NCBI RefSeq assembly: GCF_003967075.1
Contig: NZ_AP018664.1
Location: 3,560,001 to 3,624,000 of the forward strand
From: Sphingobium amiense
Lineage (GTDB): Bacteria > Pseudomonadota > Alphaproteobacteria > Sphingomonadales > Sphingomonadaceae
Reading direction: 5' to 3'
Length of the DNA stretch: 64,000 bases
The notes beneath the pieces were generated by a model. It saw only the letters and a list, made by a program, of their open reading frames with translations, ran no database searches and was not told the origin of the DNA. The position numbers were made by a program, and so were the translations under genes. Each line of letters begins with the position of its first letter. The first letter of the stretch is position 1. Positions 1 through 64,000 of the stretch are shown one piece after another.

Positions 1-985
<985 letters not shown>

Positions 986-1100
986 TCCCACCATCAACGA
1001 CAGCTCTGATCTGTCGTCATATGGCGGTCACAAGCAAAGCCAGATATCAATCACATCCTGTGCACGGACATCGATTAAACCCAAAAAGCGCCAGCTCCAT

Positions 1101-1218
1101 TGCTTGGTGACCATAGCGTCAGTGACCCACCCGATCCCATCCCGAACTCGGCCGTGAAACCTGACTGCGCCGATGGTACTGTGGCTCAAGCCCCGGAAGA
1201 GTAGGGCGTCGCCAGGCA
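1101..1218 (+). rRNA. 5S ribosomal RNA
   Basis: A ~118-base unit follows the 23S gene by ~115 bases. It contains the conserved core CCGATCCCATCCCGAACTCG (about 1131-1150), the loop E/helix IV segment with GATGGTACT, and ends pairing TGCTTGGTGA with the 3' GCCAGGCA. Order 23S-5S-tRNA-fMet is usual for alphaproteobacterial rrn operons. Ends are good to a few bases. Confidence 0.93.
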
Positions 1219-1290
1219 TTGAAGCTCGCGCTTTTTGAAAATACGCAAAACCCATTCACTCTGTTCAGCGACCTCCGGTCGCGCCTCTGG

Positions 1291-1367
<77 letters not shown>

Positions 1368-1413
1368 AAAGGTCGCTCGCCTACGATACCCCGCAGCCCA
1401 CAGCAGCAGTCGA

Positions 1414-1436
1414 ACAGTCCCCCGGACTGTCCTTTA
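1414..1436 (+). terminator. Terminator-like hairpin after tRNA-fMet
   Basis: ACAGTCC (1414-1420) pairs with GGACTGT (1424-1430) around a 3-base loop, followed by CCTTTAT. Position 47 bases after the tRNA fits an rrn operon terminator, though the T-run is weak. Confidence 0.5.
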
Positions 1437-1445
1437 TGCTGCCGT

Positions 1446-1499
1446 CTCGTCAGGCTCATAACCTGAAGGTCGCAGGTTCAAATCCTGCTCCCGCAACCA
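1446..1499 (+). repeat. 54-bp exact copy of the tRNA-fMet 3' end (candidate att site)
   Basis: Positions 1446-1499 repeat the tRNA sequence 1314-1367 base for base, from the D-arm/anticodon boundary through the CCA end. No 5' half is present, so it is not a second tRNA. Such a partial copy downstream of an intact tRNA is the usual trace of integration into a tRNA 3' end. It marks an element boundary. Confidence 0.85.
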
Positions 1500-3210
1500 T
1501 CTTTACCGGCGTCGATTGCAAGTTGTGATCGATGCCGGTCCCCGCAACCATCTTTACTTGCTCGGGCAACAAGTGAAGATTAGATCCAGCCCCCGCAACC
1601 ATCTTTACTTGCGAAGACCCCGCCCCCGAGGCGGGGTTTTTCGTTTGCGTAGAAATCGTAAGGATTCCAGCAAGATCGCCTTGAACGTCGATCTCCACCT
1701 TGCCCTCAACAGGCGTCAGCACGATCTGATCTACCAACGAGCGAATGGTGTCCGCTGCCTCTACCCGCTTGCCCTCTTCTTCATCCTGAAGCGACTCGTA
1801 GAGCTGCTGGATGCGCTTGCGGTATTGCAGCGCCATGCTCGGGTGCAGCAGGGGCGGCGGCTCGTCAGCTTCGGCCAGGAACAGTTCCAGTTCCTTCTTC
1901 CGCTTTTCCAAGCTCACCATCTTCGCATTGAGAGCGTCTGCAGCGCCGCCTTTAAGGATCAGGTTGAGAAGGGTTTCGAGTTCCCGATCAATCTTCGCGA
2001 TCTCGGCTTCCGCTGAGGCAATACCGACGCGGCCTTCCATTCGTAGGCGGTTCATCTCTTGCGTGAACACCTCGCAGAAATGGGCAAACAGCTCGGGGTC
2101 AACGAGTCTGGTGCGCAGCGCATTCAGCACGCGCGATTCCAACTCGTCGCGACGGATATTGACGCGGTTGTCGCAGGTGCCCTTGTTTCGAGCTGTAGAG
2201 CATCCGATCAGCGTTGCCGAGATCGCGGAGTACCCGCCACCACAGCATGAACATTTGGTGAGGCCCGAGAAGAGGTATTTGGGGCGCCGCCGATGATTGA
2301 CGGTGCGGACATCTGTGCTTCCGTTGTCGTCGCGGGTGAGCTTGTTCTTCTCCTGCCGTGCCTTCACGGCATTCCAGAGATCGTCGTCGAGTATCCGGAG
2401 CTCTGGCGTCTCCTGGATGACCCATTCCGATTCCGGGTTGGGGCGCGCCTGCCGCTTTCCGGTGTTCGGGTCCTTTACGAAGCGCTGCCGGTTCCAGACG
2501 ATCTTGCCGACATACATCTCATTATTGAGGATGCCGTTGCCACGCTTCGGGTTACCGTTGATCGTGCTGAAACCCCAGTCGCCGCCCGAAGGGGACGGAA
2601 TGCCGTCCTTGTTCAGTGCAAAGGCGATGGTCTTGGCCGACTTGCCGGCGGCGTAGTCGTGGAAGATGCGGCGAACGACGGCGGCCTGGTTTTCGTTGAT
2701 GGTGCGGTCGCCGCGAATGGGTTCGCCATTGGCGTCCAGCTTCTTGACCACATCGTAACCATAGGAATTGCCGCCACCCGATTTGCCAGCCTCGACACGG
2801 CCGCGCTGGCCGCGGCGGGTCTTGTCGGCAAGATCCTTGAGAAAGAGGGCATTCATTGTGCCCTTGAGGCCGACATGCAGATGGCTGACCTCGCCCTCCG
2901 ACAGGGTGAACATCTTCACATCCGCATAGGACATGCGTTTGAAGATTCCGGCGATGTCTTCCTGATCACGCGAGAGGCGATCCATTGCCTCTGAGAGGAT
3001 CACGTCGAAACGACCGGCCATGGCGTCGGTCATCAGAGCCTGGATACCCGGACGGATCAGCGAAGCGCCAGAGATTGCGTGGTCGGTATATTCTTCGACG
3101 ACGTGCCAGCCTTGCTTTTCGGCGTGGAGGCGGCACATGCGAAGTTGGTCGGCGATGGAAGCGTCGCGTTGATTGTCGGAAGAATAACGGGCGTAGATCG
3201 CGACTTTCAA
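1456..3210 (-). CDS. Large serine recombinase (site-specific integrase)
   Basis: A 584-residue large serine recombinase, the probable integrase of the element. An N-terminal resolvase domain (about 1-150) has the YARYS motif with catalytic Ser10. A recombinase domain (about 160-280) follows, then a zinc ribbon (Cys320, 322/323, 337, 346) and a charged coiled-coil stretch (about 395-450). The last 51 residues are three 17-residue units (534-550, 551-567, 568-584) encoded by antisense copies of the tRNA 3' end. The final segment, GAGFEPATFRL, is antisense tRNA and not a protein domain. The gene points at the tRNA and its stop lies inside the att copy, so the integrated form reads through the attachment site. 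The native C-terminus probably ends near residue 530. Confidence 0.9.
   Translation of the reverse strand: MKVAIYARYSSDNQRDASIADQLRMCRLHAEKQGWHVVEEYTDHAISGASLIRPGIQALMTDAMAGRFDVILSEAMDRLSRDQEDIAGIFKRMSYADVKMFTLSEGEVSHLHVGLKGTMNALFLKDLADKTRRGQRGRVEAGKSGGGNSYGYDVVKKLDANGEPIRGDRTINENQAAVVRRIFHDYAAGKSAKTIAFALNKDGIPSPSGGDWGFSTINGNPKRGNGILNNEMYVGKIVWNRQRFVKDPNTGKRQARPNPESEWVIQETPELRILDDDLWNAVKARQEKNKLTRDDNGSTDVRTVNHRRRPKYLFSGLTKCSCCGGGYSAISATLIGCSTARNKGTCDNRVNIRRDELESRVLNALRTRLVDPELFAHFCEVFTQEMNRLRMEGRVGIASAEAEIAKIDRELETLLNLILKGGAADALNAKMVSLEKRKKELELFLAEADEPPPLLHPSMALQYRKRIQQLYESLQDEEEGKRVEAADTIRSLVDQIVLTPVEGKVEIDVQGDLAGILTISTQTKNPASGAGSSQVKMVAGAGSNLHLLPEQVKMVAGTGIDHNLQSTPVKMVAGAGFEPATFRL
1490..1606 (+). 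repeat. Array of three degenerate tRNA 3'-end copies, 51-bp period
   Basis: The ten bases CCCGCAACCA followed by TCTTTAC occur at 1490, 1541 and 1592, exactly 51 bases apart. The bases upstream of the second and third copies still resemble the T-arm of the tRNA (about 18 of 25 identical each by hand alignment) while the rest has diverged. Read on the minus strand each unit encodes 17 residues of the recombinase C-terminus (VKMVAG in all three). Confidence 0.8.
1617..1641 (+). terminator. Rho-independent terminator, rightward
   Basis: ACCCCGCC (1617-1624) pairs with GGCGGGGT (1630-1637) around a 5-base loop, followed by five T. It reads away from the rRNA/tRNA genes, so it is probably the original rrn terminator. 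It now lies within the 3' end of the convergent recombinase ORF. Confidence 0.75.
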
Positions 3211-3229
3211 AACATGGCTCCTATCCGCA

Positions 3230-3454
3230 TCAGGAGGTGCGCTTCCTCCTTTGCCTGGATAACGTCACTTCCTCTGCAAAGCATTCCCGTGCCGCCTGCT
3301 TTGCCAGAATGCCGACCAGACGCAGAAGGCGAGGGTCGGGAATGCCGCGCGGCGTAAACGTCAACTCCGGCTCGTCCAGCAGCAAAGATTCGAGCAGCGC
3401 TTCGCGCTCGGCTCCTGTAATCTTTGCTGTGTTTTGTGGGGCTCGCAAGGTCAT
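3230..3454 (-). CDS. Small hypothetical protein upstream of the serine recombinase
   Basis: A 74-residue ORF (from MTLRAPQNTAKITGAER) ends 19 bases before the recombinase start on the same strand, so the two are probably co-transcribed. It is charged, with a C-terminal RQRRKRTS tail. I do not recognise a family. A small basic protein next to a large serine recombinase could be a directionality factor, but nothing in the sequence proves it. The ATG at 3454 is preferred over in-frame ATGs up to 3490 because the protein-like composition begins here; no strong ribosome binding site is seen at either. Confidence 0.5.
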   Translation of the reverse strand: MTLRAPQNTAKITGAEREALLESLLLDEPELTFTPRGIPDPRLLRLVGILAKQAARECFAEEVTLSRQRRKRTS

Positions 3455-3675
3455 AACTGACAGCATTCGTCCCATGCTCGGCATAAGCAATGGAATTTAC
3501 AGGCGAACATTCGGCGGCGATCAGTATGCCGACGCGTGTCATGGCGTGCGGGGGCGTAGTCTGGCGAGCCGTGGCATAGTGAAATGACCTGTCGGAATCG
3601 ATCGCTGTCGCCGTCATCTTTCGCCTCGATACTACCCCATCGGAAGCTGTTGCTTGTGGATGCGACTTTATCGTA

Positions 3676-3693
3676 TTGTATTTAGAGATACAA
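3676..3693. promoter_or_regulatory. Palindromic operator of the TacA/TacT-like module
   Basis: TTGTAT (3676-3681) and ATACAA (3688-3693) form a perfect inverted repeat with a 6-base spacer, 30 bases upstream of the antitoxin start. Ribbon-helix-helix antitoxins repress their own operon at such sites, so this is the likely operator. Confidence 0.55.
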
Positions 3694-3723
3694 GATGCCA
3701 TCTTCCGACCAAGGAGAATCGCC

Positions 3724-4023
3724 ATGGCCAACACTGCCGAACGCAAGGAATATCCGATCTCAATGCGTCTGCCCGAGGCCGATGTTGCCATGATCGATCG
3801 TGCTGCCAGCCTGCGCGGCCGCTCGCGCACCGATTTCGTGCGCGACGCCGCTGTGCGCGCGGCCGAGGAGGTCGTCATGGAGCAGGGCCTGATCCGGATG
3901 AGCCCGGAAGGCTTTGCCCAGTTCATGGATGTGCTGTCGCGTCCGGTTGCTCCTGTTCCGGAGATGGTTGAAGTGCTTAAGCGGCCTGCGCCGTGGGAGC
4001 CCGGCTACGCAGCGAAACAGTAA
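3724..4023 (+). CDS. DUF1778 (TacA-type) antitoxin
   Basis: A 99-residue DUF1778 antitoxin. A ribbon-helix-helix DNA-binding part lies at residues 10-50 (ISMRLPEADVAMIDRAASL), followed by a helical toxin-neutralising tail ending in WEPGY. The start at 3724 is chosen for its ribosome binding site AAGGAGA at 3711-3717; an earlier in-frame ATG at 3676 would overlap the operator. In this family the antitoxin blocks a GNAT toxin that acetylates aminoacyl-tRNA and represses the operon with it. The toxin gene follows after 4 bases. On a mobile element the pair probably acts as an addiction module. Confidence 0.9.
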   Translation: MANTAERKEYPISMRLPEADVAMIDRAASLRGRSRTDFVRDAAVRAAEEVVMEQGLIRMSPEGFAQFMDVLSRPVAPVPEMVEVLKRPAPWEPGYAAKQ

Positions 4024-4027
4024 TCCC

Positions 4028-4537
4028 TTGCTGCTTTCAGGACCCGAGCTGCTTTCCGCCGCCCACGATGTTTCCCAGTTTTCCTGTGGCAAGCCGACGC
4101 TCGACCACTGGCTGAAGACCCGCGCGCTCTCCAATCAGCAGAAGGGCTTTACCGCCGTTCTCGTCGTGCATGAGGCAGGGCGTGTGGTGGGATATTACGG
4201 CCTTGCACCAACAGCCGTTGTGCCATCGGTGCTACCGCGCTCCATCCGGACGGGACAGCCGCCTAATCCAATTCCCTGCATGCTGCTTGGTCAGCTCGCG
4301 ACCGATATCGGCTCGGCCGGGTTGGGTATCGGGACTGGCCTTGTGAAGCACGCCCTCCAACGGTGCGTTCAGGCCGCATCGCTGATCGGTGGGCGGGCAT
4401 TGATGGTCAACGCCGTCGACGGGGAGGCTGCCGAATTCTGGCAGCGCCGAGGATTTGAGCCTACCAGAGATGATGAACTGGTCCTGTTTCGCTCGATCAG
4501 CGATATTGCTGCGTCGCTCCGTGAGGCTGGAAGGTGA
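4028..4537 (+). CDS. GNAT-family toxin (TacT-like acetyltransferase)
   Basis: A 169-residue GNAT acetyltransferase with the TacT start SGPELLSAAHDVSQFSCG, a core strand VLVVHEAGRVVGYYGLAP and the acetyl-CoA loop region GSAGLGIGTGLVKHAL. TacT toxins acetylate the amino group of charged tRNAs and stop translation. No ATG is in frame after the antitoxin stop; TTG at 4028, 4 bases downstream, gives the length expected for the family, and translation is probably coupled to the antitoxin. The insertion sequence begins 32 bases after its stop. Confidence 0.85.
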   Translation: MLLSGPELLSAAHDVSQFSCGKPTLDHWLKTRALSNQQKGFTAVLVVHEAGRVVGYYGLAPTAVVPSVLPRSIRTGQPPNPIPCMLLGQLATDIGSAGLGIGTGLVKHALQRCVQAASLIGGRALMVNAVDGEAAEFWQRRGFEPTRDDELVLFRSISDIAASLREAGR

Positions 4538-4569
4538 ATAGCCCCATGTTTGGTGGACGTCTTCCTTGC

Positions 4570-6193
4570 TAACCCGTCTTATTCATGACGGCGCGTTTGC
4601 GAGGCTGGCGGGTGTAGCATAAGCCATTGATGTGGCGTAGGATTCGGTTGCTTAGGCCAGTCCTGCAGACAACATCTCGCGAGCCACACCCGCCATGATC
4701 GACGATACGCTGCTGCCGTTCTCTTTTCCAGCCGTTCGCGCCAAGAAGATCACGGCTGCCTTCGACGGCGGTCGCATCACCTCGGATGCCGGGATCATGC
4801 TTTTGGCCGCCGCCGAGCGGCGCCTGAAGCTGGCCGAGAAGCTCGCTGCCGCCATCCGCGACCCGCGCGATCCGGCGCGTGTCAGGCACAGCTTGACCGA
4901 CATCCTGCGCGCCCGCATCTTCGCCATTGCCTGCGGCTACGAGGATGCCAACGACCTCGACCGCCTTCGCAACGATCCGGCCTTCAAGCTCGCCTGCGGT
5001 CGGCTGCCCGACAGCGGTCAGGATCTGTGCTCGCAGCCGACCTGCTCGCGTCTGGAGAACCTGCCCGACCTCAGGACCGTCATCCGCCTCGGCCGGGTTC
5101 TGGTCGACCTGTGGCTGTCGAGCTACCCTGCGCCGCCGAAAAGCGTCACCCTCGACATCGACGACACGCTCGACGTCGTTCACGGCCATCAGCAACTCTC
5201 GCTCTTCAACGGCCACCACGACGAACGCTGCTTCCTGCCGATCCACATCTACGACGCCGCCACTGGACGCCCGGTCGCCATGATCCTGCGTCCGGGCAAG
5301 ACCCCGTCGGGCAAGGAGATCCGTGGTCATCTGCGCCGGCTCGCGCGGTGCATCCGTGCCCGCTGGCCGGACACCCGCATCCTCGTGCGCGGTGACAGCC
5401 ATTATGGCCGGGTCGAAGTCATGGCCTGGTGCGAGGAAAACGCGATCGACTACGTCTTCGGCCTTGCTGGCAACAAGGTCCTGAAGCGTCTCGTTGACGC
5501 GAGCGCCGACGACATCCGCACCCGCCGCGCGCTCGAGCAGAAGCCGGTGCTGCGGGGCTATGTCGAGACCCGCTACGAGGCCAAATCCTGGAAGGCCGAG
5601 CGCCGCGTCGCGGCCCGCATCGAGGCGACCACGATGGGCCTCGACATCCGCTTCGTCGTCACCAACCTCGCCAAAGGCTCCGCTGAGCACATCTACGACG
5701 TCGTCTACTGTGCGCGCGGCCAGGCCGAGAACCTGATCAAGATGCACAAGAGCCAACTCGCCTCCGATCGAACCTCCTGTCGCCGGGCCGTCGCCAACCA
5801 GATGCGCCTCGTTCTCCACACCGCCGCCTACTGGCTCATGCTCACGCTGCGCGAGGCGGTGCCCGCTACCCATCATCTTGGCAAAGCCGAGTTCGCCACG
5901 CTGCGGCTCAGGCTTCTCAAACTCGGCGCCCGTGTAACCGAAACCGTCTCGCGCATCCGATTGGCATTCGCCGCCGCCTGTCCCGAGGCAAGTCTGTTCC
6001 GTTCCATTGCCGCCAAGCTGCAGCCGGCAGGACCTTGAGACGACCAGGGCGGAATGCCCCCGCAACCAAGCCCGTCAACCTCCAGCGCGTTCAACAAGTC
6101 CAGCCTCGCCCGCGGTGAAAGAGACGCCTCGACTGCCCGCGCACCATCGATCTGCGTCATCCGCAAAGCCGTGCTCATGAATAGGACGGGCTA
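4570..6193 (+). mobile_element. IS1380-family insertion sequence
   Basis: A 1624-bp element bounded by 19-bp inverted repeats: TAACCCGTCTTATTCATGA at 4570-4588, and its complement with two mismatches at 6175-6193. It contains one transposase gene covering most of its length. Flanking tetranucleotides (TTGC and AATT) do not match, so no target duplication is visible. The left flank is the toxin gene and the right flank an integrase fragment, so the element may have mediated a deletion. Confidence 0.88.
4695..6038 (+). CDS. IS1380-family transposase
   Basis: A 447-residue DDE transposase, full length for the family. The start MIDDTLLPFSFPAVRAKKIT and DGGRITSDAGIMLLAAAERR are the typical N-terminal signature. 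Catalytic acidic residues are plausible in LDIDDTLD (about 153-160) and LVRGDSHYGR (about 233-242), with a Glu in the ARGQAENLIK segment (about 341-350). No frameshift is seen, so it is probably active. A long minus-strand ORF over the same bases (4569-6065) is a codon-bias shadow. Confidence 0.92.
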   Translation: MIDDTLLPFSFPAVRAKKITAAFDGGRITSDAGIMLLAAAERRLKLAEKLAAAIRDPRDPARVRHSLTDILRARIFAIACGYEDANDLDRLRNDPAFKLACGRLPDSGQDLCSQPTCSRLENLPDLRTVIRLGRVLVDLWLSSYPAPPKSVTLDIDDTLDVVHGHQQLSLFNGHHDERCFLPIHIYDAATGRPVAMILRPGKTPSGKEIRGHLRRLARCIRARWPDTRILVRGDSHYGRVEVMAWCEENAIDYVFGLAGNKVLKRLVDASADDIRTRRALEQKPVLRGYVETRYEAKSWKAERRVAARIEATTMGLDIRFVVTNLAKGSAEHIYDVVYCARGQAENLIKMHKSQLASDRTSCRRAVANQMRLVLHTAAYWLMLTLREAVPATHHLGKAEFATLRLRLLKLGARVTETVSRIRLAFAAACPEASLFRSIAAKLQPAGP

Positions 6194-6204
6194 AATTGAG
6201 GCAA

Positions 6205-6416
6205 GGACCTGCGCCGGACATTCAAGACGGTGACCGGCAAGGCGAGGATCTCGAAGGAAATCCGCGACCGCCTCCAGAACCACGCGTTGCAGGATGCCAG
6301 CTGCGAGAAGCATGACTGCTAGGCACTACATGGTGGAAAAGCGCGCCGACATGACGAAAAGGGAAAAGTTCGTCTCCGCCACGCTTGCCAAGAAGTGCCG
6401 GAAGGGCATGCAATAG
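6205..6416 (+). pseudogene. Tyrosine integrase, C-terminal remnant
   Basis: Reading from 6205 gives DLRRTFKTVTGKARISKE and IRDRLQNHALQD, the conserved end of phage-type tyrosine integrases around the catalytic HxxR/Y segment. A stop appears after KHDC, but the next frame continues with HYMVEKRADMTKREKFV to a stop at 6416, so there is at least one frameshift. Everything N-terminal is missing at the IS1380 right end. It is the tail of an older integrase. Confidence 0.75.
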
Positions 6417-6434
6417 CCCGGCGTTCGACGGCAC

Positions 6435-7328
6435 TCAGATCCTGTCTGAAAACCGATCATAAGCATCGATCCGCCGAACCGGGGGATCGACCTCATACCG
6501 ATAGATTTCCGTTCTCAAGAACCGTAGTTCGGCCTCGCACTGAGCCTCGGGAACGTCAATATACCAGGCGCGCGGCTGCGGGCCGGGATCGCCGTTCCAG
6601 CGGTACCCCCGCGCTTTAAGGACATCCTTGAGGTCAAAGGGCGCGTTCTCCGCCCAGATTCGCCAAGAAACGGTACGAGCGCCGTCCAGGAGACGGCTGA
6701 GACCTGTAGCGCCAGATCGGGGCAGCCACATCGCCAACAACTCGACCGTAGCAAGACAGTCGTGCATCGCGCGGTGGCGGTCGTAGAAGAAGCCGGCGGC
6801 CTGAGCGAGATAGGCGAGTTTCGTGCCCTCGAACCCCTCTGCTGCCCAATCGATCTGGCTGAGCGAGCATGCCCACGGCTTCGTCGAGAACACGTCGTTG
6901 AATCGTTCGAGGAAGCGGCGGTCGAACGCCGCATTGTGCGCGATGACGAGCGAAGCCGGCGCTGCGAATGAGGCTACCGCTGCGGGATCAACAATCTGGC
7001 CGGCCACCATCTCGTTGGTGATGCCCGTGATCCCGATGATTTCCGGGGCGATAGGCTTGCTCGGCTGACGCAGCCCTTGGAAGCTGTCGCCCACGCTGAA
7101 AATGGTGCCATCCAAGCCGTAGTTGAATGGTGTCATGGCGAGTTCGATGATCTCGTCGCGCTGAGGGTCGAGCCCCGTGGTCTCCACATCGACCACCAGG
7201 CCGAGGCGCAGCGGCGTGCCTGGCGGAGGAACGATGCGAGGGCGCGGTTTGAGACGCCGGATGACCCGGTAGTCTCCCGTGGCCTCCAGCGCCTGCGCCA
7301 GGGTCTCCAGATGGTCAGAAGATGTCAT
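6435..7328 (-). CDS. DEDDh-type 3'-5' exonuclease (DnaQ-like)
   Basis: A 297-residue protein with a DnaQ/RNase T-like nuclease domain at about 40-205. The metal ligands can be seen: Asp47 and Glu49 in VDVETTGLD, Asp136 in AHNAAFD, His185 and Asp190 in HRAMHD, the DEDDh arrangement. The C-terminal ~90 residues (WRIWAENAPFDLKDVLKARG onward) match the tail found on many DnaQ-like exonucleases. It is the last gene of the minus-strand operon and overlaps herA by 14 bases, so it is translated with it. Its placement implies a role in DNA degradation or repair linked to the SIR2-HerA pair. It could also be a passenger. Confidence 0.87.
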   Translation of the reverse strand: MTSSDHLETLAQALEATGDYRVIRRLKPRPRIVPPPGTPLRLGLVVDVETTGLDPQRDEIIELAMTPFNYGLDGTIFSVGDSFQGLRQPSKPIAPEIIGITGITNEMVAGQIVDPAAVASFAAPASLVIAHNAAFDRRFLERFNDVFSTKPWACSLSQIDWAAEGFEGTKLAYLAQAAGFFYDRHRAMHDCLATVELLAMWLPRSGATGLSRLLDGARTVSWRIWAENAPFDLKDVLKARGYRWNGDPGPQPRAWYIDVPEAQCEAELRFLRTEIYRYEVDPPVRRIDAYDRFSDRI

Positions 7329-9345
7329 CGTCTGAAGCTTCGTTTACTGCCATCGGCTCCCCTCCAGCGGTATCGGCCGGAGCGAGTCGAATGTCGGCGG
7401 CTCGACCTTCTTCGTGGAACCACAAATCGACCACGGCGGTATCGTCGCTGCGCGGCCGCGGTGATGCCTCCCGCACCCTGAATGTCGTCGGGAGATTGAC
7501 CGATGTTCCGAACACCAGCGCGTGCTGCCGAGGCAATGACGGCAAACGCTTCAAGACCGAATCCGAGATGAACGGCGTCATCTGCCGAATCTGAGAAAGA
7601 TCGTCGGGGTTCTGGATGCGGTGAACCAGGAAATTGGAGCACTGGCTGAGAACCGTCTTGGACAGTTCACTCGGGCGTTGCGATGCCAAGAGCACGAACA
7701 TGCCGTACTTGCGCCCTTCCTTGGCGATGCGCTCGAATATCTTGGTTGCGTCGATGGAAAACCGGGAGGGCGTTGAGGCAACGTACCTGTGAGCCTCTTC
7801 GAGGAGCAGATGTATCGGGAAACGGTTTCTTGGTTCCGCATGGCGAAGGAACCGAAAAAGCATGCGTGCGATGACCGCACTGACCAACTCAACGATTTCA
7901 TCTTCGACGGAGTTCAGATCAATGATAATGACTTGATTGCGTTTGGTGAACGCTTCGCCAACAACCCTTCCCAGACCGACGATGTTGGTCAAGAATTCCA
8001 GATCGCTTACAGCCGCACCAACGTCAGCTCCTTCGTGACGTAAAAAGGCATATTCGGTCCTCTCCTGGAGAGATCTGAGCCGCGTGACCATGGAAGAGCA
8101 GTAATCTCGGATTTGGCGGTTGCCGTGAGCCTCCTCATAAAGGATCGCGAAATCCAGACATTCGTGCAGCTCATCGAAAGAGAACGGCGTCCGATCGTAG
8201 GCTGGTAAGGGAGCATCTTCCCGGAGCTTCTTCCTTACTTCATCCAGAAATGCCGATTGGTTGTTGCCAGAAAAATTTCCGTATTGAAAATTCGGATTGA
8301 AGCGGTTCAACAACGCCATATTCAGATCGTTCGTCGGATACTTCTGAAGAAGAGAAACGACGCGCTGAAACTTCGACACTGGGGAGTCGCCATCCGCACC
8401 TCGAAAGCACTCGATGATGCAAGTGGCGACAAAGTGCTCGCGCAGAGCCAGAGCGTCTGGCGTGTTGGCATGAAAGAGACTTGTCAGACCTAACGCCGTC
8501 CGAAGGACCGGCAGTTGCGTTCGCTCGCTCGCCTGCAAAAGCAGTTCCCACTCTGCCATTTCCAGGAACCAATGCGGCATCCGAAAGCCAGCGGTCGTCC
8601 CATCAAGGATTACGCGATGGACGCCGATGCCGCCGTCTTTTGCCAAAGGAGAAAGCGCCTCGTGATACTCGCCATTCACGTCGAAGACGATAAACGTCGC
8701 TCCGCGAGCGTGATGTTCGTCCGGTTTGCTGAAAAGGGACTGCAAGACCGAGGCGACCGTGCAGGATTTACCGCTGCCGGTATTGCCCAGGACCGCGACA
8801 TGACCGCCGAAGAACTCGTTCAGACGAACTTTGACGTCGTAGTCCTCGAACACCACCGACTTGCCGATCGGTAGAACCCGATAGCGCGTGGCCCCTTCGG
8901 GTTGGCAGGCGCCGCCATCCGGGCCGACTGACGGCTCGACGGCGGCCTCGGTCTCAAAGATGCGATCGAGCTCGCCATCCAGCGCATACAGTGCGTCCGC
9001 ATACAGAGACGGGAAAACCGACACACCGAAGCGGAACGCGCCGCCGCGCATCGGCAACATGCCGACGGGCACCACGTCCAGATATTTCGAGGAGCCGGCC
9101 CGGTCGAAATCGCCCCGCTCGGAAGGCGTGCTCGCGTCGCGCTCACGCAGGCCGACAACCTCGACCACGACATATTCCGACTGCGACGGAATCATCAGGA
9201 ATGATCCCAGTCGCGCCACATAATGCACGTCGTCGAAGCCGACGACCGTGAAGTTGTCGGTGCCGACATGCATCTCGACAACAAAGCGGTCGGCCGCAAC
9301 CGAGACCACCTTGCCGATCGCCCGCTTGCGATCGTCGTGGCTCAT
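7315..9345 (-). CDS. herA: HerA-family ATPase
   Basis: A 676-residue FtsK/HerA-type hexameric ATPase. A beta-barrel HAS domain occupies about 1-130, then Walker A GNTGSGKS (187-194), a HerA-type FIVFDVNGEY (218-227), a late acidic Walker B LLLEEAHRYVAS, and an arginine-rich C-terminal core (ASQRPSELSKTVLSQCSNF). HerA translocates on double-stranded DNA and in bacteria often pairs with a nuclease or NADase effector. Here its start overlaps the SIR2 stop by 4 bases (ATGA), and a DEDDh exonuclease follows with a 14-base overlap. The SIR2-HerA pairing is an established anti-phage system. Confidence 0.9.
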   Translation of the reverse strand: MSHDDRKRAIGKVVSVAADRFVVEMHVGTDNFTVVGFDDVHYVARLGSFLMIPSQSEYVVVEVVGLRERDASTPSERGDFDRAGSSKYLDVVPVGMLPMRGGAFRFGVSVFPSLYADALYALDGELDRIFETEAAVEPSVGPDGGACQPEGATRYRVLPIGKSVVFEDYDVKVRLNEFFGGHVAVLGNTGSGKSCTVASVLQSLFSKPDEHHARGATFIVFDVNGEYHEALSPLAKDGGIGVHRVILDGTTAGFRMPHWFLEMAEWELLLQASERTQLPVLRTALGLTSLFHANTPDALALREHFVATCIIECFRGADGDSPVSKFQRVVSLLQKYPTNDLNMALLNRFNPNFQYGNFSGNNQSAFLDEVRKKLREDAPLPAYDRTPFSFDELHECLDFAILYEEAHGNRQIRDYCSSMVTRLRSLQERTEYAFLRHEGADVGAAVSDLEFLTNIVGLGRVVGEAFTKRNQVIIIDLNSVEDEIVELVSAVIARMLFRFLRHAEPRNRFPIHLLLEEAHRYVASTPSRFSIDATKIFERIAKEGRKYGMFVLLASQRPSELSKTVLSQCSNFLVHRIQNPDDLSQIRQMTPFISDSVLKRLPSLPRQHALVFGTSVNLPTTFRVREASPRPRSDDTAVVDLWFHEEGRAADIRLAPADTAGGEPMAVNEASDDDIF

Positions 9346-10664
9346 GCCTCGCCATCCTTTGTCTCGTCGCCCCTTTTCGGCGCCAGCTCCGACAACACCT
9401 TGCGGACGGCGTCATCAATCCTGTCGCTGGGGCGCTGGGGCATGAAATGCTCGACGATCATGTCGAAGTAGTGCGCCCTCGTCCCGTCGGAAGGGCCATT
9501 GCCTCCAATGATCCAAATGCGCGGATCGCGCAGCGCCCGCAGCTTGGCGATCTCTCCCTCCGTGTCAGGCGCCGCAAAGATCACCAAGCGGAAGGTCGGG
9601 ATCGTCAGAGCCTGATAGATGATGTTGTTCAGGTGCTCGTCGCCGAAGGCGTAGCCGGCCGTGATGAGAACGCTCTGCTCGCGCACGATCCGGGACTGAA
9701 ATTCCCGGAACAGGTCTGCGTAGGGCGAGCCGAGCGAAGAGTTCTGCTTCGCCGGCGTCGGATAGATCAGCATCTGGTTCGTGGATTCCGGTGGCCAGAC
9801 TTCCTTGATCGGGAAGAGACCATGATCGTCCTCGGTCCAAGTGACCGAACCATGCAATTTGCAGAGATAGACGAAGGCGTCCACGGCGGTCCACTTGCGG
9901 CTGGCGACGTCGAGCTGCTCGGCCAGAGCATAGCGGAAGATCGCCGGGTTGAAGCGGCGTTCCACGACGCCGGAAAAACCGTTGGCATAGGGAATGCCCA
10001 GGCGATCCATCGCCAATTCGCTGAAATGATCGTAGTTGGTCGTGAACACCCAGGGCCGGGGCAAGGACCGATCGCGTAGGACCAGTTTCTTGTAGAAACG
10101 CTCGTAGAGGTCGCGCACGGTCGTGTCGCCCTCCGTGGCGAAGGCCCCTTGGGTGACACGGGTCCATAGGAAGTCCTGGACCTTCTTGATGATGCCGTCG
10201 AGAACAGCGCGATAGGGGTGAAGATCGGGATTCTCGCTCTGGCGCAGCACGAACCGTTGCGCGAACAGCACCTCCATCAAGCGTTCCAGGTTACGGCTGT
10301 AATCCTTCGCCAGGTCGACTCCGAGCGCGTCGAGATAGTCGAGTTCGTCTTTGGTCAGCCGCCACGGTGCCGGTACAGCGCCGGCTGTTGGCGGATCGCT
10401 GTAGAATCCCGCCGCGCGTGCCTCGATGGTTTCGCCGCAAAACTCCTTGGCCAGCGGCGCCATGGTCGCAATGCCGAGTTCCTTTTTGTCCTTCATCAGG
10501 GAAGAACATCCGGCGCCGAGCAGAAATGCGATGTTCTTGGCGTTCACGGCCTCGGAAATCGCCTTGCGGGCGCTCTCGATCCCCTTGTTCCAGTCCAGTT
10601 CAGATGGCTCGGCATCGCCGTCCCGCAGAAACTGGAATTTTCGCTCTTCTTCGACTTCGCTCAT
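9342..10664 (-). CDS. SIR2-domain protein (probable NADase effector)
   Basis: A 440-residue SIR2-like protein. Motifs visible: FLLGAGCSS (48-55, NAD-binding Gly-Ala-Gly), FTTNYD (207-212) and KLHGS with His271 (269-273), the three sirtuin signatures. The C-terminal part (about 310-440) continues the Rossmann fold (SVLITAGYAFGDEHLNNIIY). Defence-associated sirtuins of this type deplete NAD+ on phage infection, and SIR2-HerA complexes have been shown to combine NADase, nuclease and ATPase activities. It starts 23 bases after the AbiEii stop and overlaps herA, so all five genes probably share a transcript. Confidence 0.9.
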   Translation of the reverse strand: MSEVEEERKFQFLRDGDAEPSELDWNKGIESARKAISEAVNAKNIAFLLGAGCSSLMKDKKELGIATMAPLAKEFCGETIEARAAGFYSDPPTAGAVPAPWRLTKDELDYLDALGVDLAKDYSRNLERLMEVLFAQRFVLRQSENPDLHPYRAVLDGIIKKVQDFLWTRVTQGAFATEGDTTVRDLYERFYKKLVLRDRSLPRPWVFTTNYDHFSELAMDRLGIPYANGFSGVVERRFNPAIFRYALAEQLDVASRKWTAVDAFVYLCKLHGSVTWTEDDHGLFPIKEVWPPESTNQMLIYPTPAKQNSSLGSPYADLFREFQSRIVREQSVLITAGYAFGDEHLNNIIYQALTIPTFRLVIFAAPDTEGEIAKLRALRDPRIWIIGGNGPSDGTRAHYFDMIVEHFMPQRPSDRIDDAVRKVLSELAPKRGDETKDGEA

Positions 10665-10687
10665 ATACCCCCGGTCCTCCCAGTTTC

Positions 10688-11704
10688 TTACTTGGCTGCT
10701 CTGTTCGCGCGCGCGGCTATATCAGCGCACTGCGCCATGAGCGCTTCGAACGGCTCCTCGTCGTCGAAGAGCAGTCCATCCTCAACCATGCGGGCATAGT
10801 CATCCTCCAACGCCTTCGCGCCATCGCCGACCGGCACGAGTTGCAAGCCGCCGCTGACAGCCGCTGCATAGTCGATCGGCGTGTGGTCGGCGGCCTTCTC
10901 TGCGAAGAACATCGACTTGTGCCGAGCGACAGCGTTGGCCAGGTCGCGATCGGCAAAAGCGGCTTCCGCGAAGCCGGCTTCGTCCAGTCGGACAACATCG
11001 TGCCAATGTCGCGCGAAGCGGTCGCCGCGCAGCCGCTCCTGGAGGCAGAAGACGTGGATGGCGGTCGCCTTCTCCCAGAACGTCCGCTCCGCGTGCATGA
11101 CGCGCGGCCGCGCCGTCGGGAAGAGCAGCCCCTCGATCAGGCCGGCCGCGTCGCAGACGACGTCGCGCAAGCTCGCGGGTTCGCCCGTCGAGCGCGCGCC
11201 GAACTCCAGCATGACGCTTGGAGCCACATAGCCGGACCCGGCTGCGGTCGCCTCATAGTCGATGAAGAGCTTCTCATCCTCGACGCGGACGGCCGCCGCC
11301 AGACCTTCGACGGCCAGTGCGGTCTCGATCACAGGCTGCACGGTTTCCGCGACCCATGCCGGTAACCGCCGACGGACCTCGCTGGACCAGCGCTTTTCCT
11401 CGCTTCGTGTCTTCGGCAGACCCTCGCCATTGTCCCCAACCAGATCGGGCGCAATCGCCCGAATGTCGTAGGTCAGATCCACGTCCTCCGAAAACCGGCG
11501 AATGACCTGATAGGCTTTCGACAACGACGTGCCACCCTTGAACACCAGATGCTCGCCGAGCGGTGCCGCGTAGAGCGTCGCCAGCGCCCACACCACCCAC
11601 ACATCCTTTTCGAGAAGATGGGTGGGACGACCCGAACGGTCGGCGACGACGCTCAACGCGTCACGCCGATCCTCGGCCGAAAGCTGGAGGAAAACGTCAG
11701 CCAT
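10688..11704 (-). CDS. AbiEii-like nucleotidyltransferase toxin
   Basis: A 338-residue nucleotidyltransferase of the AbiEii/AbiGii toxin family. The catalytic signature is FKGGTSLSKAY (55-65) followed by FSEDVDL (71-77), the G-S-x(n)-DxD pattern with Asp74 and Asp76. AbiEii toxins transfer nucleotides, in known members onto tRNA 3' ends, and cause growth arrest. It overlaps the upstream AbiEi antitoxin by 8 bases. The SIR2 gene starts 23 bases after its stop. Confidence 0.88.
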   Translation of the reverse strand: MADVFLQLSAEDRRDALSVVADRSGRPTHLLEKDVWVVWALATLYAAPLGEHLVFKGGTSLSKAYQVIRRFSEDVDLTYDIRAIAPDLVGDNGEGLPKTRSEEKRWSSEVRRRLPAWVAETVQPVIETALAVEGLAAAVRVEDEKLFIDYEATAAGSGYVAPSVMLEFGARSTGEPASLRDVVCDAAGLIEGLLFPTARPRVMHAERTFWEKATAIHVFCLQERLRGDRFARHWHDVVRLDEAGFAEAAFADRDLANAVARHKSMFFAEKAADHTPIDYAAAVSGGLQLVPVGDGAKALEDDYARMVEDGLLFDDEEPFEALMAQCADIAARANRAAK

Positions 11705-12290
11705 AGGCCGCCTTTCCGACGCTCTGCGCGAGCCATGTCGGAAGCTGCGGCGCGGCGGCGACCAGTTCGCCGAACACGCCGGGCGGCATCTTCCGCTTCA
11801 AGGTCGTGAGCGCGGCCTCCGCCTTTTCGGGGCCGAGCCAGGCCAGCGCCCGCACGGCCTCGCCTGCGGGGCGGTTGGCCAGGGCCAGTTGCCAGCGCGG
11901 CGCGTGCCGCAATTCGACGACCTGCTTGCCGAGGTGTATCTTTCGGCTGCGTCCGGAGGTCAGATAGACCGAGCGGACGGGCACCTGCGTCGTCAAGCCA
12001 AGCGCGTTCGCCGCGGCGGCTCCGTTCGAGACGATGATCTCCCCTTTTTGGGTCGCGAGGGCCTCGACAGCCTGCTTGACCGAAGGTGCGCGCGTGCCAA
12101 ACCGACTGGCGATGGGGCGCAGATAGACGCCACGACCGGCGCGGATGAGCTGCCCGCGCTCGGACAGACGCGACAATGCCTGATCCACGGCCGCCCGGTT
12201 TCCGAGGTGGAGCAGGCCCTTGGCGGACACGGGCATCCCTTCGGGAAGTCCCGTCGCATGTGCCAGAATCTGTTCGGTCAGCCGTGTCAT
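11697..12290 (-). CDS. AbiEi-like antitoxin (DUF6088)
   Basis: A 197-residue antitoxin of the AbiEi/DUF6088 type. The N-terminal winged helix-turn-helix (about 15-65: SAKGLLHLGNRAAVDQALSR, GRGVYLRP) would bind its own promoter. The C-terminal AbiEi_1 region includes VYLTSGRSRKIHLG (about 128-141). It is the first gene of the five-gene operon, so its repressor activity would set expression of AbiEii and possibly of SIR2, HerA and the exonuclease. Its stop overlaps abiEii by 8 bases. Confidence 0.85.
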   Translation of the reverse strand: MTRLTEQILAHATGLPEGMPVSAKGLLHLGNRAAVDQALSRLSERGQLIRAGRGVYLRPIASRFGTRAPSVKQAVEALATQKGEIIVSNGAAAANALGLTTQVPVRSVYLTSGRSRKIHLGKQVVELRHAPRWQLALANRPAGEAVRALAWLGPEKAEAALTTLKRKMPPGVFGELVAAAPQLPTWLAQSVGKAAYG

Positions 12291-12443
12291 CGTCTTTCTC
12301 CTGTTGGAAATATACGCGGGTTTCTGACAGTTTTCAAGGAAGCGCAGGGGAACATACCGAATAGGGGGAAAGCCTTCCCCTGCGGCCGAGCCTTGGTCTC
12401 TACCTACCCCTTCTGCGGGGAGATCCCCGCAACGCCCCCTTCA

Positions 12444-12525
12444 GAGTGAGAGTGCGGACGGATTTTCCGTGACGGGTTAAGAGCTGGAGGAGAGGCTTCC
12501 GGCACCCGTCGCGGAGATCATCCCG
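12444..12525 (+). promoter_or_regulatory. Structured 5' leader A (upstream of the first ArdC)
   Basis: A leader with three parts: a hairpin ACGGA/TCCGT (about 12458-12470), an outer stem GACGGGT (12471-12477) with ACCCGTC (12504-12510), and inside it GCTGG (12483-12487) with CCGGC (12499-12503). The purine-rich GCGGAG ribosome binding site follows directly, then the ATG at 12526. Three other genes in the window carry the same architecture with altered but still pairing bases. Confidence 0.6.
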
Positions 12526-13263
12526 ATGGCCAGACAGGGTCGTAACCTCGCGGAAGGTGGCGCGCGCAGCAACCTTTACGACGACATCACCAACAAGATC
12601 ATCGCCGAGCTGGAGCAAGGGCGGTTGCCATGGGTCCAGCCCTGGGGTGCGTCGCCTGATACCGCCCCGCTGGGCCTGCCGAGAAATGCTTCAACCGGCC
12701 GGTCCTATTCCGGCATCAATATTCTCATCCTCTGGGGGGCTGTCATCCAGCATGGTTTCCCCGCTCAGGCGTGGCTGACGTTCCGCCAGGCGCTTTCGCT
12801 TGGCGGCAATGTCAGGAAGGGCGAACGTGGCACGACTGTCGTTTATGCCGACCGTTTCACCCCCGAGGACGAGAAGCGCCGTGCCCGCGAAACGGGTGAG
12901 GATGCGCATGCCATTCCGTTCCTGAAGCGGTTCACGGTCTTTAACGCCGCGCAATGCGATGGCCTACCCGATGAGATCACGGCAGTCGCGCCGCCACCGC
13001 CGCCGGGCCTTATCGAACCTCAGGTCGAGGCGTTGATCCGGGCCACCGGCATCGACTTCCGTATTGGCGGCAATCGCGCCTTCTATATGCCGTCGCTCGA
13101 CTATGTGCAGGTGCCGCCTCCGCAAGCCTATTTCGAGCCGATCAACTGGCACAGGACGGCCCTGCATGAACTGGGGCACGCCAGCGGCCATCACAGCCGC
13201 CTCAACCGCGATCTGACCGGCTCGTTCGGTTCGAAGAAATACGCCTTCGAGGAGATGATTGCC
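12526..13263 (+). pseudogene. ArdC-like antirestriction protein, 5' part (interrupted)
   Basis: The first 246 residues of an ArdC-type antirestriction protein. An N-terminal ssDNA-binding domain (about 15-145, with LPWVQPWGA, GRSYSGINILIL and NVRKGERGTTVVYAD) is followed by a metallopeptidase-like domain with HELGH (214-218). The reading frame leaves ArdC sequence after FEEMIA and enters the inserted element; the ORF itself runs on to 13302 with 12 foreign residues. The missing 74 residues lie at 19858-20087. ArdC proteins coat incoming single-stranded DNA and protect it from restriction during conjugation. The fragment keeps the peptidase motif but lacks the C-terminal helices. Confidence 0.9.
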
Positions 13264-13331
13264 TTATCTGGACAGTCTGCACCGTGCCTCACGCACACTT
13301 GAACGGTATGTTTTGGCGCAACGCAGGGGGG

Positions 13332-13382
13332 CATCAGGCCGGATGAAGCGCTATCCATAAGCTGGCGTAATCCGGCCTGATG
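13332..13382. repeat. 13-bp perfect inverted repeat in the left end of the trio element
   Basis: CATCAGGCCGGAT (13332-13344) and ATCCGGCCTGATG (13370-13382) are perfect complements with a 25-base spacer, about 70-120 bases inside the left end and upstream of the first recombinase. It could be a recombinase arm-type binding site or an operator. Confidence 0.65.
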
Positions 13383-13455
13383 ACCACCGTCCCGCAGGCG
13401 CGCAACGTGTGCGATCTGGAGTTGGGAGGGGGTCTGGGGGAGGGACTGACAAGCT

Positions 13456-14847
13456 GTGGATACTTCAGGTGCGTCGATCGTCATTCAGGAGCGCCGGACG
13501 GCGGATGGCCTGGACTCCTACATCCCGGTAATCCTGCGTGATGGTGCGATCTATGATCTCCACCTTGAGCGCTACTTCCTCGATTTGCCGCTGAACGGTT
13601 CGCGTTCGCGACACTCGTTGCGCGCCCATGGCTATGATGTTCTGGTCTGGGTTCGCTTTCTCGCTTCGGCCCGTGGCAAGTCTGTTTGGCAAGCCGATGC
13701 CAATGATGTCGGTGCCTATCATCGTGCCCGGCGGCGCAGCGATGCTGAGTTCCGGATTTCGGCATCGACGTGGAACCGGGCGATTGCCTCGCTCGACAAG
13801 CTTTATCGATGGGCCGAACGGGAGGGTCTGATCGAGCGTACACCTTTTACGCATCGTCAGGTCTGGCGACGATCGCACGATGGGCGCCGGGCGGCAGTCA
13901 CGGGCCGCAATGACGCCTATGAGCGCGCAGCCCGTCGTTCCGACGTCCGTTTCATCGATCTCACCGATTACCGCGCCTTCCGGGAAGTTGGTTTGCGCGG
14001 CCTGACCGTTGAAGGGACCGAGCGTCCTGGAGCGCGTGACCGCAATGGCGCGCGCAACGCGCTGTTCGCCGATCTGCTGGTCACCACCGGCCTGCGCCTG
14101 GAAGAGGCATCCCACTTGCTCGCAGCTGAGATTCCGGTTTGCGACGCCCGCTCGGAACGTCAGCGGCGGGTCGAGCTTCCGGCGGCACTTACCAAGGGTG
14201 ACAGGGGGCGAAGCATGCTGCTACCGCGCCGTTTGTTGCCGGTGTTTGACGCCTACATCGCCGTTGAGCGAGCGGCGGCCGTCGCCAAGTTCGCACAGCG
14301 CCGTGGCTGGGAAGCCATCGACCGCCCGATCTTCATCCACAGCCCCTCATTCGGGCAGCGCGCATTGCCTCTCGTTGGCGGTGGCACGATGGACATGGAG
14401 GTCGTCACACCGGATGAACGCGCAAGGCTTGTTATTTGCGCTGACGATGGAACGCCGCGCGAAGCCGCGGTCCTCTGGCTGACCGAGGTGGGCCATCCTG
14501 TGTTGCCCAACTCGTGGGAAGCGATCTTCGCACGGGCAAGCCGCCGTTGCACGGACGCAGGCATCCCGGTCCGGCTTAGCCCCCATCAACTCCGGCATTC
14601 CTTTGCAGTCCACATGCTGGCCATGCTGATCCAGCGCCGCCTCGCCGACGCAGCGGCACCAGTGGGCGCCATGGAAGGTTATCGCCAGCTGGTCGGCGAT
14701 CCGCTTCAACAGGTCCAGCGATTGCTTGGCCATTCGAGCCTCGCGACGACCTCTATTTATCTGGATCACCTCGCCACGCGTGCCGATACCGTCGATGCGG
14801 CAGTCGAAGAGCTGTTGGCACTCGTACCAGGCTATCTTCGATCATGA
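13456..14847 (+). CDS. Tyrosine recombinase 1 of the trio
   Basis: A 463-residue tyrosine recombinase with an N-terminal SAM-like core-binding domain (about 30-130) and a complete catalytic domain. Arg214 sits in TTGLRLEEAS, the HxxR box is HQLR (377-380), the second His is 426 in LLGHSSLATT, and the nucleophile is Tyr435 in SIYLDHL. It starts with GTG at 13456, following AAGC without a strong ribosome binding site. Its stop overlaps the next ATG (ATGA, 14844-14847). It is the only one of the three with the canonical active site, so it probably does the strand cleavage. Confidence 0.9.
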   Translation: MDTSGASIVIQERRTADGLDSYIPVILRDGAIYDLHLERYFLDLPLNGSRSRHSLRAHGYDVLVWVRFLASARGKSVWQADANDVGAYHRARRRSDAEFRISASTWNRAIASLDKLYRWAEREGLIERTPFTHRQVWRRSHDGRRAAVTGRNDAYERAARRSDVRFIDLTDYRAFREVGLRGLTVEGTERPGARDRNGARNALFADLLVTTGLRLEEASHLLAAEIPVCDARSERQRRVELPAALTKGDRGRSMLLPRRLLPVFDAYIAVERAAAVAKFAQRRGWEAIDRPIFIHSPSFGQRALPLVGGGTMDMEVVTPDERARLVICADDGTPREAAVLWLTEVGHPVLPNSWEAIFARASRRCTDAGIPVRLSPHQLRHSFAVHMLAMLIQRRLADAAAPVGAMEGYRQLVGDPLQQVQRLLGHSSLATTSIYLDHLATRADTVDAAVEELLALVPGYLRS

Positions 14848-16631
14848 GCGCTGCTCCACGCAAAGGACGCAAGGTCAGCTTCGAGACCGAGGCGGCTGCG
14901 CCCCAAGCCGATCCATGGTCGCAGATCAGCACGCTGCGCTTCATGATTCATCCCTTATATGGCGGCGAGCTGCTCGTCGATTTCACGGGCTTGCGGCCGC
15001 GCGGCCTGGCGCTCGCTTTTGCCCGGAGCCTGTTCAAGCTGGCCGCACCGCGCGGCCCCATCATGGTACGTTCCTCCCTCAAGACATACGCCAACCAGCT
15101 GCCAAGCTTCTTTGCCTACCTGGCCGGGACAGGCGACCGGATCAACGGCCCTGCTGACCTTCGCGCCCATCACATCGATGGATTTGAGACATGGCTCAGC
15201 GCGCAGGGCAAGTCTCGCGTGCATGGACAAACCTATGTCGCCAAGGTCGTTTCCGTCCTACGTCGCATCGCGGACGACAGCCCTGAGCTTGTCGATTGCG
15301 GCTTGCGGGAACGACTGCGCTACGTCAGCTCACACGCACACGTTCGTTCCCGTCCACGCGATGCCTACAGTCCGTATGTAGCCCGCCAGCTGCGCGATGC
15401 GGCACGCGCGGATATTGCTGCGATCGAGGCCCGCTTGCGATCGGGGCCACAGATCGATGAGGTGGCGCAGATCGATGGCGCATATTGCAAAGCCCATGCT
15501 GCCATCGAGACATACGGTGTTCTGGGCTACCGTGATCCCACGTTTCAGAGCCTGTACAAGCTGCGCAAAAAGCGCGATCTCACCAGTGACAGGCTTAACC
15601 TGAGCCTCCACGCAGCCCACTATCTTACTGCCGACGATATCGTCCCGCTTCTTGTTCTGCTCTTACTCGAGACAGGGCTTGAGCTGGAGTGCTGCAAGTC
15701 GCTCACCCTCGATTGTCTGCGCAATGCCGCAGGTGGTACCGTCGATATCGCCTACACCAAGCTGCGGGCACACGGTGCCGAGCACAAGACAATCCGGGTG
15801 CGTGATCGCGGCTCATCCACCCCTGGCGGTCTGATCCGACGCATCATCGCCCTATCGTCCAAGGCCAGGGTCCATAACTTTAGCGATAACCTTTGGGTCT
15901 ATTTTCAGCCGGGCGAGATCACCGCAGGTATTCGTCAACTGCGCTTGAAGGTCAGTGCCTGGACGCAGCGCCATTGTATTACCGATGATCAGGGTAAACC
16001 GCTCCATCTGTGTCTTTCGTATCTGCGCAAGACGCACAAGGCCTTGTGGTATCTGAAGACCGAAGGCCACATGGCCCGCTTCGCCGTAGGTCATACCGTC
16101 GATATCGCGGCACGGCACTACGCCGATATTCCCTCCCTCAGACCGCTGCACGAGCAAACCGTGGCAGATGCCCTCGAAGAGGCGCTCGCTGGTCCAATGA
16201 TCCTGCCTCCTCAAGACGAGGACCGGCTGCGCGGCAAGTTGGCAAGCCCTGATCCCGATGATGGGGGCATTTCAACCGCACTGCTCGATGGCGAACAAGA
16301 CGTCTGGCTTGCAAGCTGTGGCAACTTCTATTCCAGTCCCTTCGCATCCGTCGGCACGCCATGCCCAACACCGTTCTGGGCCTGCCTCGATTGCCGCAAC
16401 GCGGTCATTACCGCGCGCAAGCTGCCTGCCATTCTCGCCTTTCTCTCCTTCGTCGACGCTCAGCGGATCGGCCTGAGTGCCGCTGATTGGACCGCCAAGT
16501 TTGGTCATGCCCATGATCGCATCGTTCAGCAGATCCTGCCTGCCTTCGCCGAAGGCGTCGTGGCAAGGGCCCGTGCGCAAGTCGCGAACGACCCTCCCAC
16601 GGTCTATCTGCCGCCAGAGGCACGGGTATGA
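14844..16631 (+). CDS. Tyrosine recombinase-like protein 2 of the trio, atypical active site
   Basis: A 595-residue protein with a phage-integrase-like fold. An N-terminal helical domain contains PSFFAYLAGTGDRINGPADL, and the C-terminal catalytic-like region reads LLLLETGLELECCKSLTL, LSYLRKTHKALWYL, AVGHTVDIAARHYAD. The place of the first catalytic Arg is Glu (TGLELE) and the HxxR His is Ser (SYLR), while GH and Tyr are kept. A Cys-containing tail (PTPFWACLDCRNAV) follows. The pattern suggests a structural or regulatory partner in the recombination complex. Both ends overlap neighbours by 4 bases. Confidence 0.82.
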   Translation: MSAAPRKGRKVSFETEAAAPQADPWSQISTLRFMIHPLYGGELLVDFTGLRPRGLALAFARSLFKLAAPRGPIMVRSSLKTYANQLPSFFAYLAGTGDRINGPADLRAHHIDGFETWLSAQGKSRVHGQTYVAKVVSVLRRIADDSPELVDCGLRERLRYVSSHAHVRSRPRDAYSPYVARQLRDAARADIAAIEARLRSGPQIDEVAQIDGAYCKAHAAIETYGVLGYRDPTFQSLYKLRKKRDLTSDRLNLSLHAAHYLTADDIVPLLVLLLLETGLELECCKSLTLDCLRNAAGGTVDIAYTKLRAHGAEHKTIRVRDRGSSTPGGLIRRIIALSSKARVHNFSDNLWVYFQPGEITAGIRQLRLKVSAWTQRHCITDDQGKPLHLCLSYLRKTHKALWYLKTEGHMARFAVGHTVDIAARHYADIPSLRPLHEQTVADALEEALAGPMILPPQDEDRLRGKLASPDPDDGGISTALLDGEQDVWLASCGNFYSSPFASVGTPCPTPFWACLDCRNAVITARKLPAILAFLSFVDAQRIGLSAADWTAKFGHAHDRIVQQILPAFAEGVVARARAQVANDPPTVYLPPEARV

Positions 16632-18853
16632 CCGTTGTCCAGCTTCTGGCGGAGAGCGACGATGAGCGCGATGCCCTCCCTGTGCTTATGTCCGCGCCTT
16701 TGCGCCCCGGCTGCGATCGCGCGCATATTTCACGATACGGCGATCCGGTGTGGGATCTGGCTCCCGGCGTATTTCGCGACAACGCGCGGCGCTGCCATGT
16801 CACGGTACATTTCGGCGGTATTGAAGACCCATCTATTGCTGATGCCCTGCGCCAGATTCTCCATGCGCGGCTCAATGTCGATCTCCCCGGTCACCGTTCG
16901 CGGCTTGAGCCGGCCGGGGTGCGCGGCGAGGCCAACCGGACCTTGCGCTTTTTCGACTTCGTGAAGGCTCAGCTGGGGCGTTTCGATCTCGGCCGGGTCG
17001 ATCAGGCTCTGGTCGATCGCTACGCCGGATCTTTGCGCCTTGCCGGGCTGCGCCCAGTTGTAGCGGCAGCGCTGCTGCGGATCGTCTTTGACCTGCACGA
17101 GTTGCAGCATCATCTGCCGACTGCGCACCTGTCCTTCGAACCGTGGCCGGGACGAAGTCCGTTTTCCGTGGCGGGCGCAAAGCATATTGCAGGGGAGAAC
17201 CGGACGCCGCGCATTCCCGAATCGATCATGACGCCGCTGCTCTCCTGGTCGTTGCGCTACGTGACCTGCCACGCAGGCGATATCCTTGCCGCACGGGCGG
17301 AACTCGATCGCCTTGAAGCAACGCGCAACCGTCTGATTGCCGCTGGGGAAGGTCTGGATCCCGCTGTTCGTCGGTTACGGCAACGCGAACGCCTTCTCGA
17401 CTATGTTGCATCCTTGCGGCAGCATGGGCGCGGCATTCCGATCTGGACCACGGCACATAACGGCGCAACGCGAACAGACCCGCAAACCGGCGCCGTCACG
17501 CCGCCGATCAACTACCACCTGATCCACCTCCATGCCGGTATCAACGCGCAGGCCGAACCTGCCATGCACCTTGGCCTCGCCACCGGTGCACCAGACCTCA
17601 TCGCCGCTGCCATCGCAGAACTCGGCACCGAGATCGGCGGCATGGATACGCCCATTTCTGCCGATCCCGATACTGGCCTGCCTTGGCGCACCCGCTTCGA
17701 TGCCAAGGTTTTGCCCCTCGAGGAAGTCATGCTGCAGTCCGCAGCCTATATCGTATGTGCCTTTCTCTCAGGCATGCGGGACAGCGAGATCCAAGCCATG
17801 AGGCAGGGATGCCTGTCTATTACCAAAGCCGAAGACGGTACGATCTTGCGGCATCGTATCAAGTCCACTGCTTACAAGGGCAAGCGCGGCGGCGGCGAGG
17901 AGACCGAGTGGGTTACCATCGCGCCAGTCGCTGAAGCCATCGATGTCCTCGAACGCCTTTCCGCGCGTGCAGGGCAAGCGCGCGGAACAACGACCCTGTG
18001 GCCAGTCCTCACGCTCCGGGCCAATACCAAGACGCACGTCTCTGCAGAGATAGTCCGGCAACTCAACCGGTTCCGCGATCACCTCAATGACCAATTCGGA
18101 TCCGCGCAGGCACCCGTCATTCCTGCCGGACCCGACGGCCGACCATGGCGTCTGACAACGCGTCAGTTTCGCCGCACAATCGCCTGGCACATCGCCAACC
18201 GGCCCTTCGGAACAATTGCCGGCATGATCCAGTACAAGCATGCCAGCGTTGCGGCTTTCGAAGGCTATGCTGGCAGCAGCCGGTCCGGATTTCGGGGAGA
18301 GATCGAAGCCCAGCGTGCGCTCGGGCAGATCGACGATATCCTTGTCTACTTCGACGAGCGGCAAAGTGGCGCACGCCTTGGCGGACCTGCCGCGAACAGG
18401 GTCGGAGTTGTGCTTGATACTGCCGCCCACGAGTTGGCGCCGCTACCTGCCATGATTGCCGACCGTCCACGTCTGCGCACCATGCTGGGCAGTCTCGCGC
18501 GGACATTGCATGTCGGCCCGCTGGCCGATTGCTTCTTTGATCCGGCAACTGCCCTGTGCCTGAACCGGAGTTCGGAGCCAGGCGCAAGCGGGCCAATGAT
18601 CTCCATGTGCGAACCGGTCCGCTGCCCCAATGCCTGCATCGCCGAACGGCATCGCCCGGCATGGCAGCGCGGTGCTGATGAGGCACGGTTGTTGTTGCGC
18701 GAGAAGCGGCTTCCAGAGCCGCAGCGGGTGACGCTTCAGGCCGAGGTGGCCAGAATCCAGCGTGTTCTTGAACAGATCGCACCGGGTACCGCCACACCGC
18801 ATAACGGTATGGCGGGAGAGGAAGAGGAGGCGGGTTTGCGGGTGACGGATTGA
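16628..18853 (+). CDS. Tyrosine recombinase 3 of the trio
   Basis: A 741-residue tyrosine recombinase-like protein. The catalytic region shows Arg in FLSGMRDSEIQAM, RQFRRT in place of HxxR, KHASVAAFEGYAG carrying the His and Tyr, and a Cys-rich C-terminus (CEPVRCPNACIAERH) that may bind zinc. Its size and RxxR variant recall Tn554 TnpB-like recombinases. It is translationally coupled to recombinase 2 (ATGA at 16628). Its 3' end overlaps the structured leader of the downstream ArdC gene. Confidence 0.83.
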   Translation: MTVVQLLAESDDERDALPVLMSAPLRPGCDRAHISRYGDPVWDLAPGVFRDNARRCHVTVHFGGIEDPSIADALRQILHARLNVDLPGHRSRLEPAGVRGEANRTLRFFDFVKAQLGRFDLGRVDQALVDRYAGSLRLAGLRPVVAAALLRIVFDLHELQHHLPTAHLSFEPWPGRSPFSVAGAKHIAGENRTPRIPESIMTPLLSWSLRYVTCHAGDILAARAELDRLEATRNRLIAAGEGLDPAVRRLRQRERLLDYVASLRQHGRGIPIWTTAHNGATRTDPQTGAVTPPINYHLIHLHAGINAQAEPAMHLGLATGAPDLIAAAIAELGTEIGGMDTPISADPDTGLPWRTRFDAKVLPLEEVMLQSAAYIVCAFLSGMRDSEIQAMRQGCLSITKAEDGTILRHRIKSTAYKGKRGGGEETEWVTIAPVAEAIDVLERLSARAGQARGTTTLWPVLTLRANTKTHVSAEIVRQLNRFRDHLNDQFGSAQAPVIPAGPDGRPWRLTTRQFRRTIAWHIANRPFGTIAGMIQYKHASVAAFEGYAGSSRSGFRGEIEAQRALGQIDDILVYFDERQSGARLGGPAANRVGVVLDTAAHELAPLPAMIADRPRLRTMLGSLARTLHVGPLADCFFDPATALCLNRSSEPGASGPMISMCEPVRCPNACIAERHRPAWQRGADEARLLLREKRLPEPQRVTLQAEVARIQRVLEQIAPGTATPHNGMAGEEEEAGLRVTD

Positions 18854-18897
18854 AGGAGCGGAAGACAGTTTCCCTCCGCCCGTCGTGGAGACCTGCC
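18823..18897 (+). promoter_or_regulatory. Structured 5' leader B (upstream of the second ArdC)
   Basis: GACGG (18844-18848) pairs with CCGTC (18880-18884), enclosing GCGG (18858-18861) with CCGC (18876-18879); a GGAG ribosome binding site (18887-18890) and ATG (18898) follow at once. Sequence differs from the other leaders but pairing and spacing are kept. The first hairpin is poorly formed. It overlaps the end of recombinase 3. Confidence 0.55.
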
Positions 18898-19800
18898 ATG
18901 TCCCGATCCTACCCTGCTACGCCGCGAGCCGACGTCTATTCGCGCATTACTACCGAGATTGTATGTGCCATCGAAGCCGGTGCCGGCGATTGGCGTATGC
19001 CCTGGCACCATGATGGCGCTGCCACCACCAGGCCGCAGAACGTCACCTCCCGCCGCCGCTATCGCGGCGTCAACGTGCTCGCGCTCTGGATCGCAGCCGA
19101 AGCGGCTGCCTATTCCAGCGGTCTTTGGGGGACCTATCGCCAGTGGGCATCGCTTGGCGCACAGGTCCGCAAAGGTGAACGCGGAACGACGGTTGTGTTC
19201 TGGAAACAGGCCGCATCGCGCACCGATGATGATCATGACGATGGCGAAGCCGGACCCGGCCGCATGTTCGCGCGGGCCTTCACCGTGTTCAACCTCGCCC
19301 AGGTCGAGGGCTATGAACCCTCACCTGTCGCAGTTCTACCCGAGGGCGAGCGGTTCGGGCACGCCGAAGCTTTCGTCGCGGCCCTCAAGATCCCGGTCAC
19401 CGAGGGCGCCTACGATGCGCACTACCGGATCGACCTCGATCACATCTTCATGCCGACCTTTGCCTCGTTTCGGGATGCATCAGCACAGATGGGCACGCTT
19501 TTGCATGAGGCGGCCCACGCCACAGGGGCAAAGCACCGGCTCGACCGCAACTTTGCCGAACGTTTCAAGCGCGACAGCTTGGCGATCGAGGAAATTTGCG
19601 CTGAACTGACCGCATCGTTCGTGCTCGCCGACCTCGGGATCGCTCACCATCCGCGGGCCGATCATGCCGCCTACGTAGCATCGTGGTTGCGCGCACTCAA
19701 AGACGACCCTCGTGCCATCTTCACCGCCGCCAGCAAGGCGCAGGCGGCCGCCGACTGGATGCACGCCCAGCAGCCCCAGCCTGAGGAGATGGCCGCATGA
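18898..19800 (+). CDS. ArdC-like antirestriction protein (intact, carried by the trio element)
   Basis: A 300-residue ArdC-type protein with both domains. The N-terminal ssDNA-binding region (about 10-135) has MPWHHDG, RRYRGVNVLALW and VRKGERGTTVVF. The C-terminal metallopeptidase-like region has HEAAH (203-207), a downstream EEICAELTASFV helix and the ending AAYVASWLRALKDDPRAIF. The start at 18898 follows GTGGAG. It belongs to the same family as the disrupted gene but is clearly diverged. It lies inside the insertion, so the element brings a replacement for the gene it breaks. Confidence 0.9.
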   Translation: MSRSYPATPRADVYSRITTEIVCAIEAGAGDWRMPWHHDGAATTRPQNVTSRRRYRGVNVLALWIAAEAAAYSSGLWGTYRQWASLGAQVRKGERGTTVVFWKQAASRTDDDHDDGEAGPGRMFARAFTVFNLAQVEGYEPSPVAVLPEGERFGHAEAFVAALKIPVTEGAYDAHYRIDLDHIFMPTFASFRDASAQMGTLLHEAAHATGAKHRLDRNFAERFKRDSLAIEEICAELTASFVLADLGIAHHPRADHAAYVASWLRALKDDPRAIFTAASKAQAAADWMHAQQPQPEEMAA

Positions 19801-19857
19801 TCCGCGCCCCGAAAATTTGCGGTGGAAGTCACATTAGGGCTGGACTGTCAGGATATG

Positions 19858-20087
19858 TGGCTGAACAGACCGCAGCTTTCAGTTGCGCCGCGCTCGGGAT
19901 CCTGCCGACCGTCCGCCATGCCGATTACATCGGATCGTGGCTGGAGGTCATGCGCGAGGATTCCCGCGCCATTGTCCGCGCGGCCTCGCAGGCCAGCAAG
20001 GCGGCGGACTGGCTGCTGTCGCATCTGCTTGCCGAAGACACCGGGGAGTCGGATGCGAGCGAAACCGACCGGAGGGCGGCGGCATGA
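19858..20087 (+). pseudogene. ArdC-like antirestriction protein, 3' part (interrupted)
   Basis: The frame continues the 5' fragment: AEQTAAFSCAALGILPTV, RHADYIGSWLEVMRED and IVRAASQASKAADWLL, the C-terminal helices of ArdC, then an acidic tail to the stop at 20087. Joined to residue 246 of the 5' part this gives a normal ~320-residue protein. An apparent start at 19797 lies in the inserted DNA and is not a real gene start. The stop overlaps the next ATG (20084). Confidence 0.9.
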
Positions 20088-20480
20088 TCCTCCTGACAGG
20101 CGCACAGCACGACCGCCTGCTGGCCAATGGTCGCCAGCGCGATCAAGATCACATCCCCGGTCGTGAAGTTCTTCAATCCCATCGGTGAAGGCGTCTGGCT
20201 CGCTACCGAGCTGGATGAGGATGGCGACATCATGTTCGGCCTGGCGGATCTCGGCCATCCCGAACTGGGTTCGTGGAGCCTTGGCGAGATGCAGTCAGTC
20301 CGGCTGCCATTCGGCATGGGCATCGAGTGCGATCTGCTGTTCACCGGCGATTTCCCGATCTCGGTCTGGGCCGAGGCCGCCCGTGAGACCGGCAGCATCC
20401 GCGCCGCCGAGCGTTTGCTCTACGGCGTCGGCGCGAGCTTTTCCCGCACATCCGCCGATACAGAAAACCGGAGTGCCTGA
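20084..20480 (+). pseudogene. DUF2958 protein with a frameshift
   Basis: The N-terminus MILLTGAQHDRLLANG begins at 20084, coupled by ATGA to the ArdC tail, and runs in one frame to about 20155. The rest (PVVKFFNPIGEGVWLATELD, LADLGHPELGSWSLGEM, TGDFPISVWAEAARETGSI) is in another frame to 20480. Removing one C from CCCC at 20155-20158 restores a ~131-residue DUF2958 protein, a common companion of ArdC and ParB genes on conjugative elements. The function is unknown. It may be a true inactivation or a sequencing error. Confidence 0.8.
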
Positions 20481-20520
20481 TTTCCGGGTTTCAGGTTCTG
20501 CGGCTGGCGTCGCTCTCTTC

Positions 20521-20604
20521 AGAGGAAGAGGGCGGCGCTTCGCTTCGTGACGGGCTGATAGCCGGAGAGAGAGGCTCACCGGCGTCCGTCATGGAGTAAC
20601 TGAC
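20521..20604 (+). promoter_or_regulatory. Structured 5' leader C (upstream of the ParB-like gene)
   Basis: TGACGG (20548-20553) pairs with CCGTCA (20586-20591), enclosing a perfect GCCGG (20561-20565)/CCGGC (20579-20583) stem whose loop reads AGAGAGAGGCTCA. The ribosome binding site GGAG (20593-20596) follows, then ATG at 20605. The loop is shared almost letter for letter with leader D. Confidence 0.65.
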
Positions 20605-22743
20605 ATGGCCACTGCCGTTCAGAAGATCACCCTGTCGTCCTCGCGCGACATTCCCTTCAACAAGCTGGTGCTCAGCCAGTCCAACGTCCGGCGCGTCAAG
20701 GCCGGCATCTCGGTCGAGGAACTGGCCGAGTCCATCGCCCGCCGCGGCCTGATCCAGTCCCTGCATGTCCGTCCGGTGGTGGATGCCGGGGGCAAGGAAA
20801 CCGGCATGTTCGAGGTGCCCGCCGGCGGTCGCCGGTTCCGGGCGCTGGAACTGCTGGTCAAGCAGAAGCGCCTCGCCAAAAGTGCGCCGGTCCCGTGCGT
20901 GGTGTCGGAGGCCAGCGCCGATGTGCTGATCGACGAGGTATCGCTCGCCGAGAATATCGAGCGCGCTCCGCTGCATCCGCTCGATCAGTTCCGCGCTTTC
21001 CAGGCCATGCGCGAAAAGGGCATGACCGAGGAAGCCATCGCCGCCGCCTTCTTTGTGGATGCCAAGGTGGTGAAGCAGCGCCTGCGTCTGGTTTCCGTCT
21101 CACCGGCATTGCTCGACGTCTATGCCGAGGACGGCATGACGCTGGAACAACTCATGGCCTTCAGCGTCAGTTCTGACCATGCCCGTCAGGAGCAGGTCTG
21201 GGAAGCGATCAGGGATGGCTGGCAGAAGGAACCCTACCACATCCGACGCCTGCTGACCGAAACCACAGTCCGCGCCGCCGACAAACGGGCGGTGTTCGTT
21301 GGTATCGATGCCTATGAAGAGGCTGGCGGCTGCGTGCTGCGTGATCTCTTTCAGCAGGACGATGGTGGCTGGCTGCAAGATCCGGTGCTGCTCGACCGGT
21401 TGGTGGGCGAAAAACTGAAGGCCGAGGGCGAAGCCATCGCCGCCGAGGGCTGGAAATGGATCGAGGTCGCCATCACCTTCCCCTATGGTCACGACCATGG
21501 CCTACGCCAGATTGTCGGCACCACGGTCGATCTGAGCGAAGAGGAACGCGCCACCCGCGAAGCATTGCGCGACGAGTATGACCGGCTTGAAGTCGAATAT
21601 GGCGAGGCGGACGAGCTGCCTGACGAGATCGACGCCCGCTTGGGTGAGATCGAACTGGCTCTGGAAACCTTCGAGCGCCGTCCGATGACCTTCGAGCCGG
21701 ACCAGATCAGCATGGCGGGTGTCTTCATCAGCATCGACGCCGATGGCGCATTGCTGATCGAGCGCGGCTATGTTCGCGCCGAAGATGAAACGCCTGCGGA
21801 ACCGGAAGCTGAAATCGTTGACCCGGAAACCGGCGAGGTGATCCAGCGGTCAGAACCGGAGGTAAGCCGCATGGGTGCAGTTATCACGCTGGGCGGCCAG
21901 GCGGTCGAAACTGAGGAGGAAGACGAGGCCGACATCATCAAGCCGCTGCCCGATCGCCTGGTCAGCGAGCTGACCGCGCATCGCACGCTGGCGCTGCGGG
22001 ATGCGGTGGCAGTAAACCCGCATGTCGCTATGACGGCACTGCTGCACAGGCTGGCCATGGATTGCTTCATGCCGCATTCCAGCAAGGGATGCCTCGAAGC
22101 CCAGGTCCGGGAGGTTCATCTGCCCGCACAGGCCGAGGATCTGCGCGACAGCGCGTCGGCCAAGGCTATCGCTGACCGCCACGAACGCTGGTGCGATCAT
22201 GTCCCGGCAGACGATGCCGCCCTCTGGGATTGGCTGACCGATCTGGACGATGGGTCGCGCATGGAGTTACTCGCCCATTGCGTCAGCTTCGGTGTCAATG
22301 CGCTCTATGAGAAGCCGAACCCTTACAGTGGCACGGGCGTCAGCCAGCACGGGCTGGACATCCGCCTGTCGCAGGCTGACCGGCTGGCCCGTTCGACCGG
22401 CCTCGACATGGTGGCCGTGGGCTGGCGGCCGACGGTCGGCAATTATCTCGGCCGCGTGACCAAGCCGCGTATCCTTGAAGCTGTACGTGAAGGGGCCGGA
22501 GACCGGGCCGCCGAGTTGATCGGACATCTCAAGAAGGGCGACATGGCCAAGGAAGCCGAACGCCTGCTGGCGGAAACCGGCTGGCTGCCTGAGCCGCTGC
22601 GCATGGCGGACGAGGGTATCGAAGTCGACCCGGCATCGGGCATTGCGGCGGAAGCCGACAATCTGCCCGATTTCCTCTCCGGCGATGGCGAGGACGACCC
22701 CGCTGACGATGAGGAAGAACAGCATATGGTCGCTGCTGAATAG
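20605..22743 (+). CDS. ParB/RepB-family protein, long form
   Basis: A 712-residue ParB-like protein. The N-terminal ParB/sulfiredoxin nuclease-like domain (about 15-135) shows LVLSQSNVRRVKAGISVEEL, AGGRRFRALELL and ENIERAPLHPLDQFRAF, followed by a KorB/HTH-like helical stretch (EEAIAAAFFVDAKVVKQRL). The remaining ~500 residues, rich in acidic linkers (about 395-450), are typical of ICE/plasmid ParB-like proteins and are of unknown role. It is not next to ParA (20 kb away), so it may act as a DNA-binding regulator or CTP/nuclease-type ParB rather than a classical partition partner. The start follows leader C. Confidence 0.88.
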   Translation: MATAVQKITLSSSRDIPFNKLVLSQSNVRRVKAGISVEELAESIARRGLIQSLHVRPVVDAGGKETGMFEVPAGGRRFRALELLVKQKRLAKSAPVPCVVSEASADVLIDEVSLAENIERAPLHPLDQFRAFQAMREKGMTEEAIAAAFFVDAKVVKQRLRLVSVSPALLDVYAEDGMTLEQLMAFSVSSDHARQEQVWEAIRDGWQKEPYHIRRLLTETTVRAADKRAVFVGIDAYEEAGGCVLRDLFQQDDGGWLQDPVLLDRLVGEKLKAEGEAIAAEGWKWIEVAITFPYGHDHGLRQIVGTTVDLSEEERATREALRDEYDRLEVEYGEADELPDEIDARLGEIELALETFERRPMTFEPDQISMAGVFISIDADGALLIERGYVRAEDETPAEPEAEIVDPETGEVIQRSEPEVSRMGAVITLGGQAVETEEEDEADIIKPLPDRLVSELTAHRTLALRDAVAVNPHVAMTALLHRLAMDCFMPHSSKGCLEAQVREVHLPAQAEDLRDSASAKAIADRHERWCDHVPADDAALWDWLTDLDDGSRMELLAHCVSFGVNALYEKPNPYSGTGVSQHGLDIRLSQADRLARSTGLDMVAVGWRPTVGNYLGRVTKPRILEAVREGAGDRAAELIGHLKKGDMAKEAERLLAETGWLPEPLRMADEGIEVDPASGIAAEADNLPDFLSGDGEDDPADDEEEQHMVAAE

Positions 22744-22799
22744 CACTCATGCGGGGCGGCTTCGGTCGCCCCGTTCTAACCGCTCCGTTTCCGTAACTC

Positions 22800-22826
22800 G
22801 CCCGATCCTCGTGATCGGGCTTTTTC
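22800..22826 (+). terminator. Rho-independent terminator after the ParB-like gene
   Basis: GCCCGATC and GATCGGGC form a strong stem with a short CTCGT loop, followed by TTTTTC. It separates the ParB-like gene from the next ORF, whose ribosome binding site (GGAG) sits 12 bases further on. Confidence 0.8.
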
Positions 22827-22840
22827 TTTGGAGAGCCGCC

Positions 22841-23146
22841 ATGGCTGCCAGCATCGACGTTGATGAAATATTTGCTCAGGATCGGGAAAACCGTCCGCTG
22901 GAGCGTACACTGCCCTGGGAGGAAAGCCGCGACGGCATGACCGTTGTTGTGGAGCCAAAGCCCCATTGGGCCGAAGATATGCGCGTTTTCCGGCTCGATG
23001 CCCGTGAATACTGCCGCTATGCCGAATGGACTGCCCATGGCGGCCGTGCGCGCTTCTATGGTCACATCGATACATCGGGCGACGATCTGATGATGAAAGC
23101 CCGCGCGATGGTTGCCCGCGAAATTGCCGATGGGCTTTGGAGCTGA
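22841..23146 (+). CDS. Hypothetical ICE protein
   Basis: A 101-residue protein of unknown function (start MAASIDVDEIFAQDRENRPL; contains VFRLDAREYCRYAEWTAHGG and a C-terminal MVAREIADGLWS). The ATG at 22841 follows GGAGAGCCGCC. It is acidic, without membrane segments or a recognised motif. A position between ParB and other small ICE ORFs suggests a leading-region or maintenance role, but this is inference. Confidence 0.65.
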   Translation: MAASIDVDEIFAQDRENRPLERTLPWEESRDGMTVVVEPKPHWAEDMRVFRLDAREYCRYAEWTAHGGRARFYGHIDTSGDDLMMKARAMVAREIADGLWS

Positions 23147-23563
23147 AGACCCGATCGCAGGGTCTCTGGCCGTGAGGATGGGATGTCTGCACCGGACGGG
23201 CCCAATCCGGCTTCACCATGCAATCCGCCATCCCGATCAGGACAAGCGGCAGCCATCTCTGGCCTGAAGGAACACGATCCTGATGCCAGCATGGTGGCAA
23301 GGCTGACGCGGCAGAGCATCTGCGACGGGTATCCGGCATCCTGTCAGATGCGAAAAACCACCCCCGCTTCCATTCGCAAACCTTGGTCCGATCCGTCTCT
23401 TTGACATTCAACCCCAAAGGGGTCGGCTTACGCGCGCGTGCCGCCCTCGGGGATTCGGGAAAAGTCCGAACGCCCTCGGGTGATTGCAGATCCGGTCAGA
23501 CACTTCGGGCGCCTGTCGCGCGGGGGATGGTCCCCCGCCTCCCAAAGACAGGAGCCGGAACCC
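23147..23563. other. Intergenic stretch without a convincing gene
   Basis: Short ORFs here lack ribosome binding sites and family signals. It holds two compact hairpins, CCCCAAAGGGG (about 23411-23421) and GCGGGGGATGGTCCCCCGC-like pairing (about 23521-23538), the latter just before the next small gene. These may be a leader or a transcription stop. Confidence 0.4.
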
Positions 23564-23728
23564 ATGTCCTATGCAGATGCCACCGCCTTCGCCGCCAGCC
23601 TTGCCGCCACGCTGATGGTTTCGATCGTTGTGTTCCAGGCCGGAGACGGCACCCACGCCGCGTGCCCTGCCGCCGAGTTCGACGGCGACGACGACATGGT
23701 GAAGCTGGAGCTGGACCCGTGGGAATAA
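23564..23728 (+). CDS. Small membrane-associated protein
   Basis: A 54-residue ORF with ribosome binding site AGGAG at 23550-23554 and ATG at 23564. Residues 5-26 (ADATAFAASLAATLMVSIVVF) form one hydrophobic segment, followed by an acidic C-terminus (EFDGDDDMVKLELDPWE). No family is recognised; a single-span anchored protein is the most that can be said. Confidence 0.5.
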   Translation: MSYADATAFAASLAATLMVSIVVFQAGDGTHAACPAAEFDGDDDMVKLELDPWE

Positions 23729-23842
23729 GGCGCGAAAGCGCCTCATCCCCGACGGCCCGAGCGCGGCAGCCCGCGCTTCGGGCCTTCAGCGCCTCGCGAT
23801 GGTTCCCATCGCCGGCAGCGGAACCGGGAACGAGCCCGGTCA

Positions 23843-23927
23843 GAGAGGAAGAGTGCGGGCCGTTCGGCCGTGACGGGTTGAGGGTCGGAGAGAGAGGCTC
23901 ACCGGCGCCCGTCATGGAGTGATCCCG
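23843..23927 (+). promoter_or_regulatory. Structured 5' leader D
   Basis: A GGCC-GTTC-GGCC hairpin (about 23858-23869) is followed by the outer stem TGACGGG (23871-23877)/CCCGTCA (23908-23914) enclosing GTCGG (23884-23888)/CCGGC (23902-23906). GGAG (23916-23919) and ATG (23928) follow. It is the best-formed of the four leaders and shares the loop AGAGAGAGGCTCA with leader C. Confidence 0.65.
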
Positions 23928-24476
23928 ATGACCTTTGCCCGTTCCGAAACCTTCCGTTCCATCGGCCAGATTCTGGCTGCCGATGTTCTGCCCGCGCTTT
24001 ATCGGTCGCAAAAGCTGCCGCTGCGTATCTCATGCCTTGGCGTGGCCAGTTATGACGCCAGTGACGCGGCGAACGGTTTTGACCGCGTGATCCCGCTTGG
24101 CGAATGCCCGTCACCGGAAGAGGCCATCCAGGCCGCAGCCTTGCGCCTGTCGCGCGGTGATATTCGCACGGGGCCGGACAGCTTTCCGTATTTTCAGCCG
24201 CGCATCATGCTCATTCAGGACCGAGATCAGCGCCTGGTCCTCGCCGGTGAAATCCGCGCCGGCATTATCCTCTGGCAACAGCCAGTCGCATCCGATGCCG
24301 AGGCACGCAGGATCGTGACCGAGGCCAGCCGCCTGCGCAGTATGGCATTCCGGGCCTCGGACCCCGGTGATGCGAGACGGCTGCGTTACCGCGCCGCTGC
24401 GCTGGAGGCCCGATTGGTCGATCCCTTCTGGCGCGAAACCTCGGCCGATCTACTCCGCCTGCCACAGGCCGCCTGA
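23928..24476 (+). CDS. Hypothetical ICE protein under leader D
   Basis: A 182-residue protein (start MTFARSETFRSIGQILAADV) with a mixed alpha/beta first half (RISCLGVASYD, RIMLIQDRDQRLVLAGEI) and an Arg/Ala-rich helical second half. I do not recognise a family. Sharing the structured leader with ArdC and ParB puts it in the same regulatory group, so a role in establishment after transfer is a reasonable guess. The ATG at 23928 is set by the GGAG at 23916-23919. Confidence 0.65.
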   Translation: MTFARSETFRSIGQILAADVLPALYRSQKLPLRISCLGVASYDASDAANGFDRVIPLGECPSPEEAIQAAALRLSRGDIRTGPDSFPYFQPRIMLIQDRDQRLVLAGEIRAGIILWQQPVASDAEARRIVTEASRLRSMAFRASDPGDARRLRYRAAALEARLVDPFWRETSADLLRLPQAA

Positions 24477-24541
24477 GCTTCACCCATTTCATCCCATTCG
24501 GCTCGGCCATACGCCGAGCCATGTCATGTCCGGAGACCGTC

Positions 24542-24958
24542 ATGGCCGACTATTACATGCACTTTTCCTGCCTGCTCGACGTAGGCACCCCCGCAAACGC
24601 CGCCCGCGCGCTCGATCTCTACAACGCTCTGGCAGATGACAATGCCGCTGAGGATCCGCCCTCGGATGGCTTCCTGCTCTCCATCCAGCCAGAGCATGGC
24701 GGTACGCAACTCTGGATGCGCGATGATGTCACGGGTGACCCTGAGCATGTCATCCAATTCGTCAAACGCTGCGCTGCCGAATTTGGCCTGAGCGGATTGT
24801 GGGGTTTCCAGTACGCAAATAGCTGCTCGAAACCGCGCATCGACGGATTTGGTGGTGGGGCGCATGTCCTTGATCTCGCCACCGGCGAGACAGTGGACTG
24901 GATCTATACCGATGGCTGGCTTTCCTCGGTTCTGGAAGGGAGAGCCCCCTATGCCTGA
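24542..24958 (+). CDS. Hypothetical ICE protein
   Basis: A 138-residue acidic protein (MADYYMHFSCLLDVGTPANA; HGGTQLWMRDDVTGDPEHVI; DLATGETVDWIYTDGW). The layout suggests a small alpha/beta fold without membrane segments. It overlaps the next gene by 8 bases, so the two are translationally coupled and may act together. Function unknown. Confidence 0.65.
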   Translation: MADYYMHFSCLLDVGTPANAARALDLYNALADDNAAEDPPSDGFLLSIQPEHGGTQLWMRDDVTGDPEHVIQFVKRCAAEFGLSGLWGFQYANSCSKPRIDGFGGGAHVLDLATGETVDWIYTDGWLSSVLEGRAPYA

Positions 24959-25595
24959 GGTCATCGAAACCACCGTCTATCGCCTCAACGAATTGTCTGA
25001 TGCGGCAAAGGACAAGGCCCGTGCTTGGTATCGTGAGGGCGGCTTCGACTATGACTGGTACGATGCCGTCTATGAGGATTTCCAGCGCATCGCGGAAATC
25101 CTCGGGTTGAACCTCAAGACCCGCACCGTCCGATTGATGGGCGGCGGCACCCGGCAGGAACCCTGCATCTGGTTCCGCGGCTTCTGTTCACAAGGTGACG
25201 GTGCGTGCTTTGAATCGTGGTATTCCTACCGGAAACATGCTCCGCGCCTTATCCGGGAGCACGCACCGCAGGACACCGAATTGCATCGTATCGCCGATGC
25301 CCTTCAGGCGGTCCAGCGCCGCAACTTCTATCAGCTTCGCGCCGATGCCAGCCATCGCGGCCATTATTATCACGAATACTGCATGTCGATCACGGTCGAG
25401 CGCGACAGCCCGACCTGGCAGGACATGACCGCTGATGCCGAGGAGGCGGTCATCGAGGCGCTGCGCGATCTGGCCCGCTGGCTCTACCGCCAGCTTGAGC
25501 GCGAGTATGATTATCTGTCCTCGGACGAGGCTGTCGATGAAACCATTGCCGCCAATGAATACACCTTCACCGCAGCTGGTCGCCGCTTCGGATGA
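24951..25595 (+). CDS. Hypothetical protein, 'antitoxin of TA stability system'-like
   Basis: A 214-residue protein rich in Tyr, His and Trp (AWYREGGFDYDWYDAVYEDF, ASHRGHYYHEYCMSITVERD, LERSEYDYLSS-type tail). Similar proteins on phages and ICEs are often named antitoxins of a toxin-antitoxin stability system in databases; I recall the label but know of no functional proof. It is coupled to the preceding gene by an 8-base overlap. Together the pair could be a two-gene module. A strong terminator follows. Confidence 0.6.
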   Translation: MPEVIETTVYRLNELSDAAKDKARAWYREGGFDYDWYDAVYEDFQRIAEILGLNLKTRTVRLMGGGTRQEPCIWFRGFCSQGDGACFESWYSYRKHAPRLIREHAPQDTELHRIADALQAVQRRNFYQLRADASHRGHYYHEYCMSITVERDSPTWQDMTADAEEAVIEALRDLARWLYRQLEREYDYLSSDEAVDETIAANEYTFTAAGRRFG

Positions 25596-25614
25596 TCCCG
25601 AGAAGACACTGACA

Positions 25615-25647
25615 AGCGCCCCACCGTCCGGTCGGGGCGCTTTTTTT
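25615..25647 (+). terminator. Rho-independent terminator
   Basis: AGCGCCCC (25615-25622) pairs with GGGGCGCT (25634-25641), followed by seven T. It closes the transcription unit before the helicase gene. Confidence 0.88.
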
Positions 25648-25754
25648 ATGCTGCGCTTTGAGAGTCAGAGGCGGGCCGGAAGGGGTTAAGTCCGGGCGGT
25701 CGAGAGAGAGCGCTGTTCGGACTCTTCCATTTCTGCTCTCCTGAGGTTTCCGAC

Positions 25755-27977
25755 ATGAACATGGTGTTTCCCGTGGCCGATCCGGTCACACCACTGGCGG
25801 CTGCGCCCGCGATTCTGGCTGCGGCTAATCTTTTGCTTCCGTCTCTCGAACGCGGTGAACGCATCGATGCCGCCACCTTGCGCCGTGCTATGGAAACGGC
25901 CTTCGGCGCGTCCGACGCTACTGGCGTCTGGGACTGGAAGCTGGCCTATGAGGCGTGCGAAGTCGCTACCGTCCTTTTCTTACGCAAATACGGAAAGGCG
26001 CTTTTCCGTAAAGCCGCGTCTCCGGCGGCACGCATTTCCGTGCTGGCAAAGATCGCGGCGCTGTTGCCCACGCAGACCCGGCGTTCCGAGGAAAGCCAAA
26101 ACCTCCAGCAATTTTCGACGCCGATCCCGCTCGGCCTTACCGCTCTGACGGCTGCCGCGATTACGCCCGATGACAGGGTGCTGGAACCATCGGCGGGCAC
26201 CGGCCTTCTGGCGATCCTGGCGCAGACCATCGGTGGCTCGCTGATCCTCAACGAACTGGCCGAGACCCGCGCCGATCTGCTTGCCCAGATCTTTCCGGCT
26301 TTTGCCGTCACCCGCTTCGACGCCGCCCAGATCGATGATCATCTGGCTCCGGATGCTGTCCCGTCCGTGGTGCTGATGAACCCGCCATTCTCGGTCATGG
26401 CCAATGTCAGCGGGCGTGTCGCGGATGCGGCCTATCGCCATGTTGCCGCGGCACTGGCCCGTCTTGCTCCCGGCGGGCGGTTGGTGACGATCACCGGCGC
26501 TGGCTTTGGCCCCGAAGCTCCGGCATGGCGGGACGCCTTCATCCGCTTGCAGGCCCGTGGCCGCGTGGTGTTCAGCGCTGCCGTCGATGGCGCGGTCTAT
26601 GCAAAGCACGGCACCACGATCGACACGCGGCTGACCGTGATCGACAAACTGCCCGCCGACGATCCCGCCAGTTTGCCGGCTTCGCCGGGGATCGCGCCTG
26701 ATGTTGCCACGCTGATCAGATGGATCGAGGAACAGGTTCCGCCGCGCCTGCCAGTGTCATTGCCGAAGATCGTGGTTTCCGCTTCGGCCACCGCGCCGAA
26801 GACCGTGCGGGGCTATCTCGCACGCTCGGCGGTTACGCGATCTGTCGCTGCTTCGGCCAATGATCCTGATGGCGTCGAACTCGCCTATGAGACCGTGGAC
26901 TGGACGCCACCGGAAGGCGCTCGCCTGTCCGACGCGATCTATGAGGAATATGCGCTGCAATCGCTGCGTATCGCTGGTGCACAGCCGCATCCGACCAAGC
27001 TGGTGCAATCCGCCGCCATGGCCTCGGTCGCACCGCCCAAGCCGTCCTACCGGCCCATGCTGCCGCCCGACATCTGCGCGCGTCTGTCGGACGCCCAGCT
27101 TGAAACGGTGATCTATGCAGGTGAAGCCCACGCCGATCATCTCGCCGGCGCCTGGACCGTGGACGAGCATTTCGACAATGTGAGTGCCGCGCCCGAGGAT
27201 GCTGCCGGATCGATCCGCTTTCGCCGGGGCTTCATGCTCGGGGATGGAACCGGCGCTGGCAAGGGTCGCCAGTCCGCCGCCATCATTCTCGACAACTGGC
27301 TTCGCGGTCGGCGCAAGGCGATCTGGATCTCCAAATCCGACAAGCTGATCGAGGACGCGCAACGCGACTGGTCGGCGCTCGGCATGGAACGGCTGCTGGT
27401 CACGCCTCTGTCACGCTTCCCGCAGGGCAAGCCGATCACGCTGTCGGAAGGCATCCTTTTTACCACCTATGCCACGCTACGCTCCGACGACCGGGGCGAG
27501 AAGGTTTCCCGCGTCAAGCAGATCGTCGAATGGTTGGGGTCCGATTTCGATGGAGCCATTATCTTCGACGAGAGCCATTCCATGCAGAATGCCGGTGGCG
27601 GAAAAGGTGAACGCGGTGATGTCGCCGCCTCGCAGCAGGGACGTGCGGGCCTGCGGCTTCAGCACGCGCTGCCCGACGCCCGCGTCGTCTATGTCTCGGC
27701 GACTGGCGCCACCACCGTCCATAATCTCGCCTATGCTCAGCGCCTCGGCCTCTGGGGCGGTGAGGACTTTCCGTTCCAGACCCGCGCCGAGTTCGTCGAG
27801 GCGATCGAATCCGGTGGCGTTGCGGCCATGGAGGTCCTGGCCCGCGACCTGCGATCTCTCGGCCTCTATACCGCCCGCTCACTCTCCTATGATGGCGTCG
27901 AATATGAACTGATCGAGCATCAGCTCACGGACGAACAGCGGCACATTTACGACTCATATGCTGCCGCCTTCGCGATC
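25755..27977 (+). pseudogene. Strawberry-notch-type methylase/helicase, 5' part (interrupted)
   Basis: The first ~741 residues of a large fusion protein. An N6-adenine-type methyltransferase-like region has EPSAGTG (144-150) and NPPF (209-212). A superfamily 2 helicase follows with Walker A GDGTGAGKG (about 495-503) and the DESH box (about 605-608), the strawberry-notch signature. The frame leaves the family after DSYAAAFAI, where the second trio element begins, and runs 22 foreign residues to 28043. Such proteins are standard ICE cargo, thought to protect or process transferred DNA. The remaining ~700 residues lie at 31808-33909. Confidence 0.9.
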
Positions 27978-28000
27978 TTATGCGCAGCTGCGCATAAGAT
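27975..28000. repeat. 26-bp perfect palindrome at the RIT left junction
   Basis: ATCTTATGCGCAG joined to CTGCGCATAAGAT is a perfect 13+13 palindrome. Its first three bases are helicase gene sequence; the rest lies between the host gene and the left 38-bp repeat. No counterpart exists at the right end. Confidence 0.8.
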
Positions 28001-28133
28001 CGCTTATCGCGAGGTAGCGATAATGCGCAGGAGCGCGGCATAGTCGCTGAATTCCTGCACTGTCGTGCGATCTTGCTGCACATTATTTTGATTGCGAACC
28101 TCGGTGGTCTCTGGACCAGCTGAGGAAACAATC

Positions 28134-29366
28134 ATGTTGCAGACGCACGACGAATTGATCGCCGAACTCTCGAATTTGCTCACGGCGCAGAATTATAACC
28201 CGGTGGTTGTGGCGAACCATCGACTCTACGCGCGCGCATTTCTCGATTATCTGGCCGAGTGCGACATGCAGGTCGAGACTGTGACGCCTCAGCAGGTCGA
28301 CCAGTATTTTTGCTATGCAATCCAGGATTTTCAGGCCCAGTATGGCCGAGTTCCCTGTCCGCGGTGGCACATGTTGCCCCGCACGTCAATCAACAAGCTC
28401 CTCCGGCTTGCTCAAGGCAAATGGCCGCCCGAGCCGGAGATAATCGAACCGGAAACTGTGTACCGGCAGGCGATCTGCTGCGAATACGAGGCATGGCTGC
28501 GCGACGAGCGCGGTCTGGCAAGCGCTACCATCGCGGCGCTTATGTGGGAGGCACGGAACTTCCTGCGATGGCAGTTCGAACGGAGCGGTGCTGCCAGCCT
28601 CGACACGTTGAGCATCGTGGAAGTCGATCTCTACATGGACATGCGCGCGCCTGGATTAAGGCGCAAATCATTGGCCGATGTCGCTGAGCGGCTCCGGTCG
28701 GTGGTGCGCTATCTGCATCGGACGGGACGCATCCCGACTGATCTCACGCCGCACATCATCGGCCCCATGCTTTACGCCTATGAAGATGTGCCCTCGACGT
28801 TGGACAAGAGCCAAATCGCCGCGGTGTTGGCGACGACGAAGAAGGACGGATCGCCGCGAGGAATGCGCGATTTTGCGGTACTTCAACTGCTTGCCACATA
28901 TGGGTTGCGCGAAGGTGAGATATGCCGCCTTCGGCTTGAAGACGTGAACTGGCGCGGAGAATCCCTGCGTATCCGTCACACCAAGACCAATGCGTACTCC
29001 TACATGCCGCTATTGGCGCCGGTTGGTGAGGCGCTGCTCGACTATCTGCGTCATGGGCGCCCCCAGGTCGAGGGGCGGGAAATCTTCATCCGATCCTGCG
29101 CGCCCTACATCGCAATGACAAACCTGTACGGCATGATCCGCGGGCGGTTAGCAGCCGCAGGCGTCGAGCCGCCGGGAAAGCGAGGAGCGCATGTCTTCCG
29201 CCACGCGCGAGCGGTCGAACTACTGCGGGCGTCGGTCCCGCAAAAGATCATCGGCGACGTGCTCGGGCATCGATCAATCGAATCCACCAATGCCTATCTC
29301 AAGCTGGCGACAGATGATCTCCGAGCCGTGGCGCTCGAGGTACCCGGCTCGGAGATGCTGTCATGA
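28134..29366 (+). CDS. ritA: RIT recombinase A (tyrosine recombinase)
   Basis: A 410-residue tyrosine recombinase. A core-binding N-terminal domain is followed by the catalytic domain with Arg in TYGLREGEICRL, HVFRHARAVELL (HxxR), VLGHRSIESTNAYLKL (His and Tyr). All catalytic residues are present. ATG at 28134 is preferred for the upstream TGAGGAAA; a TTG at 28092 is possible. The stop overlaps recombinase B (ATGA). Confidence 0.9.
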   Translation: MLQTHDELIAELSNLLTAQNYNPVVVANHRLYARAFLDYLAECDMQVETVTPQQVDQYFCYAIQDFQAQYGRVPCPRWHMLPRTSINKLLRLAQGKWPPEPEIIEPETVYRQAICCEYEAWLRDERGLASATIAALMWEARNFLRWQFERSGAASLDTLSIVEVDLYMDMRAPGLRRKSLADVAERLRSVVRYLHRTGRIPTDLTPHIIGPMLYAYEDVPSTLDKSQIAAVLATTKKDGSPRGMRDFAVLQLLATYGLREGEICRLRLEDVNWRGESLRIRHTKTNAYSYMPLLAPVGEALLDYLRHGRPQVEGREIFIRSCAPYIAMTNLYGMIRGRLAAAGVEPPGKRGAHVFRHARAVELLRASVPQKIIGDVLGHRSIESTNAYLKLATDDLRAVALEVPGSEMLS

Positions 29367-30718
29367 GCGCCTGGCACGATCCCGATTGCACCGTTGTTGA
29401 CGCCTTCCTGGAAAAATCGCAGTTCCGGCCGGGAAGCAGACCGACTTATCGCTGGTTCCTTCGCAGCTTCGAGGATGTAGCCCGACGTCATCCCGCGGTT
29501 GACCGGCAGATGCTCGACGTCTGGCTGAAGGAAATGGAAAAACGTTGGCGAATGCCGACGCTGCTCAACCAGGTCTGCATTGTCGATCGCTTCCTCGAAC
29601 ACCTCGTCGAAATCGGGCTGATCGCCGAGAATCCCGTTGCTGTGCTTCGTCGTCAGTACAACGCCAAACAAAACAAGCCGATCTGGCGGGCTCTCGCTTC
29701 CCCCAATCCCGACGAAGCCCTGGCCGCATTGCGACGGCCCGCGCCCTACGGCAGCGTGCTGGGGGACTTCATGCGCGAGCATGTCGCGTTGATGCGCAGC
29801 CGGGGCTATCAGTATGAGACCCAGGCTCACTGGCTATTGCGGTTCGATCGGTTCCTCCAGGCGAACCCCGAACTTGCCGGGGCATCGCTTGAGACAATGC
29901 TGGCGCGCTGGGCAACTGCCAAGCCGACCCGCAATCACGCGGCTGAATGTCAGAAGCTGGGGCGCATCCTGACCAAGGCGCGGTATCGCCTTGATCCCAG
30001 AATCCCGCCAAAACGCTTCAACGCCCGGCCAGAGCGGGAAGTGGCGCGCGAGCATCGACGGCCGCATATCTTCAGTCCGGCCGACGTCCGGCGGTTGCTC
30101 GATGTTGCCCGCTCGTATCCGTCGCCGGATGCTCCGCTGCGGCCTATGGTCCTCTACACGATGGTGGTTCTGGCCTATTGTGCCGGACTGCGCCGTAGTG
30201 AACTCGCCGGGCTTGATCTGGGTGACGTGGACCTTCAATCGGACACGATCACGATCCGGGAAACGAAGTTCTACAAGACCAGGATCTTGCCGCTAACCGG
30301 CAGCGTCATGGCCGAATTACGGGCCTATATCGATGCAAGGCGGCGCGCCGGCGCCCCGCAGGATCCGCGGTCCGGGCTCTTCTGGCACGAGCACTTCAAT
30401 GATCGCTATACCCCCGTGACGGTCTCAACGATGATTACCAACGTCATGCGCCGCGCCGGGTTCAAGCCCCCGACGGGGCGGGCGGGACCACGCGTTCATG
30501 ACCTGCGCCACTCGATGGTCGTGAACCGAATCCTTCAATGGTATCGATCCGGCGTCAATCCGCAGGACAAACTGCGCTTTCTCTCCACCTATATGGGGCA
30601 CCGGGACATCAACTCCACGCTGGTCTACATCACTGTCACGCAGGACCTGCTGCATGAGGCAAGCGAGCGGTTCCGTACCGTTGGCGTCCGATGCCTCACA
30701 ATGGAGGCGCGGCCATGA
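29363..30718 (+). CDS. ritB: RIT recombinase B (tyrosine recombinase)
   Basis: A 451-residue tyrosine recombinase with Arg in CAGLRRSELAGLDL, VHDLRHSMVVNRI (HxxR) and YMGHRDINSTLVYI (His, Tyr), so a complete active site. It is longer than A and C because of an extended N-terminal half. Both ends overlap the neighbours by 4 bases, indicating coupled translation in a fixed ratio. Confidence 0.9.
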   Translation: MSAWHDPDCTVVDAFLEKSQFRPGSRPTYRWFLRSFEDVARRHPAVDRQMLDVWLKEMEKRWRMPTLLNQVCIVDRFLEHLVEIGLIAENPVAVLRRQYNAKQNKPIWRALASPNPDEALAALRRPAPYGSVLGDFMREHVALMRSRGYQYETQAHWLLRFDRFLQANPELAGASLETMLARWATAKPTRNHAAECQKLGRILTKARYRLDPRIPPKRFNARPEREVAREHRRPHIFSPADVRRLLDVARSYPSPDAPLRPMVLYTMVVLAYCAGLRRSELAGLDLGDVDLQSDTITIRETKFYKTRILPLTGSVMAELRAYIDARRRAGAPQDPRSGLFWHEHFNDRYTPVTVSTMITNVMRRAGFKPPTGRAGPRVHDLRHSMVVNRILQWYRSGVNPQDKLRFLSTYMGHRDINSTLVYITVTQDLLHEASERFRTVGVRCLTMEARP

Positions 30719-31719
30719 CGAAGAGCAATCCGTTCCCCGCGTTGTTGCGGGCGTTCTTCCAGGAATGGTTGGCCGAGCAACGCAGTGCTTCGGTTCATAC
30801 GATCCGGTCTTACCGCGACACCTGGCGATTGTTGCTTCGGTTTATCGCGGAGCGAAAAGGCGGCGGGGTTGCGCGGATCACGCTGGCCGATGTCTCGGCC
30901 GGCGAGGTGCGCGCGTTCCTCCATCATACCGAGCATGGGCGCAAAAGCACAATCGGCACGCGAAACTGCCGGCTCGCAGCGATCCGCAGCTTCTTCAGCT
31001 ACGTGGCGGACAAGGATCCCGAATACATTGCGCAATGCGCCGAGGTCCTGACCGTCCCGCTGAAGCGGGAGCCCACCGCTGCACCCTGCTATCTCGAGAC
31101 GGGGGAGGTCGAGGCGATCCTTGCTCAGCCCGACCGATCGACAATCGAGGGGATGCGCGACCATGTGTTGCTCTCGTTCCTCTACAACAGCGGCGCGCGC
31201 ATCCAGGAAGCTCTCGACCTCTGTACCGACGCGATCCGGTTCGACGCACCGAACTTCGTGCGTCTTTACGGCAAGGGGCGCAAGGAACGCATCTGTCCGC
31301 TCTGGCCAGAAACAGTGACGTTGCTCCGGAAGTTGTTGGAACGCCAACCACGTGGGGCAGAAGAGCGAATCTTCGTGAATCGATACGGTGAGCCCCTGGG
31401 CGCCTCCGGGGTGCGGTTCAAGTTGGCCGCCTATGTTGAGGAAGCCGCCAAATCCATGCCGACGCTTCGGTCCAAACATGTGACGCCGCACAGCTTCCGG
31501 CATGCCACCGCCGTTCACCTTGTCGCTGCCGGGGTCGACATCACCGTCATCCGCAGTTGGCTTGGACACGTCAGCCTCGATACGACCAACCACTACGCAC
31601 AGGCCAATCTGGAGACCAAACGAAAGGCGCTTGAACAGGTAGGCGCGCCGGCGGCGAGCAACGTCCCACCATCGTGGAAACGCGATGCCAGCCTGATGGA
31701 ATGGCTCGACACCCTGTGA
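30715..31719 (+). CDS. ritC: RIT recombinase C (tyrosine recombinase)
   Basis: A 334-residue XerC/D-like recombinase with Arg in YNSGARIQEALDL, VTPHSFRHATAVHL (HxxR) and WLGHVSLDTTNHYAQA (His, Tyr). ATG at 30715 gives the ATGA overlap with recombinase B. It is the smallest and most Xer-like of the three. About 49 bases separate its stop from the right inverted repeat, so there is no cargo gene. Confidence 0.9.
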   Translation: MTKSNPFPALLRAFFQEWLAEQRSASVHTIRSYRDTWRLLLRFIAERKGGGVARITLADVSAGEVRAFLHHTEHGRKSTIGTRNCRLAAIRSFFSYVADKDPEYIAQCAEVLTVPLKREPTAAPCYLETGEVEAILAQPDRSTIEGMRDHVLLSFLYNSGARIQEALDLCTDAIRFDAPNFVRLYGKGRKERICPLWPETVTLLRKLLERQPRGAEERIFVNRYGEPLGASGVRFKLAAYVEEAAKSMPTLRSKHVTPHSFRHATAVHLVAAGVDITVIRSWLGHVSLDTTNHYAQANLETKRKALEQVGAPAASNVPPSWKRDASLMEWLDTL

Positions 31720-31807
31720 AATAATGCGAAGGACGTGGCGAAGTGTGCCGCCGCTTTGCGGGGCCGCGCCGCGCTCCTGCGCATTATCGCGACCTCGCGA
31801 TAAGCTG

Positions 31808-33909
31808 TCATTCATGGAAACCTGGACGCGGCGATGGAAGCCGCCAACATCACCGGCAGCGATGGGACGCTGAACCGGCAGGCCAAATCCGCCGCCCGTT
31901 CGGCCTTTGAAAGCACCAAGCAGCGCTTCTTTGGCCATCTGCTGACCTCCATGAAAACCCCGACCCTGATCCGGTCCATCGAGGCCGATCTGGAAGCGGG
32001 CCATGCCGCCGTCATCCAGATCGTCTCGACTGGCGAAGCCCTGATGGAACGGCGGCTGTCCGAGATCCCGACCGAGGAATGGAACGATATTTCCGTCGAT
32101 GTCACGCCGAGGGAGTATGTCGGCTCGTATTTGCAGCATTCCTTCCCGGTGCAGCTCTATGAACCCTTCACCGATGGCGAGGGCAACCTGTCGTCACGCC
32201 CCGTCTTCCGCGATGGTCAGCCGGTGGAATGCCGCGAAGCCGTGGCGCGGCGCGACGAGATGCTGGAGCAGCTGGGTTCGCTTCCGCCTGTCCCCGGAGC
32301 GCTCGACCAGATCGTGCAGCGCTTCGGCACGGATATGGTGGCCGAGGTCACAGGCCGCTCACGCCGGATCGTGCGCAAGGGTGACGGGGTATCGGCACGT
32401 CTTGCGGTCGAGAACCGTGCGCCTTCTGCCAACCTTGCCGAGACCTCGGCCTTCATGGATGACCAGAAGCGCGTTCTGGTCTTCTCTGATGCCGGTGGCA
32501 CGGGGCGCAGCTATCACGCCGAACTCTCTGCGAAAAACCAGCGGCTGCGCGTGCATTACCTGCTGGAACCTGGCTGGAAGGCCGATGCCGCCATTCAGGG
32601 GCTGGGCCGCACCAATCGCACCAATCAGGCGCAGCCGCCGCTGTTCAGACCCATCGCCACGGATGTCAAAGCCGAGAAGCGCTTTCTCTCGACCATCGCC
32701 CGCCGCCTCGACACGCTGGGCGCGATCACACGCGGCCAGCGCCAGACCGGCGGTCAGGGGCTGTTCCGTCCCGAAGATAATCTGGAATCCGCCTATGCTC
32801 GCGATGCGTTGCGCCAGCTCTATCTGCTGATTGTGCGCGGCAAGGTCGAGGGATGCTCGCTCGAACGGTTTGAATCCGCAACCGGCCTGAAGCTGATGGA
32901 CAGCAATGGTGTGAAGGACGAACTGCCGCCGATCACCACCTTCCTCAACCGCCTGCTAGCATTGACCATCGAATTGCAGGGCATCCTGTTCGCCGCCTTC
33001 GAGCAGCTTCTGCAGGCGCGTATCGACGGGGCGATTGCATCCGGCACCTATGATATGGGGCTGGAAACGCTGAAGGCCGAAAGTTTCATCGTCACCGACC
33101 GGCAAGTGATCCACACCCATCCGGGCACCGGCGCGGAAACCCGGCTCCTGACGCTCACCGAGCGCAAACGCAATCAGCCGGTCACGCTCGATGCGGCCGT
33201 CGCTGAACTGGATGATCCGCGTGCCAAACTGCTCATCAACGAGCGATCCGGTCGTGCCGCCGTGCAGATCCCGACCACCAGCGTCATGCTGGATGATGGC
33301 GAGATCGAACGGCGCGTGCGGCTGATCCGGCCCATGGAGGCGATGAACATTCCGGTTCGGGCGATGGGCGAGACCCACTGGATCGAGGCCGACCGTGCCG
33401 ACTTCACCGTGGCCTGGAAGGCAGAACTGGCCGAGGTGCCGGAGTTTACCGACAGCATTCTGCATATGGTGACTGGGCTGCTTCTGCCGATCTGGAAACG
33501 GCTGCCGCAGGACTCCTCCCGCGTCTATCGGCTGCAGACCGACGAGGGCGAACGCATCATCGGTCGCCGGGTATCGCCGGCATGGGCTGCCAATGCCTCG
33601 ACCAGTGGCGTTACCAGCAGCCTGACACCCGATGCCGCCTATGCCGCGCTGATCGAAGGTCGCACGATCCTTGATCTCGCCGAGGGGCTGCAACTGCGCC
33701 GCGTCCGGGTCATGGGCGCCAACCGGATCGAACTGACCGGCTTTACTGACGCGATGCGCGACCGGTTGCGGGCCTATGGCCTCTTCAGCGAGATCATCTC
33801 GTGGAAACTGCGCTTCTTCGTGCCTGTCGATGCAACGGGACCGGAGATCACCGGTAAACTGCTTGACCGCTTCCCGGTTGAGCGCATCGGTGAGCGGGAG
33901 GCCGCATAA
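31808..33909 (+). pseudogene. Strawberry-notch-type methylase/helicase, 3' part (interrupted)
   Basis: The remainder of the helicase gene: IHGNLDAAMEAANITGSDG at the junction, then the second helicase lobe with LVFSDAGGTGRSYHAEL and the motif VI box QGLGRTNRTNQ typical of strawberry-notch proteins, followed by a long C-terminal domain. An ATG at 31834 could start a 691-residue fragment, but no ribosome binding site is seen. Joining both halves restores a ~1440-residue protein in frame. The stop overlaps the start of the Toprim gene by one base, so this part may still be made from the RIT transcript. Confidence 0.88.
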
Positions 33910-34946
33910 TGGCGCGTCTCAACGCTTCCGAACTGGCACACCGCCTCGGCCGACAGGCCGAGGCGGTGTGCCGTCACTATCTGTCGAATGGTCGCAAACA
34001 GGGCAATTACTGGCAGGTTGGCGATGTCCGAAACACGGCTGGCCGCTCCATGTTCGTCCGGCTGCACGACAGCGTGAAAGGCATTGCCGGTAAATGGCAG
34101 GACTCGGCCACGGGTGAATATGGCGATCTGCTCGATGTCATCCGGGATTCGCTCGGTCTGATCGACTTCGCCGACGTTGCCGAAGAGGCCCGGCGCTTCC
34201 TCAGCCTGCCGCATCCTGAACCACAGCCGCCACCCCGTCAGTCCCGTCCGCCAGCACCATCGGGATCATCGGAGGCCGCACGCCGACTCTGGCGCATGAC
34301 ACAGCCGCTGATCGGCAGCACCGCAGAAGCGTATTTACGCGGACGCGGCATTACGGATTTACGCCAGACCGCAAATCTGCGCTTTCATCCCAACTGCTAC
34401 TGGCGGCCCGAGGACGATGGCCCGACGCAAGCCTGGCCCGCCATGATCGCCGCCGTCACCGACCTCGATGGCAGGATTACCGGCGCACACCGCACATGGC
34501 TGGCCCCTGACGGTTCCGGCAAGGCACCCGTCGATCCACCGAGGAAGGCAATGGGCGACCTGCTCGGACATGCAGTTCGTTACGGGGATGCGCAGGATGT
34601 CATGGCAGCGGGGGAAGGTATCGAAACCATCCTGTCGTTGCGTCAGGCTCTGCCCACCATGCCAATGGTTTCCGCACTCTCGGCCGGGCATCTCGCTGCC
34701 ATCCTGTTCCCGCAGCAACTGCGCAGGCTCTATATCGTCCGCGACAACGATCCGGCAGGTGACAGCGCCCGCGATAGCCTGGTGGACCGGGCGCACGAGG
34801 TCGGGATCGAGACCATCACGCTCTCGCCCATGATGGGGGACTTCAACGAAGATCTCACAACTCACGGGCTGGATGCCGTTCGGGCAGAGATCCGGGTGCA
34901 AATCGCTCCCGAGGACGTCAGCCGCTTCATGGCTTCAATAGAATAG
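33909..34946 (+). CDS. Toprim-domain primase-like protein
   Basis: A 345-residue protein with an N-terminal DUF7146-type zinc-free primase region (about 1-100), a Pro-rich linker (about 105-120) and a Toprim domain: AAGEGIETILS supplies the catalytic Glu (about 236-246) and LYIVRDNDPAG the DxD (about 278-288). Proteins of this type on ICEs and plasmids are considered transfer primases or DNA-processing enzymes. TAATG overlap with the helicase gene ties it to the same operon. Confidence 0.87.
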   Translation: MARLNASELAHRLGRQAEAVCRHYLSNGRKQGNYWQVGDVRNTAGRSMFVRLHDSVKGIAGKWQDSATGEYGDLLDVIRDSLGLIDFADVAEEARRFLSLPHPEPQPPPRQSRPPAPSGSSEAARRLWRMTQPLIGSTAEAYLRGRGITDLRQTANLRFHPNCYWRPEDDGPTQAWPAMIAAVTDLDGRITGAHRTWLAPDGSGKAPVDPPRKAMGDLLGHAVRYGDAQDVMAAGEGIETILSLRQALPTMPMVSALSAGHLAAILFPQQLRRLYIVRDNDPAGDSARDSLVDRAHEVGIETITLSPMMGDFNEDLTTHGLDAVRAEIRVQIAPEDVSRFMASIE

Positions 34947-35290
34947 CCGGCACGAGACCGTGATCGGGGCGTACCGATCCTGTCATGCGCATAGGCTGCA
35001 TCCTGTCATCAGCAGAGGACCGCGCCTTGGCCTTCCGAGAGGGCGATCGGCCCACAAACGCTCCGGTCAGGCAATGGCGGCGCCCGACTGATTTCCGTCG
35101 GCGGCCCGCCACCCCACGCGACAGGTCGCGTGGGGACCCCGTCTCCCCCGCCTTTACAGCGCGAAACAAATCAGCCGGGCTTTGCCATCAAGGCCCTCGC
35201 CAGAGGCTCGGACTGCCAGGCCGGAGCGCCCGTGGGCTTTCGTCGCCATGAAGGCCGCGACGGCCGCGGTCCAACTGACGGAAGCATCCC
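34947..35290. other. Intergenic stretch with a strong hairpin
   Basis: No credible gene. CCCCACGCGA (35113-35122) pairs perfectly with TCGCGTGGGG (35127-35136) around CAGG; no T-run follows, so it is more likely a leader structure for the next gene than a terminator. Confidence 0.5.
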
Positions 35291-36217
35291 ATGTACGCGC
35301 ACGACGATTTCGAACCCGATCACAGCACGTCCCCGACCGGCCATGCCATCGAAGAACTCGAACTCTACGGCTACCGTCCCTCCGAAGATGAGGCCGATCC
35401 CCGGATCACACCCGAAGATCACGTTATCCAAGGCGCAGTCTCCGAGATCTTCGACGCCCTAATTTCCACCATGGCCGACACCAGCCTCGATTTCGACCTC
35501 GACGAGATCCTCTGGTCCACCGTCAACACCTTCCACCGCGCCGTCGAGCGGATCGAGACCAAACTCGACGATAACGAGCAGGCACAGAAGCGCCTTCAGC
35601 GCGAACAGGATGGCAGCGAGGTCAAATCCGTCCAGCTCGAAACCCTGATCGGCGCGGGCCAAAGTCTGATCGAGCGCCGCGACAGCATGGAAACCTTCCG
35701 CGATGCCGCCGCCGACATCTATCTGCGCACCACCGGTACGCCCTGGTCGCAACGCTCCGGCTCACGGGTCAACCATCGCCAGATGACCTCGGCCATGATC
35801 GACAGCCGCGACTTCATCGCCGCAAAACGCCGGGCCGACAACGAGGTGCTGCTGCCCGCCGGACCGAAGATCGCCTTCTCGGGCGGTGACACCACCGATC
35901 ACCGGACGATCTGGGCCAAGCTCGATCAGATTCACGCCAAGCACCCGGACATGGTGCTGATGCACGGTGGATCGCCCAAGGGCGCGGAACGTATCGCGGC
36001 AACCTGGGCCAATAGCCGCAAGGTCGCACAGGTCGCGTTCAAACCCGACTGGGCGAAACATGCCAAGGCAGCACCGTTCAAGCGCAACGACCAGATGCTC
36101 TCCACGATGCCGATCGGGGTCATCATCTTCCCCGGCACTGGCATTCAGGACAACCTGGCCGATAAGGCTCGGAAGATGGGCATCCCGGTCTATCGCTTCG
36201 GAACCGGCAGCGCGTGA
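35291..36217 (+). CDS. DUF2493 (SLOG-superfamily, YspA-like) protein
   Basis: A 308-residue protein. The N-terminal half is acidic and helical (IFDALISTMADTSLDFDLDE). The C-terminal half (about 185-305) is a DUF2493/SLOG Rossmann domain with KIAFSGGDTTDHRTIW, MVLMHGGSPKGAERIAATWA and GVIIFPGTGIQDNLADKAR. SLOG proteins bind nucleotide-derived ligands. This long form is a regular ICE gene, with no proven role. The start follows GGAAGCATCCC. Confidence 0.85.
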   Translation: MYAHDDFEPDHSTSPTGHAIEELELYGYRPSEDEADPRITPEDHVIQGAVSEIFDALISTMADTSLDFDLDEILWSTVNTFHRAVERIETKLDDNEQAQKRLQREQDGSEVKSVQLETLIGAGQSLIERRDSMETFRDAAADIYLRTTGTPWSQRSGSRVNHRQMTSAMIDSRDFIAAKRRADNEVLLPAGPKIAFSGGDTTDHRTIWAKLDQIHAKHPDMVLMHGGSPKGAERIAATWANSRKVAQVAFKPDWAKHAKAAPFKRNDQMLSTMPIGVIIFPGTGIQDNLADKARKMGIPVYRFGTGSA

Positions 36218-36249
36218 GCGCTGCCGGTTCGGCATAACGCCATTGCGCA

Positions 36250-36750
36250 CTACTGCAAGAGCGCCAGGTCCTCCCAGCGAATCCGGAGGTAACGGCCTGA
36301 GCGCTTTGGCAATTGCTTGCGGCTGACCATTCGCCCGGAGACCTGGAACTCTGCATTTATTTTGACCACGAGCAACTTGTTGAAATGCCTCGATGTATCC
36401 ACCATCACTACGTCCTTGGTCTTGAAAGGTGTGATGGTTTTGATTTCGACATGATCGTTTTCGAGCCTGCCGTCCGAACCCTGCGCGTAGGTCTTGTTCA
36501 ACTTAATGCCGTAGGTGATGGCCCCGAACAATTCGCCGATATCGCCATACACGGACAAATGCAGGCCAGTCTCCAGATGGTAGCTCTCAGCGAGTGAGAT
36601 CAGGTCCTCAAAATACGGGATCATTGATCGGATGGCGTTTGGATACTTCGCTCCCCACTCCTTGTGACGAAGCTGCTCATCGATGTCTGACCAGCTTACC
36701 CATTCGCCATCGTCGTAAAATGCTCGATCTGACCAATCGATTTCTGCCAT
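36250..36750 (-). CDS. Putative PD-(D/E)xK-like nuclease, lone gene
   Basis: A 166-residue protein transcribed against its neighbours. The segment GELFGAITYGIKLNKTYAQG, then SDGRLENDHVEIKTITPFKT, resembles a PD-(D/E)xK nuclease core: an acidic helix, an Asp (SDG), then E-x-K (VEIKT). The C-terminus KRSGRYLRIRWEDLALL is basic. The start at 36750 is chosen because upstream codons (to 36843) look non-coding. Base composition is lower in GC than the neighbours, hinting at later acquisition. The family assignment is tentative. Confidence 0.6.
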   Translation of the reverse strand: MAEIDWSDRAFYDDGEWVSWSDIDEQLRHKEWGAKYPNAIRSMIPYFEDLISLAESYHLETGLHLSVYGDIGELFGAITYGIKLNKTYAQGSDGRLENDHVEIKTITPFKTKDVVMVDTSRHFNKLLVVKINAEFQVSGRMVSRKQLPKRSGRYLRIRWEDLALLQ

Positions 36751-36931
36751 AGACTTTAACCCGCAGCCTTCCACCCAACAATATAACCACCGTAGAGGTA
36801 GAGCCGATACTGGTCTACCAGACGCATAAGGTTTCTCATTCAACCTGCTAGTTTTCGGACAGGCCTGGCCTCGAAAGCCATCGCTTCTCGCGCGGTGAGA
36901 GGAATGCTGCTATGCTGTGATTGCGCCATGG

Positions 36932-36949
36932 TGGTGGTGGTGGTGGAAG
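36932..36949 (+). repeat. (TGG)6 microsatellite
   Basis: Six TGG triplets in a row, 40 bases upstream of the membrane-protein start. If an upstream start were used they would encode poly-Trp, which is implausible, so this is leader sequence. Slippage could vary its length. Confidence 0.7.
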
Positions 36950-36985
36950 GCGCAGCCGTCCGACCTTTTGCACGGAGTCACCACC

Positions 36986-37426
36986 ATGATCGTTCTCGGA
37001 ATTATTGTTTCCATTGCAGCCATCGGGACCATGTGCTGGCTGCTGTTCAATCTCGCCGTTTTTGCCCTGCCGTTCTTTATCGGCCTGAACGCAGGCATAT
37101 GGGCCTATGGCACGGGCGCTGACTGGCTTGGCGGCATCCTCATCGGTCTTATCGCTGCGGGTCTGACAGTGGCGGTCGGTCAGGGCCTGCTCATGCTGGT
37201 TCGTCCGATCTGGGCACGGCTGCTGATCGCTTTGACCTTCGTTGCCCCGGCGGGCGTGGCAGGGTTTTACGCTACGCTCGGGATCGTCAAACACATGATG
37301 CCGTCCGAGACGTGGCAGATCATCTTTTCGGTAGTCGGTGCGGTCGCGGTGGGCGTGACGGCGTTCCTGCGCGTTGCAGGCATGGCGGCAACCGGCCCTG
37401 CGGACGGGAACCTTGCACGCACCTGA
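36986..37426 (+). CDS. Integral membrane protein
   Basis: A 146-residue protein with four hydrophobic spans: MIVLGIIVSIAAIGTMCWLL, then about 22-45, 50-72, 75-95, plus WQIIFSVVGAVAVGVTAFL near the end. The start at 36986 follows GGAGTCACCACC. No family is recognised. ICEs often carry small membrane proteins for exclusion or pilus function, but nothing here specifies that. Confidence 0.65.
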   Translation: MIVLGIIVSIAAIGTMCWLLFNLAVFALPFFIGLNAGIWAYGTGADWLGGILIGLIAAGLTVAVGQGLLMLVRPIWARLLIALTFVAPAGVAGFYATLGIVKHMMPSETWQIIFSVVGAVAVGVTAFLRVAGMAATGPADGNLART

Positions 37427-37992
37427 ACTGGAGTGACCCGTAGAGGCAGGACCAGAAGCGGATACGGATCATCTGCCGTCTTCGTCAGGAGGCGGGTGGG
37501 TAGATAGCGTGTGGATCCCAGGGCAGCGTGAGGCACAGGCACGGTCCATAGGAGCGCAGGACGGTCAGTGCCAGCATTCGAGGACTGACCGAAAACCGGT
37601 TGGGGCAATGCCGATAGCACAGGCCGGAGAAAAGGATGTGCACGACCTGAAACGCGGGGGACCAGACAAGCCGGTGCGCCGGTCTGGTCATCCTGATGGA
37701 GCCTCGAGGTTGCCACCGTCCCCGTTCACCCCCGTGTCTCGACCGCTCCAAACGGCCTCTTCAATGGCCTGATCTGGCCGAAGAACAGCGCGATGCGCTT
37801 CGACCGCTTTAGCGCAACAGCGTCGTCACAACTTTCTTCCCCTGCCGGCAAAGCCGCCATTCCGCGCGGAACAAGAAAGTTCCTCCTGTGCTGTCCAGCC
37901 CCTTTGGGGTGCGCCAGCGTTCGTCTCCGGCCGGTCGATCGCCATAGAGGCCGCAATGGTGCGGGCTCGGAAACGGAAAGCGGAGACTTAAA
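37427..37992. other. Intergenic stretch upstream of DUF736
   Basis: About 566 bases without a convincing gene. A minus-strand ORF (37485-37751) has no ribosome binding site or family signal. CCCCTTTGGGG (about 37901-37911) is a short palindrome like the one near 23411. The last 30 bases contain the ribosome binding site GCGGAG for DUF736. Confidence 0.4.
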
Positions 37993-38319
37993 ATGGCAAC
38001 CATCGGCACCTTCAAGAAGACCGGCTCGAACGAATTCACCGGCGAAATCGTCACCCTCAGCGTCCAGGCCAAGGGCGTGCGCATCATCCCCGACCTGCGC
38101 GCCACCGGCGAGAATGCCCCCAGCCACCGCGTTCTGGTCGGTCGCGCTGAAATCGGCGCCGCCTGGTCCAAGCGCTCCAACGAGGGCCGCGACTATCTGG
38201 GCCTCAAGCTGGACGATCCAAGCTTCAACGCTCCGATCTACGCCAACCTCTTCGACGAAGAAGACGGCGAAACCTTCTCCCTCATCTGGTCCCGCCCCAA
38301 CGGTCGCCGCGGCGACTGA
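37993..38319 (+). CDS. DUF736 protein (first copy)
   Basis: A 108-residue DUF736 protein (MATIGTFKKTGSNEFTGEIV, AEIGAAWSKRSNEGRDYL, FNAPIYANLFDEEDGETF). DUF736 is nearly always found on alphaproteobacterial conjugative elements and is of unknown function. A second, divergent copy lies at 45346. The ribosome binding site is GCGGAGAC. Confidence 0.9.
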   Translation: MATIGTFKKTGSNEFTGEIVTLSVQAKGVRIIPDLRATGENAPSHRVLVGRAEIGAAWSKRSNEGRDYLGLKLDDPSFNAPIYANLFDEEDGETFSLIWSRPNGRRGD

Positions 38320-38413
38320 GGCGCGGAACAAAGGCTCCGACCGCAAGGTCGGGGCCTTTCCCGTGCCCGCGGGAAAGCCGCCAGGCCCGGTGACCTGACC
38401 GGGCTGGAACTGC

Positions 38414-39655
38414 TCAGCCGGTCAGGATCGGGATCATGGTTTTCACATGGGCGTCGATCCGTTCCAGCACGGGCGGGGGGACCACCTCGCGTTCCGGCAG
38501 TGTCCACCATTTCGCATCGATGCGTTTCACCGTCTCGACAACGGCCTTGAGCACGGCAGGCTCGGGAAGCCTTGCCCGATTGGCAAACGTCTTCCAGCGG
38601 GCCGGGGCCAGGCCCTTGAAGGCCCGCTCGCCGCCCAGAGACAGCGCCAGCCCATCTGCCGGAATATAGGGAATGGTCGAAAGCATGTCGTAGATCGGTG
38701 CAAGAGCGGGCGTGTCGCCGTCGCCCGAATAGATCAGTGACCAGTTCTTGAGGTGCATGTCGCCATTGCCCATGACCACCGAGAAGGTCAGCCGCCGGAC
38801 AAACTCCAGCGCGGCGAACGGCGAGATTGCCACATTCAGCACAGAGGCGATGTCGTGGGAGGCGGCGCCATCATATTTGCGCGCCGGGTACAGGCCGAAA
38901 ACCTGCGCGAAATCCTCGATATGGATGCGCTCCCCGTCTGCCCCGCGATCAAAACGCCGCACGAGCAGGACCAGCCCCTCGGCAAGTGTTTCAAACTCTT
39001 CGGGAATGCCCTCGAACTGGTCTCGGCTGACCAGTTCCCGCTCAGGCACATTCATACCGATGGCTTCGGCAAGCGCGAGGTTCGCGAACTCGTTCTCGGA
39101 CACGCCCGGAAAGGCGGTCGAGGGGAATTTCGCAATATATTGGCCCTCGTCATCCCCGAGCGGCAAGGTCAGCCCGCCGCCTTTGCCGGTGTTCTTCATC
39201 ACCGAGAGCTTCATCTGCACGCCTGCCAGCGAGAAGCGAGCCTTGGGCCGTCCTTGGGGTGGCGCCACCCCGATGCCGGGTTGGCCGTCACTGGGCAGCA
39301 CCCGAACGGCCCCCGGCAAATCCGCACCAAGGGTGGCCAGGAGATCGAAATCATTCCCCGGCCGCACATTGCCCGCATGGTGTTTTTCCATCGCCTCGCG
39401 CAGCCGGTCTTCGGGCAGCAGGTTGGCAAAGAAGGGCGGCAGGCTGCCTGCGACAGGTCGCGGATCCTTGCGCAGGCCCCCTGATGCCGCGCGCAGCGAC
39501 AGGCTCAGAACCGGAATGCCGCCGGTCGCGCGATAGGCTGGATCAAGGCTGAAGGCGTTGAAATCACCCGGCGTCCTGACGATCGTGCCAACCTTCGCAC
39601 TGTTCAGGAACACGTCCAGCGCGGTGATGGTCTCAGCGGTACGGACGGCTGTCAT
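38414..39655 (-). CDS. hipA: HipA-family serine/threonine kinase toxin
   Basis: A 413-residue HipA kinase. An N-terminal HipA_1 domain (about 10-120) precedes the Gly-rich loop FSLAGVQMK (141-149), the ATP-anchoring Lys in YIAKFPS (about 176), the catalytic loop GNGDMHLKNW (296-305, Asp299) and the metal-binding Asp323 in YDML. HipA kinases phosphorylate glutamyl-tRNA synthetase and halt translation. The start at 39655 overlaps hipB by 23 bases. An earlier in-frame ATG at 39694 lies deeper in hipB and is less likely. Confidence 0.92.
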   Translation of the reverse strand: MTAVRTAETITALDVFLNSAKVGTIVRTPGDFNAFSLDPAYRATGGIPVLSLSLRAASGGLRKDPRPVAGSLPPFFANLLPEDRLREAMEKHHAGNVRPGNDFDLLATLGADLPGAVRVLPSDGQPGIGVAPPQGRPKARFSLAGVQMKLSVMKNTGKGGGLTLPLGDDEGQYIAKFPSTAFPGVSENEFANLALAEAIGMNVPERELVSRDQFEGIPEEFETLAEGLVLLVRRFDRGADGERIHIEDFAQVFGLYPARKYDGAASHDIASVLNVAISPFAALEFVRRLTFSVVMGNGDMHLKNWSLIYSGDGDTPALAPIYDMLSTIPYIPADGLALSLGGERAFKGLAPARWKTFANRARLPEPAVLKAVVETVKRIDAKWWTLPEREVVPPPVLERIDAHVKTMIPILTG

Positions 39656-39953
39656 CGTCGCTCTCCGGTTGCGGGCTGAAGGCCGGATGATCATCCTCGG
39701 CCTCGGGGCGCAGAAGCGCCTCGATGGCGGGCACCATCGCCTGCGGGACCAGCATCATTTCCAGCCCAAGCGCCCTGGCAATGTTGATCAATGTCGTGGT
39801 GCGCGCAGCCGCCGCCCCCGTCTCGATGTCGCGGTAGCGCGGCCGCGATATACCGGCGAGATCAGCGACTTGCTCCTGGGTCAACCCCGCTGCAAGACGC
39901 GCGCGGCGAAAATGGTCGCCGATCAGCCTCAGTGTTTCTTCTTCCGCCTTCAT
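39633..39953 (-). CDS. hipB: HipB-like antitoxin (HTH)
   Basis: A 106-residue Xre-type antitoxin. The helix-turn-helix is clear at about 15-67 (ARLAAGLTQEQVADLAGISR, PRYRDIETGAAAAR). The C-terminal tail is Pro/Asp rich and would contact HipA. It is first in the operon, and an inverted repeat sits 36 bases upstream of its start. Confidence 0.88.
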   Translation of the reverse strand: MKAEEETLRLIGDHFRRARLAAGLTQEQVADLAGISRPRYRDIETGAAAARTTTLINIARALGLEMMLVPQAMVPAIEALLRPEAEDDHPAFSPQPESDDDSRPYR

Positions 39954-39988
39954 GTGACGCCTTTACAGATCATTTTTGCTGCACTGAT

Positions 39989-40009
39989 CTGGATGGGTAT
40001 CATATCCAG
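39989..40009. promoter_or_regulatory. Inverted repeat in the hipBA promoter region (operator candidate)
   Basis: CTGGAT (39989-39994) and ATCCAG (40004-40009) flank nine bases, just upstream of hipB. HipB binds short inverted repeats with an 8-9 base spacer in its own promoter, so this is the best candidate here. Confidence 0.45.
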
Positions 40010-40076
40010 CGCAGAACGCAAAGAAAATGATCTCCAAACATATCACGATCATTCCTCTTGGAGCGTTTGGGGATCA

Positions 40077-40109
40077 TCTTGTGCTGGTCGGCGCTACGGC
40101 CAGCACAAG
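40077..40109. other. Strong hairpin between hipB and the XRE gene
   Basis: CTTGTGCTGG and CCAGCACAAG form a perfect 10-bp stem near 40077-40109. No T-run follows, so it is either a bidirectional stop or a leader element between the divergent hipBA and XRE units. The rest of 39954-40261 holds no convincing gene. Confidence 0.45.
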
Positions 40110-40261
40110 TGCTGCAATTGCGGCATACAGGCGAATCAGTCGGGCTGCATGCTCAGCCGTGCAGATAACGCCCTGGCCAGATTCGACGATTTCGTATGGC
40201 GTATCGGGCGAAGGCGACTAAAATAGCCGTAGTTCTGGAATGCGCGCCGGTCGCGATGGGA

Positions 40262-40281
40262 GGTGATCATGCATGATCACC
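40262..40281. promoter_or_regulatory. 20-bp perfect palindrome over the XRE start codon
   Basis: GGTGATCATG followed by CATGATCACC, perfect over 20 bases. It covers part of the ribosome binding site (GGGAGGT) and the ATG at 40273. As DNA it could be an operator; as RNA it would fold over the initiation site. Confidence 0.7.
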
Positions 40282-40539
40282 GCTCGACAGTCGCGGGCCG
40301 CACGCGCGTTGCTGGGTTGGACGCAGGAGACGCTCGCTGACAAGGCCCGAATATCGCTGACTGCCCTGAAACGCCTTGAGTCCGAGAACCGGCTCGAGGT
40401 GTATGAGACAACGCGGGATCAGGTGCGCCGGGCGCTTGAAGCAGCAGGGATTGTTCTCCTGTCCACGGATCGCGGGCAAGGAGTATTGCTGGTTCATGAC
40501 CAAGACGAGAAGAGATACCGACAGATCCGTGACGCCTGA
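40273..40539 (+). CDS. XRE-family HTH regulator
   Basis: An 88-residue regulator with one helix-turn-helix (about 5-58: ARQSRAARALLGWTQETLAD, ISLTALKRLES) and a short C-terminal part (GVLLVHDQDEKRYRQIRDA). It matches small XRE regulators that control ICE transfer genes. The start at 40273 is set by GGGAGGTGATC. The perfect palindrome across the start suggests autoregulation. Confidence 0.85.
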   Translation: MITARQSRAARALLGWTQETLADKARISLTALKRLESENRLEVYETTRDQVRRALEAAGIVLLSTDRGQGVLLVHDQDEKRYRQIRDA

Positions 40540-40599
40540 CCGGCGCCGGCGACATCATCAATCCGCTGCGGCGGCCTATGCTCTGTGGCGACCCGCGAC

Positions 40600-40875
40600 A
40601 TGACATCTCCGGTTCCTCCCTTCGACGATATTGCACCTGTTAGCGACGAGCTGACCAAATATGATCGCGCGCATATCAAGCTCTATATGCGGCTGCTCGA
40701 TGCCGCCGGTAATGGGGCGGAATGGACCGAAGCCGTCAATGTGCTGTTCGGAATTGACCCTGTTCGGGAACCTGAACGCGCCCGGCAGGTCCATGACAGC
40801 CATCTGGCACGGGCGCGCTGGATGACACAGAGCGGCTATCGTCAGCTGCTGCGTAATCCGATAGATCGGACCTGA
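40600..40875 (+). CDS. DUF2285 small DNA-binding-like protein
   Basis: A 91-residue protein with the DUF2285 pattern: YMRLLDAAGNGAEWTEAVNVLFG, then LARARWMTQSGYRQLL. This helical domain is common on alphaproteobacterial ICEs beside transfer regulators. ATG at 40600 is used; a GTG at 40585 is an alternative. Neither has a strong ribosome binding site. Confidence 0.75.
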   Translation: MTSPVPPFDDIAPVSDELTKYDRAHIKLYMRLLDAAGNGAEWTEAVNVLFGIDPVREPERARQVHDSHLARARWMTQSGYRQLLRNPIDRT

Positions 40876-41003
40876 CCTCGCCGCCGTCGCACCAGTGATG
40901 CCTTCAGAGCATCACCCCATGTCTTTGTCCCGGCTTCCATCTCGGTAGAGGCGCCGCAATTCTTTCACGCTCCACCTGTGCAGTTTCAACCAGGAGCGGA
41001 GCA

Positions 41004-41769
41004 ATGAAGCCGGATACATCCCGCTGGCGAGACCAGAACCAGTATGAATTCTACGATGCGCTGCCCGTTGAGGGTGTCGCCTGGGAATGCCTGCGGCGTA
41101 ACGCCTCCTACCAGGCCAGTTTCGATGATCTTGTAGCGCAAGGCGCCGGGCATCTTCCCTTTGCGGATGATGTCCAACATCGCTGGGGGTTGCGATTTCC
41201 CGGCAGACCCCGGCTTTTCCGCGCTCGACCAACCGGTCATCTGGTCGCCTGTTGCCAATCCGGACATGCTGATGCTCGGGGCAGCGCCCGATTTTCTTCC
41301 GCCTTCTCCGTCCGCCTTATCGGTAGATCTTGCTGATGCCATCTGCGGACCAGAGGGGACATATGGTGTCTGCGACGCCAGAGACGGCGTTCAATATCTG
41401 ATCCTCGCCGACACCGATGCCAATTCGCAGCCGGCGATCATTCTGCCACTTGACGAAAATCTGCCGGATCGGCTCGAAGCCATTCTCAGGCTCTGGCACA
41501 TGCTGGCCGGGAAACCCGCGCGCCGCGACCCCAGGATGACGCCGTATCAGCGCCGGCGGTTTCGCCTGATGATGCAAGCTGCCGACGGAAACGCCAACCA
41601 CGCGACCTATCGTGAGATTGCCATCGCCATCTACGGAGAGGCGCGCGTTCGCGCTGAGCCGTGGAAGACATCGGCTTTGCGCGCCTCTGTCATCGCCCTT
41701 GTCCGATCTGCCGCCGCGCTGATCGACGGCGGTTATCAGGACCTTTTGCGCCATCGTCGCAAACCCTGA
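41004..41769 (+). pseudogene. DUF6499-DUF2285 transcriptional regulator with a frameshift
   Basis: The 5' part encodes a DUF6499-type N-terminus (WRDQNQYEFYDALPVEGVAW, ECLRRNASYQASFDDL, then HRWGLRFP) in one frame. The rest (ADPGFSALDQPVIWSPVANP, LPDRLEAILRLWHMLAGKP and a DUF2285 domain ending ALIDGGYQDLLRH) is in the next frame. Deleting one C from CCC at 41199-41201 restores a ~254-residue protein. Such regulators sit upstream of repA and control ICE transfer, so the break, if real, could affect transfer control. Confidence 0.8.
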
Positions 41770-41905
41770 CACTGACGTCTGATCGAGGGTGAGGATTCTA
41801 CCCCTTCGATCTTCCTCATCCCCCATGCCGCCGCGCCTTCGCCACCGTGCGCATGTCATGCCGTTGATCGTCAGCGGCATCCTGCACAACCACGGAGGCC
41901 ACCCC

Positions 41906-42187
41906 ATGCGACCTGATCTCGCCGCCTTGCCGCCACGCTATCTGCGCACCAAGGAAGCCGCCGATTTCCTCAGTCTGTCCGCGCGCACGCTGGAAAAGCA
42001 CAGAACCTACGGAACGGGACCTGCCTATCACAAGCTCGGCGGCCGCGTTGTCTATTCGGTCGAGGATCTCGCAGCCTGGGTTGCGCGCGGATCGGTTACC
42101 TCCACGTCGGACCCACGCGGACAAGTTCTCCCGGCGAAACCTATGCCGCCGACCGCATTCACCTCGCCCAAGCGCATCACGCGCTGA
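41906..42187 (+). CDS. Excisionase/AlpA-like HTH protein
   Basis: A 93-residue MerR-like winged helix protein (YLRTKEAADFLSLSARTLEK, YGTGPAYHKLGGRVVYSVED, LAAWVARG), the HTH_17 type found in excisionases and transfer activators such as RdfS. The start at 41906 follows CGGAGG. Directly upstream of repA, it may control excision or replication. Confidence 0.82.
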   Translation: MRPDLAALPPRYLRTKEAADFLSLSARTLEKHRTYGTGPAYHKLGGRVVYSVEDLAAWVARGSVTSTSDPRGQVLPAKPMPPTAFTSPKRITR

Positions 42188-42206
42188 ACACGGCGGTCAG
42201 CCCCTG

Positions 42207-43352
42207 ATGGCAGCGCAGCACCCATCCGCCTCGGAACGCGGGCAACTCGATCTGTTTCGGGCGCTTCCCGGGGAATTCGCACCACGAGACGCGCAGGATC
42301 TCATGGCCTATCCTTTCTTTTCCCTTTCCAAATCGCACCGTATCCGCCCGATTGACTTTGCCTTGGGCAACGTCTCGATCCGTGTCGAAGCTGTTCCCGA
42401 TCACGGTATGGCGACGATCTGGGACGCCGATATACTGATCTGGGCGGCCAGCCAGATCGTGGAAGCGCGGGACGCCGGTCTGCGCACGTCGCGCCTGATG
42501 GCGGCAACGCCCTATGAAATCCTGACATTCACAGGGCGCGGAACCTCCCTGAGGGACTATCAGCGCCTGAAGGCGGCGCTGGACCGGCTGCAATCGACCA
42601 CGGTTGCAACCTCGATCCGCCAGCGCGCGAATGGACGGCGACATCGCTTTTCGTGGATCAACGAATGGCACGAGCGGACCGATGCCAATGGCCGTCCGGA
42701 CGGCATCGAGATGATCGTGCCCGACTGGTTCTACAGTGCGGTTCTGGATGACGCCCTGATCCTCACCATCGACCGGGCCTATTTCAATCTGACCGGCGGG
42801 TTGGATCGCTGGCTCTATCGCCTGGTGCGCAAGCATGGTGGGCGACAGAAAAACGGTTGGCGGTTCGACTTCCGTCACCTGCACCAGAAATCGGGCAGTC
42901 TGTCGCCGTTCAAGCGCTTCGCCTTCGAGCTGCGCGACATTATCCGCCGCCAGCCACTGCCCGGCTACACCCTGTTCGCCGAGGTCGAAACCGGCGGCCG
43001 GATGCTGCTCGCTTTCGAGCCTGTCCCGGCCTGTGGAAAACCTGTGGATAGTCTCGTGCTATCGGGAACCCGGACTATCGTGCCATCAGGAACCGGAGGC
43101 TCGTGCTATCGGGAACCCAAACACCTCCTATCCTTCGGTAACAAAAGCGAAAATCGCGCCCTTAACTTAGAGTCTAACACAGAATCTAACTTTGAAGAGC
43201 GGCAGCGCGATGTGGAAAAGCTCATCGCGAAGGCTGGTGCGGCCCTCAGATCGGGTGCCCATAAAGGCAAGCTGACGCCCCCAAAGCAAGGAGCGCCCGC
43301 GTCAACAAGCACGCCTGAACTTCCTCTCGGCAAACCGGGAGGACGGCGATGA
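42207..43352 (+). CDS. repA: Replication initiator RepA (RPA family)
   Basis: A 381-residue replication initiator of the plasmid RPA type (MAYPFFSLSKSHRIRPIDFA, MATPYEILTFTGRGTSLRDY with a short spacer, YFNLTGGLDRWLYRLVRKHG). The C-terminal ~80 residues are low complexity and overlap iteron-like repeats. It would drive replication of the excised circle. The start at 42207 is the first ATG with the family's usual length. The 4-base overlap with parA couples them. Confidence 0.87.
   Translation: MAAQHPSASERGQLDLFRALPGEFAPRDAQDLMAYPFFSLSKSHRIRPIDFALGNVSIRVEAVPDHGMATIWDADILIWAASQIVEARDAGLRTSRLMAATPYEILTFTGRGTSLRDYQRLKAALDRLQSTTVATSIRQRANGRRHRFSWINEWHERTDANGRPDGIEMIVPDWFYSAVLDDALILTIDRAYFNLTGGLDRWLYRLVRKHGGRQKNGWRFDFRHLHQKSGSLSPFKRFAFELRDIIRRQPLPGYTLFAEVETGGRMLLAFEPVPACGKPVDSLVLSGTRTIVPSGTGGSCYREPKHLLSFGNKSENRALNLESNTESNFEERQRDVEKLIAKAGAALRSGAHKGKLTPPKQGAPASTSTPELPLGKPGGRR
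43043..43124 (+). repeat. Iteron-like repeats with a DnaA-box-like site inside repA
   Basis: Three related repeats of the form CGTGCTATCGGGAACC start at 43055, 43079 and 43102 (spacing 24 and 23). A TGTGGATA DnaA-box-like site (8 of 9 to consensus) is at 43043-43050 with a weaker TGTGGAAAA at 43033. Together they look like a replication origin embedded in the repA coding end. Confidence 0.6.
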
Positions 43353-44002
43353 TTGTCGCGCTCCTCAATCAGAAAGGCGGCGTGGGCAAGACGACGCTGG
43401 CGCTGCATCTCGCCGGAGCCTGGGCCGCGGAAGGCAAGCGCGTCATCCTGATCGATGCCGACCCGCAAGGCTCCGCACTCGACTGGTCGGAGCGGCGCAG
43501 CGATGAAGGGCTGCCAAGGCTGTTCACCGTCATCGGACTTACCCGCGATACCCTGCACAGGGAGGCGCCGGAACTGGCGCGTGACGCGGATCATGTCGTC
43601 ATTGATGGTCCGCCCCGTGTCGCTGGTCTGATGCGCTCTGCGTTGCTTGCAGCCGATCTGGCGCTGATCCCGGTGCAGCCATCGCCCTTCGACGGCTGGG
43701 CCTCGGCCGAGATGCTGGCGCTTCTGAGCGAAGCACGCATCTATCGTCCCGAGCTTGCCGCCCGTTTTCTGCTGAACCGATGCGGTGCGCGCACCATCAT
43801 CGCCCGCGAAACGGCCCAAACACTAGCGGACCACGATCCACCCTTGCTGGCCACGACCATTGGCCAGCGCGTCGCCTTCGCTGAAGCCGCACAAACCGGG
43901 CGACTGGTCTCAGAGACCGATGGCGGCGAACGGGCTGCACTGGAGGTCACAGCGCTGGTGGCCGAGATCGATAGCCTCGGGCTCGGGAGGATTGTGCGAT
44001 GA
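43349..44002 (+). CDS. parA: ParA-family partition ATPase
   Basis: A 217-residue ParA with the deviant Walker A KGGVGKTT (9-16), Walker A' strand LIDADPQGSALDW (about 34-46) and Walker B VVIDGPPRV. Short and without an N-terminal HTH, it is the ParA type of small plasmids and ICEs. It overlaps repA and the next gene by 4 bases each. Confidence 0.93.
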   Translation: MIVALLNQKGGVGKTTLALHLAGAWAAEGKRVILIDADPQGSALDWSERRSDEGLPRLFTVIGLTRDTLHREAPELARDADHVVIDGPPRVAGLMRSALLAADLALIPVQPSPFDGWASAEMLALLSEARIYRPELAARFLLNRCGARTIIARETAQTLADHDPPLLATTIGQRVAFAEAAQTGRLVSETDGGERAALEVTALVAEIDSLGLGRIVR

Positions 44003-44253
44003 CACGTCCACCCGCCAAATCCGGCTTCGCATCGCGTCCGGGCAATCCCGATAGCTGGGTCAGGGCCGCCGATGCGCCGGTAACAGGAAAGATGGCTGCC
44101 GAGGCGTTTACCGCCCGCCTGACCATCGACATCACGCCCGAGCTACGCGGGCGCATCAAGGTCGCTGCCTTCCGGCGCGGCGTCACGGTCGCCGTGATGT
44201 TGCGCGAGCTGCTGGTCCGCGAGTTTCCACCCACCGAAGGAGATCAGCCATGA
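43999..44253 (+). CDS. Ribbon-helix-helix partition partner (ParB-like)
   Basis: An 84-residue protein. The C-terminal half (TARLTIDITPELRGRIKVAA, FRRGVTVAVMLRELL) is a ribbon-helix-helix DNA-binding motif; the N-terminus is basic and Pro-rich. Coupled to parA by ATGA, it is the likely centromere-binding partner. It also overlaps the DUF2840 gene. Confidence 0.82.
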   Translation: MTRPPAKSGFASRPGNPDSWVRAADAPVTGKMAAEAFTARLTIDITPELRGRIKVAAFRRGVTVAVMLRELLVREFPPTEGDQP

Positions 44254-44768
44254 CCGGCAAGACCGCGTGTGCAGTGCATGAACATCCGCGGCCGGGCGGA
44301 CCAGCTCCGTTCACCACATTGGTCGAACTGACCTTCCAGAAGAAGAAGGTCGAGCGCTGGATCAGGTTCGGTCACAAGAGCTTTGAGCAGATCATCGACC
44401 GCCGCTGCAGTCTGATCGGTTTTGCGCCCGAAAGCATCTTTGCCTTCGTCCGCTGGGCCTCCAACGATTACGGCACCATCGTCTCGCGGCTCGACATCCT
44501 GCGCGCCGTTGGTCGCGGCGAACCGTACCAGACCGTGCCCTTCGTTCGTCCTGGCTGCGAGATCCTGCTGCGTATTGATGGCTGGCGACAAGTCCAGCGG
44601 GTGCTGGCCCTGATTGATGCCGTGGACGCGCTTGGCATCGATCCGGCGGATGTTGCGCCGGACCATTGGCGGCACGTCCACAACCGCTTGAGTGCCGGTC
44701 AGGAACCCAACCCCTACACCCCGGAACGCCATGCCGCGTGGCTCAACCGCCGGAGGATCTGGACATGA
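44250..44768 (+). CDS. DUF2840 protein
   Basis: A 172-residue DUF2840 protein (TTLVELTFQKKKVERWIRFG, AFVRWASNDYGTIVSRLDIL, GWRQVQRVLALIDAVDALGI). The family is confined to conjugative elements, between parA and traF, with no known activity. Overlaps of 4 bases on both sides place it in one operon. Confidence 0.88.
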   Translation: MTGKTACAVHEHPRPGGPAPFTTLVELTFQKKKVERWIRFGHKSFEQIIDRRCSLIGFAPESIFAFVRWASNDYGTIVSRLDILRAVGRGEPYQTVPFVRPGCEILLRIDGWRQVQRVLALIDAVDALGIDPADVAPDHWRHVHNRLSAGQEPNPYTPERHAAWLNRRRIWT

Positions 44769-45310
44769 GCCGCCGTCATATCCTCGCCGTGTCCATGCTG
44801 GCCGTCGGCACGCTTGTCGCCACGGCGGTTGCCGATCTGCCAACCCGGCTGATCTGGAACGCGACTGCCAGCGCGCCCATCGGCTTCTACACGGTTGCTC
44901 CCGCCGATACGCTCGAAATTCCAGAACTCGTCGTCATCATGCCGCCCGAACCGCTGGAGCGGTTCATGGTCGAGCGCGGCTATATCGGACGCGGCGTGCC
45001 GCTGCTGAAGCGTGTCCTCGGCCTGCCGGGACAGCGCGTCTGCCGCAACGGTGCGACCATTACCGTCGATCATGTCGAAATGGGGGACGCGCTGGAGCGC
45101 GACCGCATGGGCCGCGATCTGCCGGTCTGGCAGAGCTGCCGCATCATCGGCGACGGTGAACTCTTCCTCATGAATTGGGACGTCCGGGACAGCCTCGACG
45201 GCCGTTACTTCGGACCTGTTCCCGCCAGTTCCGTCATCGGCCGGGCGCTCCCGCTCTGGACCGATGAGGAAGGCGATGGCCGCTACGAATGGCGGGCGGC
45301 CACGCATTGA
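44765..45310 (+). CDS. traF: TraF-type S26 signal peptidase
   Basis: A 181-residue membrane-anchored serine peptidase. After an N-terminal hydrophobic segment (HILAVSMLAVGTLVATAVA) come the catalytic Ser36 in SAPIGFY and Lys82 in PLLKRVLGLPG. TraF processes and cyclises the TrbC pilin of P-type conjugation systems, so its substrate is probably the TrbC encoded at 52558. ATG at 44765 overlaps the DUF2840 stop. Confidence 0.92.
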   Translation: MSRRHILAVSMLAVGTLVATAVADLPTRLIWNATASAPIGFYTVAPADTLEIPELVVIMPPEPLERFMVERGYIGRGVPLLKRVLGLPGQRVCRNGATITVDHVEMGDALERDRMGRDLPVWQSCRIIGDGELFLMNWDVRDSLDGRYFGPVPASSVIGRALPLWTDEEGDGRYEWRAATH

Positions 45311-45345
45311 ACCCACGCCAAATCCACAAACACAGGAGACATACC

Positions 45346-45681
45346 ATGCCACAGATCGGTCAATTTGCGCGTGACGCATCCGGCTTCGCCGGTCAGCTCG
45401 TCACGCTCACCATGAAGCGCGATCTCGTTATCGTGCCCGCCGAACATTCCGATGCGGAGAATGCGCCGGACTATCGCGTCCATTTCATTGAACATGACGG
45501 GCCGGAGGTCGGTGCTGCATGGAAACGCACCGGCGAAAAGGCTGGCGAATATCTCTCGGTGCTGCTCGACGATCCCGCCTTACCGCAGCCGATCCGCGCC
45601 AATCTGTTTCGCGACGACGATGCAGGCTCGTCATGGTCGCTGCACTGGAGCCGCCCGCGGCCCCGCGAAGATCGGGACTGA
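45346..45681 (+). CDS. DUF736 protein (second copy)
   Basis: A 111-residue DUF736 protein (MPQIGQFARDASGFAGQLVT, GAAWKRTGEKAGEYLSVLLD, ALPQPIRANLFRDDDAGSSW). Ribosome binding site CAGGAGAC. It is diverged from the copy at 37993, so the two were not made by a recent duplication. Confidence 0.9.
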   Translation: MPQIGQFARDASGFAGQLVTLTMKRDLVIVPAEHSDAENAPDYRVHFIEHDGPEVGAAWKRTGEKAGEYLSVLLDDPALPQPIRANLFRDDDAGSSWSLHWSRPRPREDRD

Positions 45682-45685
45682 GATC

Positions 45686-46396
45686 ATGCGATCCCGCGCC
45701 CTTCTTATCTTCACGGCCCTTCTGTCGGCTGGCAGCGGCTCGATGCCGGCCATGGCGCAGGTCACGCCGCAACCCGCGCCTGTTACCGCGCATCCCCATG
45801 CTGCTTTCATTGCAGAGGCGTCACAGCGTTTCAGCATTCCAGAGCACTGGATTCGGGCCGTGCTGGGTGTGGAAAGCGCGGGCGATGTGCGCGCCATTTC
45901 ATCGGCGGGCGCGATGGGACTGATGCAGGTCATGCCCGATACCTGGGCGGGCCTGCGCAGCCGCCATGGCCTCGGGCGCGATCCTTACGATCCGCGTGAC
46001 AACATCCTCGCAGGTACGGCGTATCTGCGGGAGATGTGGGACCGCTATGGCAATGTCGCGGCCATGCTTGCCGCCTACAATGCCGGTCCCGGTCGCTATG
46101 ACGAGCATCTGGCGACAGGTCGCACTTTGCCCGCAGAAACACGCGCCTATGTCGCCACGCTCGCACCTGTTCTCGGCAGGGCGACTGCGCCTGATGTGCC
46201 GACGATCGTGCCGCCGCCGCCACCGGATTGGCGCGAAGCCCCGCTCTTCGTTGCGCAATCCGGCGGCATTTCAGCGGCGGTTAATCAGCCATCGAGCGAC
46301 ATCCACGCAACCGCTTCTCTGCGCGATCCCGCCGTTCAGGAGCCGCAGGACAGCGGCATATTCGTGGCCCTTGCGAGCGATGGCGACAAGCCATGA
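45686..46396 (+). CDS. Lytic transglycosylase (VirB1/TrbN-like)
   Basis: A 236-residue periplasmic muramidase. Signal peptide about 1-24 (AGSGSMPAMA/Q), catalytic Glu63 in GVESAGD, the SLT motif AMGLMQVMP (76-84) and AYNAGPGRYDE. The C-terminus is Pro-rich. It would open peptidoglycan for the conjugation channel. ATG at 45686 follows the DUF736 stop by 5 bases. Confidence 0.9.
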   Translation: MRSRALLIFTALLSAGSGSMPAMAQVTPQPAPVTAHPHAAFIAEASQRFSIPEHWIRAVLGVESAGDVRAISSAGAMGLMQVMPDTWAGLRSRHGLGRDPYDPRDNILAGTAYLREMWDRYGNVAAMLAAYNAGPGRYDEHLATGRTLPAETRAYVATLAPVLGRATAPDVPTIVPPPPPDWREAPLFVAQSGGISAAVNQPSSDIHATASLRDPAVQEPQDSGIFVALASDGDKP

Positions 46397-46713
46397 GCAT
46401 GGCGTTTACGCGCTCGTTCGGTCCATTTCCGGTGTGCAGTCAGGCTTGGGTGCGCCTGGCAGCATTCCCGGCAGGAAGGGCAAAAAGGGAAGGAAAGGCG
46501 GAGGGCAAGATAAAGGAAACCGGCACCCTGTCGGGGCAGTTTCTGGGCAAGCCCTTGTCTGCACACTGTTTTGGGGCGCGGCGCACGGCACCCTGCTTTT
46601 GGGTCTCGCGTGCCGCGATATGGCGCAAAGCCTTGGCTTTGTTGGGTTTTGACCGGCACTATAGCCTAATATCTGCCGTTTCCGTGTCTAAACGGCAGGG
46701 AATGGGCTCATGA
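46393..46713 (+). CDS. Uncertain ORF overlapping transglycosylase and relaxase
   Basis: A 106-residue reading frame with 4-base ATGA overlaps at both ends, which looks like translational coupling. Its composition is odd (RLAAFPAGRAKREGKAEGKI, then Cys/Trp-rich), matches no family I know, and the DNA contains inverted repeats and an oriT-like motif. It may be non-coding transfer-origin DNA. I leave both options open. Confidence 0.25.
   Translation: MSMAFTRSFGPFPVCSQAWVRLAAFPAGRAKREGKAEGKIKETGTLSGQFLGKPLSAHCFGARRTAPCFWVSRAAIWRKALALLGFDRHYSLISAVSVSKRQGMGS
46655..46700 (+). promoter_or_regulatory. Candidate oriT / nic region upstream of the relaxase
   Basis: CTGCCGTTT (46673-46681) and AAACGGCAG (46690-46698) form a perfect 9-bp inverted repeat, with TATCTGCC at its left shoulder (46670-46677), one base short of the IncP/Ti nic consensus TATCCTGC. 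It lies 12 bases before the relaxase start, a usual oriT location. Confidence 0.4.
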
Positions 46714-48782
46714 GCGCCGACGACGAGAATCGCTTTCGCCCCAGGCCGGGCCGGATCAAATTCGACGTGCCGAAAGCGGGCAAAGCCAAGAGCTTTCTGA
46801 CGCAGGCGAAGAAGCTGGCGCGTCAGCTTAGCAACAGCCCTAGTAGATCATCGTCATTCGCATCACGGACGTCCTCGTCGTCCTCATCGGGTTCGGCCGG
46901 AAAGAGCGGGAAGGCATCGCGCGCTGGCAAAGGTCCGGGCGTCAAGCGTGGCCGTGGCGCGGCCTATGTCCGCGCCCGAACCCTGTCGGGCGGGTGGCGT
47001 CACAGCGCAGCCGGAGTGCGTCGCGTCGTCGTCAAAACCCGATACGTTCAGAGCGCGGGGAGGAATGGCAAAGGTGCTGCCCATCTGCGCTACATCCAGC
47101 GCGACGGAACATCGCGTGATGGCCAACGTGGCCAGCTCTATTCGGCGACCGAGGACCGCGCTGATGGAGATGCCTTCCTTGATCGCGGCAAGGATGATCG
47201 CCACCAGTTCCGCTTCATCGTCTCGCCCGAGGATGCCGCCGATCTTTCCGATCTCACCGACCACACCCGCGATCTGATGAGCCGCATCGAGGCCGACCTT
47301 GGCACGAAACTCGATTGGGTGGCTGTCAATCACCACAATACCGGCCATCCCCATGTCCATGTCATTGTTCGGGGGAAGGACGATCTGGGCGAGAACCTGG
47401 TTATCAATGGTGACTATCTCGCCAATGGTATTCGTGAGCGGGCGAGCGAACTGACCACGCTGGAACTCGGCCCCGTGACCGAGATCGAGCAGAGCCGCAA
47501 GCTGTCTGCCGAAATCGATCAGGACCGCTTCACGCGCATCGACCGCGCCATGACCGAGGAAGCCGACGAAAGGTTCCTCGATCTGCGCCACGAACCGGCA
47601 GATGCACGCCGCCAGTTCAACCGCACACTTCGCCTGCGCCGTCTCGCCAAGCTGGAAAAGATGGGGCTGGCTAGGGAACATGCACCCGGCGTCTGGGAGC
47701 TTGGCGCGAAGATGGAACCGGCGCTGCGTGAACTCGGTGAGCGCGGTGACATCATCCGCAACATGCACAAGGCGCTGAAGGCCGATGGGCAGGAACGTGA
47801 TCCGATGACCTTCCAGCTTCACGATGCCGCACCCGCGGCGCCCATCACCGGCCGCGTCGTGGACAAATATCTCACCGACGAGATGGGCGAGAACCTGACG
47901 CTCGTGGTGGACGGCATCGACGGGCGAACACACCATCTTCCCGGCATTGATCCGGCCCGCGTTGAAGATGCCCGGATCGGCAGCATCGTGGAAGTCGGTC
48001 CCGCCGATACAGCGCAACGTCCCTCTGATCGCACCATCGCTGCGATCTCGGAAAATGGTATCTACCGACCGAGCCGCCACCTCGAACAGGCGAAGTTCGA
48101 GGGACGTGTGCCGGGTGGCGATTATGAGGGCTATGTCGATGCCCATGTCCGGCGATTGGAGTCGCTACGCCGGGCCGGGATTGCCGAGCGGATCGACGCC
48201 GACCAGTGGCGCATCCCCGAAGACTTCGAGAGCCGCGCCACCGCCTATGATGCCGGTCGCAACCGGCAGGCCAGCATCCGTGTCGTCTCGACCTTCGATC
48301 TGGAAAAACAGATCGGCGCCGATGGCGCGACCTGGCTGGACCGGCGATTGGTCACACCGGACGCCTCGGACCTTACCCCGGCAGGGTTCGGCCAGCAGGT
48401 GCGCGAGGCTATGGACCAGCGGCGTGAACACCATATCGCACAGGGCGATGCCACGCGGCAGCAGAATGGACGCATCCTCTATCGGCGCAACCTGCTCGCC
48501 AATCTGCGAGAAAGGGAAGTGGCCCGCGTCGGTGCGGAAATGGCCAGCAGCAAAGGCTTGCCGTTCCGGGCGGCTGCCGATGGCGAAAATATCAGCGGCA
48601 AGTTCACCGGGATCGCACATCTATCGAGCGGCAAGTTCGCCATTGTCGAAAAGAGCCACGAGTTCACTCTTGTCCCATGGCGGCCAGTGATCGACCGCCA
48701 GCTCGGCCGCGAGGTTGCGGGCATCGTGCAGGGTGGATCGGTATCGTGGCAAATGGGGCGAACACGAGGGCTCGGGATTTGA
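46710..48782 (+). CDS. VirD2/TraI-type relaxase (DUF3363)
   Basis: A 690-residue MOBP-like relaxase. After a low-complexity Ser/Arg N-terminus (about 40-75) the relaxase core has RYIQRDG (a Tyr candidate at 128), then the three-His metal motif HHNTGHPHVHV (208-218). A DUF3363 C-terminal domain covers about 240-690 (RLAKLEKMGLAREHAPGVW, VVDKYLTDEMGENLTLVVDG). It nicks oriT and pilots the strand. It lies between the transglycosylase and TraG. Confidence 0.92.
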   Translation: MSADDENRFRPRPGRIKFDVPKAGKAKSFLTQAKKLARQLSNSPSRSSSFASRTSSSSSSGSAGKSGKASRAGKGPGVKRGRGAAYVRARTLSGGWRHSAAGVRRVVVKTRYVQSAGRNGKGAAHLRYIQRDGTSRDGQRGQLYSATEDRADGDAFLDRGKDDRHQFRFIVSPEDAADLSDLTDHTRDLMSRIEADLGTKLDWVAVNHHNTGHPHVHVIVRGKDDLGENLVINGDYLANGIRERASELTTLELGPVTEIEQSRKLSAEIDQDRFTRIDRAMTEEADERFLDLRHEPADARRQFNRTLRLRRLAKLEKMGLAREHAPGVWELGAKMEPALRELGERGDIIRNMHKALKADGQERDPMTFQLHDAAPAAPITGRVVDKYLTDEMGENLTLVVDGIDGRTHHLPGIDPARVEDARIGSIVEVGPADTAQRPSDRTIAAISENGIYRPSRHLEQAKFEGRVPGGDYEGYVDAHVRRLESLRRAGIAERIDADQWRIPEDFESRATAYDAGRNRQASIRVVSTFDLEKQIGADGATWLDRRLVTPDASDLTPAGFGQQVREAMDQRREHHIAQGDATRQQNGRILYRRNLLANLREREVARVGAEMASSKGLPFRAAADGENISGKFTGIAHLSSGKFAIVEKSHEFTLVPWRPVIDRQLGREVAGIVQGGSVSWQMGRTRGLGI

Positions 48783-48957
48783 GCCTTTGCCGATCTGGCA
48801 CCTCGCAAATTGTTCTGTCGACATCGGCATCTGAAAGGGCCTGTCCGATGTGCCGCCGATAGTATCCGGCAACACGGCACCCCTGCTTTTCCTGTTGCCG
48901 CTTTCGAAAACGTCTATTCTTTGATCGGCTCCGACTCTCTTGCCGATTGGAGCCTGT

Positions 48958-50946
48958 ATGCGTGGTGGCCGAATACTCTGGGGCCAGATCATTGTTGTAT
49001 TCACCATTGTCCTGGTGATGGTCTGGACTTCGACGCAATGGGTGGCCTTCCGCCTTGGCTTTCAGCCCCAGCTCGGCAATCCGTGGTTCGATGTTGCGGG
49101 ATGGCCGGTCTATTATCCTCCGGCCTTCTTCTGGTGGTGGTTTTCCTATGACGCCTATGCGCCCGGTATTTTCACCGAAGGCGCGTTCATCGCCACGTCC
49201 GGGGCGTTGTTCGCTATCGCCGCCGCTTTTTTCATGTCGATCATCCGGGCGCGCGAGGCGCGCAACGTCGCCACCTACGGATCGGCCAGATGGGCCGAGG
49301 ACAAGGAAATCCATGCTGCCGGACTGCTCGGTCCCGATGGCGTGGTCCTTGGCAGGCACAGCAAGGACTATCTCCGGCACGACGGCCCCGAGCATGTCCT
49401 TTGTTTCGCGCCCACCCGATCAGGCAAAGGCGTCGGTCTCGTTGTGCCGACGCTGCTGACCTGGCCGGGAAGTTGCATCGTGCACGACATCAAGGGTGAG
49501 AACTGGAATCTGACGGCCGGCTTCCGGTCCCATCACGGCCGCGTCCTGCTGTTCGATCCGACCAATGTGCATTCCGCAGCTTACAACCCGCTGCTGGAAG
49601 TCCGTCAGGGGGAGTGGGAAGTCCGCGATGTCCAGAACATCGCGGATATTCTGGTCGATCCCGAGGGCAGTCTCGACAAGCGCAACCATTGGGAAAAGAC
49701 CAGCCATTCGCTACTGGTCGGCGCCATCCTGCATGTTCTCTATGCCGAGAAGGACAAGACGCTGGCGGGGGTCGCGAGCTTTCTGTCCGATCCGCGCCGT
49801 CCGGTCGAGGCGACCTTGCGCGCCATGATGGACACGCCGCATCTGGGCGAAGCCGGTGTGCATCCCGTCATCGCCTCATCGGCACGCGAGCTGTTGAACA
49901 AATCCGAGAACGAACGCTCCGGCGTGCTGTCCACGGCGATGTCCTTTCTCGGTCTCTACCGAGATCCGGTCGTGGCCCGCGTGACGGCCCGCTGCGACTG
50001 GCGCATTGCTGATCTGGTCGGAGCAAAAGAACCGGTCAACCTCTACCTCGTCGTACCGCCCTCGGACATCAACCGGACCAAGCCGCTGATCCGTCTGATC
50101 CTCAATCAGGTCGGGCGGCGGCTGACCGAGGAACTGGAAACCACCGGAAAACGCCATCGTCTCCTGTTGATGCTGGACGAGTTCCCCGCGCTCGGGCGGC
50201 TTGATTTCTTTGAATCGGCGCTCGCCTTCATGGCCGGCTACGGCCTCAAAGCGTTCCTGATCGCGCAGTCGCTCAACCAGATCGAGCGGGCCTATGGACA
50301 GAACAACGCCATTCTCGACAACTGCCATGTGCGTGTCGCCTTTGCCGCAAACGATGAACGCACCGCCAAGCGGATCAGTGATGCGCTCGGCACGGCCACG
50401 GAAATGCGCGATTCCACCAACTATGCGGGCCATCGCCTCGCGCCCTGGCTCGGGCATCTCATGGTTTCGCGGCAGGAAACAGCGCGGCCGCTCCTGACAC
50501 CGGGCGAGATCATGCAGCTTCCGCCAACCGACGAGATCGTCATGGTAGCGGGTGTGCCGCCCATCCGCGCCGCCAAGGCGCGCTACTATGCCGATGCGCG
50601 GCTTCAGGAACGGGTGCTGCCGCCGCCCGATCTGCACAAGCAGTCGGTGAAGATGGAAACATCGGCACCAGACGACTGGACGAGCCGTGTTGTTGCGGCC
50701 GCGGCCGGCCACGGACCCGCGTCGAACAGGTCCGACGACGATCCTGCCAATGCCGGTATCCGTCTTGAGCCGGAGCTTCCCGAACATGAGGAAATCATCC
50801 CGCCACCACCGCCGCCATCGCAGGAGTTCGATTTTCTCGATGATGAGCCCGACGTCGATGCCGCCAAAGCCCGTGCCATGCGTCAGCGGATGCGCATGGT
50901 CGCGCGGCAGGCGTCACTCGACCCAAATGACGGCATCGAGCTTTGA
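48958..50946 (+). CDS. traG: TraG/VirD4 type IV coupling protein
   Basis: A 662-residue coupling ATPase. Two N-terminal membrane segments (about 8-30 and 70-95), Walker A APTRSGKGVG (151-160) and Walker B LLLMLDEFPALG (about 401-412). A Pro-rich acidic tail ends the protein. It links the relaxase-DNA complex to the Trb channel. ATG at 48958 is preferred over 48940. The 175 bases upstream hold no gene. Confidence 0.94.
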   Translation: MRGGRILWGQIIVVFTIVLVMVWTSTQWVAFRLGFQPQLGNPWFDVAGWPVYYPPAFFWWWFSYDAYAPGIFTEGAFIATSGALFAIAAAFFMSIIRAREARNVATYGSARWAEDKEIHAAGLLGPDGVVLGRHSKDYLRHDGPEHVLCFAPTRSGKGVGLVVPTLLTWPGSCIVHDIKGENWNLTAGFRSHHGRVLLFDPTNVHSAAYNPLLEVRQGEWEVRDVQNIADILVDPEGSLDKRNHWEKTSHSLLVGAILHVLYAEKDKTLAGVASFLSDPRRPVEATLRAMMDTPHLGEAGVHPVIASSARELLNKSENERSGVLSTAMSFLGLYRDPVVARVTARCDWRIADLVGAKEPVNLYLVVPPSDINRTKPLIRLILNQVGRRLTEELETTGKRHRLLLMLDEFPALGRLDFFESALAFMAGYGLKAFLIAQSLNQIERAYGQNNAILDNCHVRVAFAANDERTAKRISDALGTATEMRDSTNYAGHRLAPWLGHLMVSRQETARPLLTPGEIMQLPPTDEIVMVAGVPPIRAAKARYYADARLQERVLPPPDLHKQSVKMETSAPDDWTSRVVAAAAGHGPASNRSDDDPANAGIRLEPELPEHEEIIPPPPPPSQEFDFLDDEPDVDAAKARAMRQRMRMVARQASLDPNDGIEL

Positions 50947-50960
50947 GAAGGAAGACAGGC

Positions 50961-51422
50961 ATGACGAGTCGCACCCGCATGAATGTCTACTTCTCCCCGG
51001 ATCTGCTGAAGCAGGTCGAGGGTCTGGCGCTGCGTCGCAATGTTTCAAAATCCGCAGTGATCGAGGCTGCGGTAGCATCCTTCCTGTCCGGTGACACGAC
51101 CCAACGGCTGGAAGCCGCAATGTCGCGACGCCTGGATAAGCTTGGCCGCCAGTTCGATATGCTGGACGAAGATGTCGCCATCCTCGGCGAGACGCTTTCG
51201 CTGTTCGTACAATTCTGGCTCACCATGACGCCGCCGCTGTCAGATAGCGCGAAACAGTCGGCACGCATCAAGGGCAACGAGCGCTTCGAAGGCTTCATGC
51301 AGACGCTGGGCAAGCGCCTGGCTTCCGGCGACAGATTCCTGAAAGAGTTGTCGCGGGATATCGATTCGCTTCACGATCTTTCGTCACAAGGCCAGTCCGA
51401 AGCGGATGGAAACCAGCTCTGA
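50961..51422 (+). CDS. CopG-type ribbon-helix-helix protein
   Basis: A 153-residue protein with an N-terminal ribbon-helix-helix (RTRMNVYFSPDLLKQVEGLA, KSAVIEAAVASFL) and a helical C-terminus containing a hydrophobic stretch (ETLSLFVQFWLTM). It always sits between traG and trbB in this type of ICE and may regulate the trb operon. Ribosome binding site GAAGG, ATG at 50961. Confidence 0.87.
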   Translation: MTSRTRMNVYFSPDLLKQVEGLALRRNVSKSAVIEAAVASFLSGDTTQRLEAAMSRRLDKLGRQFDMLDEDVAILGETLSLFVQFWLTMTPPLSDSAKQSARIKGNERFEGFMQTLGKRLASGDRFLKELSRDIDSLHDLSSQGQSEADGNQL

Positions 51423-51516
51423 ACTTTCGATCCATCCTATTTACCGCCCTGCGCCGCCGATGCCCGCACACGCGTAAACATCTGTTGAAACGGCCCTAAA
51501 TCAGGTTCTTTTAATC

Positions 51517-51541
51517 GACCCCAATCCGGGGTCCGTCTTTT
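51517..51541 (+). terminator. Terminator/attenuator hairpin in the trbB leader
   Basis: GACCCC (51517-51522) pairs with GGGGTC (51528-51533), followed by CGTCTTTT, 13 bases before the trbB ATG. It could stop read-through from traG or attenuate the trb operon. Confidence 0.55.
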
Positions 51542-51553
51542 GCGCGTCCCGCC

Positions 51554-52561
51554 ATGAACGGGGCCGCCATGACCGCATCACATCAGAAACCCGAGACGAT
51601 TGCGCGTGGTGCGCGGATGCTGCGCACCGCGCTCGGTACATCGATTGCCCGGTTTCTGGAAGATCCAGCTGTGGTCGAGGTGATGCTGAATCCCGATGGC
51701 CGCATCTGGGTGGATCGGCTCTCCGAAGGGCTGGCCGATACGGGGGAGAGGCTGTCGGCTGCCGATGGCGAGCGGATCGTCAGGCTGGTCGCCCATCATG
51801 TCGGCGCCGAGGTTCATGCCCGCAATCCGCGTGTGTCGGCTGAACTGCCCGAGACCGGAGAGCGCTTCGAAGGGTTGCTGCCGCCTGTCGTCACGGCGCC
51901 GACCTTTGCCATCCGCAAGCCTGCCGTCGCGGTGTTCACGCTCGACGACTATGTAAACGCCGGGATCATGACCAGTGCTCAGGCCGAGGTGCTGCGCCTG
52001 AACGTCGCCACGCGCGCCAATATCCTTGTCGCGGGCGGCACCTCGACCGGAAAAACCACGCTGACCAACGCGCTGCTGGCAGAAGTCGCCAAGACTTCGG
52101 ACCGCGTCGTGATCATTGAAGACACGCGCGAACTGCAATGCGCCGCGCCCAATCTGGTCGCGATGCGCACCAAAGATGGCGTGGCGACGCTCTCCGATCT
52201 GGTGCGTTCGTCGCTACGCCTGCGCCCGGATCGCATCCCGGTCGGCGAGGTGCGCGGGTCCGAAGCTCTCGACCTCCTTAAAGCCTGGGGCACCGGCCAT
52301 CCGGGCGGGATCGGCACCATCCATGCCGGTTCCGGCATTGGCGCGCTGCGACGCCTCGAACAGCTCATCCAGGAAGCCGTCATCACCGTCCCGCGCGCCC
52401 TGATTGCCGAGACAATCGACCTCGTCGCCGTTCTTGCCGGACGCGGCTCTTCCCGCCGGCTGGTCGAACTCGCCCGCGTCGATGGGCTGGGGCCGGACGG
52501 CGATTACGCCATCACGCATCCCATCACTTTGGCAACCACCCCGAAAGGAAACCCTTCATGA
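51554..52561 (+). CDS. trbB: TrbB (VirB11-type secretion ATPase)
   Basis: A 335-residue traffic ATPase with Walker [11 protein letters not shown] (about 160-169), the Asp box [10 protein letters not shown] and the His box GTIHAGSG. It energises pilus assembly at the inner membrane. First gene of the trb operon; ATG at 51554 or 51569. The stop overlaps trbC. Confidence 0.94.
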
Positions 52562-52890
52562 TCCGCACGATTTCACGCGGCTGCCGCATCATGGCAACCG
52601 CCGCTGCCACTGTTTCCATCAGTCTGATGCTGGCGCCTGCCGCACACGCCTCCGGCTCCTCCATGCCCTGGGAGGCCCCGCTTCAGTCGATCCTCCAGTC
52701 GATCGAGGGTCCTGTCGCCAAGATCATCGCCGTCATCGTCATCATCGCCACCGGCCTGGCGCTGGCCTTCGGTGATACCTCCGGCGGCTTCCGCCGCCTG
52801 ATCCAGATCGTCTTCGGCCTGTCCATCGCCTTCGCCGCGTCGAGCTTCTTCCTGTCGTTCTTCTCGTTCGGCGGCGGGGCGCTCATCTGA
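52558..52890 (+). CDS. trbC: TrbC (VirB2-type pilin precursor)
   Basis: A 110-residue prepilin: signal region about 1-30 (ATVSISLMLAPAAHA), then two hydrophobic helices (IIAVIVIIATGLALAF and IVFGLSIAFAASSFFLSFF). Probable substrate of the TraF peptidase upstream. Overlaps trbB by 4 and trbD by 1 base. Confidence 0.92.
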   Translation: MIRTISRGCRIMATAAATVSISLMLAPAAHASGSSMPWEAPLQSILQSIEGPVAKIIAVIVIIATGLALAFGDTSGGFRRLIQIVFGLSIAFAASSFFLSFFSFGGGALI

Positions 52891-53171
52891 TGGCGGGTGG
52901 CCTCGAACAGCTCGACGCGGTGCCGGGCTTCTCCATCCCGGTTCACCGGGCGCTGACCGAGCATATCCTGCTCGGCGGCGCACCGCGTTCGATTGCCATC
53001 GTCAACGGCACGCTGGCCGGCGCCGTCGGCCTCGGCCTTCGTCTCTGGCTGGTTGGCATCGCCATCTGGGCGGTCGGTCATTTCCTCGCGGTATGGGCTG
53101 CCAAACGCGATCCGCTTTTTGTCGAGGTGGGCCGCAGGCACCTGCGCATACCCGGTCATCTGTCAGTGTGA
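52890..53171 (+). CDS. trbD: TrbD (VirB3-like)
   Basis: A 93-residue inner-membrane protein with a VirB3 pattern (IPVHRALTEHILLGGAPRSI, one or two spans at about 38-68, ending RDPLFVEVGRRHLRIPGHL). It partners the TrbE ATPase. Start overlaps trbC by one base. Confidence 0.92.
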   Translation: MAGGLEQLDAVPGFSIPVHRALTEHILLGGAPRSIAIVNGTLAGAVGLGLRLWLVGIAIWAVGHFLAVWAAKRDPLFVEVGRRHLRIPGHLSV

Positions 53172-53181
53172 GGGCGCGGCC

Positions 53182-55689
53182 ATGATGAACCTCACCGAAT
53201 ATCGCCGTACCGCTACCCGCCTCGCGGATTTCCTGCCCTGGGCCGCGCTGGTTGGCTCGGGCGTCGTGCTGAACAAGGACGGCAGTTTCCAGAGGACTGC
53301 GAAGTTTCGCGGGCCGGATCTGGATTCCGCTGTTGCCGCCGAACTGGTCGCGGTCGCCGGGCGTATCAACAACGCCGTGCGCCGCCTCGGCTCCGGCTGG
53401 TCGATCTTTGTTGAGGCACAACGAAGCGAAGCCGCGACCTATCCCGGCAGCCAATTTCCTGATCCGGCCTCCGCTCTTCTCGATGCCGAGCGCAAAGCTG
53501 CCTTCGAGGAAGCGGGCACGCATTTCGTGTCAGGCTACTTCCTGACCTTCCTCTGGCTGCCACCCGCCGAAGATGCGGCTCGCGCCGAGACCTGGCTCTA
53601 CGAGGGCCGTGAGCAATCCGGCGTCAATCCATGGGAGCTGATGCGCGGCTTCATCGACCGCACCGACCGCGTGCTGGCGCTGCTCGACGGCTTCATGCCC
53701 GAATGCCACTGGATCGATGACGCGGGCACGCTGACCTATCTCCATTCCACGATTTCCACGAACCGCCATCGTGTTCGCGTGCCCGAAGTGCCCATGCACC
53801 TCGATGCGCTGCTGGCCGATCAGCCGCTGACTGGCGGGTTGGAACCGCGCCTTGGTGACAAGCATCTGCGCGTCCTGACCATTATCGGCTTTCCGACAGC
53901 GACCACGCCCGGCCTGCTCGACGAGATGAACCGGCTCGCGTTCCCGTATCGCTGGTCCACCCGCGCCATCCTGATGGACAAGACGGACGCGACGAAACTC
54001 CTCACCAAAATCCGCCGTCAATGGTTCGCCAAGAGAAAATCCATCGCCGCGATCCTCAAGGAGGTGATGACCAACGAGCAATCGGCGCTGGTGGACACCG
54101 ATGCGTCCAACAAGGCGCTCGATGCCGACATGGCCTTGCAGGAACTGGGCGCTGACGTCGCCGGCATGGCCTATGTCACAGCAACCGTCACCGTCTGGGA
54201 CGCCGACCCCCGTATCGCCGACGAGAAGCTGCGTCTGGTCGAGAAGATCATTCAGGGCCGTGACTTCACGGCCATGCCGGAAACTGTCAATGCCGTCGAT
54301 GCCTGGCTAGGCTCGATCCCCGGACATGCCTACGCCAATGTCCGGCAGCCGCCGATCTCGACGCTCAACCTCGCCCACATGATCCCTCTATCGGCCGTGT
54401 GGGCGGGGCCGGAACGGAACGAACATCTCGGAGCGCCCCCCTTGCTGTACGGCAAGACCGAAGGTTCGACTCCGTTCCGGCTTTCCCTTCATGTCGGCGA
54501 CGTGGGCCATACCCTCGTCGTCGGCCCGACCGGCGCGGGCAAGTCCGTGCTGCTGGCGCTGATGGCGCTGCAATTTCGCCGCTATGATCGCAGCCAGATT
54601 TTCGCTTTCGATTTCGGGGGATCGATCCGGGCATCCGCGCTCGCCATGGGTGGCGACTGGCATGATCTCGGCGGTGGATTGACCGAGGGATCGGAGGTTT
54701 CCGTTTCCCTGCAACCGCTGGCGCGGATCGATGATGCCTATGAACGGTCATGGGCCGCTGACTGGATCGCCGCGATCCTGATGCGTGAAGGCATGATCAT
54801 CACGCCGGAGGTGAAGGAGCACATCTGGACGGCGCTGACATCGCTGGCATCCGCCCCGGCGGGGGAACGGACCATCACCGGCCTTGCCGTGCTGCTGCAA
54901 TCCAACGATCTGAAACAGGCGTTGCGCCCTTACTGCATTGGCGGCGCCTATGGCCGGTTGCTCGACGCCGAGGCCGAACATCTCGGATCAGCCGATGTAC
55001 AGGCCTTCGAGATCGAGGGGCTGGTCGGCACTGGGGCTGCGCCTGCCGTCCTGTCCTATCTGTTTCATCGGATCGGCGACCGGCTCGACGGTCGGCCAAC
55101 CCTGCTCATCATCGACGAAGGCTGGCTGGCGCTCGATGACGAGGGGTTCGCCAACCAGCTGCGCGAATGGCTGAAGACACTCAGGAAGAAGAACGCTTCC
55201 GTCATCTTCGCCACGCAATCGCTCTCGGACATTGACGGCAGCAATATCGCGCCCGCCATCATCGAAAGCTGCCCGACGCGGCTGCTTCTCCCGAATGAAC
55301 GCGCCATCGAGCCGCAGATCACGGCAATCTACCGCCGCTTCGGCCTCAATGACCGGCAAATCGAGATACTCGCGCGGGCCACGCCAAAGCGGGACTATTA
55401 CTGCCAATCGCGGCGCGGCAATCGCCTGTTCGAGCTTGGCCTCAGCGAAGTCGGCCTCGCGCTCTGCGCCGCATCATCCAAATCCGATCAGACCCGTATC
55501 GCCGAACTCGTCGCCGAGCATGGGCAGGACGGTTTTCTCGCGGCCTGGCTGCGCCATCGCGGCGTCGAATGGGCCGTCGATCTGATCCCGAACCTCACAA
55601 ATCTTGTCGAACGGACAGAGCCCGCTCGGCCGGTCGCGCCAGACCAAATCCATCCAGATGACAGCCAAGAAAAGGAGACCCTGCCATGA
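53182..55689 (+). CDS. trbE: TrbE (VirB4-type ATPase)
   Basis: An 835-residue CagE/VirB4 ATPase. N-terminal CagE domain about 180-390; Walker A GPTGAGKSVLLA (about 448-459); Walker B LLIIDEGWLALD (about 640-651). It powers substrate translocation. The start at 53182 (MMNLTEYRRTATRLADFLPW) is chosen because the long upstream extension overlaps trbD. Stop overlaps trbJ. Confidence 0.94.
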   Translation: MMNLTEYRRTATRLADFLPWAALVGSGVVLNKDGSFQRTAKFRGPDLDSAVAAELVAVAGRINNAVRRLGSGWSIFVEAQRSEAATYPGSQFPDPASALLDAERKAAFEEAGTHFVSGYFLTFLWLPPAEDAARAETWLYEGREQSGVNPWELMRGFIDRTDRVLALLDGFMPECHWIDDAGTLTYLHSTISTNRHRVRVPEVPMHLDALLADQPLTGGLEPRLGDKHLRVLTIIGFPTATTPGLLDEMNRLAFPYRWSTRAILMDKTDATKLLTKIRRQWFAKRKSIAAILKEVMTNEQSALVDTDASNKALDADMALQELGADVAGMAYVTATVTVWDADPRIADEKLRLVEKIIQGRDFTAMPETVNAVDAWLGSIPGHAYANVRQPPISTLNLAHMIPLSAVWAGPERNEHLGAPPLLYGKTEGSTPFRLSLHVGDVGHTLVVGPTGAGKSVLLALMALQFRRYDRSQIFAFDFGGSIRASALAMGGDWHDLGGGLTEGSEVSVSLQPLARIDDAYERSWAADWIAAILMREGMIITPEVKEHIWTALTSLASAPAGERTITGLAVLLQSNDLKQALRPYCIGGAYGRLLDAEAEHLGSADVQAFEIEGLVGTGAAPAVLSYLFHRIGDRLDGRPTLLIIDEGWLALDDEGFANQLREWLKTLRKKNASVIFATQSLSDIDGSNIAPAIIESCPTRLLLPNERAIEPQITAIYRRFGLNDRQIEILARATPKRDYYCQSRRGNRLFELGLSEVGLALCAASSKSDQTRIAELVAEHGQDGFLAAWLRHRGVEWAVDLIPNLTNLVERTEPARPVAPDQIHPDDSQEKETLP

Positions 55690-56468
55690 TCCGTATCCCC
55701 GTTTCCCGATATGTCAGTGCATCCGTGCTGGCGCTGACGCTCGCCATGCCTGTTGCACTGTCGCCCATGCTGGCAAGCCCCGCTCACGCTTTTGGCTTCG
55801 GCCGCATCGTCTATGATCCGACCAACTATGCGCAGAACCTTCTGACTGCCGCACGTACGCTGGAGCAGATCAACCACCAGATCACCTCGCTTCAGAATGA
55901 AGCGCAGATGCTCATCAATCAGGCGAAGAATCTCGCCAGTCTGCCATATTCCTCGCTCCAGACTTTGCAGCAGAATGTCCAGCGCACGCAGCAGCTTCTG
56001 GCCCAGGCGCAGAACATTGCCTTCGACGTGCAGAACGTCGATCAAATGTTCCAACAGAAATACGGCAAGGTTTCGCTGTCCGCGACCGACGCCCAGCTCG
56101 TCGCCGATGCGCGGTCCCGCTGGCAGAATACGGTCGGCGGTTTGCAGGACGCCATGCGCGTGCAGGCTGGTGTCGTCGGAAATATCGACACCAACCGCGC
56201 TGAAATGTCCGCCCTTGTCGGGCAGAGCCAGAACGCCACCGGCGCGTTACAGGCGACACAGGCGGGCAATCAGCTTCTCGCGCTCCAGTCGCAGCAGCTT
56301 TCCGACCTGATCGCGCTGATGTCCGCCAATGGTCGCTCCGAAGCCCTGATCGAAGCCGAGCGTGCCACCGCCGCCGAACAAGGCCGCATCCAGCGCGAGC
56401 GCTTTCTGACGCCGGGATCGGGCTATCAGCCCGGCAATGCCCGGATGTTCGGCAACGGCAACAACTGA
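55686..56468 (+). CDS. trbJ: TrbJ (VirB5-like)
   Basis: A 260-residue periplasmic protein with a signal peptide (about 1-36, ending SPAHA/FGFG) and a long Gln-rich coiled coil (ARTLEQINHQITSLQNEAQM). VirB5-like proteins sit at the pilus tip. Confidence 0.92.
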   Translation: MIRIPVSRYVSASVLALTLAMPVALSPMLASPAHAFGFGRIVYDPTNYAQNLLTAARTLEQINHQITSLQNEAQMLINQAKNLASLPYSSLQTLQQNVQRTQQLLAQAQNIAFDVQNVDQMFQQKYGKVSLSATDAQLVADARSRWQNTVGGLQDAMRVQAGVVGNIDTNRAEMSALVGQSQNATGALQATQAGNQLLALQSQQLSDLIALMSANGRSEALIEAERATAAEQGRIQRERFLTPGSGYQPGNARMFGNGNN

Positions 56469-56488
56469 CCGGACAAGAGGGGCGCGAC

Positions 56489-56776
56489 ATGGACGGCAAG
56501 ATGCTGGCCCGGCTGGGCGCGATCATATTCGTGGCCATCGCCATCACCGCGACGGTGATCGAAATGACACGCGAGGACGAACCAGCACAGCCCCGCGCGG
56601 CGCCGGCGCTTCAGGCGCCTGCCGATCCGCTGCGCCAGAGCCTGCGCCACTGCCAGCAGTTAGGCGAGGCCGCCGTGAACGATCCCGGCTGCCTCGCCAC
56701 CTGGGCCGAGAGCCGCGACCGGTTCCTCGGCCGGACGCCGGTGCCCGCCGCCCCGCATCAGAACGGGGGACAGTGA
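56489..56776 (+). CDS. TrbK-like entry-exclusion protein
   Basis: A 95-residue protein with one N-terminal membrane segment (ARLGAIIFVAIAITATVIEM), a Pro/Ala linker and two conserved Cys (RHCQQLGEAAVNDPGCLATW). Position between trbJ and trbL matches the alternative TrbK family thought to block redundant transfer. Start follows CAAGAGG. Confidence 0.8.
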   Translation: MDGKMLARLGAIIFVAIAITATVIEMTREDEPAQPRAAPALQAPADPLRQSLRHCQQLGEAAVNDPGCLATWAESRDRFLGRTPVPAAPHQNGGQ

Positions 56777-56779
56777 ACC

Positions 56780-58141
56780 ATGGGCGGCACCGGCGTCATC
56801 GACAACTTTCTGGGTGTTTTCACCAGTTACATCGACAGCGGCTTCGGCCTGCTTGGCGGCGAGGTCGCCTTCATCGCCACCACGCTAATCGTCATCGACG
56901 TGACGCTGGCCGCACTCTTCTGGTCCTGGGGTGCGGATGACGACATCATCGCCCGGCTGGTCAAGAAGACGCTCTTCGTCGGGGTCTTCGCATACCTGAT
57001 CGGCAACTGGAACAATCTCGCCCAGATCATCTTCGACAGCTTCGCCGGTCTTGGCCTGAAAGGTTCGGGCACCAGCTTTTCCGCCGCTGATCTGCTGCGG
57101 CCCGGCAAGGTGGCGCAGACTGGCCTCGATGCCGGTCGCCCGCTGCTCGAATCCATCTCGGACATGATGGGTTATTGGTCGTTTTTCGAGAACTTCATCC
57201 AGATCGCTTGCCTGATGTTCGCCTGGGCGCTGGTACTGCTGGCCTTCTTCATTCTCGCCGTGCAGCTCTTCGTCACGCTGATCGAGTTCAAGCTGACCAC
57301 GCTGGCGGGCTTTGTCCTCATTCCCTTCGGCCTCTTCGGCAAGACCGCCTTCATGGCCGAGCGCGTTCTTGGCAATGTCGTCTCCTCCGGCATCAAGGTG
57401 CTGGTGCTCGCCGTCATCATCGGCATCGGCTCGACATTGTTCTCGCAGTTTACGGCCGGTTTCGGCGGCGTGACGCCGACCATCGACGACGCCATGGCGA
57501 TCGTGCTGGCCGCACTTTCCCTTCTCGGCCTCGGCATCTTCGGTCCCGGCATCGCTTCCGGTCTGGTTTCTGGCGGCCCGCAGCTTGGCGCAGGTGCAGC
57601 AGTTGGAACCGGTCTCGCCGCTGGCGGCATGATGCTTGCTGGCGGCGCTGCCGCAGGCATGGCCGCGAAGGGAGGGGCAGCGGCGCTGTCGGGTGGAGCT
57701 GCTGCCGTCCGTGGCGGTGCTGCTGCCGCAGGTGCGGCGAGCGCCGCCTATAGTGTCGGATCGCTCGGCCAGTCAGGGGCTGCCGGTGTTGCCTCCGGCC
57801 TCGGCGGTGTTGCCCGCGCGGCAGGCTCAGCCGCAGCATCGCCCCTGAAGCGGACGGCATCGAAAGCAGCGGAAAGCGCCAAATCCAGCTTCTCCGATGG
57901 CGCGCGCGCCGGGCTCGGCGTCACCGGTGGATCGTCCTCGCAGGGAACCATTGGTGGTGCGAGCGTGGCCGGTGCCGCACCCGCCTCCGCACCGGCGGGC
58001 GGACCGCCTGCATGGGCGCAGCAGATGCACCGCCGCCAGGCGCTCAATCACGGCACGACCATGGCCGCCCATGCCGTCCGCTCCGGTGACAGCCACGGCG
58101 GCGGCTCTTCCGTCAACATTTCCGAAAGTGACCGCTCATGA
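56780..58141 (+). CDS. trbL: TrbL (VirB6-like)
   Basis: A 453-residue polytopic membrane protein with about six spans between 25 and 270 and a long Ala/Gly/Ser-rich C-terminus (from about 275). It forms the inner-membrane channel. Stop overlaps trbF. Confidence 0.93.
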   Translation: MGGTGVIDNFLGVFTSYIDSGFGLLGGEVAFIATTLIVIDVTLAALFWSWGADDDIIARLVKKTLFVGVFAYLIGNWNNLAQIIFDSFAGLGLKGSGTSFSAADLLRPGKVAQTGLDAGRPLLESISDMMGYWSFFENFIQIACLMFAWALVLLAFFILAVQLFVTLIEFKLTTLAGFVLIPFGLFGKTAFMAERVLGNVVSSGIKVLVLAVIIGIGSTLFSQFTAGFGGVTPTIDDAMAIVLAALSLLGLGIFGPGIASGLVSGGPQLGAGAAVGTGLAAGGMMLAGGAAAGMAAKGGAAALSGGAAAVRGGAAAAGAASAAYSVGSLGQSGAAGVASGLGGVARAAGSAAASPLKRTASKAAESAKSSFSDGARAGLGVTGGSSSQGTIGGASVAGAAPASAPAGGPPAWAQQMHRRQALNHGTTMAAHAVRSGDSHGGGSSVNISESDRS

Positions 58142-58827
58142 ACATCTTCAGACGTCCAGCGACCCATTACGGCAAATCGCCCGAACCCGAGACGCCTTAC
58201 CAGAAAGCCGCACAAGTCTGGGACGAGCGCATCGGCTCGGCTCGCGTGCAGGCCAAGAACTGGCGCTATATGGCCTTCGGCTCGCTGATCCTCTCGGCGG
58301 GCTTCGCTGCCGCGCTGGTTCTGCAATCGGCGCGAGGGACCGTCGTGCCCTGGGTGGTGCAGGTCGATAATCTCGGCCAAGCCCAGACCGTCGCCGCAGC
58401 CACCGCCGATTACCGTCCGACCGATCCGCAGATCGCCTTCCATCTTGGCCGTTTCATCGAGCAGACGCGCTCGATCCCGGCGGATGCCATCATCGTGCGC
58501 CAGAACTGGCTGCGCGCCTATGAGTTCGCCACTGATAGGGGAGCGGCCGCGCTCAACGACTATGCCCGCGCCAACGATCCGTTCACCCGTGTCGGCCGCC
58601 AGCAGATCGCAGTCGAGGTTTCCAGCGTCATACGCGCCTCGAACGACAGCTTCCGCGTCGCCTGGACCGAGCGTCACTATGAGAACGGGCAGCTTTCCAG
58701 GACCGAGCGCTGGACCGCGATCCTGACCATCGTGATCCAGACGCCGCGCGATGCCGAGCGTCTGCGCACCAATCCGCTCGGCATCTACGTCAATGCAATT
58801 TCATGGTCGCGGGAGATGAGCCAATGA
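58138..58827 (+). CDS. trbF: TrbF (VirB8-like)
   Basis: A 229-residue bitopic protein: cytoplasmic N-terminus, one span at about 45-64 (MAFGSLILSAGFAAALVL), then the VirB8-type periplasmic domain (RQNWLRAYEFATDRGAAALN, FRVAWTERHYENGQLSRTE). Assembly factor of the secretion channel. Stop overlaps trbG. Confidence 0.93.
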   Translation: MNIFRRPATHYGKSPEPETPYQKAAQVWDERIGSARVQAKNWRYMAFGSLILSAGFAAALVLQSARGTVVPWVVQVDNLGQAQTVAAATADYRPTDPQIAFHLGRFIEQTRSIPADAIIVRQNWLRAYEFATDRGAAALNDYARANDPFTRVGRQQIAVEVSSVIRASNDSFRVAWTERHYENGQLSRTERWTAILTIVIQTPRDAERLRTNPLGIYVNAISWSREMSQ

Positions 58828-59837
58828 CCATCGCGTTTCCCCGCAATTCCGCCTTGCCGGTTTTCCGTAAGCCCGCCCTCGCGGCTTTGATGCTCTCGGC
58901 CACCATGCTGGCAGGCTGCGCCACCAACAAGACGCCGCAGTTCAGCTATGATGCCAATGTTCCGGCTCTACCGACCGTGCAGGCCACCGTTACGGATGAT
59001 CGGCCCCGACCGCTTCACACGCCGCCAGCCTGGACGGTTGCGCGTGGTGGGACCGCAGCGGGAACACCGGCAGGCCGGGTCGAGAACGCCAATGCCGCCG
59101 CCCGCGTCGAACCGCGCCGCGAGGGTTACTATAACGCCATCCAGATCTATCCCTGGTCGGAAGGCGCGCTCTATCAGGTCTATGCAGCACCAGGACAGAT
59201 CACCAATATCGCGCTGGAGCCGGGCGAAAGCCTGACCGGCGCGGGACCGATCGCGGCGGGAGACACCGCCCGCTGGATCATTGGCGATACCGAGAGCGGG
59301 AGCGGTACGTCGCGCCGGGTCCATATTCTCGTCAAACCATCCCGATCCGACATCTCAACCAATCTCGTGGTGACGACCGATCGACGCACCTATATGATCG
59401 AGCTGCGCGCCCGCGAGGCGCTCTATATGCCGTCCGTATCTTGGTCTTATCCGGCGCTGCCTGCCGGTCAGCGCCAGACCGTTCCCGCAGCACCCATCAT
59501 CCCGGTCGAGGCGGCACGCAACTATCGTTACGGCCTGACCGGAGATACGCCGCCATGGCGGCCGATTTCCGTCTTCGACGATGGCCGCCGTGTCTATGTC
59601 GTTTTCCCGCGCGGCATCGTGCAGGGAGAGATGCCGCCGATCTTCGTCATCGGTTCCAAGGGCGAGACCCAGATCGTCAATTCCCGTGTTCACCAGAACA
59701 TCCTGATTGTGGATCGCCTGTTCGGCGCGGCTGAGTTGCGTCTTGGTAGCGGCAAGCAGCAGCAGACGGTCAGGATCGTTCGCATCGAGCAAAGGCAAGC
59801 TGCCCAGCCCGCCAAAACCGGGGAGCAACCGTCATGA
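58824..59837 (+). CDS. trbG: TrbG (VirB9-like)
   Basis: A 337-residue outer-membrane-complex protein with a lipobox LAGC (Cys32). The VirB9 domain follows (IQIYPWSEGALYQVYAAPGQ, WRPISVFDDGRRVYVVFPRG). Core complex with TrbI. ATG at 58824 overlaps the trbF stop by 4 bases; its own stop overlaps trbI. Confidence 0.93.
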   Translation: MTIAFPRNSALPVFRKPALAALMLSATMLAGCATNKTPQFSYDANVPALPTVQATVTDDRPRPLHTPPAWTVARGGTAAGTPAGRVENANAAARVEPRREGYYNAIQIYPWSEGALYQVYAAPGQITNIALEPGESLTGAGPIAAGDTARWIIGDTESGSGTSRRVHILVKPSRSDISTNLVVTTDRRTYMIELRAREALYMPSVSWSYPALPAGQRQTVPAAPIIPVEAARNYRYGLTGDTPPWRPISVFDDGRRVYVVFPRGIVQGEMPPIFVIGSKGETQIVNSRVHQNILIVDRLFGAAELRLGSGKQQQTVRIVRIEQRQAAQPAKTGEQPS

Positions 59838-60967
59838 GTGAAGAGGCCACCACCAACCCAACGCCGATGCGTCTGCGTGCCGAGCCGCCGCGCGTCACGC
59901 GCCTGTCGCGCAAGATGCTGGCCGGTGCCGGGGCTGTTGCGCTCCTCGGCATCGGCGGGGCGCTGATCTATGCGCTCCAGACGCGCGACATGAGCGGAAA
60001 CGGTGAAGAACTCTATTCGACCGAGAATCGCGCCACGGCAGATGGACTGGCGGGTCTGCCGAAGGATTATACCGGGCCGGTCCTGGGGCCGGCATTGCCG
60101 GGCGATCTCGGTGGCCCGATCCTGGATGCCCAGAACCGGGGTCAGCCCGTCACGCCGCCCGCCATGGCGACGCCTGCCCGCGATCCTGCCGAAGAGCGCC
60201 GGCTTGCCGAAGAAGAAGCTGCGCGTCTCAGTACAGTGTTCTTCCAGTCCGGGCCAAGAGTGGCGACGACGCCTGGCTCCAATATGCCGGGCCTTGCTGG
60301 CCTTGACCTTGGTGGCCAGCCCGCAACACAGGACCGCCACACGGCATTTCTGAATGGGCCGGTGGAACGGCAGACCGTTGCCATGGATCGGATCATGGCG
60401 CCAGCCTCGCCCTACATCCTTCAGGCAGGGGCCGTAATCCCGGCGGCGATGATTACCGGCATCCGCTCGGACCTTCCCGGCCAGATCACCGCGCAGGTCA
60501 CGGAAAATGTCTATGACAGCCCGACCGGCAGCCTGCTGCTAATCCCGCAGGGAACGCGCATCATCGGTCAGTATGACGCCGGTGTGCAGTTCGGTCAGCG
60601 CCGCGTGCTGCTGGTCTGGAACCGCCTGATCCTGCCCAACGGCCGCTCTATCGTGCTGGAGCGCCAGCCCGGTGCGGACGCTTCCGGCTATGCCGGGCTG
60701 GAAGATGGCGTTGATTACCACTGGTGGGATCTCATGAAGGCGGCGGGGCTGTCCACGCTGCTCGGCATCGGCACGGAACTGGCGACCGACGACGAGGATC
60801 GTCTGATCCGGGCCATCCGCGACGGAGCGCAGGATACCATCAATCAGGCAGGGCAACAGATCGTCCAGCGCCAGTTGCAGGTCGCGCCGACCCTGACGAT
60901 CCGGCCGGGCTACCCGGTCAGGGTCATCGTTACCCGCGATCTCGTACTCGAACCTTATAGGAACTGA
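59834..60967 (+). CDS. trbI: TrbI (VirB10-like)
   Basis: A 377-residue protein with one N-terminal span (about 20-42, MLAGAGAVALLGIGGALIYA), a periplasmic linker and the C-terminal VirB10 barrel (VIPAAMITGIRSDLPGQITA, LLIPQGTRIIGQYDAGVQFG). Spans both membranes in the core complex. Confidence 0.94.
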   Translation: MSEEATTNPTPMRLRAEPPRVTRLSRKMLAGAGAVALLGIGGALIYALQTRDMSGNGEELYSTENRATADGLAGLPKDYTGPVLGPALPGDLGGPILDAQNRGQPVTPPAMATPARDPAEERRLAEEEAARLSTVFFQSGPRVATTPGSNMPGLAGLDLGGQPATQDRHTAFLNGPVERQTVAMDRIMAPASPYILQAGAVIPAAMITGIRSDLPGQITAQVTENVYDSPTGSLLLIPQGTRIIGQYDAGVQFGQRRVLLVWNRLILPNGRSIVLERQPGADASGYAGLEDGVDYHWWDLMKAAGLSTLLGIGTELATDDEDRLIRAIRDGAQDTINQAGQQIVQRQLQVAPTLTIRPGYPVRVIVTRDLVLEPYRN

Positions 60968-60969
60968 CC

Positions 60970-61191
60970 ATGACGAAGCTGAAGCTCGGGCCTCTCATCG
61001 AAGACAAACCCGTGAAGGTGGCGGTGGAACTGCCGGGGCCGCTGCACCGCGATCTTGCCGCCTATGCCGAAGTGCTGGCTCGCGAAACCGGCCAGCCCGC
61101 TGCCGATCCTGTCAGGCTGATTGTGCCGATGCTGGAGCGGTTCATTGCGACAGATCGGGGCTTTGCCAGCGCCCGAAGATCTCGCTCATGA
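60970..61191 (+). CDS. DUF2274 protein
   Basis: A 73-residue DUF2274 protein (KLKLGPLIEDKPVKVAVELP, RDLAAYAEVLARETGQP), probably a small ribbon-helix-helix-like regulator that regularly ends trb operons. It starts 3 bases after trbI. Its end overlaps the convergent TetR gene by 6 bases. Confidence 0.88.
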   Translation: MTKLKLGPLIEDKPVKVAVELPGPLHRDLAAYAEVLARETGQPAADPVRLIVPMLERFIATDRGFASARRSRS

Positions 61192-61815
61192 GGTGCCGCG
61201 CGTGCCATTGCGCGTCGCGGCGATGATTTCCATCAACGTATCGACGGCCTTTCGTGTCGCGTCCCATTTGGCGGGCTGATCCATTTCCCGGTTCTGAAGG
61301 GTGAGGCTTACCGCACCATGTACCGTTGACCAGAACATGAAGCTGTAGCGACTCAGATCCATGCCGCGCAAAAAACCTTCCTCCTGAGAGCAGCGAAGCC
61401 CCGTCAGAAACAGATTGAATATCTGGCTCCCGGTTTCGCTCGACCACGGGTCATCGCTGACCCCGAGCTTCGGCGGCGGTGTGAACATCAGCCGATATAG
61501 CGTGGGGTTTTCCAGGGCAAAGCGGACATAGGCATAGCTGCCATCACGCAAATAGCCGAATGGATTGCCGCGCATCTGTTCGAAGATGGCCAGCTTTTCC
61601 CTGTATAGGCGGTTGAACCCTTCTTCCCGAACGGCGCGCAGCAAGGCGCTTTTGTTGCGGAAATGGCCGTAAAGCGCTGGTGCTGTGCAACCGATGGCAT
61701 GCGCGACCGCAGTCAACGGTACGTCGAGGTCGCCACGCTCTGACAGCAGCCGGATCGTTTCGTCGATCGCACGACGAGCAATATCAAGTTCTTGCTCTTT
61801 CCGGGGACGGGCCAT
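61186..61815 (-). CDS. TetR-family regulator
   Basis: A 209-residue TetR repressor with a helix-turn-helix at about 33-55 (PLTAVAHAIGCTAPALYGHF) and a TetR_C WHG-like ligand domain (FALENPTLYRLMF, STVHGAVSL). Two palindromic sites lie upstream. It probably represses itself and the divergent, now truncated, efflux gene. Confidence 0.9.
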   Translation of the reverse strand: MARPRKEQELDIARRAIDETIRLLSERGDLDVPLTAVAHAIGCTAPALYGHFRNKSALLRAVREEGFNRLYREKLAIFEQMRGNPFGYLRDGSYAYVRFALENPTLYRLMFTPPPKLGVSDDPWSSETGSQIFNLFLTGLRCSQEEGFLRGMDLSRYSFMFWSTVHGAVSLTLQNREMDQPAKWDATRKAVDTLMEIIAATRNGTRGTS

Positions 61816-61842
61816 TCCGGTGCCTGTTGCAACTTGTCGTGA

Positions 61843-61922
61843 AAACTAAACGACATTTACTTTTTTCGTTGACGGGACGGAAGTCAAGAAGCAGCATTCG
61901 GTAACTGAACGTCGTTTAGTTT
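61843..61922. promoter_or_regulatory. Paired TetR operators
   Basis: AAACTAAACGAC (61843-61854) and GTCGTTTAGTTT (61911-61922) are perfect complements, and the right copy lies within an imperfect palindrome ACTGAACGTCGTTTAGT. They flank the divergent promoter region of tetR and the efflux remnant. Confidence 0.7.
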
Positions 61923-61941
61923 GAGGATGTGCGGAGAGCTG

Positions 61942-62016
61942 ATGAACGCACACAGATCGATTTTCGCGTTGATGATGGCGGGGTGCCCGTCAGAAGCCGA
62001 ACGCTGTTTCGGATGA
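61942..62016 (+). pseudogene. Truncated lipoprotein start (efflux periplasmic adaptor-like)
   Basis: A 24-codon ORF, MNAHRSIFALMMAGCPSEAE, reads like the signal sequence of an RND periplasmic adaptor lipoprotein and stops after six more residues. It lies behind an AGGATG/GGAGAG leader under the TetR operators. The rest of the gene and the pump are gone; sequence changes abruptly to the LysR gene. Confidence 0.5.
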
Positions 62017-62022
62017 TGCACC

Positions 62023-62994
62023 ATGGCTGTGATCGGGAACAATCAGACCTCGCCTGATGATAGCCTCACAAACGTCGTTGAGGGGAAACCCGGTACATCT
62101 GCGGTCCGGCTGAACCAGTTGCGATATTTTGTTGCCGCCGTCGACTATGGGAGTTTTCGCAAGGCTGCTGCCGCGCTTTCTGTGCAGGAATCCTCCATCA
62201 GCCGACGAATCCGTGATCTCGAAGATGAACTCGGGGCGTCGCTTTTCATGCGTCATGCTGGCGGGGTGCGGTTGACCGTTGCCGGGCGGGAATTCCTGCG
62301 CAACGCTCGCCATGCTCTCCGCCAGATCGACATTGGGGTGACCAAGGTGGCGGCGGTTGGCCGGGCAGAGCAAGGGCTGATCAAGGTCGGGATATTTTCG
62401 TCCCTTGCGTCAGGATTTCTGTTCGATCTGTTGCGTGCCTTCGGCACGCGCCACCCGAACGTGCAGGTCGACCTTATTGACGGCAATCCGCCCGAGCACA
62501 TCGCGGCTGTCCGGAAACTTTGTCTGGACGTCGCATTCATCACGGGAACCGCGGCATGGGATGGCTGTGAGGCGGAGCATTTATGGTGCGAGAAGGTTTT
62601 CGTGGTGCTGCCCGATAACCACCCTTTGACGGGCAAGCCGGAACTTGGATGGGGCGATTTGGTCTCCGAGCGGTTCATTGTGAGTGACGTTGCGCCGGGT
62701 CAGGAGATCCACGACTATTTGGTTGCTCACCTTGCGGGTCTCGGCCGCCACCTCGATATTCAGTCTCAGCAGGTCGGCCGCGACAATATCCTATCGCTGG
62801 TCGCTCTCGGTCGCGGCCTCACTCTGACGAGCGAAGCAACAACCGTGGCCCAGTTTCCAGGGATTACCTACCGGGAACTTGCGGATGAGGTGCTGCCGTT
62901 CAGCATGGTCTGGTCCGCGCAAAACGACAATCCGGCGTCTCGGCGGTTGTTGAGCCTGGCACGATCGCTGACAGGGCTGGCCCGGCGAAAATAG
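62023..62994 (+). CDS. LysR-family regulator
   Basis: A 323-residue LysR regulator. Helix-turn-helix at about 28-88 (LRYFVAAVDYGSFRKAAAAL, SSISRRIRDLEDELGASLF), then a substrate-binding domain (KVGIFSSLASGFLFDLLRAF, VALGRGLTLTSEA). Its start may be internal, e.g. VRLNQLRYF. LysR genes are common at this end of Trb-type ICEs; the effector is unknown. Confidence 0.88.
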   Translation: MAVIGNNQTSPDDSLTNVVEGKPGTSAVRLNQLRYFVAAVDYGSFRKAAAALSVQESSISRRIRDLEDELGASLFMRHAGGVRLTVAGREFLRNARHALRQIDIGVTKVAAVGRAEQGLIKVGIFSSLASGFLFDLLRAFGTRHPNVQVDLIDGNPPEHIAAVRKLCLDVAFITGTAAWDGCEAEHLWCEKVFVVLPDNHPLTGKPELGWGDLVSERFIVSDVAPGQEIHDYLVAHLAGLGRHLDIQSQQVGRDNILSLVALGRGLTLTSEATTVAQFPGITYRELADEVLPFSMVWSAQNDNPASRRLLSLARSLTGLARRK

Positions 62995-63167
62995 GGTTTG
63001 ACGGCACTGTACGATCACGCCGTAGCATTGGCTGCAATCGACATCGACCGTGTCGGCATCGAAGATGTCGTGGCCCTGCCCACCTCCAGGCTGACCGACT
63101 TCGATAGCGCTTTTGCCCCGCCGTGTTTGTGCACGGTGACACGGTGCGCATCCGGCCTTCCTCGGGC
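62995..63167. other. Intergenic stretch without a convincing gene
   Basis: No plus-strand gene is seen. On the minus strand a short open stretch encodes GGGQGHDIFDADTVDVDCSQ without a start or ribosome binding site; it could be a decayed gene end. I cannot assign it. Confidence 0.35.
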
Positions 63168-63197
63168 TTGACAGTTTGAGGTTTGTTAGAATAGAAA
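63168..63197 (+). promoter_or_regulatory. Promoter candidate for the WYL regulator
   Basis: TTGACA at 63168-63173 and a weak -10 TAGAAA at 63192-63197, spacer 18. It overlaps the left arm of the palindrome described next. Confidence 0.45.
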
Positions 63198-63231
63198 GTA
63201 TACGGACATCGCAAGGTGTCCCATATACTTT
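63195..63231. promoter_or_regulatory. Long palindrome upstream of the WYL regulator (operator)
   Basis: AAAGTATACGGACA (63195-63208) and TGTCCCATATACTTT (63217-63231) are complementary except for one extra base and one mismatch. BrxR/CapW-type regulators bind such inverted repeats in their own promoter and block transcription. Confidence 0.6.
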
Positions 63232-63260
63232 TTATCCTTTCAAGTGCGGCGGGACGAGCA

Positions 63261-64000
63261 ATGCTGAAATGGGGTGTCGAGAGGCGGTTGGAGTTCATCG
63301 AATTCCGCCTGTTCTGGGAGGGGGGTGTCAATCGCTCTGACCTGATCGATACGTTTGGCGTCTCCGTTCCGCAGGCGTCAAAGGACTTGACCCATTATCA
63401 GGAGCGTGCGCCGCAGAATGCGGTCTATGACAAAAGCGCTCGCCGCTACGTAGCCGGCCCGGAATTTCAGCCGGTGTTTCTAGACCCTGACCCGGACGCC
63501 TATCTCATGCGGCTCCGATCGATGGCGGAAGGTTTCGCCGACGCGGGGGCGAACTGGCTCGCTGCCCCGCCTGACATGGATATCGCTCTGACTTTGCGCC
63601 GTAAGGTCGATACTGAAGTTCTGCGTTCAGTTCTGGCGGCAGTGCGGGAGGAAAGATCGCTGGATCTTCACTACCAATCCATGAACCGCGATCGGCCCGA
63701 TCCGGCATGGCGGCGGATTACCCCGCATGCCTTCGGCTTTGATGGCCTGCGCTGGCATGTGCGGGCCTGGTGCCATGAGACGGAGCGCTTCAAGGATTTC
63801 CTGCTCTCGCGTGTCCTTGGATTCGGCGAGTTCGGCGAGCCAGGTGCTGCTGCGGCACAGGACCGGCTGTGGCAGGAAACCTACGATATCACCCTTGTGC
63901 CGCATCCTGATCTGTCGGTCGGTCAGCAGGCGGTGGTCGCAAAGGATTACAACATGGCGGACGGGCGCGCTGTGCTGACAGTTCGCTACGCCATGCTGTT
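63261..64000 (+). CDS. WYL-domain regulator, CapW/BrxR-like (partial)
   Basis: Open from ATG 63261 to the right edge (246 codons visible). An N-terminal winged helix (LKWGVERRLEFIEFRLFWEG, RSDLIDTFGVSVPQASKDL) is followed by a WYL-type domain (ITPHAFGFDGLRWHVRAWCH, ERFKDFLLSRVLGF) and the start of a C-terminal WCX-like domain. This layout is that of CapW/BrxR, repressors that control CBASS, BREX and other phage-defence operons in response to a ligand. It suggests a defence locus just beyond the window. Confidence 0.85.
   Translation, partial: MLKWGVERRLEFIEFRLFWEGGVNRSDLIDTFGVSVPQASKDLTHYQERAPQNAVYDKSARRYVAGPEFQPVFLDPDPDAYLMRLRSMAEGFADAGANWLAAPPDMDIALTLRRKVDTEVLRSVLAAVREERSLDLHYQSMNRDRPDPAWRRITPHAFGFDGLRWHVRAWCHETERFKDFLLSRVLGFGEFGEPGAAAAQDRLWQETYDITLVPHPDLSVGQQAVVAKDYNMADGRAVLTVRYAML

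What the first reader, a model, noticed from the sequence alone, without database searches (positions are those of the whole stretch)
6435..12290. Five-gene composite defence operon: AbiEi-AbiEii-SIR2-HerA-DEDDh exonuclease
All five genes are on the minus strand with overlaps or gaps of 24 bases or less (8-base overlap, 23-base gap, 4-base overlap, 14-base overlap), so they are probably one transcript. SIR2-HerA and AbiE are each known defence or TA systems. Their fusion into one operon headed by the AbiEi repressor and ended by a DnaQ-like exonuclease is not a standard arrangement I know. It may be a layered system: NAD+ depletion and DNA cleavage, a tRNA-modifying toxin, and an exonuclease that finishes degraded DNA.
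Basis: partly seen in the sequence, partly recalled or inferred. Interest (0 to 1): 0.78.

Follow-up and report, generated by a model that had tools for sequence, protein, structure and literature searches.

The report
Swappable toxin-antitoxin head on defence operon
A five-gene bacterial operon that probably defends against viruses turns out to be assembled from exchangeable blocks: a probably self-repressing toxin-antitoxin block sits at its head, and related copies of that block sit at the head of several unrelated anti-virus systems in other bacteria.

Summary
Confirmed: AbiEi-AbiEii-SIR2-HerA-DEDDh exonuclease, minus strand, with the stated overlaps and gaps. The order recurs in 19 of 80 genome loci fetched with SIR2 and on plasmids of three alphaproteobacterial orders. 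The operon is modular. (1) Promoter-AbiEi-AbiEii is a ~1.65-kb cassette: in six pairs of loci it is 82-94% identical while both flanks are at or near background. It heads SIR2-HerA ('Nezha'), Gabija, Hachiman and other cores; 14 of 22 sampled AbiEii loci have a recognised defence core, 8 have no intact one. (2) A 10-bp inverted repeat over the -10 box (0-2 mismatches) precedes abiEi in all 22 loci aligned; of 21 matches in 397 genomes, 20 adjoin abiEi. (3) In L203 Gabija stands in place of SIR2-HerA while AbiE and exonuclease stay. Best explanation: an AbiEi-repressed transcript with a portable type IV toxin-antitoxin head, a replaceable NAD-depleting core and an accessory exonuclease. Regulation and phage defence are inferred, not shown. 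Ten open-access searches showed no such report. New variant of a known kind; interest 0.72.

The parts
12301..12337 (-). Promoter-operator of the operon: -35 TTGAAA (12337-12332), 17-nt spacer, -10 TATATT (12314-12309); inverted repeat CTGTCAGAAA-N10-TTTCCAACAG (12330-12301), right arm next to the Shine-Dalgarno
   Evidence: Present with 0-2 mismatches in 22 of 22 abiEi upstream regions aligned, whatever the core; the window copy has 2 mismatches to the perfect repeat. Binding of AbiEi is inferred.
11697..12290 (-). abiEi (DUF6088): antitoxin/repressor, 197 aa
10688..11704 (-). abiEii: nucleotidyltransferase toxin, 338 aa; D74, D76, K212, D236 present
10688..12337 (-). Exchangeable AbiE head cassette (from the -35 box to the abiEii stop, about 1.65 kb)
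   Evidence: homology between loci with different cores begins at about -47 from the abiEi ATG and ends near the abiEii stop
9342..10664 (-). SIR2: probable NADase effector, 440 aa; N210 and H271 present
7315..9345 (-). HerA: ATPase/translocase, 676 aa; Walker A K193, Walker B E516
8146..8505 (-). Dimorphic HerA segment (aa about 281-400): two alleles 31-37% identical to each other in otherwise similar operons
   Evidence: 6 of 24 HerA compared carry the other allele
6435..7328 (-). DEDDh 3'-5' exonuclease (NF006615 family), 297 aa; D47, E49, H131, D136, H185, D190
   Evidence: AlphaFold2 model mean pLDDT 87, best structural matches are DEDDh exonucleases
12526..13302 (+). ardC-like antirestriction gene, divergent from abiEi; its 3' end changes ancestry at about 13263
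4573..6190 (+). IS1380-family element (transposase 4695-6038) downstream of the exonuclease, flanked by CTAA (4569-4572 and 6191-6194); absent at this place in the near-identical L024

Best explanation
This is a modular anti-phage operon driven from one AbiEi-repressed promoter. Block 1, the head, is a portable type IV toxin-antitoxin cassette (promoter-operator, AbiEi repressor/antitoxin, AbiEii nucleotidyltransferase toxin). Block 2, the core, is an exchangeable defence module, here SIR2-HerA (Nezha): HerA rings probably scaffold and activate SIR2, which depletes NAD+ on infection. Block 3, the tail, is a DEDDh exonuclease that serves translocase- or helicase-containing cores (SIR2-HerA or Gabija), probably by trimming 3' DNA ends. 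The head does two jobs: it holds the whole operon at a low autoregulated level, so that loss of AbiEi (host shut-off or plasmid loss) raises core and toxin together; and it makes the costly defence locus addictive and hard to lose. Shown by sequence: gene order, active-site residues, conserved inverted repeat at the promoter, block exchange. Inferred: repression, co-transcription, toxicity, NADase and exonuclease activity, phage protection.
For: Gene order, overlaps and family assignments. Recurrence in 19 of 80 genome loci and three plasmid records. AbiEii at E<=1e-80 in two genome draws (385 and 397 genomes): by my reading 22 distinct loci, 14 followed on the same strand by recognised defence genes: SIR2-HerA 6, Gabija 3, Hachiman 1, AddBA-like 1, DruE/Dpd-like 1, PDC-S32 1, Ppl-like ATPase 1. 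Core swap: window and L203 are 87% identical over 10700-13253 and 6414-7332, with GajA-GajB (904 and 796 bits) where the window has SIR2-HerA (likewise L040 and L203). Head exchange: in six pairs the cassette is 82-94% identical with flanks at 55-65% (shuffled means 56-59%); shared-flank controls 85, 91, 83 and 69%. Inverted repeat in 22 of 22 aligned; each of the 14 AbiEii cassettes of the 397-genome draw carries it, and 20 of 21 sites adjoin abiEi. An AbiE pair with no BLAST similarity to the window's occupies the same slot in L071. Catalytic residues present in 22 of 22 scored SIR2, HerA and exonuclease genes; AbiEii residues in 27 of 27 except position 149 in L199.
Against: Eight of the 22 AbiEii loci have no intact defence core after them: 4 nothing recognised, 3 with a broken AbiEii, 1 (L207) with a degraded Ppl-like gene. 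Most SIR2 rows lack this AbiE (59 of 80, 3 of these at contig ends) and 30 of 80 lack the exonuclease although the contig continues, so the core does not need either. Ten further exonuclease loci that I fetched (L215-L224) have none of my query cores beside them. In L246 and L247 AbiEi has the inverted repeat but no AbiEii was found, so the toxin is dispensable in some heads. Three of the twelve flanks of the six pairs are slightly above the highest shuffle (63 over 61, 61 over 59, 65 over 62%), and one shared-flank control is only 69%. L030's exonuclease is frameshifted. SIR2 and HerA fall below NCBIfam's equivalog cut-offs (138 of 500, 216 of 800 bits). The window's inverted repeat has two mismatches. 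Nothing was measured.
Confidence: 0.7

Rival explanations
1. AbiE is only a selfish addiction cassette that lands in front of, and is kept by, mobile defence operons; it stabilises the locus but plays no part in defence.
For: AbiE with nothing recognised downstream exists (G260, G176, G413, G607; plasmid loci L174, L180, L181, L185); S. agalactiae AbiE provides plasmid stabilisation (section heading seen among the passages of PMC3985639); the same slot is taken by another TA pair (DUF1778-GNAT, 5 of 80 rows).
Against: A free addiction cassette need not sit as the first block of the transcript with spacings of about -40 to 150 bases to so many different cores, nor should AbiEi with its inverted repeat persist where AbiEii is gone (L246, L247).
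Confidence: 0.38
2. One reading: all five proteins act as one layered pathway (NAD+ depletion, DNA cleavage, tRNA modification, exonucleolytic clean-up).
For: The catalytic residues of AbiEii, SIR2, HerA and exonuclease are kept together in the five-gene loci scored, and the order is found across many bacterial families.
Against: Every block is found without the others: SIR2-HerA-Exo without AbiE, AbiE-SIR2-HerA without Exo (L063), AbiE with Gabija, Hachiman and others.
Confidence: 0.15
3. Plain defence-island clustering: independent genes brought together by shared mobility, with no functional link.
For: The block lies among mobile genes: a recombinase-family gene and a duplicated tRNA-Met end to the left, IS1380, ArdC, and a tyrosine recombinase to the right.
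Against: Same-strand order with overlaps, repeated in many genomes; block edges that coincide with gene and promoter boundaries; two AbiE lineages in the same slot.
Confidence: 0.07

Closest known systems
SIR2-HerA (Nezha, GAO_19)
   Same: Adjacent SIR2 (N210/H271) and HerA (Walker A/B) genes; similar to the chains of entry 8yhx (E 1e-38 for SIR2, 4e-47 for HerA)
   Different: Below NCBIfam equivalog cut-offs; preceded by AbiE and followed by a DEDDh exonuclease. The passages I read of PMC11559045 and PMC11514479 treat SIR2-HerA as a gene pair
AbiE type IV toxin-antitoxin system
   Same: Repressor gene then NTase gene; inverted repeats around the promoter (PMC3985639, passages)
   Different: Described there as bicistronic; here it is the first block of longer defence operons, and its inverted repeat is one 10-10-10 palindrome over the -10 box rather than 11-bp arms 27 bp apart
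Gabija, Hachiman, Druantia/Dpd-like systems
   Same: The cores found behind the same AbiE cassette
   Different: They are different from the window's core; that these systems are usually described without AbiE and without this exonuclease is recalled, not from a call
Modular defence hotspots in genomic islands (PMC12629846)
   Same: Well-defined places with changing defence content (passages)
   Different: There hotspots of islands vary; here the blocks of a single operon, promoter included, are exchanged near gene boundaries

Membership tests
SIR2-HerA (Nezha) | SIR2-like gene followed directly by a HerA-like gene | tested here: met
SIR2-HerA (Nezha) | NADase residues Asn/His and HerA Walker A/B present | tested here: met
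   N210, H271, K193, E516 in 22 of 22 scored loci
SIR2-HerA (Nezha) | NCBIfam equivalog cut-offs (NF042942/NF042943) | tested here: not met
   138 of 500 and 216 of 800 bits, so it is not a member of those two equivalogs but of a divergent subfamily. PADLOC SIR2 and HerA models match at 796 and 989 bits
SIR2-HerA (Nezha) | 12:6 complex, NAD+ hydrolysis, phage protection | not testable with these tools
   Needs biochemistry and phage plating
AbiE type IV TA | AbiEi-family gene directly upstream of an AbiEii NTase gene | tested here: met
   (8-base overlap)
AbiE type IV TA | NTase motif G-S and D-x-D | tested here: met
   27 of 27 for K56-S60, D74, D76
AbiE type IV TA | NCBIfam TAA_AbiEi equivalog (NF047376) cut-off | tested here: not met
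   28 of 150 bits; Pfam DUF6088 is met (87 of 25 bits) and PADLOC AbiEi gives 218 bits
AbiE type IV TA | Inverted repeats at the promoter of abiEi | tested here: met
   sequence only
AbiE type IV TA | Toxicity of AbiEii, neutralised by AbiEi without binding | not testable with these tools
   Needs expression assays
DEDDh 3'-5' exonuclease (NF006615) | Catalytic residues and family score | tested here: met
   430 of 207 bits; 22 of 22; L030's gene is frameshifted
Gabija (core of L203) | GajA and GajB side by side | tested here: met
   904 and 796 bits

The most novel reading that the evidence does not exclude
The AbiE cassette is a general plug-in control head of bacterial immunity: one self-repressing promoter with its toxin, passed among unrelated defence systems (SIR2-HerA, Gabija, Hachiman, Druantia-like and, without the toxin, Lamassu-like) as a unit, so that phage interference with host expression derepresses whichever core is plugged in and at the same time frees a second-line toxin. 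AbiEi would then be a common infection sensor and switch rather than only an antitoxin.
Probability: 0.3. Interest if true: 0.88.

Novelty: new variant of a known kind. Interest (0 to 1): 0.72.

Why it matters
TA systems and defence systems are often near each other, but whether the TA part does anything for the defence part is an open question (recalled). Here the same promoter-repressor-toxin unit, 82-94% identical in six pairs of loci with unlike neighbours, is found joined to different cores. These natural swaps make the question directly testable: same head with different cores, same core with different heads, heads without toxin. If, as I recall, defence finders call AbiE, SIR2-HerA and Gabija as separate systems without this exonuclease, they split what looks like one operon and miss a recurrent third component.

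Tried and rejected
Chance adjacency: rejected by recurrence. Exonuclease as a random plasmid gene: the family is common on plasmids (387 records), and in L176, L178 and L179 its neighbours are not known defence cores; in 10 of 10 further loci of the class draw that I fetched (L215-L224, from 19 positive genomes) none of my query cores lies beside it (the neighbours of two of them, L216 and L217, were scanned and gave a RecD-like and a weak subtilase match). Its presence alone therefore proves little; what counts is 43 of 80 SIR2 rows with it directly after HerA and its place beside GajA-GajB in L172, L177 and L203. Phage context: viral contigs gave 3 SIR2 relatives above 45% identity of 20 and one AbiEii relative; the inverted repeat had no exact match there. 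Neutral decay as cause of the sharp cassette edges: unlikely for the high-identity pairs, because three of four shared flanks stay at 83-91% (the fourth, window-L019, is 69% with a 77% cassette); for pairs near 70-75% identity it remains possible. HerA as simply variable: the difference is two discrete alleles in one segment. The exonuclease's C-terminal part was not assigned: the 50 matches shown were to DEDDh exonucleases or proteins that hold such a domain. The AbiEii tree is a quick tree with 9 of 44 inner branches starred, and L199, L200 and L186 are long branches. Dropped rows: one search kept 47 AbiEii rows (coverage over 80%, identity over 45%, identical sequences once; L211 fell out because its AbiEii is frameshifted, and the row with its core label is the degraded L207); one search kept 80 SIR2 rows (coverage over 75%, identity over 44%, identical sequences once). 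Loci for (22 loci; 18 loci; 11 pairs) were chosen by me; one search used 17 of its 18 loci (L198 has no AbiEi) and left out pairs of two lone-AbiE loci, and its right edges for L211 are measured from a frameshift stop.
Full report
Observation. Profile searches confirm AbiEi (DUF6088), AbiEii, SIR2, HerA and a DEDDh exonuclease of the NF006615 (PRK09182) family. SIR2 and HerA match the chains of the solved entry 8yhx.

It recurs. A tblastn of SIR2 against plasmids and a megablast of the region found the same block on plasmids of Haematobacter (Rhodobacterales), Novosphingobium (Sphingomonadales) and Niveispirillum (Rhodospirillales). A scan of genome contigs with a nine-sequence SIR2 alignment kept 80 loci, the best of 210; in 19 of the 80 the full order AbiEi-AbiEii-SIR2-HerA-exonuclease is present, counting L027 (contig ends in the exonuclease) and L030. 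L024 (Sphingomonas laterariae) is 99.97% identical to the window over 6190-13263 and lacks the IS1380 copy at this place.

It is built of blocks. On 80 distinct SIR2 rows (window, plasmid, genome and viral-contig loci) the slot directly upstream holds the window-lineage AbiE in 21, another AbiE lineage in 1 (L071; AbiEi 312 bits in PADLOC, AbiEii 127 bits in Pfam, no BLAST label from the window's AbiE), a GNAT of a DUF1778-GNAT pair in 5, type III restriction-modification in 3, the exonuclease itself in 2, other or nothing in 45, and the contig end in 3. Downstream of HerA the exonuclease is present in 43, an AddB-AddA-like pair (PD-(D/E)XK protein and UvrD-PD-(D/E)XK protein) in 2, nothing similar in 30, and the contig ends in 5.

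The AbiE head is portable. AbiEii at E<=1e-80 was sought in 385 genomes of the class and 397 of an order. By my reading this gives 22 distinct loci (G775 repeats G671). What follows AbiEii on the same strand: SIR2-HerA-exonuclease in 6 (G000, G175, G334, G386, G634, G651), Gabija in 3 (G318, G421, G491), Hachiman in 1 (G633), AddBA-like in 1 (G004), a DruE-like protein plus a Dpd/Drm-like helicase in 1 (G440), PDC-S32 in 1 (G162), a Ppl-like ATPase in 1 (G703, AbiEii frameshifted; 'OLD992' in my scripts), a degraded copy of that gene in 1 (G561), nothing recognised in 4 (G260, G176, G607, G413), and 3 with a broken AbiEii and nothing recognised after it (G247, G671, the second G413 copy). Plasmids add Hachiman (HamA 374 bits, HamB 1664 bits), a split Gabija (GajA 220 bits), DUF4238 and a UvrD helicase behind the same head, and also lone AbiE. 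On the AbiEii tree (47 rows, 10 core labels) the labels need 13 changes where 9 is the least possible; SIR2-HerA alone needs 4, of which starred branches force 3.

The clearest swap is L203. Against the window it is 87% identical over 10700-13253 (ArdC, promoter, AbiEi, AbiEii almost to its stop) and 86.5% over 6414-7332 (exonuclease), while in place of 7333-10699, which is SIR2-HerA, it has GajA-GajB. Against L040 the same two stretches are 91% and 87% identical.

The edges of the head are sharp. Over 130 pairs of 17 loci, homology starts at a median of -47 from the abiEi ATG (115 pairs between -70 and -40), which in the window is the first base of the -35 box, and ends at a median of -16 from the abiEii stop (93 pairs between -40 and +15). 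For six pairs with unlike neighbours on both sides the cassette is 82-94% identical while the 150 bp on either side are 55-65% identical against shuffled means of 56-59%; three of these twelve flanks are slightly above the highest shuffle. Where a flank is shared it is 85, 91, 83 and 69% identical. One further pair (L211 and L174) keeps 83% downstream, which suggests that the 'lone' AbiE of L174 still has a remnant of the Ppl-like core.

The operator. Upstream of abiEi all 22 loci aligned share a TTGnAA-like -35 box and CTGTCAGAAA-N10-TTTCTGACAG with 0-2 mismatches, with the -10 box inside the spacer and the right arm next to the Shine-Dalgarno. In the window it lies at 12301-12330 with two mismatches in the right arm; no other copy is in the window and none is expected by chance. 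In 397 genomes the pattern with up to 2 mismatches occurs 21 times in 20 genomes, against 1 control site; each of the 14 AbiEii cassettes of that draw (G775 and G671 being copies) has one, and 20 of 21 sites adjoin an abiEi gene or fragment (19 seen, one; the exception is L234). L225, L227 and L233 are full-length abiEi matches without abiEii nearby; behind two of them stand a DUF5131/PDC-M30-M41 pair (L246) and an SMC/LmuB-like plus DUF3223 pair (L247). So the inverted repeat plus AbiEi is the most constant part, and even the toxin can be missing. In Streptococcus agalactiae AbiEi represses its own promoter through inverted repeats (PMC3985639, passages); I infer the same here for the whole operon: on the minus strand of 6100-12700 the scan found only this promoter match (10 of 12) and one weaker match inside HerA at 7950 (9 of 12).

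How it may work. SIR2-HerA of E. [quoted passage not shown] AbiEii is a GTP-binding nucleotidyltransferase (PMC3985639, passages); tRNA as target is recalled from the related MenT toxins. The exonuclease model has a DEDDh fold with ExoX, DnaQ and TREX1 among the matches, and it accompanies cores with a translocase or helicase. The likeliest scheme is a low autoregulated supply of a costly core, boosted when AbiEi is lost, with AbiEii as addiction and second line. These steps are inferred.

Prior art. Ten full-text searches of open-access PMC showed, in their listings and in the passages I opened, no paper describing AbiE at the head of SIR2-HerA, Gabija or Hachiman operons, or this exonuclease as their partner. 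I read passages only, of PMC11514479, PMC8649781, PMC12839542, PMC12629846, PMC8436566, PMC3985639 and PMC11559045. Most subscription papers and all preprints are outside that library.

Limits. The genomes of the draws are unnamed; the two draws may overlap in species; core names are PADLOC/Pfam assignments and my own short labels; several loci are from metagenome-assembled genomes; nothing was tested at the bench.

Noticed in passing
window 8146-8505 (HerA aa 281-400): HerA comes in two alleles of one internal segment, 31-37% identical between and 88-100% within groups, in operons otherwise similar (6 of 24 carry the other allele): possible target of phage inhibitors or part of the sensing surface.
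   Followed up: partly
window 1314-1367 and 1446-1499: A perfect 54-bp direct repeat of the tRNA-Met 3' end next to a recombinase gene (1456-3210, minus strand; its relative in L011 is annotated 'recombinase family protein', serine type by recalled motif): looks like the attachment-site scar of an integrated element.
   Followed up: no
window 3676-4537: DUF1778-GNAT toxin-antitoxin pair beyond the exonuclease, kept in L011, L013, L024 and others; a distant pair (37-41% GNAT) sits directly before SIR2 in L075, L076, L079, L083 and L092.
   Followed up: partly
window 13239-13302: ArdC changes ancestry at about 13263: upstream it matches the defence block, downstream the integrase cluster of Sphingobium plasmids.
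   Followed up: partly
L063-L067 and L069, 4704-19245 in L063: A longer composite, near-identical in several Alphaproteobacteria: TIR protein, unknown, AbiEi-AbiEii, SIR2-HerA, AddB-like, AddA-like.
   Followed up: partly
L246 and L247: AbiEi with its inverted repeat but without AbiEii, heading a DUF5131/PDC-M30-M41 pair and an SMC/LmuB-like plus DUF3223 pair: AbiEi as possible stand-alone regulator.
   Followed up: partly
L172 and L177: The exonuclease directly upstream of GajA-GajB on a Rhizobium and a Sphingomonas plasmid (GajA 1019 and 1032 bits): a possible third Gabija component.
   Followed up: partly
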